A stretch of 64,000 nt of DNA from Chloroflexota bacterium (GTDB lineage: Bacteria; Chloroflexota; UBA6077; JACCZL01), in assembly GCA_020845495.1 (NCBI GenBank), contig JADLFM010000166.1, positions 124,001 through 188,000 on the forward strand, given 5' to 3'. The position numbers were made by a program, and so were the translations under genes. Shown one piece after another: positions 1-64,000 of the stretch (the stretch's first letter is position 1; each line of letters opens with the position of its first letter). Under the pieces are notes generated by a model. That model was not told where the DNA came from and searched no databases. It saw only the letters and a program-made list of their open reading frames with translations.

Positions 1-41
1 ACAGAAGATCGTAACGGTTGTCGCACAAAGGGGTGGACGCC

Positions 42-446
42 ATGCGAACTATCGTCATTGCCGAACCGAACCAGGAGGTTGCCGACGCGTTGGCTCGGCC
101 GCTGAACGAAGCCGGCTTCCGGGTCGTGACGTGCCCCGGGCCGTGGCCGCCCGAGCTACGCTGCATTCGCTGTGACATCGGGTATTGCCCGCTCACCGAG
201 GCCGCCGACCTGATGATCTACAGCCCAGACCTCATGGGGTACGGCCTGGATGGAGCGCCGCATCTGCTTGCCGTAGACTCCGCGCAGGCGCATCCCGACG
301 TCCCGCTCCTGCTGGCCTGGACCGGCACAGTCGAGCCGGCTGCTGTCGGGGCCATTCTGTCGGAGGTGCCGACCGCGCAACGCGCGGCGCGTAGACCAGA
401 GGCGCTGGTTGCCCAGGTGGAGATGCTCATCGGCGTACCTGCCTGA
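42..446 (+). CDS. Receiver-like small hypothetical protein
   Basis: A 134-residue protein of unknown function. The N-terminus (RTIVIAEPNQEVADAL) resembles the first strand and helix of a response-regulator receiver, but the usual acidic pair is replaced by E-P, and no aspartate in a clear phospho-acceptor context is visible. A Cys-rich stretch, CIRCDIGYC, follows the second strand and could bind metal. An in-frame TTG at 18 would add eight residues. The ATG at 42 is preferred because AAAGGGG lies about 8 nt upstream. The gene is convergent with the methyltransferase that follows. No DNA-binding or output domain is seen, so it may be a degenerate single-domain receiver. The assignment is inference from fold-like sequence only. 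Confidence 0.5.
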   Translation: MRTIVIAEPNQEVADALARPLNEAGFRVVTCPGPWPPELRCIRCDIGYCPLTEAADLMIYSPDLMGYGLDGAPHLLAVDSAQAHPDVPLLLAWTGTVEPAAVGAILSEVPTAQRAARRPEALVAQVEMLIGVPA

Positions 447-452
447 ACCGAT

Positions 453-507
453 ACCACGGTGATTTCCGCCCACATCCTGGCTACGAGCAGGGAGATTCCA
501 CCGTGGT
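453..507. terminator. Inverted repeat between convergent genes
   Basis: Perfect 9-bp arms ACCACGGTG (453-461) and CACCGTGGT (499-507) are separated by 37 nt, between the convergent ends at 446 and 652. The loop is long and there is no T-run, so function as a terminator is only a possibility. Confidence 0.25.
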
Positions 508-651
508 CTTGGTTTCGACGACGGTGCCAGCCGCGGGGAGACCTGGCCGACGCTCCGAACCTGGCGCCGGGCCGCATCGCGGCCGCACTGGAGCACGCTA
601 CTCGGCAGAGTGACGGTCCATTCCTTCGCGCACAGGTTGCGATGGATGCGG

Positions 652-1401
652 TCACCGATGGGCGCGGATGAGGAGGAAGGTCGGGCGACGGCGCTCGTCG
701 AGGTAGTGAGGGTAGCGCTTCAGGTCAGCATCGGTGGGGACCGGTTCCGCAACCCGGTCGACGACGAAACCGGCCTCCACCAGCCCGTTGACGAACGTGG
801 CGAATGAGCGGTGGTACTTCTGCACACCTTCGGCGAACCAGTGTTGCTCGCGTACGCCTTCATCCGCGTAGTTGTCGATGGCCCAGTGAAGGCGACGTCC
901 GGTCTCGTCAACGGCCCAGCCGGTCGCGGGATCGACGGCAGTGTAGATCGGATGCTCCGTCGAAAAGACGAGGACACCGCCCGGTGTCAGCCAATCGGCG
1001 ATGCGGCGCATTAGCCCCCGGTAGTCCGAGACGTAGTGGAACGCGAGCGAGCTCACGACCAGATCGAAGCGGCCAGTAGGGAAGGCGGCTGTCTCCAGTG
1101 CCTCGCGACGGTAGGTAACGCGAGGATGACTCCGCTCGGCCGTCGCGAGGGCGAGCATGCGCTTCGAGATGTCGAGCCCCACCACCTCGGCTGCGCCCTG
1201 TTCTGCCAGATGGTAAGCAAGTTGACCCATGCCGCAGCCGAGGTCGAGCACGCGCACGCCGCGTACGTCGGGGAGGAGCGCTATGAAGACCGGGTGCTCG
1301 ACGGCCCTGTCCCAGCCATCCCCGAAGCGTTCGAGGGTCGAGTAGCCGGCGAAGAAGTCGGGGTCGTCGTAGATGTTCTGGGGCGGTCGGTGGTCGGTCA
1401 T
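652..1401 (-). CDS. Class I SAM-dependent methyltransferase
   Basis: A 249-residue soluble Rossmann-fold methyltransferase. Motif I VLDLGCGMG is at residues 51-59, the acidic ribose-binding residue is D77 in VVGLDISKRM, and the FDLVVSSLAFHYV strand (about 112-124) matches the Methyltransf_11 group. The C-terminal part has PTDADLKRYPHYLDERRRPTF-like sequence, seen in small-molecule methyltransferases of this size. The substrate cannot be read from sequence. It is transcribed away from the glycosyltransferase region with no clear operon partner. The ATG at 1401 has a GGAG a few bases upstream. Family assignment is firm and function is generic. Confidence 0.85.
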   Translation of the reverse strand: MTDHRPPQNIYDDPDFFAGYSTLERFGDGWDRAVEHPVFIALLPDVRGVRVLDLGCGMGQLAYHLAEQGAAEVVGLDISKRMLALATAERSHPRVTYRREALETAAFPTGRFDLVVSSLAFHYVSDYRGLMRRIADWLTPGGVLVFSTEHPIYTAVDPATGWAVDETGRRLHWAIDNYADEGVREQHWFAEGVQKYHRSFATFVNGLVEAGFVVDRVAEPVPTDADLKRYPHYLDERRRPTFLLIRAHR

Positions 1402-1518
1402 AACGGCTCCAACGTGTGCGCGACGTGCCAGAAATACCCGGCGAAGCAGATCTCCCAGCCGGGCAACGTTTCCCAGCTTCCACGCATCGCCGCCACCATC
1501 TCACGACCTGGGCCACGA

Positions 1519-3288
1519 TTAGCGCGAGCGGCAGGCCGCGCGAGCGGGAGCCCCATCACTCGCTGGTGGCCGATCGATGCGATAGACACCGAGCCAGTTG
1601 GGGGCTGTTGGCCGAGGGATGCGCAGCACCATCGCCGCTTCGGGCACGTCGCGGGATAAGCGCGATTCGAGTTTGCGGGTGTAGTCGGGCAGGTCATCAG
1701 GGGTGCCGGGTGCAGTCGTGTAGGTGCCGTTGACGACCAGGAACGTGGGCGAGTCGGCGTCGACCCAGCGTCGAAGCCGGCAGAGGTCGTTGGCACGGAA
1801 CAGGTCGGGGACTTCCACGAAGCGGACACGGTCGTCGTTGCGAAGATAGAGCCGCAGTGCCTCGTGAGGCTGGAGCGTGCGCTGCTCCTGGGAGTGTGGC
1901 GGGACCAGCACCGTTACCGGGCCAGCGGCGGCGCTGGCACGAAGGTAGTCGACGGTCTCACGGAGGCCGTGGAGGGCGAACCACTGCTCGACGTAACGGA
2001 AGCGGTCGTGCGGGGGCAATGGGGCATGGTCTGGGGCAGAGATAAGCGCAAGCGTGAACGGGAGCGTGGGTCCGGCGAGGAGGAGCGTCGCGGCGAGCAC
2101 GGCCACGGTTTCGATGGCGGCAGTGAAGTAGGGCCGCGTGGGGCACGCTCTGGTGAGGCGCTGGGCGAGCGGGTGGACGAGCGCCGAGCCGGCCCACGCG
2201 AGCACCAGCCCGGCCAGGACGTAGAGCGGAGACGCGGCAAAGAGCAGGTAGCGGCTGAAGAGAGGGTCGACCCGGTCGAGGACGACCACCAGCAGGCAGA
2301 GGCCGAGGCTCCCGAGGTAGAGCGTTGGGCGGCGGTAGCGGGTGGCGAGTAAGAGCACGCTCAGGCCCGCGACGATGAGGGTCGGCGTGCCGACGTACTG
2401 GCCGATCCAGCCAGACGCGGAGTCCAGATTGCGGCGGAAGAGATCGAGGGAGAGGAGCGCGGCGAGCCAGTCGAGGCCACTCGAGGAGGTGGTGTTCGTA
2501 GCAGCGGCGGCGTGGAGTGCGACGGCGCGGCGCAACTCGCCGATCCACGGGACGAGCGGCAGCAGAACGACGAGCAGGGTCAGCCCGACGATGAGAAGGG
2601 AATGCATGTAGCGCCGATAGTCACGTGGGTGGGCCAGGACGACGAGCGCGAGCAGGGGCGCGATAGCGATCAAGAGGCCCACTGTCTTGGTCAGCACGGT
2701 CAGCCCGATACTGGCTCCGCAGAAGGCGGCCGTTCGCCACCCGGGGCGTCGGACGAGCAGCGCACCCCCGAGCGCGGCGCAGGCGGTCATGCAGGCGACG
2801 AGCGAATCGTCCCAGCCGATGCGGGCGAAGAACACCGAGAACGGACTGAATGCCCAGAGGATCGCGGCTGAGGCGCCGGCGAGCCGCGAGGCGAGCGTGC
2901 GCCCGAGGCCGTAGATCGCGACGGTCGCTCCGACGCCGGTCAGGGCAGCCGCGACACGACCAGCGGTGAAGGCATTGTCGAACACGGGCCGGACCAGGAG
3001 CGTCGACCAGAAGTAGAGGGGCGGGCGACCGTCTTCTCGGAGCGGCGTCAGGTACGTGGCAGGATCGCGGGGGTCGAACAGCGTGAAGGCCCAGTAGGCA
3101 GCGTAGACCTCGTCGACGTAGGGATCCAGTGCCAGGATGTTGACCAGGCGAGGGAGCGCCGCGAGCAGGATCAGGCCGCCGACGAGCAGGACTTCACCCC
3201 ACGTGGCGAGGCCCGGTCGCAGCCGAGCGGGTGAAGTGGGTGTGGGCGCTGGTGTGTCCTCGCGGACGGGGGGCAGGTGGACGGCCAC
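1519..3288 (-). CDS. Membrane glycosyltransferase, GT39/ArnT-like
   Basis: A polytopic membrane protein of about 589 residues, of the dolichyl/polyprenyl-phosphate-mannose transferase type (GT-C fold). A hydrophobic helix (about 33-50) is followed by a periplasmic loop with the D59-E60 pair in PYVDEVYAAYW, the usual catalytic or metal position in GT39/GT83 enzymes, and REDGRPPLYFW (about 84-94). About ten further hydrophobic helices and a soluble C-terminal domain follow. Family knowledge: such enzymes move a sugar from a lipid-phosphate carrier to protein, lipid or polymer on the outer face. The GTG at 3288 is chosen because GAGGAG lies about 9 nt upstream. An in-frame TTG at 3417 would add 43 residues with no hydrophobic or family character. 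Acceptor and sugar are unknown. Confidence 0.75.
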   Translation of the reverse strand: MAVHLPPVREDTPAPTPTSPARLRPGLATWGEVLLVGGLILLAALPRLVNILALDPYVDEVYAAYWAFTLFDPRDPATYLTPLREDGRPPLYFWSTLLVRPVFDNAFTAGRVAAALTGVGATVAIYGLGRTLASRLAGASAAILWAFSPFSVFFARIGWDDSLVACMTACAALGGALLVRRPGWRTAAFCGASIGLTVLTKTVGLLIAIAPLLALVVLAHPRDYRRYMHSLLIVGLTLLVVLLPLVPWIGELRRAVALHAAAATNTTSSSGLDWLAALLSLDLFRRNLDSASGWIGQYVGTPTLIVAGLSVLLLATRYRRPTLYLGSLGLCLLVVVLDRVDPLFSRYLLFAASPLYVLAGLVLAWAGSALVHPLAQRLTRACPTRPYFTAAIETVAVLAATLLLAGPTLPFTLALISAPDHAPLPPHDRFRYVEQWFALHGLRETVDYLRASAAAGPVTVLVPPHSQEQRTLQPHEALRLYLRNDDRVRFVEVPDLFRANDLCRLRRWVDADSPTFLVVNGTYTTAPGTPDDLPDYTRKLESRLSRDVPEAAMVLRIPRPTAPNWLGVYRIDRPPASDGAPARAACRSR

Positions 3289-3302
3289 GCGGATGGGCTC
3301 CT

Positions 3303-3328
3303 CGGGCGTGCTCTCCGGGCGTGCTCTC
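3303..3328. repeat. 13-bp tandem duplication
   Basis: The unit CGGGCGTGCTCTC occurs twice head to tail (3303-3315, 3316-3328), followed by a further CGGG. It lies just upstream of the chosen glycosyltransferase start, in the divergent region shared with the enolase-superfamily gene. Confidence 0.8.
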
Positions 3329-3515
3329 CGGGTGGGGCTGGTGATGGGCGCAGCGAGAGCGTGGATTGTCCCGGAGCAGGACGCCGTGATGCACGAGTAC
3401 GGGGACAACGGCAGCAAAGTGGGCGTGGTCGTGGGGTGAGTGCTGGCGGATCGATGTGCGTTCGCACTACGCTGCCGTAGCCGCCGCTGCGCGCGGCGGG
3501 ACGGAGGGAAGCAGC

Positions 3516-4658
3516 GTGAAGATTACCGCCGTCGAGACCGTACCGGTCGATCGCTATCTGTTCGTCCAAGTCCACACCGATGCCGGGATCTCAGGCCTCG
3601 GGGAGTCCGGAGCCTGGGGGTACCTGGAGGCGTCGGAGGCGGTCGTCAAGAAGTGGGCGACTTATCTGGTGGGCCAGGATCCACTGCGGATCGAGCACCA
3701 CTGGCAGTACCTGTACCGTTCGAGCCACTTCCGAGGCGCCGCGATCATGGGGGCGCTCTCGGCCATTGACATCGCGCTGTGGGACATCGCCGGCAAGCAC
3801 TTTGGCGTTCCAACCTACCAACTGCTCGGCGGCAAGGTCCGCGACAAGGCGCGGGTGTACTACCACGTCTTCGGCAAAACGACCGAGGAACTGGTGCAGG
3901 GCTGCATTGACGCCAAGAAGCGGGGCTTCACGGCGGTCGGCCATCTCACGCCGTTCCTCGACGAGGACCGTGACATCCCGTACTTCAAGACTCACGTATC
4001 GAAGATGCACGACGCCATCGACACGGTCCGACAGTATCGTGAGGCGGTTGGGGACGACGTGGATCTGTGCATCGAGATCCATCGCCGGCTGACGCCATCC
4101 GAAGCGATCGTGCTGGCACGCGGCATCGAGCAGTTCCACCCGTTCTTCTACGAAGACCCGATTCTGCCGGACAACTTCGACATGATGGGGCTGGTGGCCG
4201 AGAACATTCACATTCCGATTGCCACGGGTGAGCGCCTGCACACGATCTTCGAGTTCGAGATGCTGCTGGCGCGCAACGCCGTGCAATTTGTCAGGCCAGA
4301 CGTCTGCATGTGCGGCGGTATTTCCGGCGCGAAGAAGGTGGCCGCGCTCGCCGAAGCCCGCCACGTCGGGGTCGTTCCGCACAACCCCCTCTCACCGGTG
4401 AGTACGGCGGCGTGCGTGCAGCTTGCAGCCTGCATCCCGAATTTCGCGATTCAGGAGTACCCGATTGGTGAGGACGTGCCGCCCAAGAGTGAGATGGTCA
4501 AGTCGACGCTCGAGCACGATGGCCACGGCTTCCTGATCATTCCGGATGCGCCCGGCATCGGCATCGAGCTCGCGCCAGACGCAGCCGAAAAGCACCCATA
4601 CAAGATGCGGTGGGTGGGAACGCGCCTGCACCTGGACGGATCGGTCGTCGACCAGTAG
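3516..4658 (+). CDS. Enolase-superfamily acid-sugar dehydratase, galactonate dehydratase-like
   Basis: A 380-residue mandelate racemase/muconate lactonizing family protein. It keeps the spacing of D-galactonate dehydratase: metal-ligand positions E187, E213 and E239 are 26 residues apart, the general-acid position is H189, and the D262/H289 dyad is present (RPDVCMCGGIS, VPHNPLSPVS). Known DgoD has Asp at the first metal position; here it is Glu187. The family dehydrates sugar acids to 2-keto-3-deoxy acids, and the exact substrate cannot be read. The GTG at 3516 is preceded by GGAGGG (3503-3508). The neighbouring LDH2-family dehydrogenase is co-oriented, but a strong hairpin separates them. 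Superfamily placement is firm; the substrate is inference. Confidence 0.85.
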   Translation: MKITAVETVPVDRYLFVQVHTDAGISGLGESGAWGYLEASEAVVKKWATYLVGQDPLRIEHHWQYLYRSSHFRGAAIMGALSAIDIALWDIAGKHFGVPTYQLLGGKVRDKARVYYHVFGKTTEELVQGCIDAKKRGFTAVGHLTPFLDEDRDIPYFKTHVSKMHDAIDTVRQYREAVGDDVDLCIEIHRRLTPSEAIVLARGIEQFHPFFYEDPILPDNFDMMGLVAENIHIPIATGERLHTIFEFEMLLARNAVQFVRPDVCMCGGISGAKKVAALAEARHVGVVPHNPLSPVSTAACVQLAACIPNFAIQEYPIGEDVPPKSEMVKSTLEHDGHGFLIIPDAPGIGIELAPDAAEKHPYKMRWVGTRLHLDGSVVDQ

Positions 4659-4695
4659 GCGGCCCGCACGCCTCGGCCAATCGATGAATGGGACC

Positions 4696-4731
4696 GGAGG
4701 GTGCGAACGTATCCGCACGTTCGCACCCTCC
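4696..4731 (+). terminator. Hairpin after the dehydratase gene
   Basis: A perfect 15-bp stem, GGAGGGTGCGAACGT (4696-4710) with 4717-4731, encloses a 6-nt loop, 37 nt after the dehydratase stop. There is no T-run, so it is a stem-only terminator candidate or an attenuator ahead of the next gene. Confidence 0.65.
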
Positions 4732-4792
4732 CCGATGTCTGGGCAGTTGAGTGCCGCCGGCACGCGGGATCGCGGGCGATGGAGGAGGCGCA

Positions 4793-5863
4793 GTGAGCGG
4801 CTATCCAATGATGGAGGGCGAGCGGCGGGTCGCGGCCGACGACCTCCGGCACGTCGTCGCAGCGACGTTCGAGCGGCTGGAGATGGAGGCGGCGGATGCG
4901 AGCCTACTGGCCGACTCGCTGGTGTTCGCGGATCAGCGCGGCGTCCACTCCCACGGTGTGCTGCGGGTGCCGGAATACGTCGAGAAGCTGCGGGGCGGGG
5001 TCGATCCGCGCGGGCGGCCGATGACCGTACGCGACGCCGGCGCAGTGCTCGTCGTCGACGGCGGCAACAGTATGGGTCAGATCGGCGCAACGTTCGCGAT
5101 GCGGGCGGTGCTGGAGCGGGCGCGCTCGACCGGTATCGCGGCGGCGGCCGTGCGGGGCAGCAACCACTGCGGCGCGATGGCCTACTACGCGATGATGGGG
5201 CTGGCTCAGGGCGCGATCGGCCTGGCGACGACCAACGCGCTGCCGACGATGGCGGCATGGGGCGGCGTCGACAAGATCGTCGGGATCAATCCGCTGGCAG
5301 TCGCGATCCCGGCTGGCGAAGAGCCGCCCATCGTCTTCGACGCTGCGTTCAGCGGATCGTCACACGGGAAGATTCGCGTCTATGCCCAGAAGGGATTGCC
5401 GATTCCGGAGGGCTGGGCGTTCGACGCCGAGGGCCGGCCGACGACCGACGCGCAGGCGGCGCTCGACGGGCTCTTGCAGCCGATTGGCGGCTTCAAGGGG
5501 GTCGGGCTGGCGGTGATGATGGGCATGCTCGCGAGCCTGCTCTCCGGCGCCGCCTACGGAACCGAGCTTGGCAACATGGTCGATGGCCCGCGTCCTGGCC
5601 AGGACGGACACTTCCTCCTGGCGATCCGGGTGGCAGCTTTCGAGGAACCCGGGCGCTTCCGAGCGCGTGTCGACCACGTGATCCGTGAGATTCGAAGCAG
5701 TCGACGGGCACCGGGCGTCGAGCGGGTCTACGCGCCGGGCGAGCTCGAGGCGGACACGGAGCGTCACTATCGGGCGGAAGGCATCCCTCTGGCGACCGCG
5801 ACGCTCGACGATCTGATTGCCACGGCGACCGCGGTGGGTGTGGATGCCACCGCGCTCAGTTAG
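4793..5863 (+). CDS. LDH2/malate dehydrogenase-family oxidoreductase
   Basis: A 356-residue NAD(P)-dependent dehydrogenase of the malate/L-lactate/sulfolactate dehydrogenase (Ldh_2) family, which is unrelated to Rossmann-fold LDH. Visible signatures are the catalytic-histidine motif VHSHGVLR (H54), RGSNHCGAMAYY (H125), TTNALPTMAAWGG and GINPLAVAIP. Length is normal for the family. Members reduce or oxidise 2-keto/2-hydroxy acids, including sulfopyruvate/sulfolactate (ComC), 2,3-diketogulonate and ureidoglycolate. The GTG at 4793 has GGAGGAGG just upstream (4781-4788). The next genes, transcribed convergently, encode a sulfopyruvate-decarboxylase-like enzyme, which makes a sulfolactate role worth testing. 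Substrate is unassigned. Confidence 0.85.
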   Translation: MSGYPMMEGERRVAADDLRHVVAATFERLEMEAADASLLADSLVFADQRGVHSHGVLRVPEYVEKLRGGVDPRGRPMTVRDAGAVLVVDGGNSMGQIGATFAMRAVLERARSTGIAAAAVRGSNHCGAMAYYAMMGLAQGAIGLATTNALPTMAAWGGVDKIVGINPLAVAIPAGEEPPIVFDAAFSGSSHGKIRVYAQKGLPIPEGWAFDAEGRPTTDAQAALDGLLQPIGGFKGVGLAVMMGMLASLLSGAAYGTELGNMVDGPRPGQDGHFLLAIRVAAFEEPGRFRARVDHVIREIRSSRRAPGVERVYAPGELEADTERHYRAEGIPLATATLDDLIATATAVGVDATALS

Positions 5864-5931
5864 TGCGGGAGAACGATATCCACGGACCCTTGCAGTGCGG
5901 ACACCGAGTCGCGAGCCTGCCTGACGAAAGC

Positions 5932-5955
5932 GGAGGCCGGCCCCAGCCGGCCTCC
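5932..5955. terminator. Hairpin between convergent genes
   Basis: GGAGGCCGG (5932-5940) and CCGGCCTCC (5947-5955) form a perfect 9-bp stem with a 6-nt loop. It sits between the convergent ends at 5863 and 6012 and could serve both transcripts. There is no T-run. Confidence 0.5.
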
Positions 5956-6011
5956 GGCCCCAGCCGATGGGCGGATGTCAGCGACCCGGCTCGTGATGAT
6001 TGCCAGCCCGG

Positions 6012-6590
6012 TCAGGCCGGGGCTGGCTCGGCAGCGAGCGCCTCGGCGACGGCGCGGGCGTTACGGCCGGTGCCGCGCCCGGGCATCGGGTTGGTGGCCC
6101 ACATGGTGTTGACTTCGACCCGGATGAACGTCGGGCCAGCGGCGGCGAGCAGGCCGGGCAGTTCGCGCTCGAGCGTCGCCTCGTCGTCGATGGAGGCCGC
6201 GGTGCGATAGCCGGCGGCACGGGCGAGCGCCGCAAGATCGGCGCGCCCCTCGCCGGGCGTCGGCTGGCCGCCGCTGGTGTCGTAGCTGCGGCCTTCGAAT
6301 ATGACGTGGACCAGGTTGCGGGGCGCGGCGCCCGCGATGGTGACCAGCGTACCGAGGTTCATGAGCAGGGAGCCGTCGCCGTCGAGGACGATCACCTGAC
6401 GGTCCGGCCTCGCCAGCGCGATCCCCAGGCCCACCGACGAGGCTTTGCCCATGCAGCCCCGGATGGCAAGGTCCAGGTCCAGGCGGTTGGAGACGATGGG
6501 CCACTCGCGCGAGGAGGACATCGTGGTCACCACAACCTGATGCGTGCGCTGGGCGCCGAACTGTGCGATGGCGCGCTTTCCCTCGATCAT
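6012..6590 (-). CDS. ThDP decarboxylase beta subunit, ComE/phosphonopyruvate decarboxylase-like
   Basis: A 192-residue C-terminal-type half of a thiamine-diphosphate enzyme. The cofactor/magnesium motif begins at LDGDGSLLMNLG and continues to FEGRSYDTSGGQPT, which parallels the GGQPT signature of sulfopyruvate decarboxylase ComE and phosphonopyruvate decarboxylase. The usual double Asn of the GDG-NN motif is not obvious. The ATG at 6590 overlaps the stop of the alpha-subunit gene as ATGA, so the two subunits are coupled. A longer reading frame exists upstream but lies inside the alpha gene. The expected product is one half of a heteromeric 2-keto-acid decarboxylase. The true substrate (sulfopyruvate, phosphonopyruvate or another) is not decided by sequence. 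Confidence 0.75.
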   Translation of the reverse strand: MIEGKRAIAQFGAQRTHQVVVTTMSSSREWPIVSNRLDLDLAIRGCMGKASSVGLGIALARPDRQVIVLDGDGSLLMNLGTLVTIAGAAPRNLVHVIFEGRSYDTSGGQPTPGEGRADLAALARAAGYRTAASIDDEATLERELPGLLAAAGPTFIRVEVNTMWATNPMPGRGTGRNARAVAEALAAEPAPA

Positions 6591-7093
6591 GCGTGGTACT
6601 CCCCGCCGATCAGGACGGCAGCCGGCCCGTCGCTGTCGATGGCTCGGCGGTATAGGCGCGGCACCACGTCGGTGACCTGGGCGTCGGACTCGACGATCTC
6701 GTACGGGATGCCCCACGCGTTCAGGATCGGCTCGATGTACGTGGCGGCGGAATCAGCGCCGGCCGGCTCGTCGTAGCCCCGATAGCCAATCAGGGCCAGA
6801 ACGGGCATCTGGCAGTCGATCCAGAGGCCGCGAATTGAATCGCCGGATTCGAAGAAGCCGGTGCTCTGGATGCAGATAACCGGGCGCTTCCCGCCGACGA
6901 GCAGCCCGAGCGCGATACCGAATGTCTCACCCTCACGGCTGACCGGGACGAGCGTCAGGTCCGGGTCGTCGTTGAGGGTCTGGTACAGGAAGCCGGACTC
7001 GGTGTCGGGGAGCCACACCAGATGCGTCGCGCCAGATCGCTTCAGGGTGTCGATCATGACGCTGGCGGTGAGTGTCGCGGCGGTCGTACTCAC
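6587..7093 (-). CDS. ThDP decarboxylase alpha subunit, ComD-like
   Basis: A 168-residue N-terminal-type (pyrimidine-binding) half of a ThDP decarboxylase. VPVSREGETFGIALGLLVGGK carries the conserved Glu that activates the cofactor, and CIQSTGFFESGDSIRGL resembles the ComD/phosphonopyruvate decarboxylase alpha region. It is translated just before its beta partner with a 4-nt overlap. The GTG at 7093 is chosen because GGGAGGA lies upstream at 7097-7103 (minus strand) and the protein similarity begins there. Genes split this way, rather than fused, are typical of ComDE. A role in sulfonate or phosphonate carbon flow is inference. Confidence 0.75.
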   Translation of the reverse strand: MSTTAATLTASVMIDTLKRSGATHLVWLPDTESGFLYQTLNDDPDLTLVPVSREGETFGIALGLLVGGKRPVICIQSTGFFESGDSIRGLWIDCQMPVLALIGYRGYDEPAGADSAATYIEPILNAWGIPYEIVESDAQVTDVVPRLYRRAIDSDGPAAVLIGGEYHA

Positions 7094-7431
7094 GTCTCCT
7101 CCCGGCGGGTGTCGTCCAACGCCGGGGACGGTACCATGGTGGCGCCGCGCGGTCAAACGTGCCCGCCGAAGGGTGTGTCTCGATCGCCAGGAGCGTCGCG
7201 CGGTGCTGGCGGTGCTGGCGGTTGACAGGCTCGGCGGCACGCTGGATCCTGTCGGAGCGTTCCTACAATCAGGCTGACGGAACTGCTGTCGGACGGATCG
7301 CGTCTGATGGTCGTGGGCGACGGGCTCTGCGCCGACCGAGCGTCGGGCAGCCCAGGACGTACAGGTTGACCAGAGCCGGCGGCACGTCGCTCGGCCGAAC
7401 GCTCTGGCAGTAGGTCAGGAGGTGGGGGCCG
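7094..7431. other. Intergenic region without a gene
   Basis: A divergent spacer of about 340 bp between the decarboxylase pair and the small membrane protein. It has a 9-bp duplication GGTGCTGGC (about 7201-7220), then TTGACA at 7222-7227. A TACAAT at 7264-7269 is too far from it to pair as one promoter. No coding frame with family character was seen. Confidence 0.5.
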
Positions 7432-7842
7432 ATGGCACTGGACGAGGGCTCGTACGGGTCGCCACGGCGGCGGTACCGCGACGTTGGCGGAACGAGCGGC
7501 GGGCTAGGGATGTTCGTCCTTGGCGCGGTGATGGCGGTTGCCGGCGGGTACGTGTTGCTGAAGAAGGTCACGGTTACCAGCCACTACTGGCAGGTCTTTG
7601 GGTACGACGCGTTCGGGCTCAGCCTGGTGCCGCTGATCCTCGGGATCGTGCTGCTGTTCTACGATGGGCGAAGTATCCTGGGCTGGCTCCTGCTGCTGGG
7701 CGGCGTCGCGATCGTCCTGGCCGGCATCCTCGTCAACCTGACATTCTTCTTCCAGCCGACGAGCCTGTTCGACACGCTGATGATCCTGGTTCTGCTGGCG
7801 GGTGGGCTAGGGCTCGTCGCGCGATCGTTGCGCCCGGGCTGA
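7432..7842 (+). CDS. Small polytopic membrane protein
   Basis: A 136-residue hypothetical protein. A charged N-terminus (about 20 residues, Gly/Arg/Tyr rich) is followed by four hydrophobic segments at about 26-43, 58-77, 81-103 and 112-130. The short cytoplasmic tail RSLRPG ends the protein. No family motif was recognised. AGGAGG at 7417-7422 supports the ATG at 7432. It stands alone ahead of the sensory genes. Coding nature is supported by the ribosome binding site and helix pattern; function is unknown. Confidence 0.7.
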   Translation: MALDEGSYGSPRRRYRDVGGTSGGLGMFVLGAVMAVAGGYVLLKKVTVTSHYWQVFGYDAFGLSLVPLILGIVLLFYDGRSILGWLLLLGGVAIVLAGILVNLTFFFQPTSLFDTLMILVLLAGGLGLVARSLRPG

Positions 7843-8107
7843 CGGGATGGAACGATCGGGCAGCCCCGAGCAGTGGGTCGGATAGAGCAGGTGAGGTAGC
7901 AGCGGGCGCCGTGACGGGGCTGTGAGACGTCCGCTGACCGACACGCTGCCACAATAGCACCTACATTCTGGTGCGGCCTCGAGTCGAGATCAGGTTGTGT
8001 GCGTGGCGTCCGTAGTCCGCCCAACCTGATGTATGCTGTCCTGGACGGCGGGTGCCCGTTCGCCGACCAGACGAGCGCTCCAGAGGGTGGCGGCCAGGGA
8101 CCAACTG

Positions 8108-10552
8108 ATGCCCGATTCAGCGAGTCCAATCCTCCTCGTCAGTGGTGACGCACCGCTCGGAGCTCGCGTGCGGAGCGCTCTCTGCGAGGTCGCGCCGGTC
8201 AACAACATCCGGTCCATCGAGGATCTCGCCGCTGGAGACGACTCGCTGCGGTTTCATGTCGCAATCCTCGACGGAGCCTCTGCCGGCAGCGTATCCCCGG
8301 ATGCGATCGCGGAGCTACGCCAGCGGCTGTCTCGGCCGGTCGGGCTGATGCTGCTCGTCAGTGGCGGAGCGCGTCAGATCGCAGCGGGGCTTGCGGCTGG
8401 TGCGGACGACTGTCTGATGGTGCCGTTCGAGGCCGAGGAGTTGCAGGCACGGGTTCACGTGCTCCGTCGAGCCCACTCTCTGGGGGTGGCCTGGGAACGG
8501 CGAGGCGATCGGCTCGAGAGCTTGCAGCGCCTCACCGCGACCATTGCGGCGCGGCTCGACGAGGACACTGTCATCGAGATGGTGCTCGGCGAAGCCCGCC
8601 GACTGCTGCGGTCAGACGGAGTGGCGCTCTACCTCTGGGACGAAGAGGAGCGGGTGCTGCACCCGGCCCAGGCGAGTGAGGGGCACTCATTCGCACCACC
8701 CGGCGACCGTCGACCCGGTGAGGGAGTGGTTGGGCGCGCGTTCGCGGAGCGCGCGACGATCTGTGTGAACGATTATGCGACCTGGAGCGACTCACTCCCG
8801 AACCGGCGCGCGGCCGGCATCCATGCGGCCCTTGCGGCCCCGCTACAGATCCGCGAGCACGTGTTTGGCGTGGTCGTGGCGCGGCGAGACCGCTCGACAC
8901 GCGCCTACGACGCGGACGACGAACGGCTGCTGGAACTGCTCGCGGGACACACTGCCGTCGCCATCAACAACGCTCGCGTCTATGCGGAAGAGCAGCAGTT
9001 CGCGCTGAGCGCCGCGCGGCGGGCCGCCGAACTCGAAGCGGTCCTGTATGGGATGGTCGAGGGACTGCTCGTCGTCGACGTGGATGGCACGGTCACCTCG
9101 GTGAACCCGGCCGCCGCCCGCCTGTTCGGCACCGACATCGCCGCGATCGTCGGACGGCGGCTCAGGGAGGTGCTCGAACCGCTCTCCGAACGCGGCGATA
9201 GCGCACCTTCCGGCGCTACCTGGGCAGATGGTCTTCCGTGGGTGCGAGATGGCGTCTGCGAGTACGAGGTCGAGGCCGAGATCGCGGGGCAGGAGCGCAT
9301 CCTCGAGCTCGTCAGCACGCCGGTTGCACACACTCACGGCCTGGGCGCGATCGTACAGGTACGCGACGTCACCGATCGACGCCGGTCGGAGGAGCGGGCG
9401 ACCCAGGTTGAGAAGCTTCGGGCACTCGGGCAGATGGCTTCCGGCGTCGCGCACAACGTGAACAACTTGCTGGCCGCTGTCATGGGGCGTGCTGAGCTTG
9501 CCCGCCTGGAACTGGAACGCGGCAGATTCGATCCCGAGCGGATTGCCGAAGCGTTGCGCCTCATCGAGCAGGCCGCGGAAGATGGGGCGCAAACGGTGCA
9601 ACGAATCCAGGATTTTGCCCGTGAATCTCGCCTGGGGCAAGGCGTCACCATCGATCTGGCCGAGGCGGTCCGGGATGCACTCGCACTCACGCGTCCACAC
9701 TGGCGCGATGCGACCCTGGCGGCCGGGCGGCCGGTCCGCGTCGAGGTCGAACTTGGACGTGAGCTCTACGTGGCCGGTGAGGCCGCCGAGATCCGAGAGG
9801 TGGTGACCAACCTCGTGCTCAACGCGGTGGACGCGATGCCGCGGGGCGGCGAGATCCGGATCCGGGCCGAGCGCACGCGTGACGTCGTGCGGCTCACGGT
9901 GCGAGACACGGGCATCGGGATGACGCGCGAGGTCAGCAGTCGGATCTTCGAGCCCTTCTATACGACCAAGGCCGAGCTTGGGAGTGGGCTGGGGCTCGCT
10001 ATCGTCTACGGAACGGTGCGTCGGTGTGGCGGCCAGATCCGGGTCGAGAGCGCACCCGAGGAAGGCACGGCCTTCACTCTCGAACTGCCGGCCGTTCCCG
10101 CGCCGTCCGCCAGGCCAGGAACGTCCACAACGAGCGAGTTGCTCGAGGGGCCAACTCGGGGCATTCTGGTGGTTGACGACGAGCCGGCGCTCGCGGCGAT
10201 CCTGGCGCGGATGCTGCGGGCCGGCGGGCACACCGTCGATACCTGTACGAGCGGCGCCGAGGCGCTCGAACGGTTCGATCCTGCTCGGCACGAATTGGTC
10301 ATGACCGACTTTGGCATGCCGGACCTGACGGGACTGGACGTGGCCGCAGCCGTGCGGACGCAATCGCCATCGACGCCAGTCATCCTGGTGACGGGCTGGG
10401 CGCATCACCTCGCCGCCGACGAGCCGCCGGCTGGCGTCGTCGCCGTAGTCGCCAAGCCGTACCGGCTGGCTACAGTGCTGGCGGCGGTCGGGGAGGCTAT
10501 CGCGGCGGCGCTGCCGGCCGAACGAAGCGGTAGCCCAGGCCCCGCTCGGTGA
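8108..10552 (+). CDS. Soluble hybrid histidine kinase (REC-GAF-PAS-HisKA-HATPase-REC)
   Basis: An 814-residue cytoplasmic sensor kinase with no membrane segment. Order: a receiver-like domain (about 8-118) that keeps the Asp in AILDGAS but has V where the conserved Lys should be (LMVPFEAEEL); a GAF domain (about 150-300); a PAS domain (about 310-425); dimerisation with H449 in SGVAHNVNNLL; an ATPase domain with N-box NLVLNAVDAM, G1 DTGIGM, F FEPFYTTK and G2 GSGLGLAI; and a C-terminal receiver with phospho-acceptor D734 (MTDFGMPDLTG). The residue after the His is Asn rather than the acidic residue common in this group. The ATG at 8108 is preferred over an in-frame upstream start at 8033. The 3' end overlaps the convergent regulator gene by 56 bp. 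Confidence 0.88.
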   Translation: MPDSASPILLVSGDAPLGARVRSALCEVAPVNNIRSIEDLAAGDDSLRFHVAILDGASAGSVSPDAIAELRQRLSRPVGLMLLVSGGARQIAAGLAAGADDCLMVPFEAEELQARVHVLRRAHSLGVAWERRGDRLESLQRLTATIAARLDEDTVIEMVLGEARRLLRSDGVALYLWDEEERVLHPAQASEGHSFAPPGDRRPGEGVVGRAFAERATICVNDYATWSDSLPNRRAAGIHAALAAPLQIREHVFGVVVARRDRSTRAYDADDERLLELLAGHTAVAINNARVYAEEQQFALSAARRAAELEAVLYGMVEGLLVVDVDGTVTSVNPAAARLFGTDIAAIVGRRLREVLEPLSERGDSAPSGATWADGLPWVRDGVCEYEVEAEIAGQERILELVSTPVAHTHGLGAIVQVRDVTDRRRSEERATQVEKLRALGQMASGVAHNVNNLLAAVMGRAELARLELERGRFDPERIAEALRLIEQAAEDGAQTVQRIQDFARESRLGQGVTIDLAEAVRDALALTRPHWRDATLAAGRPVRVEVELGRELYVAGEAAEIREVVTNLVLNAVDAMPRGGEIRIRAERTRDVVRLTVRDTGIGMTREVSSRIFEPFYTTKAELGSGLGLAIVYGTVRRCGGQIRVESAPEEGTAFTLELPAVPAPSARPGTSTTSELLEGPTRGILVVDDEPALAAILARMLRAGGHTVDTCTSGAEALERFDPARHELVMTDFGMPDLTGLDVAAAVRTQSPSTPVILVTGWAHHLAADEPPAGVVAVVAKPYRLATVLAAVGEAIAAALPAERSGSPGPAR

Positions 10553-11201
10553 GGATGTAGCGGGGGCTCTCCGGGTCGTCTTCGAGCTTGGCGCGCAGAC
10601 GGCTAACGTAGACCTTGAGGTAGTCGGACTGATCGCGGTACTCGTCGCCCCAGACGCGAGCCAGGAGCGCTTCGCGGGGGACGACGTGCCCGGCGTTGCG
10701 GACGAGGTGAAAGAGCAGCCGGTATTCGGTAGCGGAGAGCGGGACCGGGTGGCCCCGCCTGGTCACCTCGCGGCTCTCGAAGTTGACCGAGAGGTCGCCG
10801 GCGCTGAAGGACGGCGCCACCCGCACCGGCGGGGGTAGCTCCGAGCGGCGCAGGACCGCTTTGATGCGGGCCAGCAACTCGAGCGGGCTGAACGGCTTGG
10901 TGATGTAGTCGTCCGCGCCGATCTCCAGGCCGCGGACCTTGTCGAGCTCGTCGCCACGCGCAGTCAGCATCAGGACCGGCGTGTCCGAGGTCTGGCGAAT
11001 CCGGCGAAGCACCTCGAAGCCATCGAGGCGCGGCAGCCCGACGTCGAGCAGGACCACGTCGGGGAGCTCGGTGTCAAAGGTGCTGACGGCCGACTCACCA
11101 TCTTCGGCAGTCACGATCTCGACACCCTGCCACTGAAGCTGAAGTCCCAGCGCGACGGCCTCGAGCAAGTCGCGATCGTCGTCAACGATCAGGATCTTCA
11201 T
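10497..11201 (-). CDS. OmpR/PhoB-family response regulator
   Basis: A 234-residue two-domain regulator. The receiver has the acidic cluster DDD near residues 7-9, phospho-acceptor Asp in VVLLDVGLPRLDG, and the KPF motif in DDYITKPFSPLELLARI. The C-terminal winged helix is complete (LSATEYRLLFHLVRNAGHVV ... YLKVYVSRLRAKLEDD ... RGLGYRF). It resembles KdpE/MprA-type regulators. It follows the GAF kinase gene on the same strand with a 20-nt overlap, which marks kinase and regulator as a cognate pair. Direct GTTTA repeats at 13002-13040, about 170 bp upstream of the kinase start, are its likely binding site. Its 3' end overlaps that of the opposite hybrid kinase. Confidence 0.92.
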   Translation of the reverse strand: MKILIVDDDRDLLEAVALGLQLQWQGVEIVTAEDGESAVSTFDTELPDVVLLDVGLPRLDGFEVLRRIRQTSDTPVLMLTARGDELDKVRGLEIGADDYITKPFSPLELLARIKAVLRRSELPPPVRVAPSFSAGDLSVNFESREVTRRGHPVPLSATEYRLLFHLVRNAGHVVPREALLARVWGDEYRDQSDYLKVYVSRLRAKLEDDPESPRYILTERGLGYRFVRPAAPPR

Positions 11202-12831
11202 CGGCAGCAGCCTCCGGGAGGGTCACGACGATGCTCGTGCCTCGGCCGATCTCGCTGCGGAGCTCGATACGGCCGTCGTGAAGCTCGGTCAGCGCCCGTG
11301 CGATGGGCAGTCCGAGGCCACTGCCCTGGGCTCGTCGCGACTCGTCCGTATCTGGGCGATAGAAGCGCTCGAAGACGAGGCTCTGGTCGCTCTCGCGAAT
11401 GCCGGGGCCGTCGTCGCGGACTTCGAGGCGGATCAGACCATCGGGAATCCGCCGAAGGTGCAGCCAGATTCTCCCGCCGTACCGGCCGTACTTCACCGCG
11501 TTCGTGAGCAGGTTCAGGGCGATCTGCTCTAGACGGCGGCGGTCGCCGTCGACACGGCAGGGATCGGAGCCGAGGTCGACGAGCAGGGACTGACGCCGGG
11601 CGTCGGCCAATGGCCGGACCGTAGCGGCCGCCTCCTCGACGACGGCGCGTAGGTCGAGTTGCTCGCGCTTCAACTCGAGCCGGCCGCCCTCGAGTCGAAC
11701 GAGATCGAGCAGATCGGTGATGAGCGAGCCGAGCCGGTCGCTGGAACGGTCGATATTGCGTAACAGGCGCACGTGCGCCTCGGGAGCATCCGGCGGAGTG
11801 GTGGACAGGAGCACTTCGGCCGATGCCTTGATCGAAGACAGCGGCGTCCGTAGCTCGTGCGACACCAGCGACAGGAATTGCGACTTCAGCCGCTCGAGCT
11901 CCTTGAGCTGTTCGCGCTCGTGGACCGCTTCGTCGTAGCGAGCGGCGTTCTCAACGGCGATGGCGGCCTGCGCGGCGAACACGGCGAGCAGTCGCGCATC
12001 CTGGCGGGTAAAGAAACCCTGGCGCTTGTTCGAGACTCGGAGCACACCGCGGGTGCTCGTCGCGCGGAGGGGAACGGCCAGGACCGAGTGTTCTTCGAGC
12101 GCCCTGGTCGAGCGGCAGGGGTCGCGCCGGTCGCCGGTGGCATCGTTGGTGATGTAGGGCCGGCCGGTCTGGAAGACCCGCACGTTCGGGCTATCGTCCT
12201 CGAAGCGAAAGCGCAGCCGCCACTCATGGGAGGCCGGAAAGCCATATGGCTCGGGGAGAGCGACGAGGGCATCGTTGAGGCCGTCTGGGACGAGGACAGC
12301 GGCGCGCTCGGCGTTGACAAGCTGGGCGGCCTTGCGGGCGACGAGCCCGGCGACGGCCGGCAGATCGCCGAGCTCGGTGATCGCCTCACTCGCCTCGCCA
12401 AGGCGTGTCAACTCGGCCAGCCGGTCCTGGAGGGCACGGAAGAGCCGCACGTTGTCGACCGCCATGGCGATCGGGCCGGCGAAGGCCCCGACGAGCATGC
12501 TGGCGCTTCGCGAGAATGGCCGGCGACGCGCACGGGCCACCGTCAGCATGCCGAGCCGTCGGCCCCGCAAGACGAGGGGAACGGGCAGGCGGGTCGGCAA
12601 GTCCTGCACCGGCTGGTCACCCCAGGGTCGGCGAACGTAGGCGATCTCCGGTGCGCCCGGCCCGCCGAGGCGAATGACGGCGACGTCGGCACGAACGGCC
12701 TCGGCGACGAGGACGGCCGAGCGGCGCAGGCCCTCGTCCAGATCGTGGGCTGAGGCAATGACACGCGGCATCCGCCCGAGCAGGCGCGCTGCCGCCCGGG
12801 AATTGCTTGTCGCGACCGACGCCGTGGCCAT
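11182..12831 (-). CDS. Soluble GAF histidine kinase
   Basis: A 549-residue cytoplasmic sensor kinase without membrane helices. It has two GAF-like regions (about 20-150 and 165-320), a HisKA domain with the H-box SLVSHELRTPLSS, then a HATPase with N-box LNLLTNAVKYG, G1 VRDDGPGI, F FERFYRP and G2 GSGLGLPIA. The second GAF region ends in DARLLAVFAAQAAIAVENA. It is the probable partner of the OmpR-type regulator, whose start lies inside this gene's end. The ATG at 12831 is preferred because AGGAG is directly upstream on the minus strand. A GTG at 12843 is in frame but lacks this support. The ligand is unknown. Confidence 0.88.
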   Translation of the reverse strand: MATASVATSNSRAAARLLGRMPRVIASAHDLDEGLRRSAVLVAEAVRADVAVIRLGGPGAPEIAYVRRPWGDQPVQDLPTRLPVPLVLRGRRLGMLTVARARRRPFSRSASMLVGAFAGPIAMAVDNVRLFRALQDRLAELTRLGEASEAITELGDLPAVAGLVARKAAQLVNAERAAVLVPDGLNDALVALPEPYGFPASHEWRLRFRFEDDSPNVRVFQTGRPYITNDATGDRRDPCRSTRALEEHSVLAVPLRATSTRGVLRVSNKRQGFFTRQDARLLAVFAAQAAIAVENAARYDEAVHEREQLKELERLKSQFLSLVSHELRTPLSSIKASAEVLLSTTPPDAPEAHVRLLRNIDRSSDRLGSLITDLLDLVRLEGGRLELKREQLDLRAVVEEAAATVRPLADARRQSLLVDLGSDPCRVDGDRRRLEQIALNLLTNAVKYGRYGGRIWLHLRRIPDGLIRLEVRDDGPGIRESDQSLVFERFYRPDTDESRRAQGSGLGLPIARALTELHDGRIELRSEIGRGTSIVVTLPEAAADEDPDR

Positions 12832-13001
12832 GCTGCTCCTCACAGGGGTCTGCTCCAGGGTATACCGCCCCGGTGAGGGTCTTGCCTATTTGTTGCCCGT
12901 GGGGTGTTCGCTTCGGTGCTCCGGTGCCTGTTCTGGCGGCGACGTGAGCAGGCCAGCCATCTCGTCGAGCCGCTGGGGCGGGCGCCGCGAGCGCGCCCGC
13001 T

Positions 13002-13057
13002 GTTTACCGCGCGTTTACCTGCATTTACCGGGGCCGTTTACGCGCGGCCGCTAGGAT
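13002..13057 (+). promoter_or_regulatory. GTTTA direct repeats with a -10: candidate OmpR-type operator
   Basis: Four direct repeats, GTTTA at 13002, GTTTA at 13013, ATTTA at 13023 and GTTTA at 13036, recur at 11, 10 and 13 bp. The last ends 11 nt before TAGGAT (13052-13057), a -10-like hexamer 47 nt upstream of the ferredoxin ATG. Helical-turn direct repeats in place of a -35 are how PhoB/OmpR-family activators bind. The adjacent two-component pair is divergent from here. Confidence 0.5.
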
Positions 13058-13104
13058 GCGATAGGTGCGGTGAAGTGTGCCCAGTCCAGTGAGGAGGCAA
13101 CGGC

Positions 13105-13401
13105 ATGACCTACGTGATCGCCGAGCCATGCATCGACGTCAAGAATCAGAGTTGCGTGGACGTCTGCCCGGTATCGTGCATCTATATTGGCGATGAGACC
13201 GCCGACCGGATGCTGTACATCAATCCAGATGAGTGCATCGAGTGTGGCGCCTGCGAGCCAGAGTGCCCGGTGACCGCGATCTTCCACGATTCGGCGGTTC
13301 CAGGTGAGTGGGCGGAGTACACCGAGATCAACGCCAACTGGTTCTCGGACGCGGACGGCGTCCGGGCGCGCGTCAACGAGTTGAGCCCACCCCAGGGCTG
13401 A
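13105..13401 (+). CDS. Seven-iron ferredoxin (3Fe-4S/4Fe-4S)
   Basis: A 98-residue soluble electron carrier. Cysteines 9, 17, 21 and 25, then 44, 47, 50 and 54, keep the first-cluster spacing (C-x7-C-x3-C) and CxxCxxC-x3-C second-cluster spacing of FdxA and Azotobacter FdI type ferredoxins. These carry one 3Fe-4S and one 4Fe-4S cluster. The acidic C-terminal tail [14 protein letters not shown] is also typical. GAGGAGG lies about 8 nt before the ATG. The gene is monocistronic: repeats resembling a response-regulator operator lie upstream and a strong hairpin follows. Its redox partner is not in the window. Symbol fdxA would be reasonable but is not proven. Confidence 0.93.
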
Positions 13402-13418
13402 CATCTCTCTGCTCAAGA

Positions 13419-13456
13419 TCGAGGGCCCGTGCGAGATCACTCGCACGGGCCCTCGA
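13419..13456. terminator. Bidirectional hairpin terminator
   Basis: The 14-bp perfect stem GAGGGCCCGTGCGA (13421-13434) pairs with 13441-13454 around a 6-nt loop, and two more flanking pairs extend it. It lies between the convergent ferredoxin and lipoprotein genes. No T-run is present. Confidence 0.7.
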
Positions 13457-13534
13457 ACGTCCGGTCGTGCCGGCGAGAGCGGCGCGGAGCAACGGCCGTC
13501 GGCGCACGTCCAGCCCGCTGCTCGTGTGCAGGGG

Positions 13535-14146
13535 CTACGGGCCGCCGGCCCCGCCGCCGCGTCCACCGGGGAACGCGAGCGTGGGCTGTGGCTGTGGGGT
13601 GGAACGGAACGACGGGGTGGCGGTGAGGACCGGGCCGACCGTCGGGATGCCGAAGCCGCCGCCCCCACCGCCAGCGCCCGTCTGACCGGTGGTTCCGCCA
13701 ACCTGTCCGGCGCCGGCTGCTGCACCGCCGGCACCTGCCGCGCCCCCGGCCCCGGGAATCGGTGTCGGGATGCGTGACAGGGTGCCGGTCGGGATGGCGA
13801 TCTGGGCCGGCTGAAGGGTGGACAGGGCCACAGTGGGTGCGAGCGCCGCCGGTGCCGGCGTCGGATTGATCTGGAAATTTGGCGTCGGAACGACGATCAA
13901 CCCGCTGCCACCGACAGGGACGCTCGTCGTCTGGGCGCGGGGTTGGGCGATCCCACCAGCGACGGCCGGGCGTGGGATCGTCGGGGTTGGGCTGGCAGCG
14001 GCCGCCGGCGCAGCGGCCGGTGAGGGAGAGGCCGGCTTCGCGACTGGCGGAACCGGCGGGGCTGGCGCAGGGGCAGTACAGCCGAACAGCGCCAGGGCGA
14101 GGACCGCTCCGGCAAGGCGCCGTGCGGCATCAGTCGACGTTGACAT
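13535..14146 (-). CDS. Pro/Ala/Gly-rich lipoprotein
   Basis: A 203-residue low-complexity secreted protein. The N-terminus has a basic start, a hydrophobic core (LAGAVLALALFGC) and a lipobox ending in LFGC, so it should be lipidated on Cys and held at the membrane surface. The rest is mostly Pro, Ala, Gly and Thr with repeated PTP-type segments and a poly-Gly run near the C-terminus. No catalytic domain is visible. The ATG at 14146 overlaps the end of the PAP2 phosphatase gene by 17 nt, so the two are co-transcribed. Low complexity makes homology hard to judge. A spacer or wall-associated role is only a guess. Confidence 0.65.
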   Translation of the reverse strand: MSTSTDAARRLAGAVLALALFGCTAPAPAPPVPPVAKPASPSPAAAPAAAASPTPTIPRPAVAGGIAQPRAQTTSVPVGGSGLIVVPTPNFQINPTPAPAALAPTVALSTLQPAQIAIPTGTLSRIPTPIPGAGGAAGAGGAAAGAGQVGGTTGQTGAGGGGGGFGIPTVGPVLTATPSFRSTPQPQPTLAFPGGRGGGAGGP

Positions 14147-14678
14147 TCGTGTCTCCGCGCCGAACGAGCAGGCCGACAACCGTGCCGAGCGCGGCACCGG
14201 CCAGAACATCGCTCGGATAGTGCAGGCCGGCATATACCCGGCTCACGGCCAGAACGGCTCCCAGGGCGGCCATGGCGTTGCCAACCACCGGGGCGGCAGG
14301 GAGCGCGACCGTCGCCATGACCGCCGCACAGGCGACGTGGCGCGATGGGAACGAGCGGTGCGCCCCGTGGCTCACGAGCGCCCGAACGTCTTCGTGCGCT
14401 GCAAAAGGGCGCTTCCGTCCACTGAGCGCCCCGATCGCGCCGACCACGGCGATCGTAAGCGGCAAGGCGAGCATCGTCGCCAGTCCAGCGCACCGCCGGC
14501 GCCGGCCGCGAGATCCGGGTCCGCCGACGAGGAGCAGGAGGAGCAAGAGTACGTGAACCTTCGCCGTGTGACGAGCCGCACTGGCCATCAGGCGGTCTAG
14601 CATACGCCACCGGCCCACAAACGTGCGCAACACCCGGACGGTTCGGGCATCGAGCTGCTGGGCCAGCGCGGTCGGCAT
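14130..14678 (-). CDS. PAP2-family membrane phosphatase
   Basis: A 182-residue integral membrane phosphatase. The three PAP2 signature pieces are present: GRKRPF (87-92), PSRH (111-114) and SRVYAGLHYPSD (146-157). The catalytic histidines are H114 and H153 and the supporting Asp is D157. Hydrophobic helices flank these motifs. Known members dephosphorylate undecaprenyl diphosphate or phosphatidic/phosphatidylglycerol phosphates on the outer face. The ATG at 14678 starts just before the conserved region; longer upstream frames are Arg/Pro rich and unlikely. It is the first gene of a two-gene unit with the lipoprotein and diverges from the 3-hydroxyacyl-CoA dehydrogenase. Substrate is undecided. 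Confidence 0.85.
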   Translation of the reverse strand: MPTALAQQLDARTVRVLRTFVGRWRMLDRLMASAARHTAKVHVLLLLLLLVGGPGSRGRRRRCAGLATMLALPLTIAVVGAIGALSGRKRPFAAHEDVRALVSHGAHRSFPSRHVACAAVMATVALPAAPVVGNAMAALGAVLAVSRVYAGLHYPSDVLAGAALGTVVGLLVRRGDTNVNVD

Positions 14679-14708
14679 CGGGCGAGACGGTATGATGTGC
14701 GTCGCGGC

Positions 14709-14738
14709 GCTGTCAAGGGCCACGCTGTCAAGGGCCAC
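14709..14738. repeat. 15-bp tandem duplication
   Basis: GCTGTCAAGGGCCAC occurs twice in direct tandem (14709-14723, 14724-14738) in the divergent spacer before the 3-hydroxyacyl-CoA dehydrogenase gene. A TATGAT hexamer at 14691-14696 lies just upstream and may be a -10. Confidence 0.8.
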
Positions 14739-14797
14739 CACAGCCAGGGCCAGAGGGACGCGGGACGGTACGCGAACGGCGTGAGGAGGGGTACGAG

Positions 14798-15673
14798 GTG
14801 GGCATCGCGAAGGTCGGCGTGGTGGGGTGCGGTCTGATGGGCGCGGGCATCGCCGAGGTCTGCGCACGTGCTGGCCATGAGACCGTCGTGCGTGAGCTCG
14901 ACGAGGCGGCGCTGGGTCGGGGGCGCGATCGGATCCGTCAATCACTTGAGGCGGCGGTGCGGCGCGGGAAACTCGGCGACGACGAACGCGCGGCGGCCGA
15001 GGCTCGGCTACACGGCGTCACCCGCCTTGAAGACCTGGCTGACTGCGATCTCGTCATCGAGGCGGTGACGGAGAACGTGCAGGCCAAGCAGGACGTGTTC
15101 AGGACGCTGGATGGCGCGTGCCCGCCCGCGACAATCCTCGCCAGTAATACGTCGTCAATCCCCATCATCGAACTGGCAAGCGTCACACGTCGGCCAGATC
15201 GGGTCATCGGGATGCACTTCATGAACCCGGTGCCGGTGATGCGCCTGCTGGAGATCGTACGGTCGATAACGACCAGCGATGAGACGCTGGCGGCGTGCCG
15301 TGCGTTCGGCGAGGCGCTTGGGAAGCGGGTGATCGTGGCGAAGGACCGAGCCGGGTTCATCGTCAACATGCTGTTGGTGCCGTACCTGCTCGAAGCCATC
15401 CGGATGTACGAGGCCGGGTTCGCGTCGCGCGAGGACATCGACGTCGGGATGCTGCTGGGGACGAATCATCCGATGGGGCCGCTGACCCTGCTGGACTACG
15501 TCGGATTGGACACCACGTACTTCATCGCGAACATCCTGTTCGACGAGTTTCGCGAGCCGCACTACGCTCCGCCACCGCTGCTCAAACAGATGGTGACGGC
15601 AGGGCATCTGGGGCGAAAGAGCGGGCGCGGCTTCTACCACTACGCCGCCGGCGAGACGCCGCCCCAGCGATGA
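14798..15673 (+). CDS. 3-hydroxyacyl-CoA (3-hydroxybutyryl-CoA) dehydrogenase
   Basis: A 291-residue NAD-dependent dehydrogenase of the Hbd/PaaH family. The Rossmann motif GVVGCGLMGAG is at residues 7-17, with ADCDLVIEAVTEN and ASNTSS following. The catalytic region GMHFMNPVPVMRLLEI contains the active-site His, and the C-terminal dimerisation domain is marked by NHPMGPLTLLDYVGLDT and GRKSGRGFYHY. It oxidises 3-hydroxyacyl-CoA in beta-oxidation or butyrate-type pathways. The GTG at 14798 has GAGGAGGGG just upstream. Its stop overlaps the start of the HAD hydrolase gene as ATGA. Short- versus medium-chain preference cannot be read from sequence. Confidence 0.92.
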   Translation: MGIAKVGVVGCGLMGAGIAEVCARAGHETVVRELDEAALGRGRDRIRQSLEAAVRRGKLGDDERAAAEARLHGVTRLEDLADCDLVIEAVTENVQAKQDVFRTLDGACPPATILASNTSSIPIIELASVTRRPDRVIGMHFMNPVPVMRLLEIVRSITTSDETLAACRAFGEALGKRVIVAKDRAGFIVNMLLVPYLLEAIRMYEAGFASREDIDVGMLLGTNHPMGPLTLLDYVGLDTTYFIANILFDEFREPHYAPPPLLKQMVTAGHLGRKSGRGFYHYAAGETPPQR

Positions 15674-16473
15674 GCGGTATGGGCAGCACGACCGGGCGAA
15701 GCGCTCCTCAGGTGAGCGATACAGACGTAGCCAACCCGCCTGCGAAGAACGCTCAGGTACGCGGCCGAGGTACGCCCGCTCTCATCACGGCCTCTCGGCC
15801 AGGGCGCGATGGCGGTGAGCATGGCCTGATCGTCTTCGACTTCGACAACACCCTCGTCCATTCGAAGATCGACTTTCAGGGGATTCGGCGCGATCTGCTC
15901 GATCTGCTGCGGCGGGCAGGGGTTCCGGAGGCGGTCGATGAACGCCTGGCGCGGCTGTCCATCGGCCAGATCATCGAGACCGGCGAGGCCCACGATCCGG
16001 CGACCGGACCGGTGGCGTGGCGGATCGTGCTTGACTATGAGACGGCCGGAATGGAAGCGTCGACGATAGAGGAGGGAGCAGCGGCGACACTCCATGCCCT
16101 GCGAGACGACGGTTTCCGGCTAGCAGTGCTCACCAACAACGCGCGGCCGGCAACGCTCGCTGCGCTCGAGAAGTTCGACCTGCGCCCCGCGTTCGACCTG
16201 ATCTTGACGCGCGACGAGGTGCCGATGAAGCCGGATCCGGCGGGGATCGTGCAGGCCCGCGGCGCACTCGGCCCGTCTGGGCGGGCGGTGGTGGTGGGGG
16301 ACTCCTGGCTCGACGGCGCGGCAGCGCAGCGGGCGGTCGTGCCGTTCGTGGCGTTCCGGCCGCGCTCGGGAGTCCTGGACGAGCGCGGCGTGCCGTACTG
16401 GACGGTCATCGAGCGGCTGTCCGACCTGCCGCCGCTGCTCGCAGGGCCATGGCCGGGTGTAGGTGAGCCCTAG
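15670..16473 (+). CDS. HAD-superfamily hydrolase
   Basis: A 267-residue phosphatase-like protein. After a variable 50-residue N-terminus come motif I FDFDNTLVHSK (nucleophile and acid Asp), motif II LTNNA, motif III with the Lys in MKPDPAGI, and motif IV GDSWLDGAAAQRA. A helical cap lies between motifs I and II, as in phosphoglycolate phosphatase-like (subfamily IA) enzymes. It is translationally coupled to the preceding dehydrogenase through ATGA. Substrate is unknown. The long N-terminus may be real or may hide a later start near GGEHGLIVFDFD. Confidence 0.82.
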   Translation: MSGMGSTTGRSAPQVSDTDVANPPAKNAQVRGRGTPALITASRPGRDGGEHGLIVFDFDNTLVHSKIDFQGIRRDLLDLLRRAGVPEAVDERLARLSIGQIIETGEAHDPATGPVAWRIVLDYETAGMEASTIEEGAAATLHALRDDGFRLAVLTNNARPATLAALEKFDLRPAFDLILTRDEVPMKPDPAGIVQARGALGPSGRAVVVGDSWLDGAAAQRAVVPFVAFRPRSGVLDERGVPYWTVIERLSDLPPLLAGPWPGVGEP

Positions 16474-16823
16474 TGCAAGCCCGTTGAAGTTCATCGGTAG
16501 TCCGCAGCCCGCTGCTGCTGACTCTACTCGGAGAGAATCGCCCGCGCTAACTACCGAAGGCTCTCGGCCAACGTGTACTGGCGCAAGCCCACAAGAGCCT
16601 GGTGGGGATGCTCTTTCCGGTCATTCCCGTCATTGGCGCCCGGCGCTGCCCTACACCAGGTTCGCGGTGAGGCCCGCATGCGCGACGCTAAAGACCATGA
16701 AGATCCCGCCCCGGTATGGGTATAGGCATCGGGAATGCCCCCGCTGATGAGGAAGGCGCGACAGGTGCGCTGCGGCGGTGCCGGTCCGAGGCGTGCCCGG
16801 AGCGACTTGTGCGAGGGCAGGGG
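16474..16823. other. Intergenic region with a possible folded element
   Basis: This 350-bp gap between the HAD gene and folC contains no convincing gene. TCGGTAGT (16494-16501) pairs perfectly with ACTACCGA (16550-16557) and encloses GC-rich sequence with smaller GCAGC/GCTGC pairings, so a local RNA fold is possible. No known riboswitch pattern was recognised. Confidence 0.35.
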
Positions 16824-18290
16824 GTGAGCGGCTCAACTGGTGATACAGCCGTCGATGCGGATCGGGAGCGGGCAGCACTCGACTGGCTCCTCAGCTTTTC
16901 GGACTGGGAGCGCGGGATTGGTTGGAGCGCGCGGGCGGCGCCAGCCGAAGCGTGGAATCTTGGCCGCATTCGGTTGTTGCTCGACGCGGCTGGTGCACCA
17001 GATCGCGGGCTACGGGTCGTCCTCGTCGCGGGAACGAAGGGCAAAGGCTCGACCTCGACGTTTCTGGAGTCGATCGTTCGGGCGTGTGGCTGGCAGACCG
17101 GGCTGTACACCCAGCCGCACGTGCACCGCTACCGCGAGCGGTTCCGGATCGACGGCGAGGTCGTGTCCGCGAAGCGGTTCGCGGATCTGACTGACCGTTT
17201 GCGTCCGCTGGTGGAGCGGGTGGCGGTCGGGGCGCCGGAGGCTGGCGCGCCGACGACCTTCGAACTGATGACGGCGCTGGCAGTGCTGGCTTTCGCCGAG
17301 GCACACGTCGATCTGGCCATCATGGAGGTCGGATTGGGGGGCCGCCTGGATGCGACCAACGCCCTCGATCCGCTGATCTCGGTCATTACCACGATCGGGC
17401 TGGACCATCGACAGGTGCTTGGAGCGACGCTGGCGAAGATTGCCGCCGAGAAGGCCGGCATCCTGCGACCTGGGCGGGTCGCCATCATCGCGCGGCAGCG
17501 GCGGCCGGCGCGCGACGCTATCGCTCAGGCGTGCAAACGGCTGGGTGCGGCGTGCCGTTTCGTCGGGCCGTTGCGGGTCGTCCGTGCGCGCGCCCTGGAG
17601 AACGAGGAGGCAGACGAAACGGCGGCCGGCCAGCTCGGGAACGGCGAACGTTTTCGGGCCAGGCTGCGTCTGGCTGGGGCGCACCAGCGTCAGAATGCAG
17701 CCCTCGCGGTGGCGGCCGCGGAAGCGCTGACGGGAGACGGGCTGCCGCTCACGGGTAACGCGGTGCGGCTCGGCCTGGAGCGGGCGTGGTTGCCGGCGCG
17801 CTTCGAAGTGATCGCCAATGAGCCGACGTACGTCATCGACGCGGCCCACAACGTCGACTCGGCACGGGCGCTGGTGGACACGCTGTGGAGGAGCGGCCTG
17901 TCCGCGCCGATCTGGGTGGTGCTCGGAATCCTACGCGACAAGGATGCGCGGGCGGTGGCGCGCCCCCTGGCGGCAATCGCGGCCGGAATCGTGGCAACGA
18001 CGGCGCCAAGCCCGCGAGGTCTGGCCGCCGACGATCTGGCGCGAGTCTGCCATGCGGCCGGTGCGCGTGAGGTCCGAGTGGCCAGGACGGTCGGGGAGGC
18101 GCTGGCCGTAGCGGCACGAGCGGCGGGACCGCACGGGACGGTGGTGGCAACGGGATCGTTTACGGTGGCAGGGGAAGCGCGCGAGGCGCTGGGGTTGGCC
18201 GCCGACCAGGGGCCTCCCCTCACCCTTCAACCCCCTCTCCCACGCGCGAGCGAGGAGCAGACGGAGGGCACGTCGTGCCAGTCGGTGTAG
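16824..18290 (+). CDS. folC: Folylpolyglutamate/dihydrofolate synthase
   Basis: A 488-residue Mur-ligase-family enzyme that joins glutamate to folates and, in many bacteria, also to dihydropteroate. The P-loop GTKGKGST is at about 70-77, preceded by the FolC-typical DWLLSFSDWERG. The folate loop has TQPHVHRYRERFRIDG, and the central region has TTFELMTALAVLAF and MEVGLGGRLDATNA. The C-terminal domain carries YVIDAAHNVDSARALV. The GTG at 16824 has GAGGG upstream; a longer in-frame ATG at 16716 adds atypical sequence. The last 25-30 codons read through a CCCCTCACCC-type intergenic repeat, giving an unusual Pro-rich tail. Confidence 0.9.
   Translation: MSGSTGDTAVDADRERAALDWLLSFSDWERGIGWSARAAPAEAWNLGRIRLLLDAAGAPDRGLRVVLVAGTKGKGSTSTFLESIVRACGWQTGLYTQPHVHRYRERFRIDGEVVSAKRFADLTDRLRPLVERVAVGAPEAGAPTTFELMTALAVLAFAEAHVDLAIMEVGLGGRLDATNALDPLISVITTIGLDHRQVLGATLAKIAAEKAGILRPGRVAIIARQRRPARDAIAQACKRLGAACRFVGPLRVVRARALENEEADETAAGQLGNGERFRARLRLAGAHQRQNAALAVAAAEALTGDGLPLTGNAVRLGLERAWLPARFEVIANEPTYVIDAAHNVDSARALVDTLWRSGLSAPIWVVLGILRDKDARAVARPLAAIAAGIVATTAPSPRGLAADDLARVCHAAGAREVRVARTVGEALAVAARAAGPHGTVVATGSFTVAGEAREALGLAADQGPPLTLQPPLPRASEEQTEGTSCQSV
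18216..18260 (+). repeat. CCCCTCACCC-type dispersed repeat, copy 1
   Basis: CCCCTCACCC at 18216-18225, then CCCCCTCTCCCA, a short CG-rich loop and GAG-rich sequence through 18260. A second copy with the same order of blocks lies at 38568-38614. This copy is inside the 3' end of folC. Confidence 0.5.
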
Positions 18291-18357
18291 CGTAGCGCGG
18301 GCAGGTCTGGCGTCGGACGGGGGAGCAGGGTCGGCGAGGGGCTGGGAGGAGCCTCGC

Positions 18358-19644
18358 CTACGGAGTACCCTCCGCTTGAGGGGCAGCGTTGGCGGCAGCG
18401 ACGAAGGTCTGAAGTGCGCGCTCGAAGGGCGTATCGCGGATGGTGTAGCCGGCCTCGTTCTCGCCGCCTTCGTCGTCCCAGTGGTAGGGGCAGAGGACGG
18501 TTGCGCCGGCGTTGAGGACGGCATCGAGGCCGGCGCGGGCCAGCGCCTCGTCGTCGGTGCGCGGGTTGTACTCGACGATACCCCAGGGGGCGCCGAAGCC
18601 GCGCACGCGCTCGAAGAGAGCGGGATCGTTGGTCCGCTCGCCGTAGGTGGTGATGCCGGTGCTGCCGCCGTCGACCTGGGCAGCGTCGAGAGTGTCAGCG
18701 GCGTTGGGCACGTCGAGGGCCGGGCTCTGATGGGAGAAGATCTGATTGGGGCGCAGGCCGGCCTCGCGGATCCAGTCGGCTTGCTCCTGCACGTTGTGGT
18801 CCACGAGCAATTCGCGGAAGCGCTGCCAGTCGCGCCAGGCGGGGGAGTCTTCTGGCTGGCGGGGAGGGCGGACGTCCTTCCAGCGACGATACTCCGCGCC
18901 GTAGCGCTGGTTGACGTCCTTGAGCGACAGCCCCAGCCCCTGGCCGGCCCAGCGGCCGTGCACAGGATCGTAGGCGTCGTCGCTGGCGAGCCACTGGACC
19001 CACTCGTTGATGGCCGCAGGGTTGTAGTCGTAGCCGGGGTGGGTGTTGATCAAGACTTCGGAGTCGGTCGAGACGCCGACGAGCAAGCTGCCGTTCGGGC
19101 CGCCGGCGAAGTCGGCCAGCCAGTGGGCGGCGGCCTGGAGATTACGCTGCTTGTACTTTCGAAGCAGGGCGTTGTTGGTGGTGAGCGAGAAGAAGTACTC
19201 GCCATCTTTGGGGTAGGACCAGTGTCGGTTCTGGTCGTCCCAGGACATCACCCAGGGGTCTTCCATCAGGCGCTCGACGAGCGGCCCGCCGCCGGCCCAG
19301 CGTCCGCCGTTCAGATGGACGAGAAACGGGACGTTCGTTGCGACGGCAGCGTCGGCGATACGCCGCAACCCTTCGGTCTGAATCTGGTAGTCGGCGTTCG
19401 GATCGACCTCGGCCATGTAGCGGTACACACCGCTTATGCCGACTTTGACCCGGTCACCGCCCCGACCGAGCCGGTCCACCACGTCCTGCACGCGCCGCTC
19501 GGAGATGGCGCCGTCGACGATGGGCAGCAGGTAGAGGTGGCCGATGTCCTGTTGCGAGGGTGCTGCCGCGACGGGCGCAGACGACCCGCCTGGAACGACG
19601 AGCAGGACGATCAGCAAGGCGAGCAGCAGGCGAGCAAATGGCAC
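18358..19644 (-). CDS. Secreted TIM-barrel (glycoside-hydrolase-like) protein
   Basis: A 428-residue exported protein. Signal peptide: basic start, hydrophobic LLLALLIVLLVV, cleavage region near SSAPVAAAP (about 20-28). The body has features of clan GH-A type barrels such as GH42/GH14: LNGGRWAGGG, SWDDQNRHWSYP, a VGVSTDSEVL strand ending in acidic residues, DVNQRYGAEYRRWKD, WIREAGLRPNQIFSHQSPAL, and a late DEEALARAG region. Catalytic residues cannot be fixed. The GTG at 19644 has GGAGG upstream. An upstream in-frame extension to 19809 is the reverse-frame reading of the tRNA-Ser gene and is not protein. Substrate unknown; glycoside hydrolase function is inference. Confidence 0.7.
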   Translation of the reverse strand: MPFARLLLALLIVLLVVPGGSSAPVAAAPSQQDIGHLYLLPIVDGAISERRVQDVVDRLGRGGDRVKVGISGVYRYMAEVDPNADYQIQTEGLRRIADAAVATNVPFLVHLNGGRWAGGGPLVERLMEDPWVMSWDDQNRHWSYPKDGEYFFSLTTNNALLRKYKQRNLQAAAHWLADFAGGPNGSLLVGVSTDSEVLINTHPGYDYNPAAINEWVQWLASDDAYDPVHGRWAGQGLGLSLKDVNQRYGAEYRRWKDVRPPRQPEDSPAWRDWQRFRELLVDHNVQEQADWIREAGLRPNQIFSHQSPALDVPNAADTLDAAQVDGGSTGITTYGERTNDPALFERVRGFGAPWGIVEYNPRTDDEALARAGLDAVLNAGATVLCPYHWDDEGGENEAGYTIRDTPFERALQTFVAAANAAPQAEGTP

Positions 19645-19729
19645 GGCGCCTCCGGGATGATGGGGATCCGGGGTGCCGTAGTGTAACGAACCGCCCCCGT
19701 GCGAGGGTGCTCGGTCGGGCCGTGCGTGC

Positions 19730-19815
19730 TGGCGGAGGGGGAGGGATTCGAACCCCCGGGGCTTGCGCCCAGGCGTTTTCAAGACGCCCACATTAGACCA
19801 CTCTGACACCCCTCC
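19730..19815 (-). tRNA. tRNA-Ser (anticodon TGA)
   Basis: An 86-nt gene on the minus strand with a 7-bp acceptor stem GGAGGGG/CCCCTCC, a D-arm (GTCAGAGTGGTCTAAT), and an anticodon stem GGCGT/ACGCC around loop CTTGAAA, so the anticodon is TGA. A class II variable arm TGGGCGCAAGCCC and TPsiC loop GGTTCGAATCC follow, then discriminator G with encoded CCA. It begins 17 nt after the trmD stop on the same strand and may be processed from the trmD transcript. Confidence 0.97.
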
Positions 19816-19832
19816 GAGGTGACCATTCGATT

Positions 19833-20672
19833 CTACTGAGACTGCTCGTCGCCGGACAACGGTCCCCCGGCATCAGGCGACGGAACGACATCGGGTGGGG
19901 CATCCGTCGTGGCCGGGGGGGACGGGCGATCGTCGATGCTGGCAGGCGGCCGGCGGCGCTTCCGCTTCCTGGTGCCGTCGTCGGCGAGTTCGGCGAGGTG
20001 CTCGGGGGCCAGCAGGTCAGGGCGGCGCTCGGCGGTCCGCAAGAGTGACTGACGCCGCCGCCAACGGGCGATCTCGGCGTGGTTCCCCGAGAGCAGGACG
20101 TTGGGAACGGACCAGCCTCGGAAGGCCGGCGGCCGGGTGTAGTGGGGGTACTCGAGCAGCCCGTGGCTGTACGACTCGTCGCCGGCCGACTCAGCGTGGC
20201 CGAGCACGCCCGGGAGTAGCCGCGCGACGGCGTCGATGACGACCAGGGCCGGTAGCTCACCCCCGGTCAAGACGTAGTCGCCAATCGACACCTCGTCGGT
20301 GACGAGGTGTTCGCGGACCCGCCCGTCGACGCCCTCGTAGTGGCCGCACACCAGCACTAGCTGAGGGTGCTGGGCAAACTCGGCAGCGATCTGCTGGGTG
20401 AAGACCCGCCCGGCCGGGCTCATCAGCACGACCGGGCAGCCGGGTCGGGTGATGGCCTCGACGGCCGCGAAGAGCGGCTCCGGCTTCATCACCATTCCAG
20501 GGCCGCCACCGTACGGGTAGTCGTCGACCGTGCGGTGACGGTCGGTGGTGAAGTCACGGGGGTTCGTCAGGGCGAGTTCGAGCCGTCCGTGCTCGATGGC
20601 GCGGCCGAGGATACTGTGGCCGACTGCTCCGGCGATCATCTCGGGAAAGAGGGTGACGACGTCGATCCGCAC
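19833..20672 (-). CDS. trmD: tRNA (guanine-N1)-methyltransferase
   Basis: A 279-residue SPOUT methyltransferase that forms m1G37 next to the anticodon of several tRNAs and so protects against frameshifting. The start [13 protein letters not shown] is standard. [32 protein letters not shown] and [17 protein letters not shown] outline the trefoil knot and SAM site, and [29 protein letters not shown] the C-terminal domain. Compared with the usual length of about 230-250, it carries a Lys/Arg- then Pro-rich tail of some 45 residues. The usual rpsP/rimM/rplS neighbours are absent. tRNA-Ser follows directly on the same strand. Confidence 0.97.
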
Positions 20673-20795
20673 CCGCTCACGCCCCCTGTGCCGGAACCAT
20701 ATGTGGGGCCTGGCCGGGAGCAGATTTCAAGGTCAGATCGGTCGTCAACGTCAGAAGGTAGGCGCAGGCTGCGCGGGCGAGCGACGACGCCGGCG

Positions 20796-21263
20796 TCACG
20801 GGAGCTCGTCGTCGGAAAGGCCGAAGTAGTGGCCAATCTCGTGGAGCACGGTCAGTCGGATCTCTTCGCGCGCCTCAGCCTCGGAGCGGGCCGACGCGAG
20901 GATCGGGCCGCGATAGATGGTGATGCGGTCCGGAACGGCCAGATGGTAGTCGACGGAGCGGTCACCGTAGGGGACGCCCTGGTACAGCCCTACCAGATCA
21001 CCCGCTTCCTCGTCGTCGCCTGAGTCGCCGTCCTCCGAGGGCCACTCCTCGACGACGACAGCGACGTTGCTGAGTCGGTCGCGGAAGCGCTCCGGCAACT
21101 CAGCCAGCGCCGCCTGAACGAGTCGGACGAAGACGCGGCGGTCGGTCCGGTAGCGGATCCGAACGCCTCGCGCGGCCCGAAGGCGGCTCGCGGCGCTCGT
21201 CGGCTGGCCGCCTTCATGGCTGCTGACATGGGCACGCGGCGCTCGTCGGCTGGAATCATTCAT
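20796..21263 (-). CDS. Metallopeptidase (zincin) family protein
   Basis: A 155-residue small zincin-like protein of the PF06262-type family. The HExxH motif is near the C-terminus in VLHEIGHYFGLSDDEL, followed by the family's GLSDDEL block. Earlier segments FVRLVQAALAELPERFRDRLSNVAVVVEEWP and DRITIYRGPIL match the usual family order. The first 35 residues are basic and variable. Function of the family is unclear; a minimal metalloprotease is assumed from the motif. The ATG at 21263 has only a weak ribosome binding site (GGGGAC). It lies downstream of the CNNM and small-peptide genes on the same strand. Confidence 0.82.
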   Translation of the reverse strand: MNDSSRRAPRAHVSSHEGGQPTSAASRLRAARGVRIRYRTDRRVFVRLVQAALAELPERFRDRLSNVAVVVEEWPSEDGDSGDDEEAGDLVGLYQGVPYGDRSVDYHLAVPDRITIYRGPILASARSEAEAREEIRLTVLHEIGHYFGLSDDELP

Positions 21264-21355
21264 TCAGCGTCCCCGCGGATCGTGACAGTGCGTATCCGCC
21301 GCCGGGCTCACCGATGGGATCTGCTCGGCGGCTGAGTGCGCTTGCCTGGCTGGCG

Positions 21356-21469
21356 CTACAGGCCCACCGGGAGCATCGCGATGATCATGCTCATGACGAC
21401 CAGGAAGCTTAGAACCCAGAAGACGATCTGGAACCATTGGACCCGTGGTTTTCGGGATCGGCTGCTCAT
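21356..21469 (-). CDS. 37-residue single-pass membrane peptide
   Basis: A small ORF: a basic N-terminus [12 protein letters not shown], then one hydrophobic helix (about residues 13-36, FQIVFWVLSFLVVMSMII and on) and a short end MLPVGL. Its ATG overlaps the CNNM/CorC stop codon as ATGA (21466-21469), the same coupling used by confirmed gene pairs in this window. The positive-inside rule predicts a cytoplasmic N-terminus. It is below usual gene-caller length, so it is easily missed. No homologue was recognised; a regulatory or accessory subunit of the upstream CNNM transporter is a reasonable guess. Confidence 0.6.
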   Translation of the reverse strand: MSSRSRKPRVQWFQIVFWVLSFLVVMSMIIAMLPVGL

Positions 21470-22830
21470 GCTATCGGATGTACGCTTTCATCGAGGATGG
21501 TCACACGGAGCTTGCGGATGCGCCGGCCTTCGGTTTCGAGCACGGTGACGACGCAGCCGTTCACCCGGACCTCGTCGCCTTTCACCGGCACCTTACCCAA
21601 TTGGTGATACATCAGACCGCCGAGCGTGTCGAATTCATCGTCGCTCAGGTGCAGATCGAGAGCCTCGTTGACGTCGCGAATCGTGACGCGAGCGTCGACG
21701 ATGCTCGCGTGCTCGTCGATCCGTTGAATCGGGGCTTCCTCGTTGAAGTCGTACTCGTCACGGATCTCGCCGACGATCTCCTCCAGCAGATCTTCAATGG
21801 TCAGCAGGCCGGCCGTGCCGCCGTATTCGTCCACCACGATCGCCATATGGACGCGCTGCTTTTGAAGGTCCTGCAATAGTTCGTCCACCTTCTTGGTATC
21901 CGGGACGAAATATGCCTTCCGAGCGATAGCCGCCGCCGGATCGTCGAGCGTGCCGTTGCGGAGGTGACCGAGGATGTCCTTGGCATAGACCACCCCGACG
22001 ATCTCGTCGATATCGTCCTGGTAGATCGGAATGCGCGAGTAGCCGGTTTCGACGACCCGGTCCAGTACCTGACGGATGGTCGCCTCCTTCGGTAGCGCGG
22101 TGACGTCGATGCGCGGCACCATCACCTCGCGGGCCGGGCGCTCACCCATCACGAAGATACCCTGGATCATGTCGCGCTCGTCCTCCTCGAGCGAGCGCGT
22201 ATCCTCGACCGTCTCGACAAGCAGTCGAAGATTCTCCTCGTGGTCGTGGCCGTTCTCGCTCGCTCGACCGGCGATGGCAAGGTGCAAGGCGCGCCGCTCG
22301 ACAAGGTAGAGCGGTCCAACGAGGGGCGTCAGCAGGATGCCGAGCCAGCGGAGACCGGGCGCTAGCGCCAGCGCTGTTTGCTCCGGCCGGATCGTACCAA
22401 CCGCCCGACCCAGGGCGAGTGCCCCGAGCAGCACGAGCAGTCCGACGACGATCACCCCAGAAGCGCCGACCGGCCAGGCGAGCGTTTCGGCCAACGCTAC
22501 CCAGAAGAGCGCCGCGCCGGCGCCGCCGATACCGAGCACCGTCACTACCAGCAGCGTGGTCCGCGCCTGGGACGCCTCGTCGAGCATGGCCAGCACCAGC
22601 GTAGCACGCCGAACGCCGCCATCTTCGAGCAGGCGCAGGCGAGGGCGGCTGGCACGGTCAACGGCGGTGTGCTCGGCGATGGCGATGGCCGCAACGACCG
22701 TCAGCAGGAAGAACGCCAACAGGCGCGTGAGTAAGGCGGGGTCAGTCAGAGGTTGCAAGGGTGGTCCGTTTCCGATGCCGGCGTCAAACGTCCGGCGTGC
22801 CAGACCCGGCATCCTCGCCGGGCGGAGCAT
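21466..22830 (-). CDS. CNNM/CorC (HlyC-type) CBS-domain membrane protein
   Basis: A protein of about 454 residues. Its N-terminal half has about four hydrophobic segments (DUF21/CNNM), starting [19 protein letters not shown]. It then has the cytoplasmic helical part [29 protein letters not shown], a CBS pair ([52 protein letters not shown]) and a C-terminal CorC/HlyC domain ([18 protein letters not shown]). Family members export or sense Mg2+/Co2+. The ATG at 22830 overlaps glmU by 47 nt; a TTG at 22758 is a plausible alternative, and neither has a good ribosome binding site. The 3' end is coupled to a 37-residue peptide. Confidence 0.88.
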
Positions 22831-24370
22831 GGTTGCGATGCGCGTCGTGACGCGGCACGGTCTGGCTCGGCACGTCCAGACTCGGCGTCTCGTTGGACAT
22901 CACGTCGTCAGACGACGCGCCGTGGCGCGCGATGGCGGGCGGCGAGTCAGCTTGCGCCGCAGACGACGCACCCGAGCCGCCGGGTGTCTTGGGCCGGGCC
23001 GGCACGCCGACCACAAGCTGACCCGGGGCGACGTCGTGCGTCACGACCGAGCCGGCGCCGGTCCGAGCTCCATCACCGAGCGTGACCGGCGCGACGAGCA
23101 TCGAGTCGCTGCCGATGAAGACGCCCTCGCCGACGACCGTGCGATGCTTGTTCTGGCCATCAAAATTGCAGGTAATCGTGCCCGCCCCGACGTTCGTGCC
23201 TCGGCCGATCGACGCATCGCCGATGTAGCTGAAGTGGTGCATCCGAGTGCCGTGGCCGATCGTGCTCGCCTTCACCTCGGCGTAGTTGCCCAGTTCGACC
23301 TCGTCCTCGATATGCGCGCCCGGCCGGAGATGCGCGAACGGGCCGATGCTGGCCCGGTTGCCCACCCAAGCCTGTTCCAGGACCGACGCCACGACCCGGC
23401 AGCCCTCGCCGATCGTGGTGTCCTCCACGATGCTATTCGGCCCGACTTCGGTACCCGCGCCGACCGACGTTCGCCCTCTCAGATGGGTGTTCGGATGCAG
23501 CACTACGTCCGACCCGACCGCGACGGTGAAATCCACATAGACGGTCGACGGATCCAGCATCCGCACGCCCTTGTCGAGCAGGCCGGCGCGGATGCGTTCG
23601 AGCGCGATCCGGTTGACCTCCGCCAGTTGAGCCTGGGTGTTGACACCCAGAATCTCGTCCATCTCGGCGGGCTGGACCGCCGCCACACGGTGCCCCTCCG
23701 CGGCCGCCGCTGCGACGAGATCGGTCAGGAAGAACTCGCCGTTCGAGTTGCAGGGGAGTCTCGCCACATGCTCCCAGAGCCAGGCTGCCCGGAAGGCCAT
23801 CACGCCGGTGTTCACCTCGCGGATGGTGTCGTAGATCGGCGAGCCGGGCAGTTCCAGAATGCGGACGATCCGGTTGCCAGCATCTCGCTCGATCCGTCCA
23901 TACGAGGCGGTGATCGCATCGTAGACCGTCGAGACGCCGCGCTCGACCGTCAGCAGAGTCAGGGGGCTCTCTGCCGTCGCGGCGATCATCCGCTGAAGCG
24001 TCGCAGGGTGGATCAGGGCAGTGTCAGCGTACAAGACTACGACGACATCGCTGGTGCCCTGCATGGCTTCGCGCGCCTGGAGGACGGCGTGGCCCGTGCC
24101 GAGGCGCTCGTGCTGCTCGACGACGGCGAGGCCGGGGCCGGCAGCGGCGGCGACCCGTTCGGCGGCGTGCCCGACCACGAGCGCAATCGCGGACGGATCG
24201 AGCGAGCGCCCGATCTCGACGACGCGCCGGACCATTGGCAGGCCCGCGATGGGATGAAGAACCTTGGGAAGCCGAGCGTGCATTCGTGTTCCCTGGCCGG
24301 CGGCCAGGATCACGACGCCGATGCGCTCGGCGCGGTTACTCGGAGGCTCTGAAGCTTCGCTCTGACTCAT
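22784..24370 (-). CDS. glmU: Bifunctional GlcNAc-1-P uridyltransferase / GlcN-1-P acetyltransferase
   Basis: A 528-residue enzyme making UDP-GlcNAc for peptidoglycan. The N-terminal nucleotidyltransferase begins VVILAAGQGTRM with PKVLHPIAG; YADTALI, GYGRIERD-like SYGRIERDAGN and VNTGVMAF mark the pocket. The left-handed beta-helix follows (repeats such as TIGEGCRVVASVLEQAWVG, and ASIGPFAHLRPGAHIEDEVELGNYAEVKAS with the acetyltransferase residues). It ends with SYIGDASIGRGTNVGAGTITCNFDG. Beyond the normal end (about 458) lies a Ser/Pro/His-rich tail of about 70 residues with no fold. It sits between tRNA-Gln and the CNNM gene on the same strand. Confidence 0.96.
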   Translation of the reverse strand: MSQSEASEPPSNRAERIGVVILAAGQGTRMHARLPKVLHPIAGLPMVRRVVEIGRSLDPSAIALVVGHAAERVAAAAGPGLAVVEQHERLGTGHAVLQAREAMQGTSDVVVVLYADTALIHPATLQRMIAATAESPLTLLTVERGVSTVYDAITASYGRIERDAGNRIVRILELPGSPIYDTIREVNTGVMAFRAAWLWEHVARLPCNSNGEFFLTDLVAAAAAEGHRVAAVQPAEMDEILGVNTQAQLAEVNRIALERIRAGLLDKGVRMLDPSTVYVDFTVAVGSDVVLHPNTHLRGRTSVGAGTEVGPNSIVEDTTIGEGCRVVASVLEQAWVGNRASIGPFAHLRPGAHIEDEVELGNYAEVKASTIGHGTRMHHFSYIGDASIGRGTNVGAGTITCNFDGQNKHRTVVGEGVFIGSDSMLVAPVTLGDGARTGAGSVVTHDVAPGQLVVGVPARPKTPGGSGASSAAQADSPPAIARHGASSDDVMSNETPSLDVPSQTVPRHDAHRNHAPPGEDAGSGTPDV

Positions 24371-24435
24371 GTTCTCCGGACGCGCAGGACGGGTGCGTGG
24401 CGGCCGCTTACCACCATCGCAGGTGTCCGTAGCGG

Positions 24436-24506
24436 CTGGCGAGCCAGGATTCGAACCTGAAATAAGGGATCCAAAGTCCCCTGTGATACCGTTTCACCAC
24501 TCGCCA
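24436..24506 (-). tRNA. tRNA-Gln (anticodon TTG)
   Basis: A 71-nt minus-strand gene. The acceptor stem TGGCGAG/CTCGCCA is perfect, the D-arm contains GGTGAAACGGTATCA, and the anticodon stem GGGGA/TCCCT encloses CTTTGGA, giving anticodon TTG. The TPsiC arm CAGGTTCGAATCCTG is followed by discriminator G. The next bases are CCG rather than CCA, so the 3' CCA is not encoded, unlike tRNA-Ser in this window. It lies 65 nt upstream of glmU. Confidence 0.96.
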
Positions 24507-24527
24507 GTGAGACGCGTCCGACTTCCA

Positions 24528-24557
24528 ACTGTACTGACGGCCCCGTCACCCCGTCAA
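24528..24557 (-). promoter_or_regulatory. Promoter of tRNA-Gln
   Basis: On the minus strand, TTGACG (24552-24557) and TACAGT (24528-24533) are separated by 18 nt, close to the sigma-70 consensus. The predicted start is about 15 nt before the mature tRNA. Confidence 0.5.
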
Positions 24558-24720
24558 GATTCCGAGCGCACTTTGGCGAACCGCTACTCAGCACCCTAGT
24601 GCCGTGCCCTCTATCGCCCGAGGAAACCGTCGAGGGTTGTGACGCCGTATGAGGGCTGTATGTAGGCCGTGTGAGGCATGATGTAGTACCTCCGAAACTT
24701 CCGTCGAGGGGCTGGTTGCC

Positions 24721-26469
24721 ATGGACAGGACGCTCTCGCCCGAGACGCTGGCGGCTCAGGCCGAGTACAGTGCCGAGTCACGCGTGCGCGGGCTGGTCCC
24801 GCCGATCCATCCGTCGACCGCCTACGAGAGCGATCCCGACGGCGTCTACCCGGCGAACCGGGTCTACACGCGGGCCGACAATCCCACCTACGAAACCGCC
24901 GAGCGCTTGCTCGCCGCGCTGGAGGGGGGCGCGGCGTGCGCCCTGTTCGCCTCGGGTAACGCCGCGGCGACGGCTGTCTTCCAATCGCTGCTGCCGGGCG
25001 ATCACGTCCTGGTGGCGCGGGTGCTGTACTGGGGTATCCGTAAGTGGCTGGCGGAGTTCGCGGTCACCTGGGGACTCGAGGTCGAGTTCGTGGACACGAC
25101 CGATCCGATCCAGGTGCGCCAGACTCTTCGGCCCGGCCACACACGCCTGCTCTGGCTCGAGACTCCGGCCAATCCGACCTGGGAGGTCACCGACCTGCGC
25201 GCCGTTATCGAGATCGCCCACGCCGCGAACGTGCATGTGGCGGTCGACAACACGGTGCCGACCCCGGTCCTGACGCGTCCTTTTGAGTTTGGCGCCGATC
25301 TGGTAGTCCATTCGGCCACCAAGTACTTGAACGGCCACAGCGACGTGCTGGCCGGCGCCGTGGTCACAGCGCAGGCGGATCCACTCTGGGAGCGGATTCG
25401 CTCCTGGCGGCGAAACGCCGGTGCCGTGCCCGGTCCCTTTGAAGCCTGGCTGTTACAGCGCGGGATGCGGACGCTCTTCGTGCGGGTCCGTCGCTCGTCC
25501 GAGTCTGCTCTGGCTGTGGCGCAGCACTTCGAGCGCCATCCGGCGCTCCAAACGGTGCTTTACCCGGGCCTCCCGTCCCATCCGGGATACGAGATCGCGG
25601 CCCGTCAGATGGCCGGCGGGTTCGGGGGGATGCTCTCGATTCGGGTGAAGGGCGGGGAGGCTCAGGCGCGGGCCGTACTCGCCGCCGTCAACGTGTTCAA
25701 GCGCACGACCTCGCTTGGCGGCGTCGAGAGCCTGATCGAGCATCGACGTACTTCTGAGGGACCATCGTCGCCCGTCCCTGACGACCTCTTGCGCCTGTCG
25801 ATTGGCCTGGAGGCTCCCGATGACCTGATCGCCGATCTTGAAGTGGCGTTGGAGGGCCTGCCCCAGGTTCATCCTCCCGACACGTCGGCGCCTGCATACA
25901 CGAGCACCTCAACAGTGCCGCCCACACATGACCTCGCGGTGGCCGTCAAGGCCGTCCTCGAACGCAGCCTCGGGCCGCTCGCGATCGCTCGGGGAGGCGA
26001 GCTCCGCCTCGTGGGCGTGCACGATGGCGTCGTGACACTCGAAGCGTGCGGCTCCCCCGGTGCGTTGCGTCCGCTCATGGCCCAGATCGAAGCGCTCGTG
26101 CGCCGAGATGTGCCCGAGATTCTAGGGATCCGGTTCGTCGAACCTGACGTTGTGCCTCTCAGCGCGTCGGAGCCGGCCGGTGGTCAAGGCGCCCTCGAGC
26201 TGGTCGAGCAGGTCCGTCGTGCGATCGACGAGGATGTGAATCCGGCCGTCGCGCATCATCGCGGGCGGGTCGAACTGGTCGACGTCGTTGACCGCATGGT
26301 CCATGTCCGTCTCGAGGGCGGGTGCCAGGGTTGTAGCCTGGCCGCGGTGACGGTGTGGCAGGGCATCGAGCCGGTGCTGCGAGAGCGGGTGCCCGAGATA
26401 CTCGGCGTGGTCGACGTTACCGACCACCAGGCCGGCCGCGATCCCTTTTACGCGCCATCGAAACGCTGA
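24721..26469 (+). CDS. Cystathionine gamma-synthase/lyase-type PLP enzyme fused to two NifU-like domains
   Basis: A 582-residue fusion. Residues 1 to about 385 are a complete Cys/Met-metabolism PLP enzyme: VYTRADNPTYE phosphate site, ETPANPTWEV, Lys201 in VHSATKYLNGHSDVLAG, TSLGGVESLIEHR, and RLSIGLEAPDDL. About 405-475 is a NifU-C-like domain that has lost the metal-binding CxxC (EACGSPGAL, single C443). About 493-565 is an intact NifU-C domain with C535 and C538 in GGCQGCSLAAVT and VPEILGVVDV. Known Nfu domains carry Fe-S clusters; known CGS/CGL enzymes handle cystathionine, cysteine or homocysteine. A combined sulfur-mobilising and cluster-assembly role is inference. The ATG has GAGGGG upstream. 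A small Cys-rich protein gene is convergent. Confidence 0.88.
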   Translation: MDRTLSPETLAAQAEYSAESRVRGLVPPIHPSTAYESDPDGVYPANRVYTRADNPTYETAERLLAALEGGAACALFASGNAAATAVFQSLLPGDHVLVARVLYWGIRKWLAEFAVTWGLEVEFVDTTDPIQVRQTLRPGHTRLLWLETPANPTWEVTDLRAVIEIAHAANVHVAVDNTVPTPVLTRPFEFGADLVVHSATKYLNGHSDVLAGAVVTAQADPLWERIRSWRRNAGAVPGPFEAWLLQRGMRTLFVRVRRSSESALAVAQHFERHPALQTVLYPGLPSHPGYEIAARQMAGGFGGMLSIRVKGGEAQARAVLAAVNVFKRTTSLGGVESLIEHRRTSEGPSSPVPDDLLRLSIGLEAPDDLIADLEVALEGLPQVHPPDTSAPAYTSTSTVPPTHDLAVAVKAVLERSLGPLAIARGGELRLVGVHDGVVTLEACGSPGALRPLMAQIEALVRRDVPEILGIRFVEPDVVPLSASEPAGGQGALELVEQVRRAIDEDVNPAVAHHRGRVELVDVVDRMVHVRLEGGCQGCSLAAVTVWQGIEPVLRERVPEILGVVDVTDHQAGRDPFYAPSKR

Positions 26470-26535
26470 ACGGCGCCGAGCGGGAGCAGGGGTTGGGGCA
26501 AGCCTGCCCGACAGCAGCCGAGGCGGGCGCCGTTC
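26468..26535. terminator. Branched hairpin between convergent genes
   Basis: GAACGGCGCC (26468-26477) and GGCGCCGTTC (26526-26535) form a perfect 10-bp stem. The 48-nt interior contains a smaller GGGCA/TGCCC pairing. It starts at the fusion gene's stop codon and lies before the convergent Cys-rich gene's end. Confidence 0.5.
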
Positions 26536-26591
26536 GGACGAACAGGTATGCGCCAGGTTACGGACAGCGCGGCCTGCTGACGTCGTGCGGC

Positions 26592-26858
26592 TCAGGCGCC
26601 GTCGAGCTCGGGGAGCGGGACCGGCTCGCCGCGTGGGGTGCAGACGCCGCAGTGCAGCGCGTCCTCGACCACGATCGCCCGCATGTCCTCGCTCGGGCGT
26701 GCCCGGTAGACGCCGACGATGTACGGCCGGATCTGAGCGTGCTCGCGGCAGGCACCTCGTCCGCAGAAGCGGCAGGCGCCGAGCGCGGTCTTCTCGCAGG
26801 TCCAACAGTCCACGCGGCGTACCTCGTGCCCGATCAAGCGGCGGCAGTCGTAGGGCAA
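26592..26858 (-). CDS. Small Cys-rich zinc-ribbon-like protein
   Basis: An 88-residue protein, or 73 residues if it starts at the GTG at 26813. It has CWTCEKTALGACRFCGRGACREH, two CxxC-type pairs followed by Cys and His, and a further CGVC near the C-terminus. This pattern suggests two structural zinc sites or a cross-brace, as in short treble-clef or B-box-like proteins. The TTG at 26858 lacks a ribosome binding site. GTG 26813 has GAGGT about 8 nt upstream but would drop one early Cys. No family was recognised. It is convergent with the PLP/NifU fusion, and a metal-handling partner role is possible but unproven. Confidence 0.6.
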   Translation of the reverse strand: MPYDCRRLIGHEVRRVDCWTCEKTALGACRFCGRGACREHAQIRPYIVGVYRARPSEDMRAIVVEDALHCGVCTPRGEPVPLPELDGA

Positions 26859-26900
26859 GTGGAGTCCAGTTGCCGCCCAAGTGGAGTCCAGTTGCCGCCC
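26857..26900. repeat. 22-bp tandem duplication
   Basis: A 22-bp unit beginning AAGTGGAGTCCAGTTG is repeated perfectly head to tail (26857-26878, 26879-26900) and is followed by the start of a third copy. It sits at and upstream of the Cys-rich protein start. Confidence 0.85.
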
Positions 26901-27333
26901 AAGGGTAGCGCAGGCCAGTGCGTTGTCCCAAGGTGCGAAAGAAGTGAGTTTCTCGTCTCACTCGGCCGAGTCGAACCGTGACCTGGTCGTCTAACCCAGC
27001 GTGCGAATCTGGCGAGGGAGGAACGCCCGTGCATCACCCGGTCAGCCCTGGCCCGCTCCGAGCCGGACGCCACGGACGTACACGAGTGCAACTCCTGCAC
27101 ATCCTCACCCGGGTGCGGGAACGAGGGCAGCGGGTGAGCGACTCCGAGCGCGCACGTCCGGTGCTGGAGGACAGGGGGAAGGGGCGCGCAGGCTCGTGCA
27201 GGCTGCCCGCTCTTGACAGGTCCGAGAGGGCGTCCTTATAACCGCCGAGCCGGTCCGATCTGCCTGTGCCCCGAACCGACCGGCACGGAGACTGGGGCAC
27301 CGTGGAGTTCGGGCGCAACCCGCTCGGAGCGCG
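26901..27333. other. Intergenic region before the rodZ-like gene
   Basis: About 430 bp beyond the tandem repeat. It holds a strong promoter (27213-27242). A ribosome-binding-like GAGGGAGGA before a GTG at about 27029 starts an Arg-rich frame with no protein character, so I do not call it a gene. No RNA gene was recognised. Confidence 0.45.
27213..27242 (+). promoter_or_regulatory. Sigma-70 promoter for rodZ-like/rimO
   Basis: TTGACA (27213-27218) and TATAAC (27237-27242) are separated by 18 nt, the best -35/-10 pair in the window. It lies 92 nt before the rodZ-like ATG at 27334. Confidence 0.7.
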
Positions 27334-28116
27334 ATGGGGACATTCGGAGACACGCTTCGTAGCGCGCGTGAGGATCTCGACGCCTCGCTCGTGGACGTCG
27401 AGCGGGAGACGCGCATCAATCGCCGCTACCTGGCTGCGCTCGAGCGCGAGGACGAGTCGGCCTTGCCGGCCGCCGTGTATACGCGCGGCTTCATCCGCAC
27501 GTACTGTCAGTACCTCGGGCTGAACCCTGAGGGGATGCTCGACCTGTTCGGACCGCGCCACGTCCTCGAGCAGAAGGTGGACGTGCGGCCGATCCCAGCC
27601 GAGATCGCTTCGACGCCGTCGCTGCCGATGCGACCGGTCGTCGCGCTCGCCGCTATCGTGATGGCGGCGCTGCTGACCACCTATCTCTGGTCCCAGTATA
27701 CTTCCTTCGTCGAGAGTGTCGGCCGACTCGATACCGTGCCATCGGCGCGCTCCACCTCAGCGCCGCCGACCTTTCCACCTCGACCGACGTCCGGCCCGTC
27801 GTCCACGCCGGGGCTTGCGGGTGTGCCGGTCCTGGCGCCGCTGGCTTCGCCGAGCCCGTCGCCGTCCCCGTCGAATCGGGGATTGGTGGTCGAGGCCGAG
27901 ATCGTGGATCGCACCTGGCTGGAAGTCTGGGTGGATGGCAAGTCGGTCTTCGCGGATACAGTTCAGCCGGGCACGTCGCGGACGTTTACCGCGGAACAGC
28001 AAGTGCGCTTGCGCGTCGGGAATGCGGCCGGCGCGAAAGTCGTAGTCAATGGGACAGCACAAGGGCCGCTCGGGGCTCGGGGACAGGCAGTCGATGCAAG
28101 CTGGGGACGGCAGTAG
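27334..28116 (+). CDS. RodZ-like helix-turn-helix membrane protein
   Basis: A 260-residue bitopic protein. The N-terminal Xre-type HTH (about 1-75) has GDTLRSAREDLDASLVDVERETRI, YLAALEREDESALPAAVYTRGFIRTYCQYLGL. A membrane helix lies near 99-118 (VVALAAIVMAALLTTYLW). A Pro/Ser/Thr-rich linker (about 135-180) leads to a C-terminal DUF4115-type beta domain (VVEAEIVDRTWLEVWVDGKSVFADTVQPG). RodZ anchors MreB and helps set rod shape; here the HTH is cytoplasmic and the beta domain is outside. It is followed at once by rimO, probably as one transcript from the promoter at 27213. No mreB is in the window, so the cell-shape role is inferred. Confidence 0.85.
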   Translation: MGTFGDTLRSAREDLDASLVDVERETRINRRYLAALEREDESALPAAVYTRGFIRTYCQYLGLNPEGMLDLFGPRHVLEQKVDVRPIPAEIASTPSLPMRPVVALAAIVMAALLTTYLWSQYTSFVESVGRLDTVPSARSTSAPPTFPPRPTSGPSSTPGLAGVPVLAPLASPSPSPSPSNRGLVVEAEIVDRTWLEVWVDGKSVFADTVQPGTSRTFTAEQQVRLRVGNAAGAKVVVNGTAQGPLGARGQAVDASWGRQ

Positions 28117-28117
28117 C

Positions 28118-28171
28118 GTGAGCGGCGGCGAGCGGGTGAGCGGCGGCGAGCGGGTGAGCGGCGGCGAGCGC
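28118..28171 (+). repeat. 18-bp triplication at the rimO 5' end
   Basis: GTGAGCGGCGGCGAGCGG occurs in three head-to-tail copies (28118-28135, 28136-28153, 28154-28171, the last base changed). It encodes three VSGGER hexapeptides. Each copy begins with a GTG that could serve as a start codon. Confidence 0.85.
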
Positions 28172-29617
28172 GCGAGCGGACCTTCGCACGCTCGCGAGGT
28201 GACGGGCATCGTCGACGGGACGGGCGAAGCCGCGAGCACCGCTAAGGGCAGGCGCTTTATGCTGGTCACGCTCGGCTGCGCCAAGAACGCCGTCGACTCC
28301 GAGGGCATTCAGCAACTCCTGATCGCCCAGGGGTATGAGCAGACCGACTCCGAGCACGCCGATATCGTGGTCGTCAACACCTGCGGCTTCATCGACGCGG
28401 CGCGCCAGGAGTCCATCGACACGCTGCTGGAGCTTGGGCAGGCGAAGCGGCCCGGTCAGAAGTTGCTGGCGACGGGCTGCCTGACCGAGCGCTACCCCGA
28501 AGAGTTGGCGGCCGAGATCCCGGAGATCGACGCCATCGTCGGTGCGCGCAACTGGCGGACGGTGCCGCGCTTCGCCAACGAGTTGACCGTGCTGCCGCCG
28601 GAGCCGCGCCAGCCGGGCACGTCGCTCGATCTGATGGCCATCGCACCGAAGGGCGCGATCGATCTGGCGATGCCGCGCCGCGCCGCGGCCGGCCCCAGCG
28701 CCTACGTCAAGATCTCCGACGGCTGCAATCAGAAGTGCGCCTTTTGCGCCATCCCCAGCATGAAAGGGCTGCTGCGCAGCAAGCCACGCGAGTTGATCCT
28801 GCGCGAAATCGGCGAACTGATCGACCAAGGCGTCCGAGAGGTCGTGCTGGTGGCTCAGGACAGCACGAATTACGGTCGGGACTGGGGCGAGCGCGACGGC
28901 CTGGCGACCCTCCTGCGCGCGATCACCGACACGTACCCGGGCCTCGACTGGCTGCGAGTGATGTACGCCTATCCGAGCCACGTCACGCGCGGCTTCCTCG
29001 AGGTGATGGCCGAGCGCCCCCAGATCTGCAAGTACTTCGACATGCCGCTTCAGCACACACACCCTCGGACGCTGCAACGGATGCGCCGGCCCCATCGACC
29101 CGTCGACGACCTCCTTGGCTGGATTCGCTCGATCGTGCCGGGCGTGACGCTGAGGACGACCTTCATCACCGGCTTTCCCGGCGAGACCGAGGAGGAGCAT
29201 CATCACGTCCTGCGCTCGATCGAGACGCTTGGGTTCGGGCGGGCCGGCGTGTTTCTCTACTCAGACGAGGAGGGCACGGCCGCCTTCGAGCAGCCCCACC
29301 GAGTCCCGAAGAGCGTCAAGCAGCGGCGCCGCCACGAATTGATGGAGGCGGCGCGGGCCGCGTCCCGGCGCGCCAACGATGCGCTGGTGGGCACGGTGCA
29401 GGACGTCCTGGTCGAGGGTGAAGGAGAGTTCGAGGGGCGCCCGGTACGAGTCGGGCGAACCCGGCGGGATGCGCCAGAGGTCGACGGTCTGGTGTTCCTG
29501 GACGGCCCGGCCACGGTCGGTACGATCGTCCAGGCGCGCATCGCGGCGGCGCTCGACTATGATCTCATCGGCGGCCCGATCTCGGAGAACAGAGGCGCCG
29601 GATCGGTCTCACACTAG
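28118..29617 (+). CDS. rimO: Ribosomal protein S12 methylthiotransferase
   Basis: About 499 residues. This radical-SAM enzyme adds a methylthio group to an Asp of ribosomal protein S12. The UPF0004 domain has its cluster cysteines in LVTLGCAKNAVDSEG, NTCGFIDAA and ATGCLTERYPE. The radical-SAM motif is CNQKCAFCAIP, and SRKP-like RSKPRELILREI follows. FLYSDEEGTAAFE and a C-terminal TRAM domain (VLVEGEGEFEGRPVRVGRTRRDAPEVDG) separate RimO from MiaB. The start is uncertain: an ATG at 28049 overlaps rodZ, while the GTG at 28118 lies just past the rodZ stop with GGGGAC upstream. The first 50 residues include an 18-bp triplication and are not conserved in character. Confidence 0.93.
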   Translation: MSGGERVSGGERVSGGERASGPSHAREVTGIVDGTGEAASTAKGRRFMLVTLGCAKNAVDSEGIQQLLIAQGYEQTDSEHADIVVVNTCGFIDAARQESIDTLLELGQAKRPGQKLLATGCLTERYPEELAAEIPEIDAIVGARNWRTVPRFANELTVLPPEPRQPGTSLDLMAIAPKGAIDLAMPRRAAAGPSAYVKISDGCNQKCAFCAIPSMKGLLRSKPRELILREIGELIDQGVREVVLVAQDSTNYGRDWGERDGLATLLRAITDTYPGLDWLRVMYAYPSHVTRGFLEVMAERPQICKYFDMPLQHTHPRTLQRMRRPHRPVDDLLGWIRSIVPGVTLRTTFITGFPGETEEEHHHVLRSIETLGFGRAGVFLYSDEEGTAAFEQPHRVPKSVKQRRRHELMEAARAASRRANDALVGTVQDVLVEGEGEFEGRPVRVGRTRRDAPEVDGLVFLDGPATVGTIVQARIAAALDYDLIGGPISENRGAGSVSH

Positions 29618-29634
29618 AACGTCTGTGCTATAAT
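29617..29634 (+). promoter_or_regulatory. recA extended -10 promoter with SOS-box-like sequence
   Basis: TATAAT (29629-29634) is preceded by TG-C, forming an extended -10, with no good -35. GAAC-GTCT-GTGC (29617-29628) is two positions from the GAAC-RNRY-GTTY Gram-positive LexA box and abuts the -10. Repression by LexA is plausible but unproven. Confidence 0.5.
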
Positions 29635-29707
29635 TCAGAGGCTGGGGTCGGGACGACGAGCGCTCGAGTCGAGCCGCTCCACCGAGCCGAGGAGCAGGGG
29701 AGGCACC

Positions 29708-30772
29708 GTGGACAGCGACAAGGCAAAAGCTCTCGACCTGGCCGTCAGCCAGATCGAGCGGCAGTTTGGCAAGGGCTCGATCATGAAACTTGGCGAGGCC
29801 CACTCCAAGCTGGCCATCGATGCGATCTCGACCGGCGCGATCGCGCTGGACGTCGCCCTCGGTGTGGGCGGGATTCCGCGTGGGCGCGTCATCGAGATTT
29901 ATGGACCAGAGTCGTCAGGCAAGACGACGATTGTCCAGCACATCATCGCCGAGTGTCAGCGGCAAGGCGGCGTTGCGGCCCTCATCGATGCCGAGCACGC
30001 GCTCGACCCGGTGTACGCCCGCAATTGCGGCGTCAATATCGACGAACTGTTCATCTCGCAGCCGGACACGGGCGAGCAGGCGCTCGAGATCGCCGAGGCG
30101 CTGGTGCGGAGCGGCGCGCTCGACGTGGTAGCGATCGACTCGGTGGCGGCGCTCGTGCCGCGGGCCGAGCTCGAAGGCGACATGGGCGACAGCCACGTTG
30201 GCTTGCAGGCTCGGCTGATGTCGCAGGCGCTGCGGAAGCTCACGGGCGCGATCAGCCGCTCGAAGACGTCGGTCGTCTTCACCAACCAGCTTCGTGAGAA
30301 GGTGGGCGTCATGTTCGGGAACCCCGAGACGACGCCTGGCGGCCGGGCGTTGAAGTTCTACGCCTCGGTACGGCTGGACGTTCGGCGGATCGAGTCGATC
30401 AAGCAGGGCAGCGAGGTGATCGGCAACCGGACCAAGGTCCGGGTGGTCAAGAACAAGGTTGCGCCGCCGTTCCGACTCGCCGAATTCGACATCATGTACA
30501 ACGAGGGTATCTCGAAGGAGGGCGGCCTCCTGGATCTCGGCGTCGAGCAGGCGATCATCCGCAAGGCCGGGGCATTCTTCACCTTCAGCGAGACTCGCCT
30601 TGGCCAGGGTCGTGAGAACGCCAAGGAGTTCCTACGCCGCAATCCCGAGGTCCGCGACGAGATCGAGCGCCTGATTCGGGCACAGACGTTGACGGCTCGG
30701 GCCGCGGTCACTCCTCCGGTCGGCGCTGAGAACGGCCAGGCCGCCGCCGACGAACTGGTGGACGCCTTCTAG
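29708..30772 (+). CDS. recA: Recombinase A
   Basis: A 354-residue DNA strand-exchange ATPase of normal length. Walker [10 protein letters not shown], the [11 protein letters not shown] segment, the Walker B region [26 protein letters not shown], and loop regions [55 protein letters not shown] are all intact. The GTG at 29708 is supported by GGGAGG just upstream. The transcript starts at an extended -10 beside a degenerate SOS box, and a 19-bp hairpin lies between it and recX. It is an ordinary housekeeping recA with no intein. Confidence 0.98.
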
Positions 30773-30776
30773 TCAA

Positions 30777-30829
30777 GTGGCGAGCAGGGAGGGGTTTGCT
30801 CTCTTCACTCACCCCTCCCTGCTCGCCAC
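30777..30829 (+). terminator. Strong recA-recX hairpin
   Basis: A perfect 19-bp stem (30777-30795 with 30811-30829, arms beginning GTGGCGAGCAGGG) has a 15-nt loop, 4 nt after the recA stop and 12 nt before the recX ATG. It may stop or attenuate transcription into recX, as known for the recA-recX pair elsewhere. There is no T-run. Confidence 0.65.
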
Positions 30830-30841
30830 ACACCCCTCGTC

Positions 30842-31480
30842 ATGATTAACGGCATCATCACGGCGATCGAGCCGCAGGTCCGGCGGGCCGGTCGCCGCAG
30901 CAACGTGTTCGTCGATGGCCGATATGCCTTCAGCCTGTCGACCGAGCTTGTAGGAGCGCTCAAGGTCGGCGAGCCGATGGCGGCCTCGCGCACGGCCGAT
31001 TTGCTCTGGCGAGACGAGCTTGGACGGTGCTACGACTCAGCCCTGCACTTCCTGGGGTCGCGGCCTCGCAGCGAGCGGGAAATCCGCGACCGGCTCGCCC
31101 GTCACGGCTACGCTGGCGACCTCGTGGACGTCGCGATCGGCAAGCTGCGCGACATCGGCCTTGTGGACGATGCCGCCTTTGCCCACTACTGGGTGGAGCA
31201 GCGCCAGACCCACCGACCGCGCGGCGCCCGCCTGATTCGACAGGAGCTACGTCAGAAAGGCGTCGACGCGGAGACGACCGCCGAAGCGCTGTCGGAGGAC
31301 GGTGGCGACGTCGAGGCGGAGGGTGCGTATCAGGCGGCACGGCGCAAGGCCGAGTCCTTGCGGCGGCTCGACGAGCGGACGTTCCACCAACGCCTCGGCG
31401 CCTTCCTCCAGCGGCGCGGCTTCGACTTCGAGACGACGCGCACGGTCGTGAGCCGGCTCTGGAGCGAACTCGGCGCGTGA
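30842..31480 (+). CDS. recX: RecA regulatory protein
   Basis: A 212-residue helical protein that binds RecA filaments and modulates their activity. The N-terminal part (IITAIEPQVRRAGRRSNVFVDGRYAFSLS) matches the Gram-positive/Chloroflexi-type RecX extension. The three-helix repeats follow (ALHFLGSRPRSEREIRDRLARHGY; DVAIGKLRDIGLVDDAAFAHYWVEQR; RGARLIRQELRQKGV; RLGAFLQRRGFDFETTRTVVSRLW). No Shine-Dalgarno is visible: the ATG comes 12 nt after the large recA-recX hairpin. Expression may therefore be low or depend on read-through. Assignment is secure from sequence and neighbourhood. Confidence 0.93.
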   Translation: MINGIITAIEPQVRRAGRRSNVFVDGRYAFSLSTELVGALKVGEPMAASRTADLLWRDELGRCYDSALHFLGSRPRSEREIRDRLARHGYAGDLVDVAIGKLRDIGLVDDAAFAHYWVEQRQTHRPRGARLIRQELRQKGVDAETTAEALSEDGGDVEAEGAYQAARRKAESLRRLDERTFHQRLGAFLQRRGFDFETTRTVVSRLWSELGA

Positions 31481-31895
31481 GGCGGTGCGAGCCGCGGATG
31501 CCGTGATGGCGTCCTCTGGAACCTCCTGGCCTGGGCATGGCCCGGACTGGCAGTCTGCGCCTGGCGCTCGCTCCAGTTGCCGGTACCACGTCCGCCACGG
31601 GACCGACTCGACGCACCGTCGCGCACCGTCCGGACCCCGAGAATAGACGCTGCGTCGCCACGTTGCCGACAGCCTAAGCGTGGACATAAAGTACGTCACG
31701 ATCTCGGGAGCCGTATCCGTCCGGGTGCGGCGCCGCTCAGACCCGGACCGGCAGTATGCTGTGTTGCCCGGCCGGGGAGCATGGCGCCGTGGCCATGCGC
31801 TACGATCGCGGTCCGATGGAACTCGTTGACGAGCCGAGAGTCGCCTGGCACGGTCTGGGCGACAGTGCGTGCCGCCACAAAGGGGAAATGCCGTG
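31481..31895. other. Intergenic region before the ABC transporter
   Basis: About 415 bp between recX and the substrate-binding protein gene. Open frames here lack protein character. Weak hexamers (TTGCCG about 31663; TTGACG 31826-31831) have no well-spaced -10. AGGGGA close to 31881-31886 is the ribosome binding site of the next gene. Nothing else was recognised. Confidence 0.4.
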
Positions 31896-33389
31896 ATGAC
31901 GCAACACGGGACCAGTGGATCTCTGGTTGTCACGCGCCGAGCGCTGCTCAAGCGCGGCCTGCTGGCCGGATTGGGTCTGGCCGGAGCATCGCTGCTGGCT
32001 GCCTGCCAGTCGGCCGCGCCGGCCGCGCCCGCGAAGCCTGCCGACAGCAAGCCAGCATCCGCCGCGAAGCCGGCCGATAGCACGCCGGCGTCCGCCGCGA
32101 AGCCGGCCGCCCAGACGTCGGCGCCTGCTGCCTCGGCCAAGCCGTATGCCGGCAAGACGATCACCGCCTGGCTGACCAGTCACGTCTACGCCAACACGAT
32201 CAAGGGGATGGTGGGTGAGTTCGAGGAGCGAAGCGGGATGAAGGTCTCGCTCGAACTGCTCGGCTTCGACATCCACAATCAGCGCGCTGATCTGGAGTTG
32301 TCCAGCAACTCCGGCAGCGTGGACGTCATGAACCTGACCTTTATCTTCTCCGGCAAGTGGATCGAGGCCGGCTGGTGTACGGATCTAACGCCCCTGCTGA
32401 ACGACCCGAACATGACCAGATCCGGCGAGGTCGAGCCGACTGATTTCACCGCCGGTGCCATGGCGCCCTTCAAGCGGGGCGACAAGCTATTCGGCCTGCC
32501 CTGGGTCGCCGAGACCACCATGCTGATGTATCGGACCGACGTCTTCAAGGACAAGGGCATCGCCGGGCCGCCCAAGACGTTCGATGAGATGGTTGAGATT
32601 GCCAAGAAGGTCAACTCGAACGAACTGGCCGGCAACCTCACCCGCGGCACCAACGGGCTGCACTGGGTCTGGCCGAACTACCTCTTCGGGTACGGCGGCA
32701 CGTTCCTGGTGGACCCGCCCAAGGACATGACCCCGGCCCTCAACTCCAAGGAGTCCGTGGCCGCGACCACCGTGTTCGATCAACTCGCCACCCAGTACGG
32801 GGTGCCCGGTTCGATGGCATTCCAGGATGCCGACTCTCAGAACTCCTTCAATCAGGGCCGGGCGGCGATGTTCCTCGACGCGCTCGGGGTGCTGGGCGCG
32901 TCGCTCGACCCCCAGAAGAGCAAGGTCGCCGACAAGGTCTCCTTCGCGTTGCCGCCAGCGGGACCAGCCGGCTTCAAGCCGCAGATCGCGGCACACGCCC
33001 TCTTCATCCCATCGGGCGTGAAGGACAAGGGGCCGGGCTTCGAGTTCGTCAAGTGGGCCACGAGCAAGGACGTCCTGAGAAAGACGGCCCTGGATGGCTC
33101 CCATGTCGCGGTCCCGCGCACGTCGATCTTGTCCGATCCGGCCTACGACAAGAAGTACACCTGGGGCGGTGCGAAGATCGGCGAACTGCAATCCAAGGTG
33201 CTCGACGCGGCCGGGGCCGGCTACATGACCTACCGTACCTTGCCAGAGTTCCCACAGCTTGGCGCACGCGTGACGATCGCCCTGACCGAGATTTCGTCGA
33301 AACAGAAGAGCGTGGAGCAGTCGCTCAACGACCTCCAGACTGATGCGATCGGCATTCTCAAGCAGGCGGGCCACCAGATCAAGGGGTAG
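31896..33389 (+). CDS. ABC sugar-type substrate-binding lipoprotein (Tat-type signal)
   Basis: A 497-residue family-1-type solute-binding protein. The N-terminus has a twin-arginine-like VTRRALLK (R14-R15), a hydrophobic stretch and lipobox LLAAC with C37, so it is exported and lipid-anchored. A linker repeats AAKPADS-type units (about 45-80). The mature domain has features of extracellular sugar-binding proteins: TITAWLTSHVYANTIKGMVGEFEERSGMKV-like start, GLPWVAETTMLMYRTDVFKDKG, FNQGRAAMFLDALGVLG, KWATSKDVL. AGGGGA precedes the start; a GTG at 31893 is adjacent. Two permease genes follow but no ATPase. The sugar is unknown. Confidence 0.88.
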   Translation: MTQHGTSGSLVVTRRALLKRGLLAGLGLAGASLLAACQSAAPAAPAKPADSKPASAAKPADSTPASAAKPAAQTSAPAASAKPYAGKTITAWLTSHVYANTIKGMVGEFEERSGMKVSLELLGFDIHNQRADLELSSNSGSVDVMNLTFIFSGKWIEAGWCTDLTPLLNDPNMTRSGEVEPTDFTAGAMAPFKRGDKLFGLPWVAETTMLMYRTDVFKDKGIAGPPKTFDEMVEIAKKVNSNELAGNLTRGTNGLHWVWPNYLFGYGGTFLVDPPKDMTPALNSKESVAATTVFDQLATQYGVPGSMAFQDADSQNSFNQGRAAMFLDALGVLGASLDPQKSKVADKVSFALPPAGPAGFKPQIAAHALFIPSGVKDKGPGFEFVKWATSKDVLRKTALDGSHVAVPRTSILSDPAYDKKYTWGGAKIGELQSKVLDAAGAGYMTYRTLPEFPQLGARVTIALTEISSKQKSVEQSLNDLQTDAIGILKQAGHQIKG

Positions 33390-33417
33390 CGCCGTCCACC
33401 GAGGTTAGAGCATCAGA

Positions 33418-33455
33418 GGCCGGTACCGGCGGTCGGGAGACGGCTGGTACCGGCC
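33418..33455 (+). terminator. Intercistronic inverted repeat in the ABC operon
   Basis: GGCCGGTACC (33418-33427) and GGTACCGGCC (33446-33455) are perfect 10-bp arms with an 18-nt loop, between the binding-protein and first permease genes. Such hairpins often stabilise the upstream message or attenuate the rest. It is not a classic terminator. Confidence 0.45.
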
Positions 33456-33471
33456 AGAGCGCGGAGCATCT

Positions 33472-34416
33472 GTGCAGCAGACACGATCCGAGGCGGAGCG
33501 TGCGGTACGCGCCGTCCATGCCAGTGCACGGGGACTGAGCTGGCAGCGCCGTCAGCAGCGGGTCTACACCACCTACGTGCTACCCGCGGTAGTCGCCCTG
33601 GTTCTCGTCACCATCCTCCCGACGCTCTTTCTCCTGGGCACCAGTTTGACCAATTTGAATCCAAGCCGGCCGAACTCGCTTCAGTTCATCGGACTCCAGA
33701 ACTACGCCGTGCTGCTCCAGGACGGCCGCTTCTGGAATTCGATCTGGGTCCAGATCCGACTGTCCTTCTGGACGGTATCGCTCCAGTTGCTCATCGGGTT
33801 GGGGCTAGCGTTGCTGTTGAACAGCCGACTGCGCTTCCTGGAGTTGGTTCGCTCGGTGTTCATCATCCCGATGGTCTTGCCGCCCGTGATCGTGGCGATC
33901 ATCTGGAAGATTCTGTTCACGCCGGACATCAGCCCGATCAACTGGGCGCTATCGCTGGTCGGCATTGGCGGTCCGGCCTGGCTGGTCCATCCGTTCTGGG
34001 CGCTGTTCGCGATCGTCGTCGCCGACACCTGGGAGTGGTTCCCGTTCACCATGCTGATGCTCCTGGCGGCGCTCCAGATGATGCCTGACGAGCCGCTCGA
34101 AGCCGCGCGGATCGACGGCGCGTCCGCCGCCCAGGTGTTTCGCTACATTGTGTTGCCGCTGCTCAAGCCGGCCATTGTCGTCGCCGTACTGTTCCGCTTG
34201 ATCGATAGCGTCAAGGCGTTCCCCCACATCTTCATCATGACCGGCGGCGGGCCGGGCATCGCCACCGAGCCGACCAACTTCTACGCCTACATGCAAGGGT
34301 TTACCTTCTCGTTGATCGGCTTCTCCAGTTCGATCTCCATGGTGATTTTGATCATGACGATGGGCCTGAGCTACCTGGTCATCCGTATCGTCGGAAGGCA
34401 GGTCGACGTTGAGTAG
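33472..34416 (+). CDS. ABC sugar permease, MalF/UgpA type
   Basis: A 314-residue inner-membrane permease with about six helices. The binding-protein-dependent transport EAA loop is EAARIDGASAAQVFRYIVLPLLKP, which contacts the ATPase. The N-terminal helix (YVLPAVVALVLVTILPTLFLL) and LNPSRPNSLQFIGLQNYAVLL loop are typical of the MalF/UgpA group. The GTG at 33472 has GGAG about 6 nt upstream. It forms a heterodimer with the next gene product. No ATP-binding subunit is encoded nearby, so a shared ATPase elsewhere is inferred. Confidence 0.92.
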   Translation: MQQTRSEAERAVRAVHASARGLSWQRRQQRVYTTYVLPAVVALVLVTILPTLFLLGTSLTNLNPSRPNSLQFIGLQNYAVLLQDGRFWNSIWVQIRLSFWTVSLQLLIGLGLALLLNSRLRFLELVRSVFIIPMVLPPVIVAIIWKILFTPDISPINWALSLVGIGGPAWLVHPFWALFAIVVADTWEWFPFTMLMLLAALQMMPDEPLEAARIDGASAAQVFRYIVLPLLKPAIVVAVLFRLIDSVKAFPHIFIMTGGGPGIATEPTNFYAYMQGFTFSLIGFSSSISMVILIMTMGLSYLVIRIVGRQVDVE

Positions 34417-35269
34417 TGTGGCAGTGGAACGCCCCTCGTCCGCGCGGGCTGCGCGGATGTCCGGGCGGCGGGCGCTGACTTACACGGTGGTCGTGCTGTT
34501 GATTCTGGCCACCGCGTTCCCGTTCCTCTGGCTGCTCCAGATGTCGCTCAAGACCGAGATAGCGATGTTCGAGATGCCGCCGAAGCTCCTCTTCGTCCCC
34601 TCACTACGGAACTATGCCGACGTGCTCACCGGCGACTTCCTGCGATCGTTCCGGAACAGCACCGTCGCCAGCGTCGCGACCACGATTCTGTCTCTGCTGA
34701 TCGGCGTACCGGCCGCCTACGGCCTGGCGCGGGCCCGATTCCGGAGTGATGGTCTACTCTCGTATTGGGTGCTCGGGACGCGCATGGCGCCGCCGATCGC
34801 ATTCGCTATCCCGTTCTTCCTGGCCTACCGGCAGGCGGGCCTGATCGACACCGTGCCCGGCTTGATCCTGATCTACCTGACCTTCAACCTGTCCCTGGTT
34901 ATCTGGATGATGCGAACGTTCTTCGAGGGGCTGCCGCGCTCGCTCGAGGAGGCAGCGTTCATCGATGGGGCCGGCATCACCCAGACGTTCCTCAGGGTGA
35001 CCTTGCCACTCTCAGCGCCAGGGCTGGCGACGACCGCGATCTTCTGCTTCCTGATGTCCTGGAACGACTTCTTCTATGCGCTCGTCCTGACCCGGACGCA
35101 GGCGATGACCGCGCCCGTCGCGGTGGTCAACTTCATGGCCTATCAGGGCTGGGAGTGGGGCAAGATCACCGCCGGCGGAACGCTCATCATGCTGCCGGTG
35201 GTGATCTTCTCGTTCGCGGTGCGCAAGTACCTGATTCACGGCCTCACAGCCGGCGCCGTGAAGGGATGA
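34409..35269 (+). CDS. ABC sugar permease, MalG/UgpE type
   Basis: A 286-residue inner-membrane permease with six helices, partner of the preceding MalF-type protein. The start region PFLWLLQMSLKTEIAMF and loop PSLRNYADVL are typical of MalG/UgpE. Its EAA loop is EEAAFIDGAGITQTFLRVTLPLSAP. The TTG at 34409 overlaps the preceding stop by 8 nt; a GTG at 34418 is an alternative. Its stop is only 3 nt from the convergent glnA stop, so transcription of the two genes may interfere. No ATPase gene follows. Confidence 0.92.
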   Translation: MSSVAVERPSSARAARMSGRRALTYTVVVLLILATAFPFLWLLQMSLKTEIAMFEMPPKLLFVPSLRNYADVLTGDFLRSFRNSTVASVATTILSLLIGVPAAYGLARARFRSDGLLSYWVLGTRMAPPIAFAIPFFLAYRQAGLIDTVPGLILIYLTFNLSLVIWMMRTFFEGLPRSLEEAAFIDGAGITQTFLRVTLPLSAPGLATTAIFCFLMSWNDFFYALVLTRTQAMTAPVAVVNFMAYQGWEWGKITAGGTLIMLPVVIFSFAVRKYLIHGLTAGAVKG

Positions 35270-35272
35270 GGG

Positions 35273-36649
35273 TTAGTACCGCGACAGGTAGCGTTCGATC
35301 TCCCAGGGCGACACCTGCATCCGGTATTCGTCCCACTCGGCAGTCTTGGCAGCGTGGAACCACTCGGAGATGTACTCGCCGAGCGCGTCGCGAATGACAC
35401 TGTCTTCCGCCAGCGCGTCGAGCGCCTCCTTGAGCGTACCTGGCAGCATCGCGACCGCGTACTTCGCCATCATCTGGTCGTCGAACTGGTAGAGATCCTC
35501 TTCGACGGGGCGCGGGGGCAGAAGCTTTCGCTCGATACCGTCTAGGCCGGCTGCCAGCATGACGGCAAAAGCAAGGTATGGATTGCAGCTTGGGTCCGGA
35601 CAGCGAAGCTCGATACGGGCGGCCTGCTGGCGCCCGCGCGTGGTCTGCGGAACCCGGATCAGGGCCGAGCGGTTGATGCGGGCCCACGAGACGTAGACCG
35701 GCGCTTCGTAGCCGGGCACGAGCCGCTTGTACGAGTTGACGAGTGGGGCGAGCACGGCCGACATCCCCCGCGCATGGGCAAGCTGGCCGGCGATGAAGTG
35801 CTTGGCAAGGTCCGAGAGGCCGTATTCGTCGTGGGCGTCGTAGAACAGGTTCTCGCCCGTGCGGAGGTCAGCCAGGCTCTGGTGACAGTGCATGCCGGAG
35901 CCGTTGAGCCCAAAGAATGGCTTGGGCATGAACGTCGCATAGAGGCCGTGGCGCTGGGCAACGGCCTTGAGGGTGACCCGAAAGGTAACGGAGTTGTCGG
36001 CAGTGACGAGGGCCGGACCGTAGGTGAAGTCGATTTCGTGCTGCCCGACGGCGACCTCGTGATGGCTCGTCTCGACGACGATGCCCTGGGCCTCGAGCGC
36101 GTTGACCATCTCCTTGCGGACGTCGGCGGCAAGGTCGGTGGTGACGTCGAAGTAGCCGGCCTGGTCGTGTGGAAGCGGCTCGATCTTCTGGGGGCCGCCG
36201 GTGTGGGGGCCGCTGGTGCGGAGCAGGAAGAACTCGAGCTCGGGGCCAATCTGGAACTGGTAGCCTAGCTCCGCCGCGCGGGCGAGCTGACGCTTGAGCC
36301 GGCTGCGCGGGTCGCCGTCGAAGGGGACACCGTCGGGGGTGAAGACGTCGCAGAAGACTTTGGCCGTGGCGTTGCCGCCGGTGTCCCAGGGTATCGGACT
36401 AAACGTCGACAGGTCCGGCGCGAGATACATGTCGCTTTCATGGACCCGCGCAAAGCCCTCCACCGAGGAGCCATCGAACCAGAGCCCCTGAGCGATGGCG
36501 TCTTCGAGTTTATGGATGGGGATCGTCACCGTCTTGACGACGCCCATGATGTCGGTGAACTGGAGGTTGACGAACCTGATGCCTTCGGCAGCGGCCCGTT
36601 CGAGGACTCGCTGGCGCTGGTCGTCAGCGTCGCTTTCCGCTGCGCGCAT
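35273..36649 (-). CDS. glnA: Glutamine synthetase type I
   Basis: A 458-residue enzyme that makes glutamine from glutamate, ammonia and ATP. Signatures: RFVNLQFTDIMG, LWFDGSSVEGF (the D50-type residue), the metal-binding GPELEFFLL, NGSGMHCHQSL, the ATP-site TTRGRQQAARIELRCPD and SCNPYLAFAVMLAAGLDGI. Length is close to the alpha-subtype, which lacks the 25-residue insert. A Tyr in EEDLYQFDD is near the adenylylation position of the beta type, so the regulation type is not certain. It follows the PucR regulator gene on the same strand by 46 nt, probably as one unit. Confidence 0.96.
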   Translation of the reverse strand: MRAAESDADDQRQRVLERAAAEGIRFVNLQFTDIMGVVKTVTIPIHKLEDAIAQGLWFDGSSVEGFARVHESDMYLAPDLSTFSPIPWDTGGNATAKVFCDVFTPDGVPFDGDPRSRLKRQLARAAELGYQFQIGPELEFFLLRTSGPHTGGPQKIEPLPHDQAGYFDVTTDLAADVRKEMVNALEAQGIVVETSHHEVAVGQHEIDFTYGPALVTADNSVTFRVTLKAVAQRHGLYATFMPKPFFGLNGSGMHCHQSLADLRTGENLFYDAHDEYGLSDLAKHFIAGQLAHARGMSAVLAPLVNSYKRLVPGYEAPVYVSWARINRSALIRVPQTTRGRQQAARIELRCPDPSCNPYLAFAVMLAAGLDGIERKLLPPRPVEEDLYQFDDQMMAKYAVAMLPGTLKEALDALAEDSVIRDALGEYISEWFHAAKTAEWDEYRMQVSPWEIERYLSRY

Positions 36650-36695
36650 CGCTGGACGCTCCCGCTGGTAGGTTCTGGTGCTGTTGAAGCTGGGA

Positions 36696-38528
36696 TTATG
36701 GGCTGGCTATCGACGTACCGTCGAGCGGCCGCCGGCCGATCACCCGGCCGATCTTGAGCGCGACCTGGAGGGCGAGGCGGGTCTCCGGGTCGTCGAGCTC
36801 AACCCCGAGCACCTGGCGCACCCGCTCCAGTCGGTAGAGCAGGGTGTTGCGATGGAGGTGGAGGCGCTGAGCGGTGCGCACGTGATTGCCGTGGCACTCG
36901 AAGAACGCTTCCAGCGTGTTGACCAGTTCGGCGTTCTGGCGCTCGTCATGAGACTGAAGCTTACCCAGCAGATCGTCATAAAAGGCCGCGAGCTCTGGGT
37001 TGTCGCGCAGTTGGAAGAGGAGCCGCTGGACGCCAAGCTGCTCGAAATGGACCGAGCGGTCGCCGCCGAGCAGGTCGCAACCAATGGCGAGCGCCTGACT
37101 GGCCTCACGGAAGGAGGCGGCGAGGCCAGCTACCCCAGGATAGTAGCGACCGATGCCAACCGTGACTGGCGCACCGGGCAGCAAGGCCGTCAGCCGCTCG
37201 CGCAGCCGGTCAGCGACCTCGACGGACTCTTCGGTTGTCGGCGGGCTTGCGCGCGGGATGGCCACGACCAGCGTGCCCTGGTACTCTCGAAGCAGCGCGG
37301 TGGGCGCCAGTCGGAGCACTTCGGTGCTGACCAGATCGGTAACCCGCAGCCGCTGCGGAGCACCTCCGGCTCGGTCTCCAGGCTCGGCGACGTGGACGGC
37401 CAGAAGGACGTGCGGGCGGGTCAGGTCGTGGCCCATCCAGCGGGCGCGCGCCAGCATGGCGTCATCTGACGGATAGGCGCCGGCGAGCAGGTCGTCGAGA
37501 AAGTCGCCTTGCAGCCGCAACTGGGCCTCAGTGACGGCGCGCTGCTTCGCGAGCTCGATGACCAGGACTCGGGCGGCGCGTTCGGCAACCTGTCGATCGA
37601 GGTCGGTGAGCGCGGCGTCGCCGCCGAGAACGAGGTAGCCGGCGGGTGTCCCGCGCAGCCGCAGCGGCGCAACGAGGGCTTCGCGAACGCCAGTTCCGCC
37701 TCCCTCCTCACGCATGGGCGGCTCGCCCCCACTGGCCCCTGCGTCCCCAGCGGCGTCTGTGTTCCGCTGAGCGTGCGGGTGTCCGTCCGCTGCCTGGGCA
37801 TCATCTCCCCACTCACTGCCGGCAGCCGACAGCTCTGGGGAGAGCGGGAGCCGGAAGTACGGGCGGGGGCGGGCGCCAGGCTGCACGGGGTCATGGGTTG
37901 CGAGAAGCGCGCCGACCATGTCGCCGAACGCGGCGGCCTGCACCTCCTCTGGGGCGGTCACCTGGACCCGGAAGTACTCGTCGAGCACGACGGCCGGCCG
38001 CTGCGTCACGTCCGCAACCGCGGCGGTGAGCGCGCCAATGCCGGCATCGTCGACGAGGGTGGCAAGAAGCCGCTCGTAGATCTGATCGACGCGACGGCGT
38101 AGCTGGGCCTCACGATCGACGATCAGGCTGACGATCGCGCGCTCGGCCTCGACCAGCGTGGTGCCGGCGGGGAGCCGGAGCATCGGTATACCAAGCTCGT
38201 CGGCAATCTGGACAACCTCAACTGAAACGTCGCCCGCGACGACGACCGCTTTGACGCCGGCATCGGTCAGATCGCGCAGGGAACGCCCGAAGGCGCGGTG
38301 CTGGGTGAGTGTCGGCGGCAGCAGCACCATCTCGCCGTCTTCGCGCATCCCAAGCGTCGGCTGCCGCGACCCGAGCAGGCGTGCCCAGAAAATGCCGCTG
38401 TTGAGGTGCTGCTGGCCGGCCAGGACGACGGTGCCCGTGGGCAAGGCCAGGCGCAGCACGTCGGACACGCTGACCGAGTAGCCCGGCGCGTGGCGAGCGT
38501 GTGGTGGGCCAGCAAACGCGGTCTGCAT
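36696..38528 (-). CDS. PucR-family transcriptional regulator
   Basis: A 610-residue regulator. The N-terminal PucR domain (about 15-140; SVSVSDVLRLALPTGTVVLAG, SLRDLTDAGVKAVVVAGD) is a sensing region. A middle GAF/GGDEF-like region has DRQVAERAARVLVIELAKQRA and HVLLAVHVAEPGD. The C-terminal HTH_30 reads NTLEAFFECHGNHVRTAQRLHLHRNTLLYRLERV. Such proteins commonly control purine, amino-acid or nitrogen catabolism. The ATG at 38528 has AGGA immediately upstream (minus strand). glnA follows 46 nt downstream, so nitrogen control is likely. A 17-bp palindrome directly upstream of the start may be its own operator. Confidence 0.87.
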   Translation of the reverse strand: MQTAFAGPPHARHAPGYSVSVSDVLRLALPTGTVVLAGQQHLNSGIFWARLLGSRQPTLGMREDGEMVLLPPTLTQHRAFGRSLRDLTDAGVKAVVVAGDVSVEVVQIADELGIPMLRLPAGTTLVEAERAIVSLIVDREAQLRRRVDQIYERLLATLVDDAGIGALTAAVADVTQRPAVVLDEYFRVQVTAPEEVQAAAFGDMVGALLATHDPVQPGARPRPYFRLPLSPELSAAGSEWGDDAQAADGHPHAQRNTDAAGDAGASGGEPPMREEGGGTGVREALVAPLRLRGTPAGYLVLGGDAALTDLDRQVAERAARVLVIELAKQRAVTEAQLRLQGDFLDDLLAGAYPSDDAMLARARWMGHDLTRPHVLLAVHVAEPGDRAGGAPQRLRVTDLVSTEVLRLAPTALLREYQGTLVVAIPRASPPTTEESVEVADRLRERLTALLPGAPVTVGIGRYYPGVAGLAASFREASQALAIGCDLLGGDRSVHFEQLGVQRLLFQLRDNPELAAFYDDLLGKLQSHDERQNAELVNTLEAFFECHGNHVRTAQRLHLHRNTLLYRLERVRQVLGVELDDPETRLALQVALKIGRVIGRRPLDGTSIASP

Positions 38529-38536
38529 CGTCCTGA

Positions 38537-38553
38537 TTGTGCAGATCGTACAA
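38537..38553 (-). promoter_or_regulatory. 17-bp palindrome before the PucR start
   Basis: TTGTGC-AGATC-GTACAA: arms match at five of six positions around a 5-nt centre. It ends 9 nt upstream of the PucR start codon, a place where bound repressor would block transcription or translation initiation. Confidence 0.4.
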
Positions 38554-38567
38554 AGCGGCCGGCAAAT

Positions 38568-38614
38568 CCCCTCACCCCTCGAGTGCTCTCCCACTTGCAT
38601 GCGCGAGGGAGCAG
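38568..38614. repeat. CCCCTCACCC-type dispersed repeat, copy 2
   Basis: CCCCTCACCCCTC (38568-38580) is followed by GCTCTCCCAC, a CG-rich loop and GAGGGAGCAG, ending at 38614. The block order matches the copy at 18216-18260 in folC. The two halves can fold into an imperfect hairpin. Confidence 0.5.
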
Positions 38615-38644
38615 TCGGCGGCCACGCCCGGCCGTCCTGCGCGG

Positions 38645-38653
38645 TGCTATACT
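38645..38653 (+). promoter_or_regulatory. Extended -10 promoter of the pyr operon
   Basis: TG-C-TATACT (38645-38653) lies about 75 nt upstream of the leader ORF. No good -35 is visible. The same TG-N-TATAMT form precedes recA, ftsH and secA. Confidence 0.5.
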
Positions 38654-38688
38654 CTGCGTGGTTGAGCGTGGCAATGGCTCGCCCGCCA

Positions 38689-39394
<706 letters not shown>

Positions 39395-39415
39395 GCACGC
39401 CAGGAGGTTGGGCCG

Positions 39416-40453
39416 ATGACCGCGACGGGCGCGCGTCCGATTCTCACCCCGTCCCCCTACGGCGACGGCACGATTCGGCCAGTCTGGCCCGGCCGCCGGC
39501 ACGTGCTCGACCTCGACGATTTCCAGCCAGGCGAGATCGTCCAGGTGCTCGACATGGCCGAAACGATGAAGCGCATCCTGGCCCGGCCGATCAAGAAAGC
39601 CCCGACGCTACGCGGCAAGACGATCGTGACGCTGTTCTACGAGTCGAGCACCCGTACCCGCGTCTCGTTCGAGGTGGCCGCCAAGGTGCTGGGGGCGGAT
39701 GCCGTGAACGTGTCGGCTTCGGCAAGTAGCGTGACGAAGGGCGAATCGCTGCTGGATACGCTGCGGACGCTCGAAGCGATTGGCGCCGACACGATCGTGA
39801 TGCGACACCCTCAGAGCGGCGCCCCCTGGACCATCGCCTCGCGCGTCGGCGCGTCGGTCATCAACGGGGGCGACGGCTGGCACGCCCACCCGACCCAGGC
39901 GTTGCTGGACCTGTTCACGATCCGGGAGCGGCTCGGGCGCGTGGCCGGGGTTCAGGTGACGATCCTTGGCGACATCCTGCATAGTCGAGTGGCGCGGTCG
40001 GCCATCTGGGGGCTGACAAAGCTCGGGGCGCACGTCACGGTGTGCGGCCCGCCCACCCTGCTGCCGAGGCAGTGGGTCGAGGCGCCGGAGTCGCTGCCCT
40101 GGCCGCTTCGGGTTGAGGAGCGGATCGAGGGTGCGCTGGAAGGTGCCGATGTCGTGATGACGCTCAGGTTGCAGCGTGAGCGGCAGCATGGAGGGCTGAT
40201 CCCGAGCATCCGTGAGTACTGCCAGTTGTATGGCCTGACGACCGAGCGGCTGGCACGGGCAAAGGTGGATGCGCTCGTCATGCACCCGGGACCGATGAAC
40301 GAAGGGATCGAGATCTCGCCGGAGGTGGCCCATGGGCCACAGTCGGCGATCGAAGATCAGGTGACGAACGGCGTGGCCGTGCGGATGGCCCTCCTCTACC
40401 TACTCTCGGGTGGAATGGCCCAACTAGATGGAGAGTATGGGCATGGTCAGTGA
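39416..40453 (+). CDS. pyrB: Aspartate carbamoyltransferase catalytic subunit
   Basis: A 345-residue enzyme that joins carbamoyl phosphate and aspartate, the first committed step of pyrimidine synthesis. The carbamoyl-phosphate loop is [27 protein letters not shown], a [19 protein letters not shown] segment and [13 protein letters not shown] are typical. A 30-residue N-terminal extension precedes the normal start. No pyrI regulatory subunit is present. AGGAGG precedes the ATG, and the 3' end overlaps pyrC by 11 nt. Confidence 0.97.
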
Positions 40454-41771
40454 GCGAGTGCGGCTCGTCGGTGGGCGGCTGATCGATCCCGCCGAAGGCG
40501 TCGATGAGGTCGCCGACCTCGTCATAGGCGGCGGGCGCGTTCTCGAAATCGTGCCGTCGACCGACCGAGGCCGGCGTACCGCGGAGGCGAGCGGCGATCG
40601 TATCGAAGATGTCAGCGGCCTGGTGGTCGCGCCCGGCTTCGTGGACCTGCACTGCCACCTGCGAGAGCCAGGCTATGAAGAGAAGGAGACGATCGCGACC
40701 GGAACCCGCGCGGCAGCGGCCGGCGGGTTCACGACCGTGTGCGCGATGCCGAACACGAATCCGACGATCGACACCGCATCCGACGTCGAGTGGGTGCTGA
40801 CGGCGGCGCGACGATCCGGAGTGGTGCGGGTGCTGCCGATCGGCACGATCACCCGAGGCGAGCGCGGGCAGGAATTGTCCGAGATGGCGGACATGGCGAA
40901 CGCGGGGGCGGTCGCGTTCTCGGACGACGGACAGGCGGTCCGCAACGCACGGCTGATGCGCAACGCGCTCGCCTATAGCCGGGTGACCGGCCGCCCAATC
41001 GTGGATCACTGCGAGGATCAGGATCTCGTCGACAACGGCGTCATGCATGACGGACGGGTCGCGAGCATCCTCGGGCTGCGAGGCTCGCCGGCCGAGGCCG
41101 AGGAAGTGGCTGTGGCCCGCGATATCGCGCTGGCCCGCGCGACCGGCGGGCGGCTGCATCTGGCCCACATCAGTACCGCCGCCGCGGTCGACCTCGTGCG
41201 ACAGGCGAAGGCCCGCGCTGTCGAGGTGACGGCCGAAGTAACGCCCCACCACCTGCTGATGACCGATGAATGGGTCGCCGGCAACGGCGTCGGCCATCCG
41301 CCGTTCAACACCAACTGCCGGGTGAATCCACCCCTGCGCACCGATGCCGACCGCACCGCCCTGATCGAAGGGTTGCTCGACGGAACGATTGACTGCATCG
41401 CGACCGACCACGCCCCTCACACCGGCGTGGACAAAGATTGCGAGTTCGATCGGGCAGCCCCCGGCATCTCTGGGCTAGAGACCGCGTTCGGGCTGCTGAT
41501 GCGGCTAGTGGACGCCGGGCAATTCGATCTGCCGACGCTGATTCGGCTGTTGACGGCCGAGCCAGCGCGAGTCTTCAGGCTCGACGCGGGCACCCTCCGG
41601 GCGGGCGCAGCGGCCGATGTCATCGTGCTGGATCCGTCGGCCGAGTGGACGGTGGACGTGCGGAAGTTCCAGTCAAAAGGAAGGAACTCGCCGCTTCAGG
41701 GAGAGCGCCTGCGGGGCCTCGTCCAAAGGACGATCGTGGGCGGCGAGACGGTGTACGAGGTCTCACGATGA
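40443..41771 (+). CDS. pyrC: Dihydroorotase
   Basis: A 442-residue amidohydrolase that closes carbamoyl-aspartate to dihydroorotate. The metal site motif is [11 protein letters not shown], with [18 protein letters not shown] and ATDHAPHT supplying further ligands and the catalytic Asp. The length and HCHLREPG form fit the class I, Aquifex/Bacillus-type enzyme that associates with PyrB. The ATG at 40443 is preferred over in-frame ATGs at 40428 and 40437 because GGAGAG (40430-40435) is well spaced. Its stop overlaps the carA start as ATGA. Confidence 0.96.
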
Positions 41772-42901
41772 GCGAACGCCAGGCGGCGCTCGTGCTGGAG
41801 GATGGAAGCGCGTTCGTCGGACGGTCGTTCGGCGCAGGTGTGGGCGCGGATGGCGAGGTGGTCTTCAACACCGGCATGACCGGTTATCAGGAGATCTGCA
41901 CCGATGCGTCGTATCGGGGGCAGATGGTGGTACTGACCCATCCCCAGGTGGGGAACTACGGTATCTCGAAGACGGCCGCCGAAGCGTCGCACCCGTTGCT
42001 CGCGGCGCTCCTGGTGCGCGAGTTGGCCGACTTCCCGAACCACTGGGAAAGCGAAGAAGACCTTGGCCACTATCTCGACCGCTGGGAGGTGCCGGGTCTC
42101 GAAGGGATCGATACCCGCGCGCTCACCCGACGGCTACGGTCGGGTGGAACCATGCGCGGGGTACTGCGGCAGGCGCCCGCGGGCGGCTTCAGCGAGGCCG
42201 GCCTGCGCCGGTTAGCCGACGAGGCCCGCGCCGTGACGCCACTGGGGGAAAAGGCTCTCGTCGCCGAAGTGTCGGGGCAAAGCCCGGCTCCGGTCGGGTC
42301 GAGCGCGCCTGGGCGGCGCATCGTCGTGGTGGACTACGGCTACAAGGCGAACATCGTGCGGTCGCTCCAAGAACGGGGTGCGCAGGTGGACCTCCTGCCG
42401 TGGGACGCCGGCGCCGACAGGATCGCGGAGGGCGATCCGGATGGCATCCTGCTGACCAACGGGCCTGGCGATCCGGGCACCATGGCCGACGCGGTCGAGA
42501 CGGCGCGGCGGCTGATCCCGACCGGTATCCCGATCATGGGTATCTGCCTCGGGCACCAGATCATCGGCCAGGCGGCCGGCGCGAAGACGGCACGGCTACC
42601 GTTCGGCCATCATGGCGGCAATCACCCGGTCAAAGACCTGGAGAGCGGCCGAGTCGCTATCACCAGCCAGAACCACGAGTTCCAGATCGAGGCCGGGCCA
42701 GCCCTTGAAGCGGGCGGATTCAGCGTGAGCCACATTAGCCTGAACGACGGCTCGGTCGAAGGGCTGCACCACCGCGACCTGCCGGTCTTCTCGGTCCAGT
42801 TCCACCCAGAGGGCTGCCCAGGGCCGCAGGACAGTCAACCCCAGTTCGACCACTTCTTCGACCTGATCGCCCGGCGCCGGGCTGAGGAGGCCCGCCCGTG
42901 A
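41768..42901 (+). CDS. carA: Carbamoyl-phosphate synthase small subunit
   Basis: A 377-residue glutaminase subunit. The N-terminal CPSase domain has LVLEDGSAFVGRSFGA and GEVVFNTGMTGYQEI. The class I amidotransferase has its nucleophile Cys in IMGICLGHQIIG and His/Glu in VQFHPEGCPGPQDS. NPGPGDP-like TNGPGDPGTMADAV is present. It delivers ammonia to CarB. It is translationally coupled to pyrC (ATGA) and carB (GTGA). A longer reading frame to 41438 lies wholly inside pyrC and is not used. Confidence 0.97.
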   Translation: MSERQAALVLEDGSAFVGRSFGAGVGADGEVVFNTGMTGYQEICTDASYRGQMVVLTHPQVGNYGISKTAAEASHPLLAALLVRELADFPNHWESEEDLGHYLDRWEVPGLEGIDTRALTRRLRSGGTMRGVLRQAPAGGFSEAGLRRLADEARAVTPLGEKALVAEVSGQSPAPVGSSAPGRRIVVVDYGYKANIVRSLQERGAQVDLLPWDAGADRIAEGDPDGILLTNGPGDPGTMADAVETARRLIPTGIPIMGICLGHQIIGQAAGAKTARLPFGHHGGNHPVKDLESGRVAITSQNHEFQIEAGPALEAGGFSVSHISLNDGSVEGLHHRDLPVFSVQFHPEGCPGPQDSQPQFDHFFDLIARRRAEEARP

Positions 42902-45900
42902 GCGAGAATTCGAGTCGGCCCCGCAAGGTGCTCGTGATCGGGTCGGGGCCGATCGTGATCGGCCAGGCGGCCGAGTTCGACTACGCTGGCACGCAGGCGT
43001 GCCGGGCGCTCCGTGAGGAGGGGGTCGAGACCGTCCTGGTCAACTCAAACCCGGCCACGATCATGACCGACAGCGGTGTCGCGGACACCACCTACATCGA
43101 GCCGCTCACTGTCGAGATGCTGGAGAACATCGTGCGGCGCGAACGGCCGGACGGCGTGCTCGCCACCCTTGGCGGGCAGACTGGCCTGAATCTGGCAGTC
43201 GACGCGGCCGAGGCCGGGGTGTTCGAGCGGTACGGCGCACACCTGATCGGCACTCGGCTCGAATCGATCAAGATGGCCGAGGACCGCGAACTGTTCAAGC
43301 AAATGCTGCTGCGGATCGGCGAGCCGATCCCGACCAGTCGCGCCGCTGAAACGGTCGACGAGGCGCTTGAATTCGCACGCGACAACGGCTACCCGGTCAT
43401 CGTGCGGCCGGCCTTCACACTCGGCGGGACCGGCGGCGGACAGGCTCGCGACGAGGATGAATTGCGCCGGGTGGCGGCCTCAGGGCTGGCGGCCAGCCCG
43501 GTCACCCAGGTACTGGTTGAGCAGTCGCTGATCGGCTGGAAAGAGCTCGAGTACGAAGTCCTCCGCGACGCGGCAGACACCTGCATCGTGGTCTGCAACA
43601 TGGAGAACATCGACCCGATGGGCGTGCACACGGGTGACTCGATCGTGGTCGCCCCCAGCCAGACGCTCTCGGATCGCGAGTATCAGATGCTGCGGACGGC
43701 GGCGATCAAGATCATTCGCGCGCTCGACATCCGGGGCGGCTGCAACGTCCAGTTCGCGCTCGATCCCCAGTCTCGCCAGTACTACGTCATCGAGGTCAAT
43801 CCACGGGTCAGCCGCTCGTCGGCGCTGGCGTCGAAGGCGACTGGCTACCCGATCGCGCGGGTGTCGGCGAAGATCGCCATCGGCAAGCGGCTGGACGAGA
43901 TCCCGAACGCGGTCACCCAGCGGACGACGGCGGCGTTCGAGCCAGCGCTTGACTACCTGGTCGTCAAAGTGCCGCGCTGGCCGTTCGACAAGTTCGGCAC
44001 CGGCGATCGAACCATCGGTACCCAGATGAAGGCGACCGGCGAGGTCATGGCCATCGACCGGTCATTTGAGGCAGCGCTCCAGAAAGCGTTCCGCTCGCTC
44101 GAGTTCCGGGGTCGGAATCTCCTGTGGGAAGACCGCGCCTGGGCCGGTCCGCATGGCCTCGACGTGCTCTGGCCGCTCATCGAGACGCCGAACGATCAGC
44201 GGCTGTGGGCGGTGCTGGCAGCGCTCCGGCGCCACGTCAGCCGCGACGAGATCGCGGCACGCTCGGGCATGGACCCGTTCTTCCTGCATAAATTCGAGCG
44301 GATCGTGGCGATGGAGCGGCGGCTGCTTGGGGAGCGGCTGACCTCCGACCTGCTCTGGGAGGCCAAGCGGCTCGGCTTCTCGGACGCACAGATCGGGACG
44401 CTGGCCGACGAGTTGCCCGAGCAGGTGCGCGAGCGTCGGCGGGAATGGGGGCTGCGGCCAGTCTACAAGATGGTCGACACCTGCGCCGCCGAGTTCGAGG
44501 CCGCCACGCCGTACTTCTACAGCAGCTACGAGCAAGAGAACGAGGCGCTGCCGCTCGACGGCAAGAAGGCCGCCATCCTCGGCTCGGGCCCGATCCGGAT
44601 CGGGCAGGGGATCGAGTTCGACTACTGCTCGGTGCGGGCGGCCGCGGCGCTGGAATCGGCCGGCTGCCAGAGCATCTTGATCAACAGCAATCCGGAGACG
44701 GTCAGCACCGACTTCGATGCATCGTCACGGCTGTACTTCGAGCCGCTCGACGCCGAGAGCGTCCGAGACGTGCTGGAGAACGAGTCGCCGACCCGCGACG
44801 CCGCCGACACACCGGTCGTGTTCCAGTTCGGCGGGCAGACGGCCGTGAACCTCGCCGATCCGCTGGCGCGGGCCGGGGTACACCTGCTCGGAGGCGGGGC
44901 GCGGAGCGTCGATCTGGCCGAGGATCGGCGGCTTTTCGAAGACCTGGTCGGGCGGCTGGCGATTCCCCAGCCGCCCGGCGCGGCGATCGTGACCGTCGAG
45001 CAGGCGCTGAAGACGGCACACGCGGTGGGCTATCCGGTTCTGGTCCGCCCATCGTTCGTGCTCGGCGGCTGGGCGATGGAGATCGTCCACAATGACGAGG
45101 ATCTGATCGGTTACGTCTCCACAGCGAGTGAGATCGCAACTGGACGGCCGATCCTGGTCGACAAATACCTGGAAGGCCGCGAGGTCGAGGTGGACGCGGT
45201 CTGTGACGGCGACGAGGTGCTGATTCCGGGCATCATGGAGCACGTCGAGCGGGCCGGCGTGCACTCGGGCGACAGCATCGCGATCTATCCGCCACTCTCG
45301 CTGACCGAGGCCCAGATGGGCGATATCGTCGAGTATACGCGGCGGCTCGGCGTCGGGCTGGGCGTGAAGGGGCTGTTCAACATCCAGTTCGTCATTCACG
45401 AGGGCCGGGTCTACGTCATTGAGGCGAACCCTCGCTCCAGCCGTACGATCCCGTTCATCTCCAAGGTAACGGGCGTCCCGATGGTGGATCTGGCGACCCG
45501 GGTACTGCTCGGGCAGTCGATAGCGGAGCAGGGGTGGCAGGCCGGTCTGCACCCTGCGAGCGGGCTGGTCGCGGTCAAGGCGCCGGTCTTCTCGATGTCC
45601 AAGCTGCCCCAGGTCGACACGTACCTCGGACCGGAGATGAAGTCGACCGGTGAGGTGATGGGCATCGACTGGGACGTAGACGGGGCGATGGCGAAAGCGC
45701 TGATCGCGGCCGGCACGATGATCCCGAAGCAGGCGCCGGTGCTGCTCTCGCTGGCCGACCGCGACAAGCCGGACGCAGTGGGGATGATTCGAGCGCTCGC
45801 CGGGGCCGGGCATCCATTGCTGGCGACGGAGGGCACGGCCCGAATGATCGAAGGGTTGGGCCTGACGGTGCGCCAGATCACCAAGCGACTGTCCGAGGGG

Positions 45901-46176
45901 CACCCCAACGTGGTTGACGCCATCGAGGGCGGCTGGGTCGGCGCGGTCGTCAACACGGTCAGCGGCCGGCGCGGCCCCCTGAAGGACGGCTTCAAGATCC
46001 GGCGGGCTGCCGTCGAGCGACGGATCCCCTGCTTCACCTCGCTCGACACGGCGCGGGTAGCGGTGGATGTCGTCACCCGGTCGAGCGGCCACCTGGAGGC
46101 CAGACCGCTCGCAGAGTACGTCGCCGGGCGGCCAACGCTCGCCGAGACGTCGGTGGTCGGGCCGGCGGTGCGCTGA
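42898..46176 (+). CDS. carB: Carbamoyl-phosphate synthase large subunit
   Basis: A 1092-residue ATP-grasp enzyme. It has two homologous halves. The first starts VLVIGSGPIVIGQAAEFDYAGTQACRAL, with RPAFTLGGTGGG. The second starts AAILGSGPIRIGQGIEFDYCSVRA, with RPSFVLGGWAMEIV. Both have NPRVSRSSALASK / NPRSSRTIPFISK ends. A C-terminal MGS-like allosteric domain follows (LLATEGTARMIEGLGLTVRQI). Full length for the family (about 1070). The GTG overlaps the carA stop, and pyrK begins on the last base of its stop codon (TGATG). Confidence 0.98.
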   Translation: MSENSSRPRKVLVIGSGPIVIGQAAEFDYAGTQACRALREEGVETVLVNSNPATIMTDSGVADTTYIEPLTVEMLENIVRRERPDGVLATLGGQTGLNLAVDAAEAGVFERYGAHLIGTRLESIKMAEDRELFKQMLLRIGEPIPTSRAAETVDEALEFARDNGYPVIVRPAFTLGGTGGGQARDEDELRRVAASGLAASPVTQVLVEQSLIGWKELEYEVLRDAADTCIVVCNMENIDPMGVHTGDSIVVAPSQTLSDREYQMLRTAAIKIIRALDIRGGCNVQFALDPQSRQYYVIEVNPRVSRSSALASKATGYPIARVSAKIAIGKRLDEIPNAVTQRTTAAFEPALDYLVVKVPRWPFDKFGTGDRTIGTQMKATGEVMAIDRSFEAALQKAFRSLEFRGRNLLWEDRAWAGPHGLDVLWPLIETPNDQRLWAVLAALRRHVSRDEIAARSGMDPFFLHKFERIVAMERRLLGERLTSDLLWEAKRLGFSDAQIGTLADELPEQVRERRREWGLRPVYKMVDTCAAEFEAATPYFYSSYEQENEALPLDGKKAAILGSGPIRIGQGIEFDYCSVRAAAALESAGCQSILINSNPETVSTDFDASSRLYFEPLDAESVRDVLENESPTRDAADTPVVFQFGGQTAVNLADPLARAGVHLLGGGARSVDLAEDRRLFEDLVGRLAIPQPPGAAIVTVEQALKTAHAVGYPVLVRPSFVLGGWAMEIVHNDEDLIGYVSTASEIATGRPILVDKYLEGREVEVDAVCDGDEVLIPGIMEHVERAGVHSGDSIAIYPPLSLTEAQMGDIVEYTRRLGVGLGVKGLFNIQFVIHEGRVYVIEANPRSSRTIPFISKVTGVPMVDLATRVLLGQSIAEQGWQAGLHPASGLVAVKAPVFSMSKLPQVDTYLGPEMKSTGEVMGIDWDVDGAMAKALIAAGTMIPKQAPVLLSLADRDKPDAVGMIRALAGAGHPLLATEGTARMIEGLGLTVRQITKRLSEGHPNVVDAIEGGWVGAVVNTVSGRRGPLKDGFKIRRAAVERRIPCFTSLDTARVAVDVVTRSSGHLEARPLAEYVAGRPTLAETSVVGPAVR

Positions 46177-46973
46177 TGGACCTGGTCCGCGCGACCGTGA
46201 TGGCGAACGACGAGATCATGCCGGGTACGCACGCGCTCGAACTGGAGAGCACCGCGCTGGCGGCCGGGGCGGCGCCCGGCCAGTTCGTCCACGTTCGCTG
46301 CACGCAGGGCTGGGATCCTCTACTACGACGGCCAATCAGCATCTTTCGCATTCGCCCGACCGGCGTTTCGTTGATGGTCCGTGCGCTCGGGCCGGGCAGC
46401 AGCATCATCGCTCAGAGCGCCGTCGGGACCGAGATCGACTGCCTGGGGCCACTCGGCCGGCCCTTCACCATCGTCCCCGGTGCGCGCCGGTTGGTCATGC
46501 TCGGCGGCGGGTATGGCGTCGCGCCGCTGGTCGGGTTGGCCGAGCAAGCGCTGAAGCAGGGCTGCGAGGTGGTGCTGCTGGTGGGGGCAGCCACCGCGCC
46601 ATTCGTGTTCCCGGCCGACCTGCTGCCGCCAGAGGTCGAGTACGCTGTGGCGACGATGGACGGCTCGCTCGGGCACCGGGGCTACGTCACCGAGCTCCTG
46701 CCGAAGTATCTGGACTGGTCCGACGCCGTGTATGCGTGCGGCCCGACGCCGATGCTCGAGGCAATTGCTCGGCAGACCCGCCCGGCTCGCTTCGGGGTGG
46801 CCGGCGCGATGCGCTCAGACAAACCGGTCCAACTGGCGCTGGAACAGCATATGGGATGCGCGATGGGCGTGTGCCTTGGCTGTGTGGTGCCGACCCGTCG
46901 AGGGTATCAGCGAGTCTGCCGCGACGGCCCGGTGTTCGGTGCCGACGACCTGATCTGGGATCGAATCTCATGA
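46176..46973 (+). CDS. pyrK: Dihydroorotate dehydrogenase electron-transfer subunit
   Basis: A 265-residue FAD and 2Fe-2S protein. It passes electrons from the PyrD flavin to NAD+. The FAD-binding RRPISIFRI (RPxS) and the NAD region MLGGGYGVAPLVGLAEQAL are present. The C-terminal cluster motif is GCAMGVCLGCVVPTRRG ... RVC, with Cys spacing C-x4-C-x2-C and one later Cys. It is coupled on both sides (TGATG with carB, ATGA with pyrD), as expected for a class 1B dihydroorotate dehydrogenase. Confidence 0.96.
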   Translation: MDLVRATVMANDEIMPGTHALELESTALAAGAAPGQFVHVRCTQGWDPLLRRPISIFRIRPTGVSLMVRALGPGSSIIAQSAVGTEIDCLGPLGRPFTIVPGARRLVMLGGGYGVAPLVGLAEQALKQGCEVVLLVGAATAPFVFPADLLPPEVEYAVATMDGSLGHRGYVTELLPKYLDWSDAVYACGPTPMLEAIARQTRPARFGVAGAMRSDKPVQLALEQHMGCAMGVCLGCVVPTRRGYQRVCRDGPVFGADDLIWDRIS

Positions 46974-47983
46974 ACCAGCCGCCACCGAGCCAGGCACCCA
47001 ACCCTCAGGCTGCTGGCGCCCCGCCACCGTCGCTCGCCGTCAACCTCGCGCCCGGTAACAAGGAGGGGTTGTGGCTGGCGAACCCGGTGCTCGTGGCGTC
47101 AGGCACGTTCGGCTACGGCACCGAGTACCAATCGCTGGTGGACATCCAGCGGATCGGGGCGATCTGCTCGAAAGGGATCACAGTCCGGCCGCGCGATGGC
47201 AATCGGATGCCTCGCATCGCCGAGACGCCGGCCGGGATGCTGAACGCTATCGGGCTTCAGAACGTCGGGCTGCGGGCGCTCGTCGAGGACAAGGCGCCGA
47301 TCTGGGAGCGTTGGCAGGTGCCCGTCATCGTCAACATCTCCGGCGAGTCGGTCGCGGAGTTCGAGGAGTTGGCGAGCACCCTCGACGGGGTGCCGGGCGT
47401 GGCCGGACTGGAAGTCAACATCTCCTGCCCGAATATCCGGGCCGGCGGCCGGCTTTTCGCCGATGACGCCGAGTCGGCGGCCACCGTGACACGCGCCTGT
47501 CGAGCCGCGACCAGCTTGCCGATGATGGTCAAGCTCTCGCCGAACGTCGGCAACCTCGTGGAGATCGGGAAGGCGGTCGAGGCGGCCGGCGCGGACTGTC
47601 TGTCGGTGGCGAACACGTTCCTCGGGATGGTCGTCGACGTGAGCACGCGCTGCCCGTACCTTGCGAACACCACGGGCGGGCTGAGCGGCCCCGCGATTCG
47701 GCCGATCGTGGTGCGGATGGTGTATCAACTTGCCAGCGCGGTATCAGTGCCAATCGTCGGGGTGGGCGGGGTGACCTCGGTCGGGGATGCACTCCAGTAT
47801 CTGATGGCTGGTGCGACCGCCGTGCAGGTCGGAACCGCGAACTTCGTGAACCCGCGTACCGCCCTCGAAATCGCCGACGGGCTGGCTACCTACCTCGCGA
47901 CGCACGGCCTCAGTGACGTCCGCGAGATCGTCGGGGTGGCCCAACTCACCCGACACCAGACGATGCCGACGACCGTTTCCTGA
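46970..47983 (+). CDS. pyrD: Dihydroorotate dehydrogenase class 1B catalytic subunit
   Basis: A 337-residue FMN barrel enzyme. NPVLVASGTFGYGTEY, CSKGITVRPRDGN, GLQNVG, the catalytic Cys in NISCPNIRAGG, VKLSPNV and the FMN phosphate site GVGGVTSVGDALQYLMAGATAVQVGTA are all typical of class 1B, which needs PyrK. A Pro-rich N-terminus of about 25 residues is unusual. It closes the pyr operon; pyrE and pyrF are absent from the window. Confidence 0.97.
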   Translation: MNQPPPSQAPNPQAAGAPPPSLAVNLAPGNKEGLWLANPVLVASGTFGYGTEYQSLVDIQRIGAICSKGITVRPRDGNRMPRIAETPAGMLNAIGLQNVGLRALVEDKAPIWERWQVPVIVNISGESVAEFEELASTLDGVPGVAGLEVNISCPNIRAGGRLFADDAESAATVTRACRAATSLPMMVKLSPNVGNLVEIGKAVEAAGADCLSVANTFLGMVVDVSTRCPYLANTTGGLSGPAIRPIVVRMVYQLASAVSVPIVGVGGVTSVGDALQYLMAGATAVQVGTANFVNPRTALEIADGLATYLATHGLSDVREIVGVAQLTRHQTMPTTVS

Positions 47984-48039
47984 GTGCGCATCCGCTGTCG
48001 AACGGGTGCCCGTACCGCTTCCGCTCCCAAATCCGGCTG

Positions 48040-48048
48040 TGGTAGAGT
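48040..48048 (+). promoter_or_regulatory. Possible extended -10 close to the TolB-like start
   Basis: TG-G-TAGAGT (48040-48048) ends 8 nt before the ATG at 48057, so a transcript from it would have almost no leader. The gene has no clear Shine-Dalgarno. Confidence 0.3.
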
Positions 48049-48056
48049 CCGACGCG

Positions 48057-49013
48057 ATGCGCATTCTGACCGCTCCGACGAAGGTTCTCGTCGGCGCTCT
48101 CCTCGTCCTGCTGGCCTCCGCGTGCGTCCCAGCGACCGGAACCGTGCCCTCCGCGCCTCGCCTGCTCCAGCGCGACGCGCCGTCCGGGAAGATCCTGTAC
48201 GTCCGTGACGGCGACATCTGGATGTGGCAGAACGGAGACGTTCGCCAGTTCTCGACCGGCGGCACCTGGCATCAACCGGCGTGGTCGCCGAACGGCCGCG
48301 AGATCGCCTACGTTTACCTCGGGCGAAACTTCTCCGACATCTTCGTCATGGGCGCGGACGGCGCGGATGCGCGCCGCCTGACGAAGGGACAGGCCACCTA
48401 CCTGCCTGACAACGACTGGGCGATGCGCCCGACCTGGTCGCCTGATGGCTCGCAGATTGCGTTTGTCAGCGACAGTAATTCGTACTTCCCGCTGGTCTGG
48501 GTGATGAACAAGGATGGCGGCAACCGTCGCCAACTGGTGACGGCCGCGACCGGCCTGGAAGCCGCGGACGCACTATCCTGGTCGCCGGACGGGAAGTCGC
48601 TGGCGGTGACGGCGATGGGGAAAGAGGCCAGCCAGATCTACCTCGTCGACGTAGCCCGAGGTACGGCCGAGAAGTTGACCAGCCACCCGAAGGGCGCCTT
48701 TGATCCGGCGTGGTCGCCGGACGGTGACAGCATCGCCTACATCGCTCGTGACGGCGCGAACGGTGACCTGCACGTCCGGAACGTGGATGGAACCCGGGAT
48801 GCATCGCTTGGCCGGCTGCCGTACGTTCGGGCTCCCGCGTGGTCGCCGGATGGCACGAGCCTGGCGGTGGTCGCTGCGCCAAGCGGCGTGTTTCAGATCT
48901 GGGTGATGTCAGTGACGAAGACCGCCGAGGGCTATCAGCTCGGGGAGCCGCGCCAGATCACCAACGATAGCTCGATCGACGCGACGGCTGGCCTCAGTTG
49001 GACGGCGTCATGA
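48057..49013 (+). CDS. TolB-like beta-propeller lipoprotein
   Basis: A 318-residue exported lipoprotein. The signal peptide MRILTAPTKVLVGALLVLLASAC ends in lipobox LASAC. The mature part has repeated WSPDGxxIAF-type WD40-like/PD40 units (HQPAWSPNGREIAYV, RPTWSPDGSQIAFVS, SWSPDGKSLAV, DPAWSPDGDSIAYI, PAWSPDGTSLAVV), enough for a five- to six-bladed propeller. Unlike TolB it lacks the separate N-terminal domain and a Pal/Tol neighbourhood. Its stop overlaps the M48 protease start as ATGA. Probably a protein-binding or envelope-monitoring role; exact function unknown. Confidence 0.85.
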   Translation: MRILTAPTKVLVGALLVLLASACVPATGTVPSAPRLLQRDAPSGKILYVRDGDIWMWQNGDVRQFSTGGTWHQPAWSPNGREIAYVYLGRNFSDIFVMGADGADARRLTKGQATYLPDNDWAMRPTWSPDGSQIAFVSDSNSYFPLVWVMNKDGGNRRQLVTAATGLEAADALSWSPDGKSLAVTAMGKEASQIYLVDVARGTAEKLTSHPKGAFDPAWSPDGDSIAYIARDGANGDLHVRNVDGTRDASLGRLPYVRAPAWSPDGTSLAVVAAPSGVFQIWVMSVTKTAEGYQLGEPRQITNDSSIDATAGLSWTAS

Positions 49014-50149
49014 GTGACGGACGGCCGGGCGGGCGACAGGCATCGGCGGACGACTGGCGAGCGCGAGCCAGGCGGCTCGGCACGACGCGCCGGCGATTGT
49101 TTCTCGGACGGGCAGCGCTTGGGGTTGCGGTGCCGGCGGCGGTCTGGGGGAGCGGCCTCGCCGATCGTGCCTGGAACGTGCTGGGTCAGCGACCGGGCTG
49201 GATCAAGACCGCTGCGTTCGTGGGCGGGTACTGTGCCGCCACGGCTCTGTCTTCGCTTCCGCTCGAGTACGTGAGCGGTTATCTCGTGCCAAAACGCTAC
49301 GGCCTCTCGACCCAAGGGGTGAGCGGCTGGGCGGTGGACTGGTTGAAGGGGCTCGGGCTCGGCGTGACCCTCGCGACGGCGGCCGGGCTGGCACTCTACG
49401 GCGCCAGTTGGGCATTCGGCGCCTCATGGTGGATCGCCTATTGGACTGGCTCGATGGCGGCGATGGCGCTCCTGACGTTCGTCGCGCCGTACGTGCTGGT
49501 GCCGATCTTCTTCAAGCCACGCCCGGTTGAGGATACCGGCATCGTGACGATGATCGAGGATCTGGTAGACAAGGCCGGCACACAGGTCGCCGGCGTCAGC
49601 CAGCTCGACTTCAGCCGGCGCACCAACGAGGCCAACGCGGCCGTGATCGGCTTTGGTCGGTCGCGGCGGGTGATCCTCGCCGACACGCTGCTCGACGAGT
49701 TCACGCCGACCGAGATCCGGACGGTGGTGGCGCACGAGCTTGGGCACCACGTTCATCGGGATGTGCCGACGCTGCTTGGCGTACAGGCCGTCGTCTCGCT
49801 CGTGGGGCTGTTCCTGGCATCGCGCTACGGAGATTCAGTGCTGCGCAAGCTCGGCGCCGGTGACCTGCGCCATGTGCCGGCCTTCCCGCTCGTCGGACTC
49901 GCAGGCGAGGTGTTCGCATTGGTGCTGATGCCGTTGGTCAACGCGCTGTCTCGTGCCATCGAGGCCCGCGCCGACCGGTACGCGCTCGACCTGACCGGTG
50001 ATCCCCGTGCGTTCGCGAGCGCGCTGCGCCGGCTCGCCAGCCAGAACCTTGCCGAAGAGCGGCCGCCGCGTTGGGCCGAGCTACTGCTTGCGAGTCACCC
50101 CCCTATAGGTACGCGCATCGCGCGGGCGGAGACGGCAGCCGGTGGCTAA
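49010..50149 (+). CDS. M48-family membrane zinc endopeptidase
   Basis: A 379-residue integral membrane protease of the Ste24/HtpX type. Several hydrophobic helices (about 38-58, 62-80, 110-130, 140-160) are followed by the zinc motif HELGHH (H242-H246). A further helical pair comes next, then the third ligand region EARADRYALDL. The N-terminal 30 residues are basic and carry a Tat-like TRRRLFLGR, though export is not obvious. Family members clip membrane or CAAX-like proteins for quality control. It overlaps the FtsB-like gene by 8 nt. Confidence 0.88.
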   Translation: MSDGRPGGRQASADDWRARARRLGTTRRRLFLGRAALGVAVPAAVWGSGLADRAWNVLGQRPGWIKTAAFVGGYCAATALSSLPLEYVSGYLVPKRYGLSTQGVSGWAVDWLKGLGLGVTLATAAGLALYGASWAFGASWWIAYWTGSMAAMALLTFVAPYVLVPIFFKPRPVEDTGIVTMIEDLVDKAGTQVAGVSQLDFSRRTNEANAAVIGFGRSRRVILADTLLDEFTPTEIRTVVAHELGHHVHRDVPTLLGVQAVVSLVGLFLASRYGDSVLRKLGAGDLRHVPAFPLVGLAGEVFALVLMPLVNALSRAIEARADRYALDLTGDPRAFASALRRLASQNLAEERPPRWAELLLASHPPIGTRIARAETAAGG

Positions 50150-50573
50150 AGTATCACGGACGTGGGCACCGGCCTGGGTCGGGCCGGGGCTGCTGATCCT
50201 GTTCACCATTCCGCTGCTGGTGTACGCAACCTACTCGATTGCGGACCGCTGGTATCAAGGCTACCTGCTGGCCCAGGAAGAGGCGGCCGTGCGTGCCGAC
50301 GTGGTACGGCTGCGTGACGAGAACCTCCAGCTTCAGCGGGCGCTCAACGAGGCCCGCGGTGACGCCGCCATCGAGAAGGTGGCGCGCGAGCAGTTGGGTT
50401 TGATCAAGCCTGGCGACCGTTCGCTCGTCATCGTCGGGCCGGCGTCGGCTGCACCAGAGACGCCCAGAACCGATCCACCTCGCTCTGAGCCGCTCAATCC
50501 ACCCCTCGAGCGCCCTTCTCCGGCGGAGAAGCCGGGCTGGCTGCGCTTCCTCGATGCCATCTTCAAACGGTGA
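50142..50573 (+). CDS. FtsB/DivIC-family septum formation initiator
   Basis: A 143-residue bitopic protein. One membrane helix (about 13-31) is followed by a coiled coil (AVRADVVRLRDENLQLQRALNEARGDAAIEKVAREQLGLIKPGDRSL; long run of heptads), the FtsB/DivIC hallmark with the EKVAREQLGLIKPGD block. A Pro-rich tail ends the protein. It joins FtsL and FtsQ/DivIB in the divisome. The GTG at 50142 overlaps the protease gene; tilS starts 20 nt before its end. Confidence 0.88.
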   Translation: MAKVSRTWAPAWVGPGLLILFTIPLLVYATYSIADRWYQGYLLAQEEAAVRADVVRLRDENLQLQRALNEARGDAAIEKVAREQLGLIKPGDRSLVIVGPASAAPETPRTDPPRSEPLNPPLERPSPAEKPGWLRFLDAIFKR

Positions 50574-51648
50574 GCTGGGCGCGTCAGTGCTGGCGCGTGT
50601 GCGGGCTTCCATCGAGTGCGAGCACCTGTTCGGGCGGCGCGCGTCGGTGCTGGTGGCTGTCTCGGGAGGCGCCGACTCGCTGTGTTTGCTCGACTGCCTG
50701 GCGCGGCTCGGGCGGTCGGTCGCGCGGAGACTCACGGTGGGGCACGTCGATCACGGATTCCGAGCCGCTTCGGCGGCCGACGCCGCGTTCGTGCAGGCAA
50801 CGACCGAGGCGCGCGGCCTCGACTGCACGATCGTGACCGTCGACGGGCCAGGGTACATGCGCACCTACCGGGTCGGGATGGAAGCAGCAGCGCGGGCGCT
50901 GCGCTACCGAGCGCTCGGCATGATGGCAGCCGAACGAGGCGCGTCGGTGGTGGCGACCGGGCACACCCGCGATGACTCAGTTGAGTCGGTGTTGCTGCAC
51001 CTGATACGTGGGAGCGGACTGGCGGGGCTGGGGGGCATCTCGCCAGTCGAATGGCTGGATCTCCGGATGTTAGGGCCGGGCGACGAGGGCGGCATGCAAC
51101 CGCTCACGATCGTTCGGCCACTGCTCAACGTAACACGCTCCGAAACGGCGGGTTACTGCCTCGCACGGGGGCTTGCCTGGCGCACGGATCCGACCAACGC
51201 CGACACGCGCTTGCTCCGTAATCGGGTGCGCCAGCATTTGCTGCCGGTCCTCCGGACCTACAATCCAGCCATCGACACGGTGCTGGGCCGAATGGCGCGG
51301 GTACTTCGCGACGACGAGCAGGTGCTGCATCACCTGGCGGCGCAGAAGCAGGCGCGACTCGTGTCTATAGACGACGGCACGGCGCGGGTGTCGCTCGCGG
51401 CCTGGCTGCGGCAGCCGATCGGGGTTCAGCGACGGCTGGCGAAACGGCTCGTCGAGCAGTTGCGGCCGGGCATCGAGATCGGGGCAGACGCCATCGAACG
51501 GATCAGGGCGGTGGCGCAGACGGGCGGGCCGGCGCGGGCCGGGCTGGCCGGCGGGCTGGAGGTTCGGCGGCACGGCGCCGAGCTACGGATTGGTCAGGAT
51601 CGGGCACACAGCGCGCGGGCTGATGGCGAGGGAGACGGCGGACGATGA
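50554..51648 (+). CDS. tilS: tRNA(Ile)-lysidine synthase
   Basis: A 364-residue N-type ATP pyrophosphatase that adds lysine to C34 of the AUA-reading tRNA-Ile. The PP-loop is VLVAVSGGADSLCLLDCL. GHVDHGFRAASAADAAFV, ATGHTRDDSVESVLLHLIRGSGLAGLGG and RPLLNVTRSETAGYCLARGLAWRTDPTNAD with RNRVRQHLLP are all family signatures. The C-terminal domain is shorter than in E. coli. Start within the FtsB-like gene; its stop overlaps hpt as ATGA. Spans the expected ftsB-tilS-hpt-ftsH order common in bacteria. Confidence 0.95.
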   Translation: MPSSNGELGASVLARVRASIECEHLFGRRASVLVAVSGGADSLCLLDCLARLGRSVARRLTVGHVDHGFRAASAADAAFVQATTEARGLDCTIVTVDGPGYMRTYRVGMEAAARALRYRALGMMAAERGASVVATGHTRDDSVESVLLHLIRGSGLAGLGGISPVEWLDLRMLGPGDEGGMQPLTIVRPLLNVTRSETAGYCLARGLAWRTDPTNADTRLLRNRVRQHLLPVLRTYNPAIDTVLGRMARVLRDDEQVLHHLAAQKQARLVSIDDGTARVSLAAWLRQPIGVQRRLAKRLVEQLRPGIEIGADAIERIRAVAQTGGPARAGLAGGLEVRRHGAELRIGQDRAHSARADGEGDGGR

Positions 51649-52229
51649 ATGACGCGACGGCCGCGATCTGGCGGCCGGAAGATGACCTGGAAGAGATTCT
51701 GGTGTCGGAAGCCGCGCTCTCGGAGCGGATCGCGGCGCTGGGCGAGCAGATCACTGCGGATTACCAGGGCAAGCGGTTGCTGCTGCTCGGGGTGCTGAAG
51801 GGCGCGGTCCTGTTCCTCGTCGACCTGGCTCGCCAGATCAATCTGCCGCTCGAAATCGACTTCATGGCGACCTCGAGCTACGGTGCGAGCACGCAGTCGA
51901 GTGGGGTCGTACGAATCCTGAAGGACTTAGAGGACTCCATCGAAGGGCAGCACGTCTTGATCGTCGAGGACATCGTGGACAGTGGGCTGACGCTGGCCTA
52001 CATTCTGCGCGCGCTCCAGGCGCGCAGCCCGGCCAGCATCAAGGTCTGCGGTCTGCTGGTCAAAGATCGCGCCCGCGACCACGAGGTGCCCGTAGACTAC
52101 CTGGGCTTCAAGATCCCGGATCGCTTCGTGGTCGGCTACGGACTAGATTACGCCGAGCGCTACCGCAACCTCCCGTACATCGGGGTGCTGCGGCCTGACC
52201 TCTACCGGAACAGAGAGGCGGGGGCCTGA
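51645..52229 (+). CDS. hpt: Hypoxanthine phosphoribosyltransferase
   Basis: A 194-residue type I phosphoribosyltransferase salvaging hypoxanthine/guanine. The PRPP loop is VLIVEDIVDSGLTLAYI. LLLGVLKGAVLFLVDLAR, DFMATSSYGAST and YLGFKIPDRFVVGYGLDYAERYRNLPYIGVL are characteristic. It lies between tilS and ftsH as in many Gram-positive and Chloroflexota genomes, and the upstream overlap (ATGA) couples it to tilS. ftsH has its own promoter. Confidence 0.96.
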   Translation: MNDATAAIWRPEDDLEEILVSEAALSERIAALGEQITADYQGKRLLLLGVLKGAVLFLVDLARQINLPLEIDFMATSSYGASTQSSGVVRILKDLEDSIEGQHVLIVEDIVDSGLTLAYILRALQARSPASIKVCGLLVKDRARDHEVPVDYLGFKIPDRFVVGYGLDYAERYRNLPYIGVLRPDLYRNREAGA

Positions 52230-52267
52230 GGATGGCCGTTTCATTGGGATGGAAGCGGCGAACCCTT

Positions 52268-52276
52268 TGTTATACT
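52268..52276 (+). promoter_or_regulatory. Extended -10 promoter of ftsH
   Basis: TG-T-TATACT (52268-52276), about 70 nt upstream of the ftsH ATG. The nearest -35-like TTGGGA is 21 nt away, too far to be optimal, so the TG element probably does the work. Confidence 0.55.
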
Positions 52277-52345
52277 ACTGCCGCAGCCGCGACCTGGATA
52301 CACGTCGCGCGGTGCAACCGTCGCCATGAGCGACTGGAGGCCTGA

Positions 52346-54295
52346 ATGGATACGAAGTGGCTGCGAAACAGCTTCGTGTACCTGATCATCCTCGTAGCCA
52401 TCATCGCCCTGTTCTTCACGGTCTTCCAGCCGGGTCGCGATCAGGGTGACACGACCATCAGTCTGAACGAGCTTGCGACGGCCGTCAAGCGTGGCGAAGT
52501 GAAGCGCATCGATGTCTCAGACGACAAGATGACGGTCGAGATCCCCGGGCGCGGCAAGTTCACCGCTCGCAAGGAGCGGAACGCCACCGTCCCGGACTTG
52601 ATGGCCTCCTACGGTGTTACGCCCGAGGAGTTCAGCCGCGTCGACTACCGGGTGACGGATCCGCCGCAGTTCTCGAACTGGCTCGGGCTGCTGGTGAACC
52701 TGCTTCCATTGGTCTTCTTCGGCGCGATCCTGCTCTTCATGATGCGGCAGGCCCAGGGTAGCAACAACCAGGCGCTCTCGTTCGGCAAGAGCCGCGCCCG
52801 GATGTTCATGGGCAACAAGCCGACGATCACGTTCTCGGACGTGGCCGGCGTCGAGGAAGCCAAGCAGGAGTTGGCCGAGGTCGTGGAGTTCCTGAAGTAC
52901 CCGGAGAAGTTTTCGGCCCTCGGCGCGCGCATCCCGAAGGGAGTGCTGCTGGTCGGACCGCCAGGGACGGGGAAGACGCTGCTCTCGCGGGCGGTAGCAG
53001 GCGAGGCGGGGGTGCCGTTCTTTAGCATCTCGGGTTCCGAGTTCGTCGAGATGTTCGTCGGCGTAGGCGCTTCACGGGTACGCGATCTGTTCGATCAGGC
53101 GAAGCGTAACGCCCCGTGCATCGTCTTCGTGGACGAGATCGACGCAGTCGGACGGCAGCGCGGCGCCGGCCTTGGCGGCAGCCACGACGAGCGCGAGCAG
53201 ACGCTGAACCAGATTCTGGTCGAGATGGACGGCTTCGACACCAACACCAACGTCATCGTGATCGCGGCCACGAACCGCCCGGACGTGCTCGACCCGGCGC
53301 TCTTGCGTCCTGGCCGCTTCGACCGGCAGGTCGTGCTGCCGCAGCCAGACATCAATGGCCGTCGCGCGATCCTCGAGGTCCACGCCAAGGGCAAGCCGCT
53401 CGACAAGACCGTCCGGCTCGAAACGCTCGCCAAGCAGACGCCTGGCTTCTCTGGCGCGGACCTGGCGAACCTCATCAACGAGGCCGCCATCCTGTCGGCG
53501 CGCCGCAACAAGAAGACGATCGGCATGCAAGAGATGGAAGAGGCGATCGACCGAGTCATCGCCGGTCCGGAGCGCAAGAGCCGGCTCATCTCCGAGCGTG
53601 AGAAGCGCGTGACAGCCTACCATGAGGGCGGCCACGCCGTCGTCGGGCGCTTCCTCAAGAATCACGATCCGGTGCACAAGATCTCGATCATCGCCCGAGG
53701 CATGATGGGCGGTTACACGCGATACCTGCCGGTCGAGGATCGCTACCTCTGGACGAAGTCGCAGTTCGAGGATCGGCTGGCTGCCACGCTGGGCGGGCAT
53801 GCGGCCGAGAAGTTGGTGTTCGGGGAGATGAGCACCGGCGCCGAGAACGACATCGAGGTCGCGACGAATATCGCCCGTAAGATGGTCAAAGAGTACGGGA
53901 TGAGCGATCGGCTCGGCCCGGTGGCCCTCGGCCACAAAGAGGAGCTCGTGTTCCTGGGCCGGGAGATCGGGGAGCAGAAGAACTACAGTGAGAAGGTCGC
54001 CGAGGCCATCGACGAGGAGATCCGCCGGCTGATCGATCAGGCGTACATGGAGGCGCTGCGCATCCTCCAGGAAAGGCGCGCTGTGCTCGACCGGCTCGCC
54101 GACGTGCTGGTGCGCGAGGAGACCATCGAGGGCGAGCGCCTGGAGCGGGTGTTCGTGGGAGACGACGACCTGGGGAGCCCCGTCACCCCGATCGACACCC
54201 CGCCGGCGCCGAGCGAGCCGCAAGCGAGCGAGTCGGAGCGGCCGACCCATCAGCCGACGCCCCGACTCATCCCCGGGACGGCGACCGGCGCCTGA
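52346..54295 (+). CDS. ftsH: ATP-dependent zinc metalloprotease FtsH
   Basis: A 649-residue membrane AAA+ protease. Two N-terminal helices (about 8-30 and 108-133) flank a small extracytoplasmic domain. The AAA domain has Walker A GPPGTGKT (204-211), Walker [10 protein letters not shown], the second region of homology [21 protein letters not shown], and the pore motif near [17 protein letters not shown]. The zinc site is HEGGH (426-430). A Pro-rich tail closes the protein. It degrades misfolded membrane proteins and regulators. It has its own extended -10 promoter and a strong terminator. Confidence 0.98.
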
Positions 54296-54333
54296 TCTGG
54301 CCTCGGATAGCCCCGGTCACCATGCCAGTATCA

Positions 54334-54367
54334 CGAAAGACCCCGCCACACGTGGCGGGGTCTTTCG
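54334..54367 (+). terminator. Intrinsic terminator of ftsH
   Basis: GAAAGACCCCGCCAC (54335-54349) pairs with GTGGCGGGGTCTTTC (54352-54366), plus one flanking pair. The 3' arm ends in TCTTTC. This is the most terminator-like hairpin in the window. Confidence 0.85.
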
Positions 54368-54415
54368 TCTGTTCTCAAGGCACGCACGTCGCGCGGCGCA
54401 ACGTGCAATCGGTGG

Positions 54416-54424
54416 TGGTATTCT
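54416..54424 (+). promoter_or_regulatory. Extended -10 promoter of prs
   Basis: TG-G-TATTCT (54416-54424) about 48 nt before the prs GTG. It directly follows the ftsH terminator, so prs needs its own promoter. Confidence 0.45.
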
Positions 54425-54472
54425 AGCGGCGCCGCCGTCGGCGGTGTCTGGACCGTTCGTCTGGGAGGGGTC

Positions 54473-55423
54473 GTGTACGGGGAGCTTTCGATCTTCACGG
54501 GCAATGCCCATCCGCAGCTTGCACGCGACGTATGTTCGTACCTGGGCGTGCCGCTGGGGAAGGCCGAAGTCTTCGAGTTCACGAACGAGAATGTCTTCGT
54601 CAAGATCGACCAGAACGTCCGTGAGAACGACGTCTTCGTCATCCAGCCAACCTGCTCGCCCGTCAACCGGAGCGTCATGGAACTGCTGATCATGCTGGAC
54701 GCGCTCAAGCGAGCGTCGGCCAGCCGGATCACGGCGGTCGTTCCATACTTTGCGTACGCCCGTTCCGATAAGAAGGACCAGCCGCGGGTACCGATCACGG
54801 CGCGGCTCGTGGCGGAGCTCCTTCAGGTGGCAGGCGCGGACCGCGTGCTCACCGTCGATCTCCACGCAGGGCAGGTGCAAGGCTTCTTCCGGATCCCCGT
54901 GGACGAACTGACGGCGACCTTCCTACTCGCCGACTACTTCCGGGCCATGGAACTGATCGATCCGGTCGTGGTGGCCGCCGATCTGGGCTTCGCCAAGCGT
55001 GCCCGCAACTTCGCGAATTTGATCGGGGGGTCGGTGGCGTTCGTCGAGAAGCGCCGCCTGGGCAACGAAAGTCGGAGCGAATCGCTCGGCGTCATCGGCG
55101 ACGTGCGGGGCCGAACCGCGATCGTCATCGACGACGAGATCGATACGGCTGGCTCGATTTCGAACGCAGCGGCCATCGTGCGTCGCGAGGGTGCGCGCGA
55201 CGTGCTGGCTGCCTGCACGCACGCCGTCCTGTCCGGCCCGGCCGTCGCACGGCTCGAGTCCTCCGACATCAGCCTGCTCGTGACCACCGATACCTGCCGG
55301 ATCGATGCATCGAAGCGCTACAGCCGGATGCGAGTGCTCCCGGTGGCGCTGCTGCTGGGCGAAGCGATCAGCCGGATTCATACGGGCGGCTCGGTCGGAG
55401 CGCTCTTTGGCGCCGCAACCTGA
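54473..55423 (+). CDS. prs: Ribose-phosphate pyrophosphokinase
   Basis: A 316-residue enzyme making PRPP from ribose-5-phosphate and ATP, the shared precursor of purines, pyrimidines, His, Trp and NAD. ELSIFTGNAHPQLARDVCSYLGV is a typical start. YFAYARSDKKDQPRVPITARLVAELLQVAGADRVLTVDLHAGQVQGFF and the PRPP loop VIDDEIDTAGSI are complete. The GTG has GGGAGGGG about 5 nt upstream. It supplies the PRPP used by pyrR, pyrE and hpt products. It stands as a single gene between two promoters. Confidence 0.97.
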   Translation: MYGELSIFTGNAHPQLARDVCSYLGVPLGKAEVFEFTNENVFVKIDQNVRENDVFVIQPTCSPVNRSVMELLIMLDALKRASASRITAVVPYFAYARSDKKDQPRVPITARLVAELLQVAGADRVLTVDLHAGQVQGFFRIPVDELTATFLLADYFRAMELIDPVVVAADLGFAKRARNFANLIGGSVAFVEKRRLGNESRSESLGVIGDVRGRTAIVIDDEIDTAGSISNAAAIVRREGARDVLAACTHAVLSGPAVARLESSDISLLVTTDTCRIDASKRYSRMRVLPVALLLGEAISRIHTGGSVGALFGAAT

Positions 55424-55554
55424 TCGAGGCACCCCCTCTCCCCCCCTTTCGCCCCGCCCCCGGTTCCCAGGCTCCATGCTGACTTCGCCCGGCCCGTGCT
55501 GTGCGTGCCCTCGACGAGGCCCACGGCTGAATCCGAGGCCGAGCGGGAGACCAC

Positions 55555-55563
55555 TGGTATACT
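55555..55563 (+). promoter_or_regulatory. Extended -10 promoter of secA
   Basis: TG-G-TATACT (55555-55563), about 83 nt upstream of the secA ATG. No good -35. Tandem repeats begin directly downstream. Confidence 0.5.
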
Positions 55564-55629
55564 TCTGCGTCCAGTGACATCTGCGTCCAGTGACGGCGGG
55601 CTCGTACGGTAGATCGGCGTCGGTAGATC
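55564..55629 (+). repeat. Two tandem duplications in the secA leader
   Basis: TCTGCGTCCAGTGACA is repeated at 55564-55579 and 55580-55595 (last base changed). CGGTAGATC recurs at 55607-55615 and 55621-55629 with a 14-bp period. Both lie in the predicted 5' untranslated region between the extended -10 and the secA start. Confidence 0.8.
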
Positions 55630-55645
55630 AGCGCGAGGCGGGCGA

Positions 55646-58321
55646 ATGCTAGGGTGGGTGAACAGGCTGCTAGGCGGCAAGCCGTGGGAGCGTGAGCTCA
55701 ACCGAGTTGCGCCGCTCGTCGAAGAGGCCAACGAGTGCGAGCCAGAAATCCAGGAGCTTTCTGACGAGGAGCTTCGCGACAAGACGACCGAGTTTCGAGG
55801 TCGTCTCCTAGCGGGTGAAGAACTCGACGACCTGTTGCCTGAGGCATTCGCGGCCGTGCGCGAGGCAGCGCGCCGAGCCATCGGCCTGCGCCCCTACGAT
55901 GTGCAGTTGGTCGGCGGCGCCATCCTCCATGGCGGGAAGATCGCCGAGATGCGGACGGGCGAGGGCAAGACGCTCGCGGCGACGCTGCCGGCCTACCTGA
56001 ACGCACTCACCGGCAAGGGCGTCCACGTCGTCACCGTCAACGACTACCTCGCGCGCCGTGACGCCCAGTGGATGGGCCGGGTGTACCATGCGCTCGGGCT
56101 GACGGTCGGCGTCATTCAGCACGAAGCCGCCTTCCTTTACGACCCGGAGTTCCTGGCCGAAGATGCGTCGATGGCCTCACTGCGGCCGGCCGGGCACCGT
56201 CGCGAGGCGTACGCCGCCGACATCACCTACGGCACGAACAACGAGTTCGGATTCGACTACCTCCGCGACAATATGGTGTGGCGCCAAGAGGACATGGTCC
56301 AGCGCGATCTGCACTATGCGATCGTCGACGAGGTAGACAATATCCTGGTCGACGAGGCCCGGACGCCGCTCATCATCTCCGGCCCGGCCGAAGAAGCGAC
56401 CGATTACTATGCGATGTTCGCGCGTATCGCGCCGCGCCTGCGGCCTGAGGTGGACTTCTCGGTCGAGCAGCGGACACGCTCGCTGACGCTGACGGAAGAT
56501 GGCATCGAGCACGTCGAGAAGCTGCTCGGTATTCAGAACCTGTACGATCCGGAGAACTTCGAGCTTACCCACTACCTCGAGAACGCGATGAAGGCTCAGG
56601 TGCTCTTCATTCGCGACGACCAGTACGTCGTCAAGGATGGCGAGATCATCATCGTCGACGAGTTCACCGGTCGGATGATGGTAGGCCGGCGCTATAGCGA
56701 AGGATTGCATCAGGCGATCGAGGCCAAGGAAGGGGTGCGAGTTCAGCGCGAGAACGTCACGCTGGCACGGATCACCTTCCAGAACTATTTCCGGCTCTAC
56801 GGAAAGCTCGCGGGCATGACAGGAACGGCGCTGACCGAGGCCGATGAGTTCCGCCGGATCTACAACCTGGACGTGGTGCCGATCCCGACCCACCGGCCGA
56901 TGGTACGTGAGGACCAGTCGGACTTCGTCTTCAAGACGGAGGAGGCCAAGTTCCGGGCGGTCGTGCAGGAGATCAAGGGCCTGTACGAGACCGGCCGGCC
57001 GGTGCTCGTGGGTACGGTCTCGATCGAAAAGTCGGAACGGCTGGCAGACCTGCTGCGCCGGACGGGCGTCCCGCACCAGGTGCTCAACGCCAAGCAGCAC
57101 GAACGCGAGGCGTCGATCATCGCACAGGCCGGCCGACCGAACACGGTGACGATCGCGACGAACATGGCTGGCCGCGGCGTCGACATCCTGCTGGGCGGGA
57201 ATCCGGCTGGGCTTGCCGACGAGATGCTGCGCGAGCAGAAGGTCGACCGAACGACCGCGACGCCCGATCAACTCTCGGAGGCGATCCGAGAGGCCGAGGC
57301 CATCGTCGAGCGCGACCGCGAGGCGGTCATCGAACTGGGCGGGCTCCACATCCTCGGCACCGAGCGACACGAAGCCCGGCGAATCGACAACCAGTTGCGA
57401 GGGCGAGCCGGCCGGCAGGGCGATCCTGGCTCGTCGCGCTTCTACGTCTCACTCCAGGACGATCTCATGAAGCGCTTCGGCGGCCAGTCGATCGCCGGGC
57501 TGATGGAGAAGCTCGGGCTGGAGGAGGACGTTCCGCTCGAGCATTCCTGGGTCAACAAGGCCATCGAGAACGCTCAGACAAAGGTCGAGGCGTACAACTT
57601 CGATATCCGGAAGCACGTCGTCGAGTACGACGACGTGATGAACCGCCAGCGCGAGATCATCTATGCCGACCGCCGTAAGGTGCTGGCCCAGGACAACCTG
57701 CGGTCGATGATCGAGGAGTGGGTTGAGGAAGAGCTCACCTCGCTCGTCGACACGCACCTGCCGGCCGAAGATACGAGCCTCTGGGATTACGAGGCACTCC
57801 TGAACCAGCTCCGGATGCTCATGCCCATCCCCGACTCGGTGACCATCGAGGAGTTGGAGACCTACACTCGCGAGGAGCTTCAGGAGCAGCTCGTGCATCT
57901 CGCGAGCGACGTGTACGACAGACGCGAAGAGCAGTTCGGCCCAGAGCTGATGCGCTTCATCGAGCGTGCCTGGATGCTGAACGTCATCGACCGGCTCTGG
58001 ATTCGACATCTGACGGCAATCGACGACGTTCGCGAGGGCATCGGCCTGCGTGCCTACGGGCAGCGTGACCCGCTCGTCGAGTACAAGGTGGAAGCCGCGG
58101 CCATGTTCGAGGATCTCCTCGGGCAAATCCAGCACGACGTGGTTTACGCTATCTATCATGTCGAGCCTCGGCAAGAACCCGTGCGGCGCCCGACGCCAAT
58201 GACGACCAATCACGACGAAGACAGAGGAAACCAGCCGGTACGAGCTGGCAAGAAGGTCGGCCGGAATGATCCCTGTCCGTGCGGGAGCGGTCGAAAGTAC
58301 AAGAAGTGTCACGGGCGCTAA
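55646..58321 (+). CDS. secA: Preprotein translocase ATPase SecA
   Basis: An 891-residue motor that drives proteins through SecYEG. Walker A TGEGKT has K108, the same residue number as in E. coli. The [13 protein letters not shown]alker B, the preprotein cross-linking region, [49 protein letters not shown] and the C-terminal helical scaffold are intact. The zinc-binding tail is complete (C877, C879, C888, H889 in [15 protein letters not shown]). It is followed by the MoxR gene after 10 nt, so both may be co-transcribed. Confidence 0.98.
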
Positions 58322-58331
58322 GTGAGGACAT

Positions 58332-59285
58332 ATGGATCGGCGTCCGAGCGAGGTCTTACAGGCGGTTCTCCAGAATGTTGAGAAGGTCGTCGTTGGGAAG
58401 CGCAACGAGATCGAGCTGACGATCGTGGCGCTGGCCGGGCAGGGGCACGTCCTGATTGAGGACGTACCAGGCGTCGGCAAGACGATGATGGCCAAGTCAC
58501 TGGCGCGGTCGCTCGGATGCACGTTCAAGCGCATCCAGTTCACGCCGGATCTGCTGCCCAGCGACGTGACTGGCGTCTCGGTCTACAACCAGCGCAGCGG
58601 CGAGTTCGAGTTCCGGGCCGGGCCGGTCGTCGCTCAGGTGGTGCTCGCTGACGAGATCAATCGGGCGACGCCCAAAACCCAGGCAGCCTTGCTCGAAGCG
58701 ATGGAAGAGCAGCAGATCACGGTCGACGGCGAGACTTACGACCTGCCGCGCCCGTTCATCGTGCTGGCGACCCAGAACCCAATCGAGTACGAGGGGACGT
58801 TTCCGCTCCCTGAGTCACAGCTTGACCGGTTCATGTTGCGGGTGCACCTCGGGTATCCACGTCGCGACGAAGAGATGTCGATCCTCGAACGGCAGCAACG
58901 GTCGCACCCGGTCGAGACGCTCACCGAGGTCACGACGGCCGAGGAGGTGCGCGAGGTCCAGCGGGCCGTCCGCGAGGTGTTCGTTGACGACTTGATCCGC
59001 CGCTACGTGGTGGACCTGACGACCGCGACCCGCACGCATCCGGACGTGTACGTGGGGGCAAGCCCGCGCGCCTCGCTGTCGTTGCTACGGGCGGCCCAGG
59101 CGCTCGCGCTGCTGCGCAGCCGAGAGTTCGTCACGCCCGACGACGTCAAGGAACTGGCCATGGCCGCGCTCGCGCACCGGGTGATCGTTATGCCGTCAGC
59201 GCGCGTGAAGGATGTGTCCGGCGCAACGGTGGTGGAAGAGCTAACCACCAACGTTCCGGTGCCGGGGAGCCGGGTGACGGTCTGA
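58332..59285 (+). CDS. MoxR-family AAA+ ATPase
   Basis: A 317-residue AAA_3 ATPase. Walker A is EDVPGVGKT, Walker [25 protein letters not shown], and sensor 1 [23 protein letters not shown]. The C-terminal AAA lid contains [29 protein letters not shown]. MoxR proteins act as chaperones in maturing partner complexes, often through DUF58 proteins like the next gene product. GAGG precedes the ATG. It starts a trio with DUF58 and transglutaminase-like genes. Confidence 0.94.
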
Positions 59286-59315
59286 CCGTGGCGAGCCGGT
59301 CGTGGTAGTCCGACC

Positions 59316-60575
59316 ATGATGAAGCGGCTCCGAGCCAGGTGGCCAGTCGGCATCCTGGTCCTGTTCGTCCTCACGGCGCTCGTCGCGCTGGCGGGCGGCT
59401 GGTATCTGATGTTCGTTTCCGCCTGGATCGTGCTGCTGCTCGTCGGAGTGGCCTATCTACTATCCATCGTCGGCCTGCGGGCGCTCCATTTCGAGCGCAA
59501 GCCCCAGGCGCTGCGGGCGGAAGTTGGCTCCTACTTCAACGAGCGAATTGTCGTCGAGAATCTGTCGTGGATCCCCAAACTGTGGTTGGAGATCGAAGAT
59601 CAGGGCCAGCATCCGGAGCACACGGCCAGTTTCGTCGTGTCGCTCGGGCCGTGGGGCCGGTTCGTACGGCCGGTCCACACGCTCTGCCAGCAGCGCGGCG
59701 TCTTCCAACTTGGACCGGTCATCGCGCATAGCGGCGACCCGTTCGGGCTGTTCCGCCAGCATCGACAGGTCGACGGCGTGAGCACGCTAGTGGTGTACCC
59801 GATTGCCGTGCCGCTCTCGGCGTTTGGCCCGATTCGCGGCGAACTGTCTGGCGGAGCGCTTCAGGGCGAGCGGGTCCAGCACACGACCACGAACGTCGCC
59901 GGTGTCCGCGAGTACCGTCCGGGCGACACCTTCAACCGGATCCACTGGCGCACGACGGCTCGGCAGCGTCAACTGATGGTCAAGGAGTTCGAGCTCGATC
60001 CGTTCGCCGACATCTGGCTCGTGCTCGACCTTGACCAGCAATGGATGCTGGGGAGCGGACCGGAGTCGTTGGAGGAGTACGCCGTTACGATCTGCGCCTC
60101 GCTGGCAAAGTTCTTCCTCGATGAGAATCGTGCCCTGGGATTCGCGTCCCAGGGCGTGAGGCTCACCCCCGACCGCGGTCCCCGCCAACTGCTGAAGATC
60201 CTCGAGGTGCTGGCGTATGTCCGACCGAAGGCGGGGCAACCGCTGGCCGAACTTCTCATCGGCGAGCAGGGACGCTTCAGCAGAGCCGATACGGTCATCG
60301 TAGTAACGGGCGCGCGTGACGATCCCTGGGTACCGGTGATGCGGGGCCTCAGTATGCGGGGCGTGAACGGGCAGGTCGTGTTGCTGGAACCCAGCACCTT
60401 CGGCCGGGTTCCGAAGTCGTTGGATGTGCTCGGAGCCGTGGCGGCGGCACGTCTGCCCACCTACCTCGTCAAGCGCGGCGAATCGCTCCAGGAAGCGCTG
60501 CGGGCGCCGGTCCTGGGAGCGCCGGGCGCGGCTGGCGTGCCGGTTCGGCGCCCGAGCCTTTCCTCGCGCCGTTGA
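59316..60575 (+). CDS. DUF58 domain-containing membrane protein
   Basis: A 419-residue protein. Two hydrophobic segments (about 10-30 and 32-52) anchor it, and the DUF58 domain (about 190-330) carries the signature GVREYRPGDTFNRIHWRTTARQRQLMVKEFE. The rest resembles a von Willebrand A-like fold (DIWLVLDLDQQWM). DUF58 proteins are the usual partners of MoxR ATPases. Position between MoxR and the transglutaminase-like gene is the standard order. Its biochemical role is unknown. Confidence 0.9.
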   Translation: MMKRLRARWPVGILVLFVLTALVALAGGWYLMFVSAWIVLLLVGVAYLLSIVGLRALHFERKPQALRAEVGSYFNERIVVENLSWIPKLWLEIEDQGQHPEHTASFVVSLGPWGRFVRPVHTLCQQRGVFQLGPVIAHSGDPFGLFRQHRQVDGVSTLVVYPIAVPLSAFGPIRGELSGGALQGERVQHTTTNVAGVREYRPGDTFNRIHWRTTARQRQLMVKEFELDPFADIWLVLDLDQQWMLGSGPESLEEYAVTICASLAKFFLDENRALGFASQGVRLTPDRGPRQLLKILEVLAYVRPKAGQPLAELLIGEQGRFSRADTVIVVTGARDDPWVPVMRGLSMRGVNGQVVLLEPSTFGRVPKSLDVLGAVAAARLPTYLVKRGESLQEALRAPVLGAPGAAGVPVRRPSLSSRR

Positions 60576-60763
60576 TGCATCCAGCACCGCGCGGCGAAAC
60601 GTAGATCGGATGGCACGGCCCGCGACTTGCTCTGGTGCTGCCGCCGAGGTGATGCGCCGTGCGTCGGCCCGACGAAACGTTACGTCCGCTACCCGCGACC
60701 GGGTAGCATAGGAATCAGTACCACGCCCCATCCTGGCGCGCATCCAACGACGGAGACGACTCG

Positions 60764-63028
60764 ATGCCCTCGACAGCACGCATTGGCCCACGCGAGGGCT
60801 GGTTGTCCGTCATTCTGCTCGCCAGCGTCCTGTGGGCCGTCGTGCATTCGGTCTACGAAGCTGGCTGGACCGACAACCTCGATTCGCTGGTGCCGCTGGC
60901 GTGGTTCGGGCTGCTGGCAGGACTGGCCGCCGCCAAGAGCGGGCTGCGGCGCGGCGCGGCTATCGGTCTTGGCGTCGTGCTCGGGATCGAGGCGCTGGTG
61001 CTCGTGTTCGGGAACCGGATGCCGGACGGACCATGGGAGGAGCGGCTCGGGGAACTGTTCGGCCAGATCGGCGCCTGGGTGTACACGGCCATCTGGGGGG
61101 GCAACAGCCGCGACAACCTGATGTTCGCGATCGTGATGGGCGCGCTCGCGTTCGGGCTCGGCTTCGGCAACGCATGGCTCGTCTTCAAGGCCGGGCGCGG
61201 CGGTCTCGCCGTCATTATCGCCGCCGCGCTGCTGCTACTGCATCTCTCGTACAGCTACGCGAGCCTCAACTACCACTTCTACTTCTTGGTGTTCACCGGC
61301 CTGCTGCTGCTGGTGCGCCTGGAGCTGTCCCGGCGTCAGCAGTTCTGGTCCCACCAGGGCCTGGTGGTGCAGGGCCACGTGGTCCGGAACGTGGTCTTGA
61401 CCAGCGCTGCCGCCATTGTCCTGGTGATCGTGGCGGCGCAACAGGGACCGACTGACCGACCCGTCGACCTGTTCGACCCGGTCTGGTCGCGCTTCGTGGA
61501 CGTCTGGCAGCGCGGGCAGGGGCACGTGGACCGGCTGTTCGGCGGCGTCCAGGGACCGCCTGTCGTGGTCGTGGGGCTGGCGTTCGGAAACACTATGCAG
61601 CCACGCGAGGGCTTCGAGCTTGGGACAGCACCCGTCTTGAAGATCGAGGCGCCGATCTCACGCTACTGGCGGACGATGTCGTATGCGGTCTACACCGGGC
61701 AGGGGATGGTCAGCGGCGACGTGTACGGCGACCGCTTCGAGAGCGATGCTCCGCTACCGCTGCCGTTCGGCGCGAATGAGGCGCGAGAGGAGGTCGCCCA
61801 GCGGGTGACGGTGCTGGCCCAGCAGTCCAACCTCGTGTTCTCAGCCGACTCGCCGGTTCGAGTGGACGCCCCCACGCTGGTGGAGTGGCGCGAGGCCAAG
61901 GATGATCCGGCGGTCGTGCGGCTGGCGAACCTGCTGCGCAAGGGACAGCAGTACACGGTCGTCTCGGCCATCTCGATGGCGACCGAGGCGCAGCTTCGGC
62001 AGGCTGGCGACACCTACCCTCAGGGTGTGCAGAAGTATCTCCAACTCCCGGATGAGCTTCCGGACCGGGTGCGGACACGGGCGACCGAGATCACCGCGAG
62101 CGCGCCAGACTCGTATGACAAGGCGCTGGCTATCGAAGCGTACCTCCGCTCGCTCTCTTACGATACTGGCGTTCCGCGCCCGCCGTCCGACCGAGACTGG
62201 GTCGACTACACGCTGTTCGACGCGCAGGGCGGATACGCCGATTCGCTGGCGACGGCGATGACGGTGATGCTACGGTCGGTCGGCGTACCGGCTCGCGTTG
62301 TCACCGGCTTCGCGCCCGGCCAGTACGACGAGAACGAGGGAGCCTTCATCCTCTACGAGAGTGAAGCGCACGCCTGGACCGAAGTCTTCTTCCCGCGCTA
62401 CGGCTGGATGCCGTTCGAGCCGAGCGCGATTCGAACCCTGCCATTCCGTCTGAGCGACGCGTCGTCGATGTCCGATCTGCCCTTGGATGGCTCGTACTAC
62501 GGCGAGAGCCCGGACGACTTCTTCGACGAGCCGCTCTACGGCGGGACGTTCGGCGACCTGCCGCCACCGCTCCCAGAGCGCCGCGACGAGATCTGGATCG
62601 CCGGGCTAGCCGTCGTTCTTGCGCTCTCGGTGCTGGCCGGCGGCGCGTGGTTCGGGGCCGGGCTGCTCCTCCAACGTGGATTGACCACGCTGCCCTGGCA
62701 CGTGCGCTGGTACGGCCAGTTCCGACGCCTGGCGGCCTGGGCAGGGCTGGCCGGACGACCGTCACAAACACCGTACGAATACGCCGACTGGCTGGCGTCG
62801 CGCTATCCGGGTACCAAGACGATGGTGCGGCCTATCGCCGAGGTGTACGTCGAGGGTCTGTACAGCGGCCACGAACCAGGACCAGAACAACTGGCTCGCG
62901 CGTCACGGGCCTGGGAGCAGGTCCGTCGGCCGCTCGCGCGACGGGTCTTCTTGCGCTGGATCATCTCCGCGCGCGAGCGTCTCGCGGCCGCCTGGGAGCG
63001 GATGCCGCGACGGCGGCGCACTGCTTGA
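60764..63028 (+). CDS. Transglutaminase-like membrane protein, catalytic Cys missing
   Basis: A 754-residue polytopic protein of the DUF3488/TgpA type. About six hydrophobic helices occupy the first 240 residues. An extracytoplasmic part with a transglutaminase-core region follows (about 430-580), then a further helix (about 609-632) and a C-terminal DUF4129-like tail (YEYADWLASRYPG). In the core, GYADSLATAMTVMLRSVGVPARVVTG aligns with a segment where family members have GYC; the Cys position is Ala492. The His (SEAHAWTEVFF) remains, and FEPS has Glu where Asp is usual. It is probably not a working transglutaminase. Third gene of the MoxR/DUF58 trio. Confidence 0.85.
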   Translation: MPSTARIGPREGWLSVILLASVLWAVVHSVYEAGWTDNLDSLVPLAWFGLLAGLAAAKSGLRRGAAIGLGVVLGIEALVLVFGNRMPDGPWEERLGELFGQIGAWVYTAIWGGNSRDNLMFAIVMGALAFGLGFGNAWLVFKAGRGGLAVIIAAALLLLHLSYSYASLNYHFYFLVFTGLLLLVRLELSRRQQFWSHQGLVVQGHVVRNVVLTSAAAIVLVIVAAQQGPTDRPVDLFDPVWSRFVDVWQRGQGHVDRLFGGVQGPPVVVVGLAFGNTMQPREGFELGTAPVLKIEAPISRYWRTMSYAVYTGQGMVSGDVYGDRFESDAPLPLPFGANEAREEVAQRVTVLAQQSNLVFSADSPVRVDAPTLVEWREAKDDPAVVRLANLLRKGQQYTVVSAISMATEAQLRQAGDTYPQGVQKYLQLPDELPDRVRTRATEITASAPDSYDKALAIEAYLRSLSYDTGVPRPPSDRDWVDYTLFDAQGGYADSLATAMTVMLRSVGVPARVVTGFAPGQYDENEGAFILYESEAHAWTEVFFPRYGWMPFEPSAIRTLPFRLSDASSMSDLPLDGSYYGESPDDFFDEPLYGGTFGDLPPPLPERRDEIWIAGLAVVLALSVLAGGAWFGAGLLLQRGLTTLPWHVRWYGQFRRLAAWAGLAGRPSQTPYEYADWLASRYPGTKTMVRPIAEVYVEGLYSGHEPGPEQLARASRAWEQVRRPLARRVFLRWIISARERLAAAWERMPRRRRTA

Positions 63029-63053
63029 CACCTTTTTGTCCTTCCTCTACGAT
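63025..63053 (+). promoter_or_regulatory. Sigma-70 promoter of gcvT, predicted leaderless
   Basis: TTGACA (63025-63030) and TACGAT (63048-63053) are separated by 17 nt. The start site would fall about 2 nt before the gcvT ATG at 63062. The -35 overlaps the preceding stop codon. Confidence 0.6.
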
Positions 63054-63061
63054 GCCGCCGT

Positions 63062-64000
63062 ATGACACTCGATCGACCGTCCGACGCTGGGCTGCTCGAA
63101 ACGGCCCTTCATGAGCGCCATGTCGCCGCCGGCGCCCGCATGGTGGATTTCGGCGGCTGGGATATGCCGATCCAGTACGGCAGCATTCGCGCCGAGCATA
63201 CGGCCGTCCGCACCGCGGTCGGGGTGTTCGACCTGTCCCATATGGGGCGGCTCTACGTGCACGGTGCACAGGCCCTCGATCTCGTCCAGGGGCTGACGGT
63301 CAATGACGCCGGCCGACTGGCCGTTGGGCGGGCGCAGTACTCGTTGATCTGTGGCGACGACGGCCGCATCCTCGACGACATCCTCGTCTACAACCTGGGC
63401 GATCAGTACTTGCTCGTCGTCAACGCATCGAACCGTCTGAAGCTCCTCGAGTGGATCGAGGAGCGGCGTCAGGGGCCGCTGGCGGGCCTGGATGCGACGG
63501 TCGAGGACGCCACGTTCGCAACCGTGATGATCGGGTTCCAGGGGCCGGCATCAGCGGCATTGCTCCAACTCCTGGCCGACGTGTCTCTGGACGATCTTCG
63601 GTACTACGCGGCAATTCAGGGGACAGTAGCGGGTCGGTCGGGGCTGATCGCACGCACCGGCTACACCGGCGAAGACGGCTTCGAAGTGATTGTCTCCCGT
63701 ACCGATGGCGAGGCCACCTGGGATACGCTGTTGGAGGCGCGGGCCGGGGTCACCCCGATGGCCTGTGGCCTGGGAGCGCGCGACACCCTTCGGCTGGAAG
63801 CCGGCATGCCGCTCTATGGCCACGAGATAGACGAGTCGCACAACCCCTACGAGGCCAGGCTCGGTCGAGTTGTGAAACTCGATAAGGGGCCGTTCGCCGG
63901 CCGTGACGCACTCCGCCAGATCAGCGAGCACGGTGCCGACAGAACCTTGATCGCCTTCGAGTTGACGGCGGGCGGGGTGCCGCGCCAGGGGTATCCGATT
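63062..64000 (+). CDS. gcvT: Glycine cleavage system T protein (5' part; cut by window end)
   Basis: At least 313 residues, open to the window end, so the C-terminal part is missing. Aminomethyltransferase moves the methylene group from the H protein to tetrahydrofolate. The N-terminal region [44 protein letters not shown] is diagnostic. [27 protein letters not shown] (with the substrate-pocket residues) and [24 protein letters not shown] are typical of GcvT. The ATG at 63062 has no Shine-Dalgarno; the promoter placement suggests a leaderless message. The rest of the gcv genes may follow outside the window. Confidence 0.95.

Follow-up and report, generated by a model that had tools for sequence, protein, structure and literature searches.

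In the window, by which we mean the whole 64,000-nt stretch of DNA analysed, the plus strand carries a single unbroken open reading frame that runs from an ATG at position 24721 to a stop codon ending at 26469 and encodes a protein of 582 aa. Pfam assigned Cys_Met_Meta_PP to residues 8-378 of this protein (2.9e-111) and NifU to two stretches downstream (8.2e-24), and together with the alignments described below this gave the following layout:

24721..26469, + strand: fusion gene, PLP enzyme followed by a degenerate and an intact Nfu domain (ORF, Pfam, homologue search)
24742..25854, + strand: PLP domain Cys_Met_Meta_PP, residues 8-378 (Pfam, conserved residues)
25321-25323, + strand: codon of Lys201, within the PLP domain
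25855..25932, + strand: variable linker, residues ~379-404 (gappy alignment region, span counts)
25933..26148, + strand: degenerate Nfu domain, residues ~405-476, with a GSPGA loop (444-448) replacing CxxC (Pfam, model, hhalign, conservation)
26212..26412, + strand: intact Nfu domain, residues 498-564, with C535xxC538 (Pfam, conservation)
26413..26466, + strand: conserved C-terminal tail of the VDVTDHxxGxxPFFxPxKR type, common to NfuA-like proteins (alignment)

The window gene stands alone, as no sulfur or Fe-S assembly operon was found among the genes scanned around it. Upstream, on the opposite strand, lie glmU-like and CorC-like genes and a tRNA-Gln, the last being the only match of an Rfam scan of the upstream region, which returned no riboswitch; a promoter and terminator scan gave one promoter-like site upstream on the minus strand and no terminator. 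Downstream, a small minus-strand ORF is followed by genes for RodZ-like, RimO/MiaB-like radical-SAM, RecA (recognized by eye) and RecX proteins. The small ORF is convergent with the fusion gene:

26592-26858, - strand: 88-aa cysteine-rich ORF, zinc-finger-like C5HCH match at 20.8 bits (cut-off 26.3)

The sequence-only reading of this DNA had described a PLP enzyme, a degenerate Nfu domain and an intact one joined in one chain, an architecture borne out by the ORF, Pfam, hhalign and a predicted structure of the tandem. Taken alone, the second domain (residues 493-582) matched NifU (PF01106) at 1.5e-20 (73.5 bits), and the first (residues 385-492) at 6.3e-4 with 20.3 bits, below the 27-bit cut-off; compared with each other by hhalign, the two domain profiles aligned with a probability of 96.1 (E 3.1e-9). 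The tandem model comprises two alpha-beta-beta-alpha-beta units, and its top Foldseek match was 2z51 (E 3.8e-10), with a poor superposition (rmsd 11.5). We rejected the possibility that the C-terminal part is not NifU-like on the combined evidence of Pfam, Foldseek, hhalign and the tandem model. Structure prediction for the full-length 582-aa protein, at a pLDDT of 61.6, was too weak for use.

Searching with residues 385-582 returned 172 proteins at E <= 0.001, with subject length limited to 0.55-1.75 times the full length; separate Nfu proteins are absent from this set because the length filter excluded them. Both Pfam families occurred in every one of the best 120 of these 172 matches (the window protein and 119 others), a count that concerns the fused form only. 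A search with the PLP part scored 8000 candidates, and NifU was missing in 30 of the best 120. For the residue counts below, we took the 139 proteins of at least 540 aa as fused (window protein included) and 25 proteins of 385-410 aa as split, setting aside 24/188 proteins as truncated or of odd length. The domain search that had been suggested for the same architecture elsewhere thus yielded 139 long proteins, the window protein among them; members of this family were already present in the database, labelled generically (PLP-dependent transferase, for example).

An architecture this odd could also have arisen by a frameshift or an assembly error that fused two genes, and a related copy in the genome bin G299 does contain an in-frame stop, which may represent an error or decay:

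L118:5165-6895, - strand: fusion copy of G299, with one in-frame TGA (neighbours: sigma factor, MFS transporter)

However, the identical join recurs in all 139 long proteins, and it is the linker that varies (22-31 residues between residues 378 and 405 in 137/139 fused rows) while the domains are conserved. We therefore rejected a frameshift joining two separate genes and consider an artefact virtually impossible.

The same pairing exists as two adjacent genes. In one genome bin, a 6.8-kb contig (L117, holding locus L082) carries a 395-aa PLP gene ahead of a 174-aa tandem-Nfu gene; the PLP stop codon is directly followed by GAGGAG, and the Nfu ATG lies 15 nt past the stop, in the same frame. 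A further gene follows, possibly a third operon member, at this one locus only:

L117:3396-4646, - strand: ATP-grasp protein with an L-amino acid ligase C-terminal domain, its longest ORF starting 36 nt past the split tandem-Nfu gene

Sequence comparison indirectly indicates a second lineage with adjacent PLP and Nfu genes, as the N-terminal extension of P0275, read in the +1 frame, corresponds over 17 residues to the end of the P0141 gene, stop codon included (200 tail shuffles: maximum 11, mean 5.5; best other PLP tail: 10). For the long extensions of P0234 and P0287, no PLP tail compared matched beyond 9. Longest-contig sizes are equal within the pairs P0141/P0275 (5487), P0142/P0225 and P0158/P0227, to which we attach little weight: as a sign of adjacency this measure is weak, since the 1586 bases common to P0149 and P0218 could not hold both genes, and sizes coincide for P0003/P0214 and P0101/P0246 as well. 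A split-type PLP protein, P0139, and a fused one, P0165, also have the same longest-contig size (12742), which may reflect one locus with both paralogues or chance.

Using the Nfu gene of L117 as query, we obtained 4285 matches, of which the best 120 are separate tandem-Nfu proteins of 172-197 aa. These share the sequence hallmarks of the fused tandem: C535 and C538 (CxxC) are present in 139/139 long fused proteins and the GGCxGC motif in 120/120 of these separate ones, while the GSPGA loop of domain 1 is unchanged in 138/139 fused sequences (one A-to-S change) and in 119/120 separate ones. A loop so nearly invariant weakens the earlier suggestion that domain 1 had become a spacer.

A tree built from 49 fused sequences (a thinned set), 26 split ones and 10 outgroups placed 24/26 split rows in one clade (SH-aLRT 99) nested among the fused rows; the two outside it, P0132 and P0149, both stop within the linker and are possibly truncated. 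Because the split clade nests among fused forms, fission of an older fusion appears likelier than repeated fusion. This direction is only probable, since 34/82 inner branches of this quick tree are open and the outgroup branches are long.

The PLP domain has the PF01053 profile together with the Lys, Asp, Tyr-x-Arg and carboxylate Arg of that family. Lys201, proposed earlier as the active site, is present in 139/139 long fused proteins, as are R358, Y49, R51, S198 and G79 of the cofactor site; D176 is kept in 138/139 rows and T200 in 137/139, with Ser in the remaining two. The claim that all substrate and cofactor motifs are intact accordingly holds for the cofactor and fails for the positions that hold cystathionine. 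We located the latter by the motifs YxR, YGGTxR and AESLGG, with human CGL itself outside the alignment, as the equivalents of what we take to be E59, R119 and E339 in the human numbering. In human CGL, these three are among the residues that grip the far end of cystathionine (available part of PMC6073527). Canonical comparison rows (n = 39) have E in 35, R in 39 and E in 39 at the respective positions, whereas in the 139 fused rows the first (residue 48) is A in 91, V in 37, T in 5, I in 3 and S in 2, one row's residue not being given; the second (residue 108) is K in 117, R in 17, Q in 3 and T in 2; and the third (residue 330) is T in 123, V in 15 and P in 1. The canonical HPxxMTH loop is likewise replaced, reading HRRSxEGPxSPVP in the fusion clade.

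Because the cystathionine-holding positions are replaced, the PLP domain is, judged by its residues, a divergent clade and not a canonical CGS/CGL; the earlier label of a CGS/CGL-type enzyme stands for PF01053 family membership, and canonical specificity is contradicted by V or A, K and T at residues 48, 108 and 330. Among NCBIfam models, no equivalog of the 25 listed (the best 25 of 47) scored over its cut-off, the top one reaching 367.8 against 513 bits, and the family matched includes transferases and a racemase model. The best solved relatives by sequence, 8sf4 and 3qhx, are named CGL/CGS, and the class-V aminotransferase profile (PF00266) scored 18.2 bits on the fusion protein, under its cut-off of 21.5.

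Human CGL releases more H2S from cysteine when E339 is replaced by a hydrophobic residue (available part of PMC6073527), and by analogy the changes seen here may point to a C-S lyase acting on a sulfur amino acid. W104, R107 and R230/R231 could suggest an unrelated substrate: W104, R107 and R231 are invariant in 164/164 Nfu-linked rows, occur in 22/40, 26/40 and 5/40 unlinked rows of the same clade, respectively, and in 0/39 canonical rows. The two arginines in particular would suit a PLP enzyme that acts on a non-sulfur amino acid, with the Nfu module protecting or maturing a pathway partner such as the ATP-grasp ligase encoded directly downstream in L117. That neighbour, however, was seen at one locus, with none among the scanned neighbours in the window or in L118, and we regard this explanation as improbable. 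The neighbours at 41 loci of unlinked same-clade PLP homologues were uninformative (ABC ATPase 9/41, SDR 5, GST 4; PLP gene and reverse-frame shadows excluded).

The window protein has four cysteines (C73, C443, C535 and C538), and 67/139 fused proteins have three in total. C443, earlier regarded as what is left of a CxxC, is no such remnant and is Cys in just 8/139 fused rows. C73, by comparison, is Cys in 131/139 fused and 25/25 split rows (156/164 Nfu-linked), as against 1/40 unlinked same-clade rows and 0/39 canonical rows (1/79), which marks it as a pairing-specific cysteine and a lead, although the pattern may stem from common descent rather than function. It presumably begins the strand leading into the phosphate loop and could lie 15 A or more away from PLP. 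No conserved cysteine was found in a known persulfide-accepting loop in the fusion family.

Within the genomes sampled, the spread of the unit is patchy. We sampled 400 genomes of one phylum (that of a Chloroflexi locus); 60 of them had a match to residues 385-582 at E <= 1e-15, and both Nfu domains were covered in 2 only (G299 and G066). In the classes of these two, the self-match alone was found at 1e-30 (1/110 and 1/7 genomes). The RecA of the window is 87 and 86% identical to those of two genomes of the Chloroflexi phylum, and in the class nearest by RecA, 7/29 genomes matched at 1e-10 through the second Nfu domain only; it is because 0/29 genomes of this class carry both domains that we call the spread patchy. 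The phylum of L060 gave 0/296 genomes at 1e-28 in a search without a positive control, and 5 of the 9 genomes behind other loci matched, the whole tandem being covered in none. Names among the protein matches listed include Methylomirabilota, Rokubacteria, Dehalococcoidia and Entotheonella. Viral contigs gave no match, and 25 plasmid records matched partially, 80% of residues 385-582 being covered in none (best 15 of 25 listed). A scan of genome contigs found at least 80 loci that match the PLP part and reach at most 34 residues past residue 378, and Nfu profiles had 0 matches to the ORFs of 80 such loci (L001-L080).

According to the sequence-only reading, the protein would act outside the usual IscS/SufS route. 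Each of the two bins found to carry the unit, G066 and G299, nevertheless has 2 matches to SufB/SufD and a SufS above cut-off (576 bits in G066, 552 in G299), with the proviso that in genome bins contigs as small as L117 and L118 could be wrongly assigned. NifU matches in G299 comprise the fusion only, and in G066 one besides the split gene. Because SufB/SufD and SufS are found in both, the PLP-Nfu unit probably does not replace SUF.

The presence of SUF would equally suit a sensor, in which the Nfu module, through a labile cluster, signals Fe-S or oxygen status and modulates how a PLP enzyme works or assembles, the reaction of that enzyme being unrelated to cluster building. A fusion could serve regulation as well as supply, and the PLP reaction needs no Nfu, as the clade also exists without it (the 40 unlinked rows and the 80 loci lacking an Nfu match). 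Nfu domains are, however, described as cluster carriers in the available part of PMC8593673, and the listings and partial literature examined contained no Nfu regulatory domain, which leaves a sensor quite unlikely. By analogy with that carrier family (PMC8593673), the C535/C538 domain would bind a cluster.

Compared with known systems, the fusion shares with the CGS/CGL family (PF01053) the profile and the PLP-binding residues, and differs in the replaced E59, R119 and E339 equivalents, the HRRSxEGPxSPVP loop and the added Nfu module. As in NfuA, a C-terminal CxxC Nfu domain and tail stand behind a degenerate carrier domain, but that domain is A-type in NfuA and an Nfu copy here (Pfam found no A-type domain in the fusion protein), a PLP enzyme stands in front, and the NfuA model TIGR03341 scored 81.7 bits on residues 385-582 against a cut-off of 269.35, matching positions 105-190 only. 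Plastid NFU/CnfU (2z51) resembles it in being a tandem with one cysteine-less copy. The degenerate copy comes second in plant NFU (available part of PMC8825329) and first in the fusion, which alone has a PLP domain. With IscS/SufS and IscU/SufU, the fusion may share the role of coupling a PLP enzyme to an Fe-S protein, whereas its PLP enzyme is of another family than their class V and its Nfu is a carrier rather than a U-type scaffold.

The NfuA-like C-terminal domain and tail raise the alternative that the Nfu module delivers clusters specifically to an Fe-S client such as a radical-SAM or lipoyl-type enzyme, with the PLP domain mainly targeting or oligomerizing the module; PLP enzymes of the CGS-like family are usually tetramers. 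NfuA offers a precedent, as its N-terminal degenerate domain is a targeting domain for apo-proteins (available part of PMC8593673). Against such a passive PLP domain, the conservation of K201, D176 and R358 noted above argues for a working enzyme, and we consider dedicated client maturation unlikely. The same NfuA domain (PMC8593673), together with plastid NFU, suggests by analogy a role for domain 1, although a 2021 paper described what the plastid degenerate domain does as unclear (available part of PMC8825329).

The reading we favor, at a probability of roughly 0.38, is that a PLP C-S lyase feeds its own Nfu carrier in an accessory or repair route beside SUF. The PLP domain would take cysteine, cystine or homocysteine, all small sulfur amino acids, as its substrate and free sulfide or persulfide next to the Nfu module, which would hold or repair a cluster and pass it to apo-proteins, with the cysteine-less Nfu domain fixing docking or dimer geometry. 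A stronger form, in which a CGL-like lyase passes sulfur freed from any of these three amino acids, possibly through a C73 relay, to the attached Nfu as a sulfur-to-cluster unit of a non-IscS/SufS type, with the cysteine-less twin holding geometry, we consider rather doubtful. The link to Fe-S chemistry proposed earlier is strengthened by the conserved fusion and its two-gene version, and the conserved joint suggests, at the level of sequence, that the breakdown of sulfur amino acids may be tied directly to the delivery of Fe-S clusters.

Class-V cysteine desulfurases are held to supply the sulfur of Fe-S clusters. The conserved association of Nfu with a CGS-like PLP enzyme, covalent or operonic, makes it possible to test for a second sulfur route, or for a turnover of sulfur amino acids that is directly coupled to the repair of clusters, and the fusion family constitutes a bacterial counterpart to plastid tandem NFU. 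We know of no biochemistry of a PLP-Nfu fusion. The individual domains are known; the open-access literature, with most subscription journals outside its scope, yielded no description of the conserved PLP-Nfu pairing in this order.

Among NfuA-like proteins of other loci (L097 and L111-L114), some repeat the PYYxPxKG-type C-terminal tail peptide two or more times; in these proteins the front part looks HesB/IscA-like by eye and is followed by NifU.
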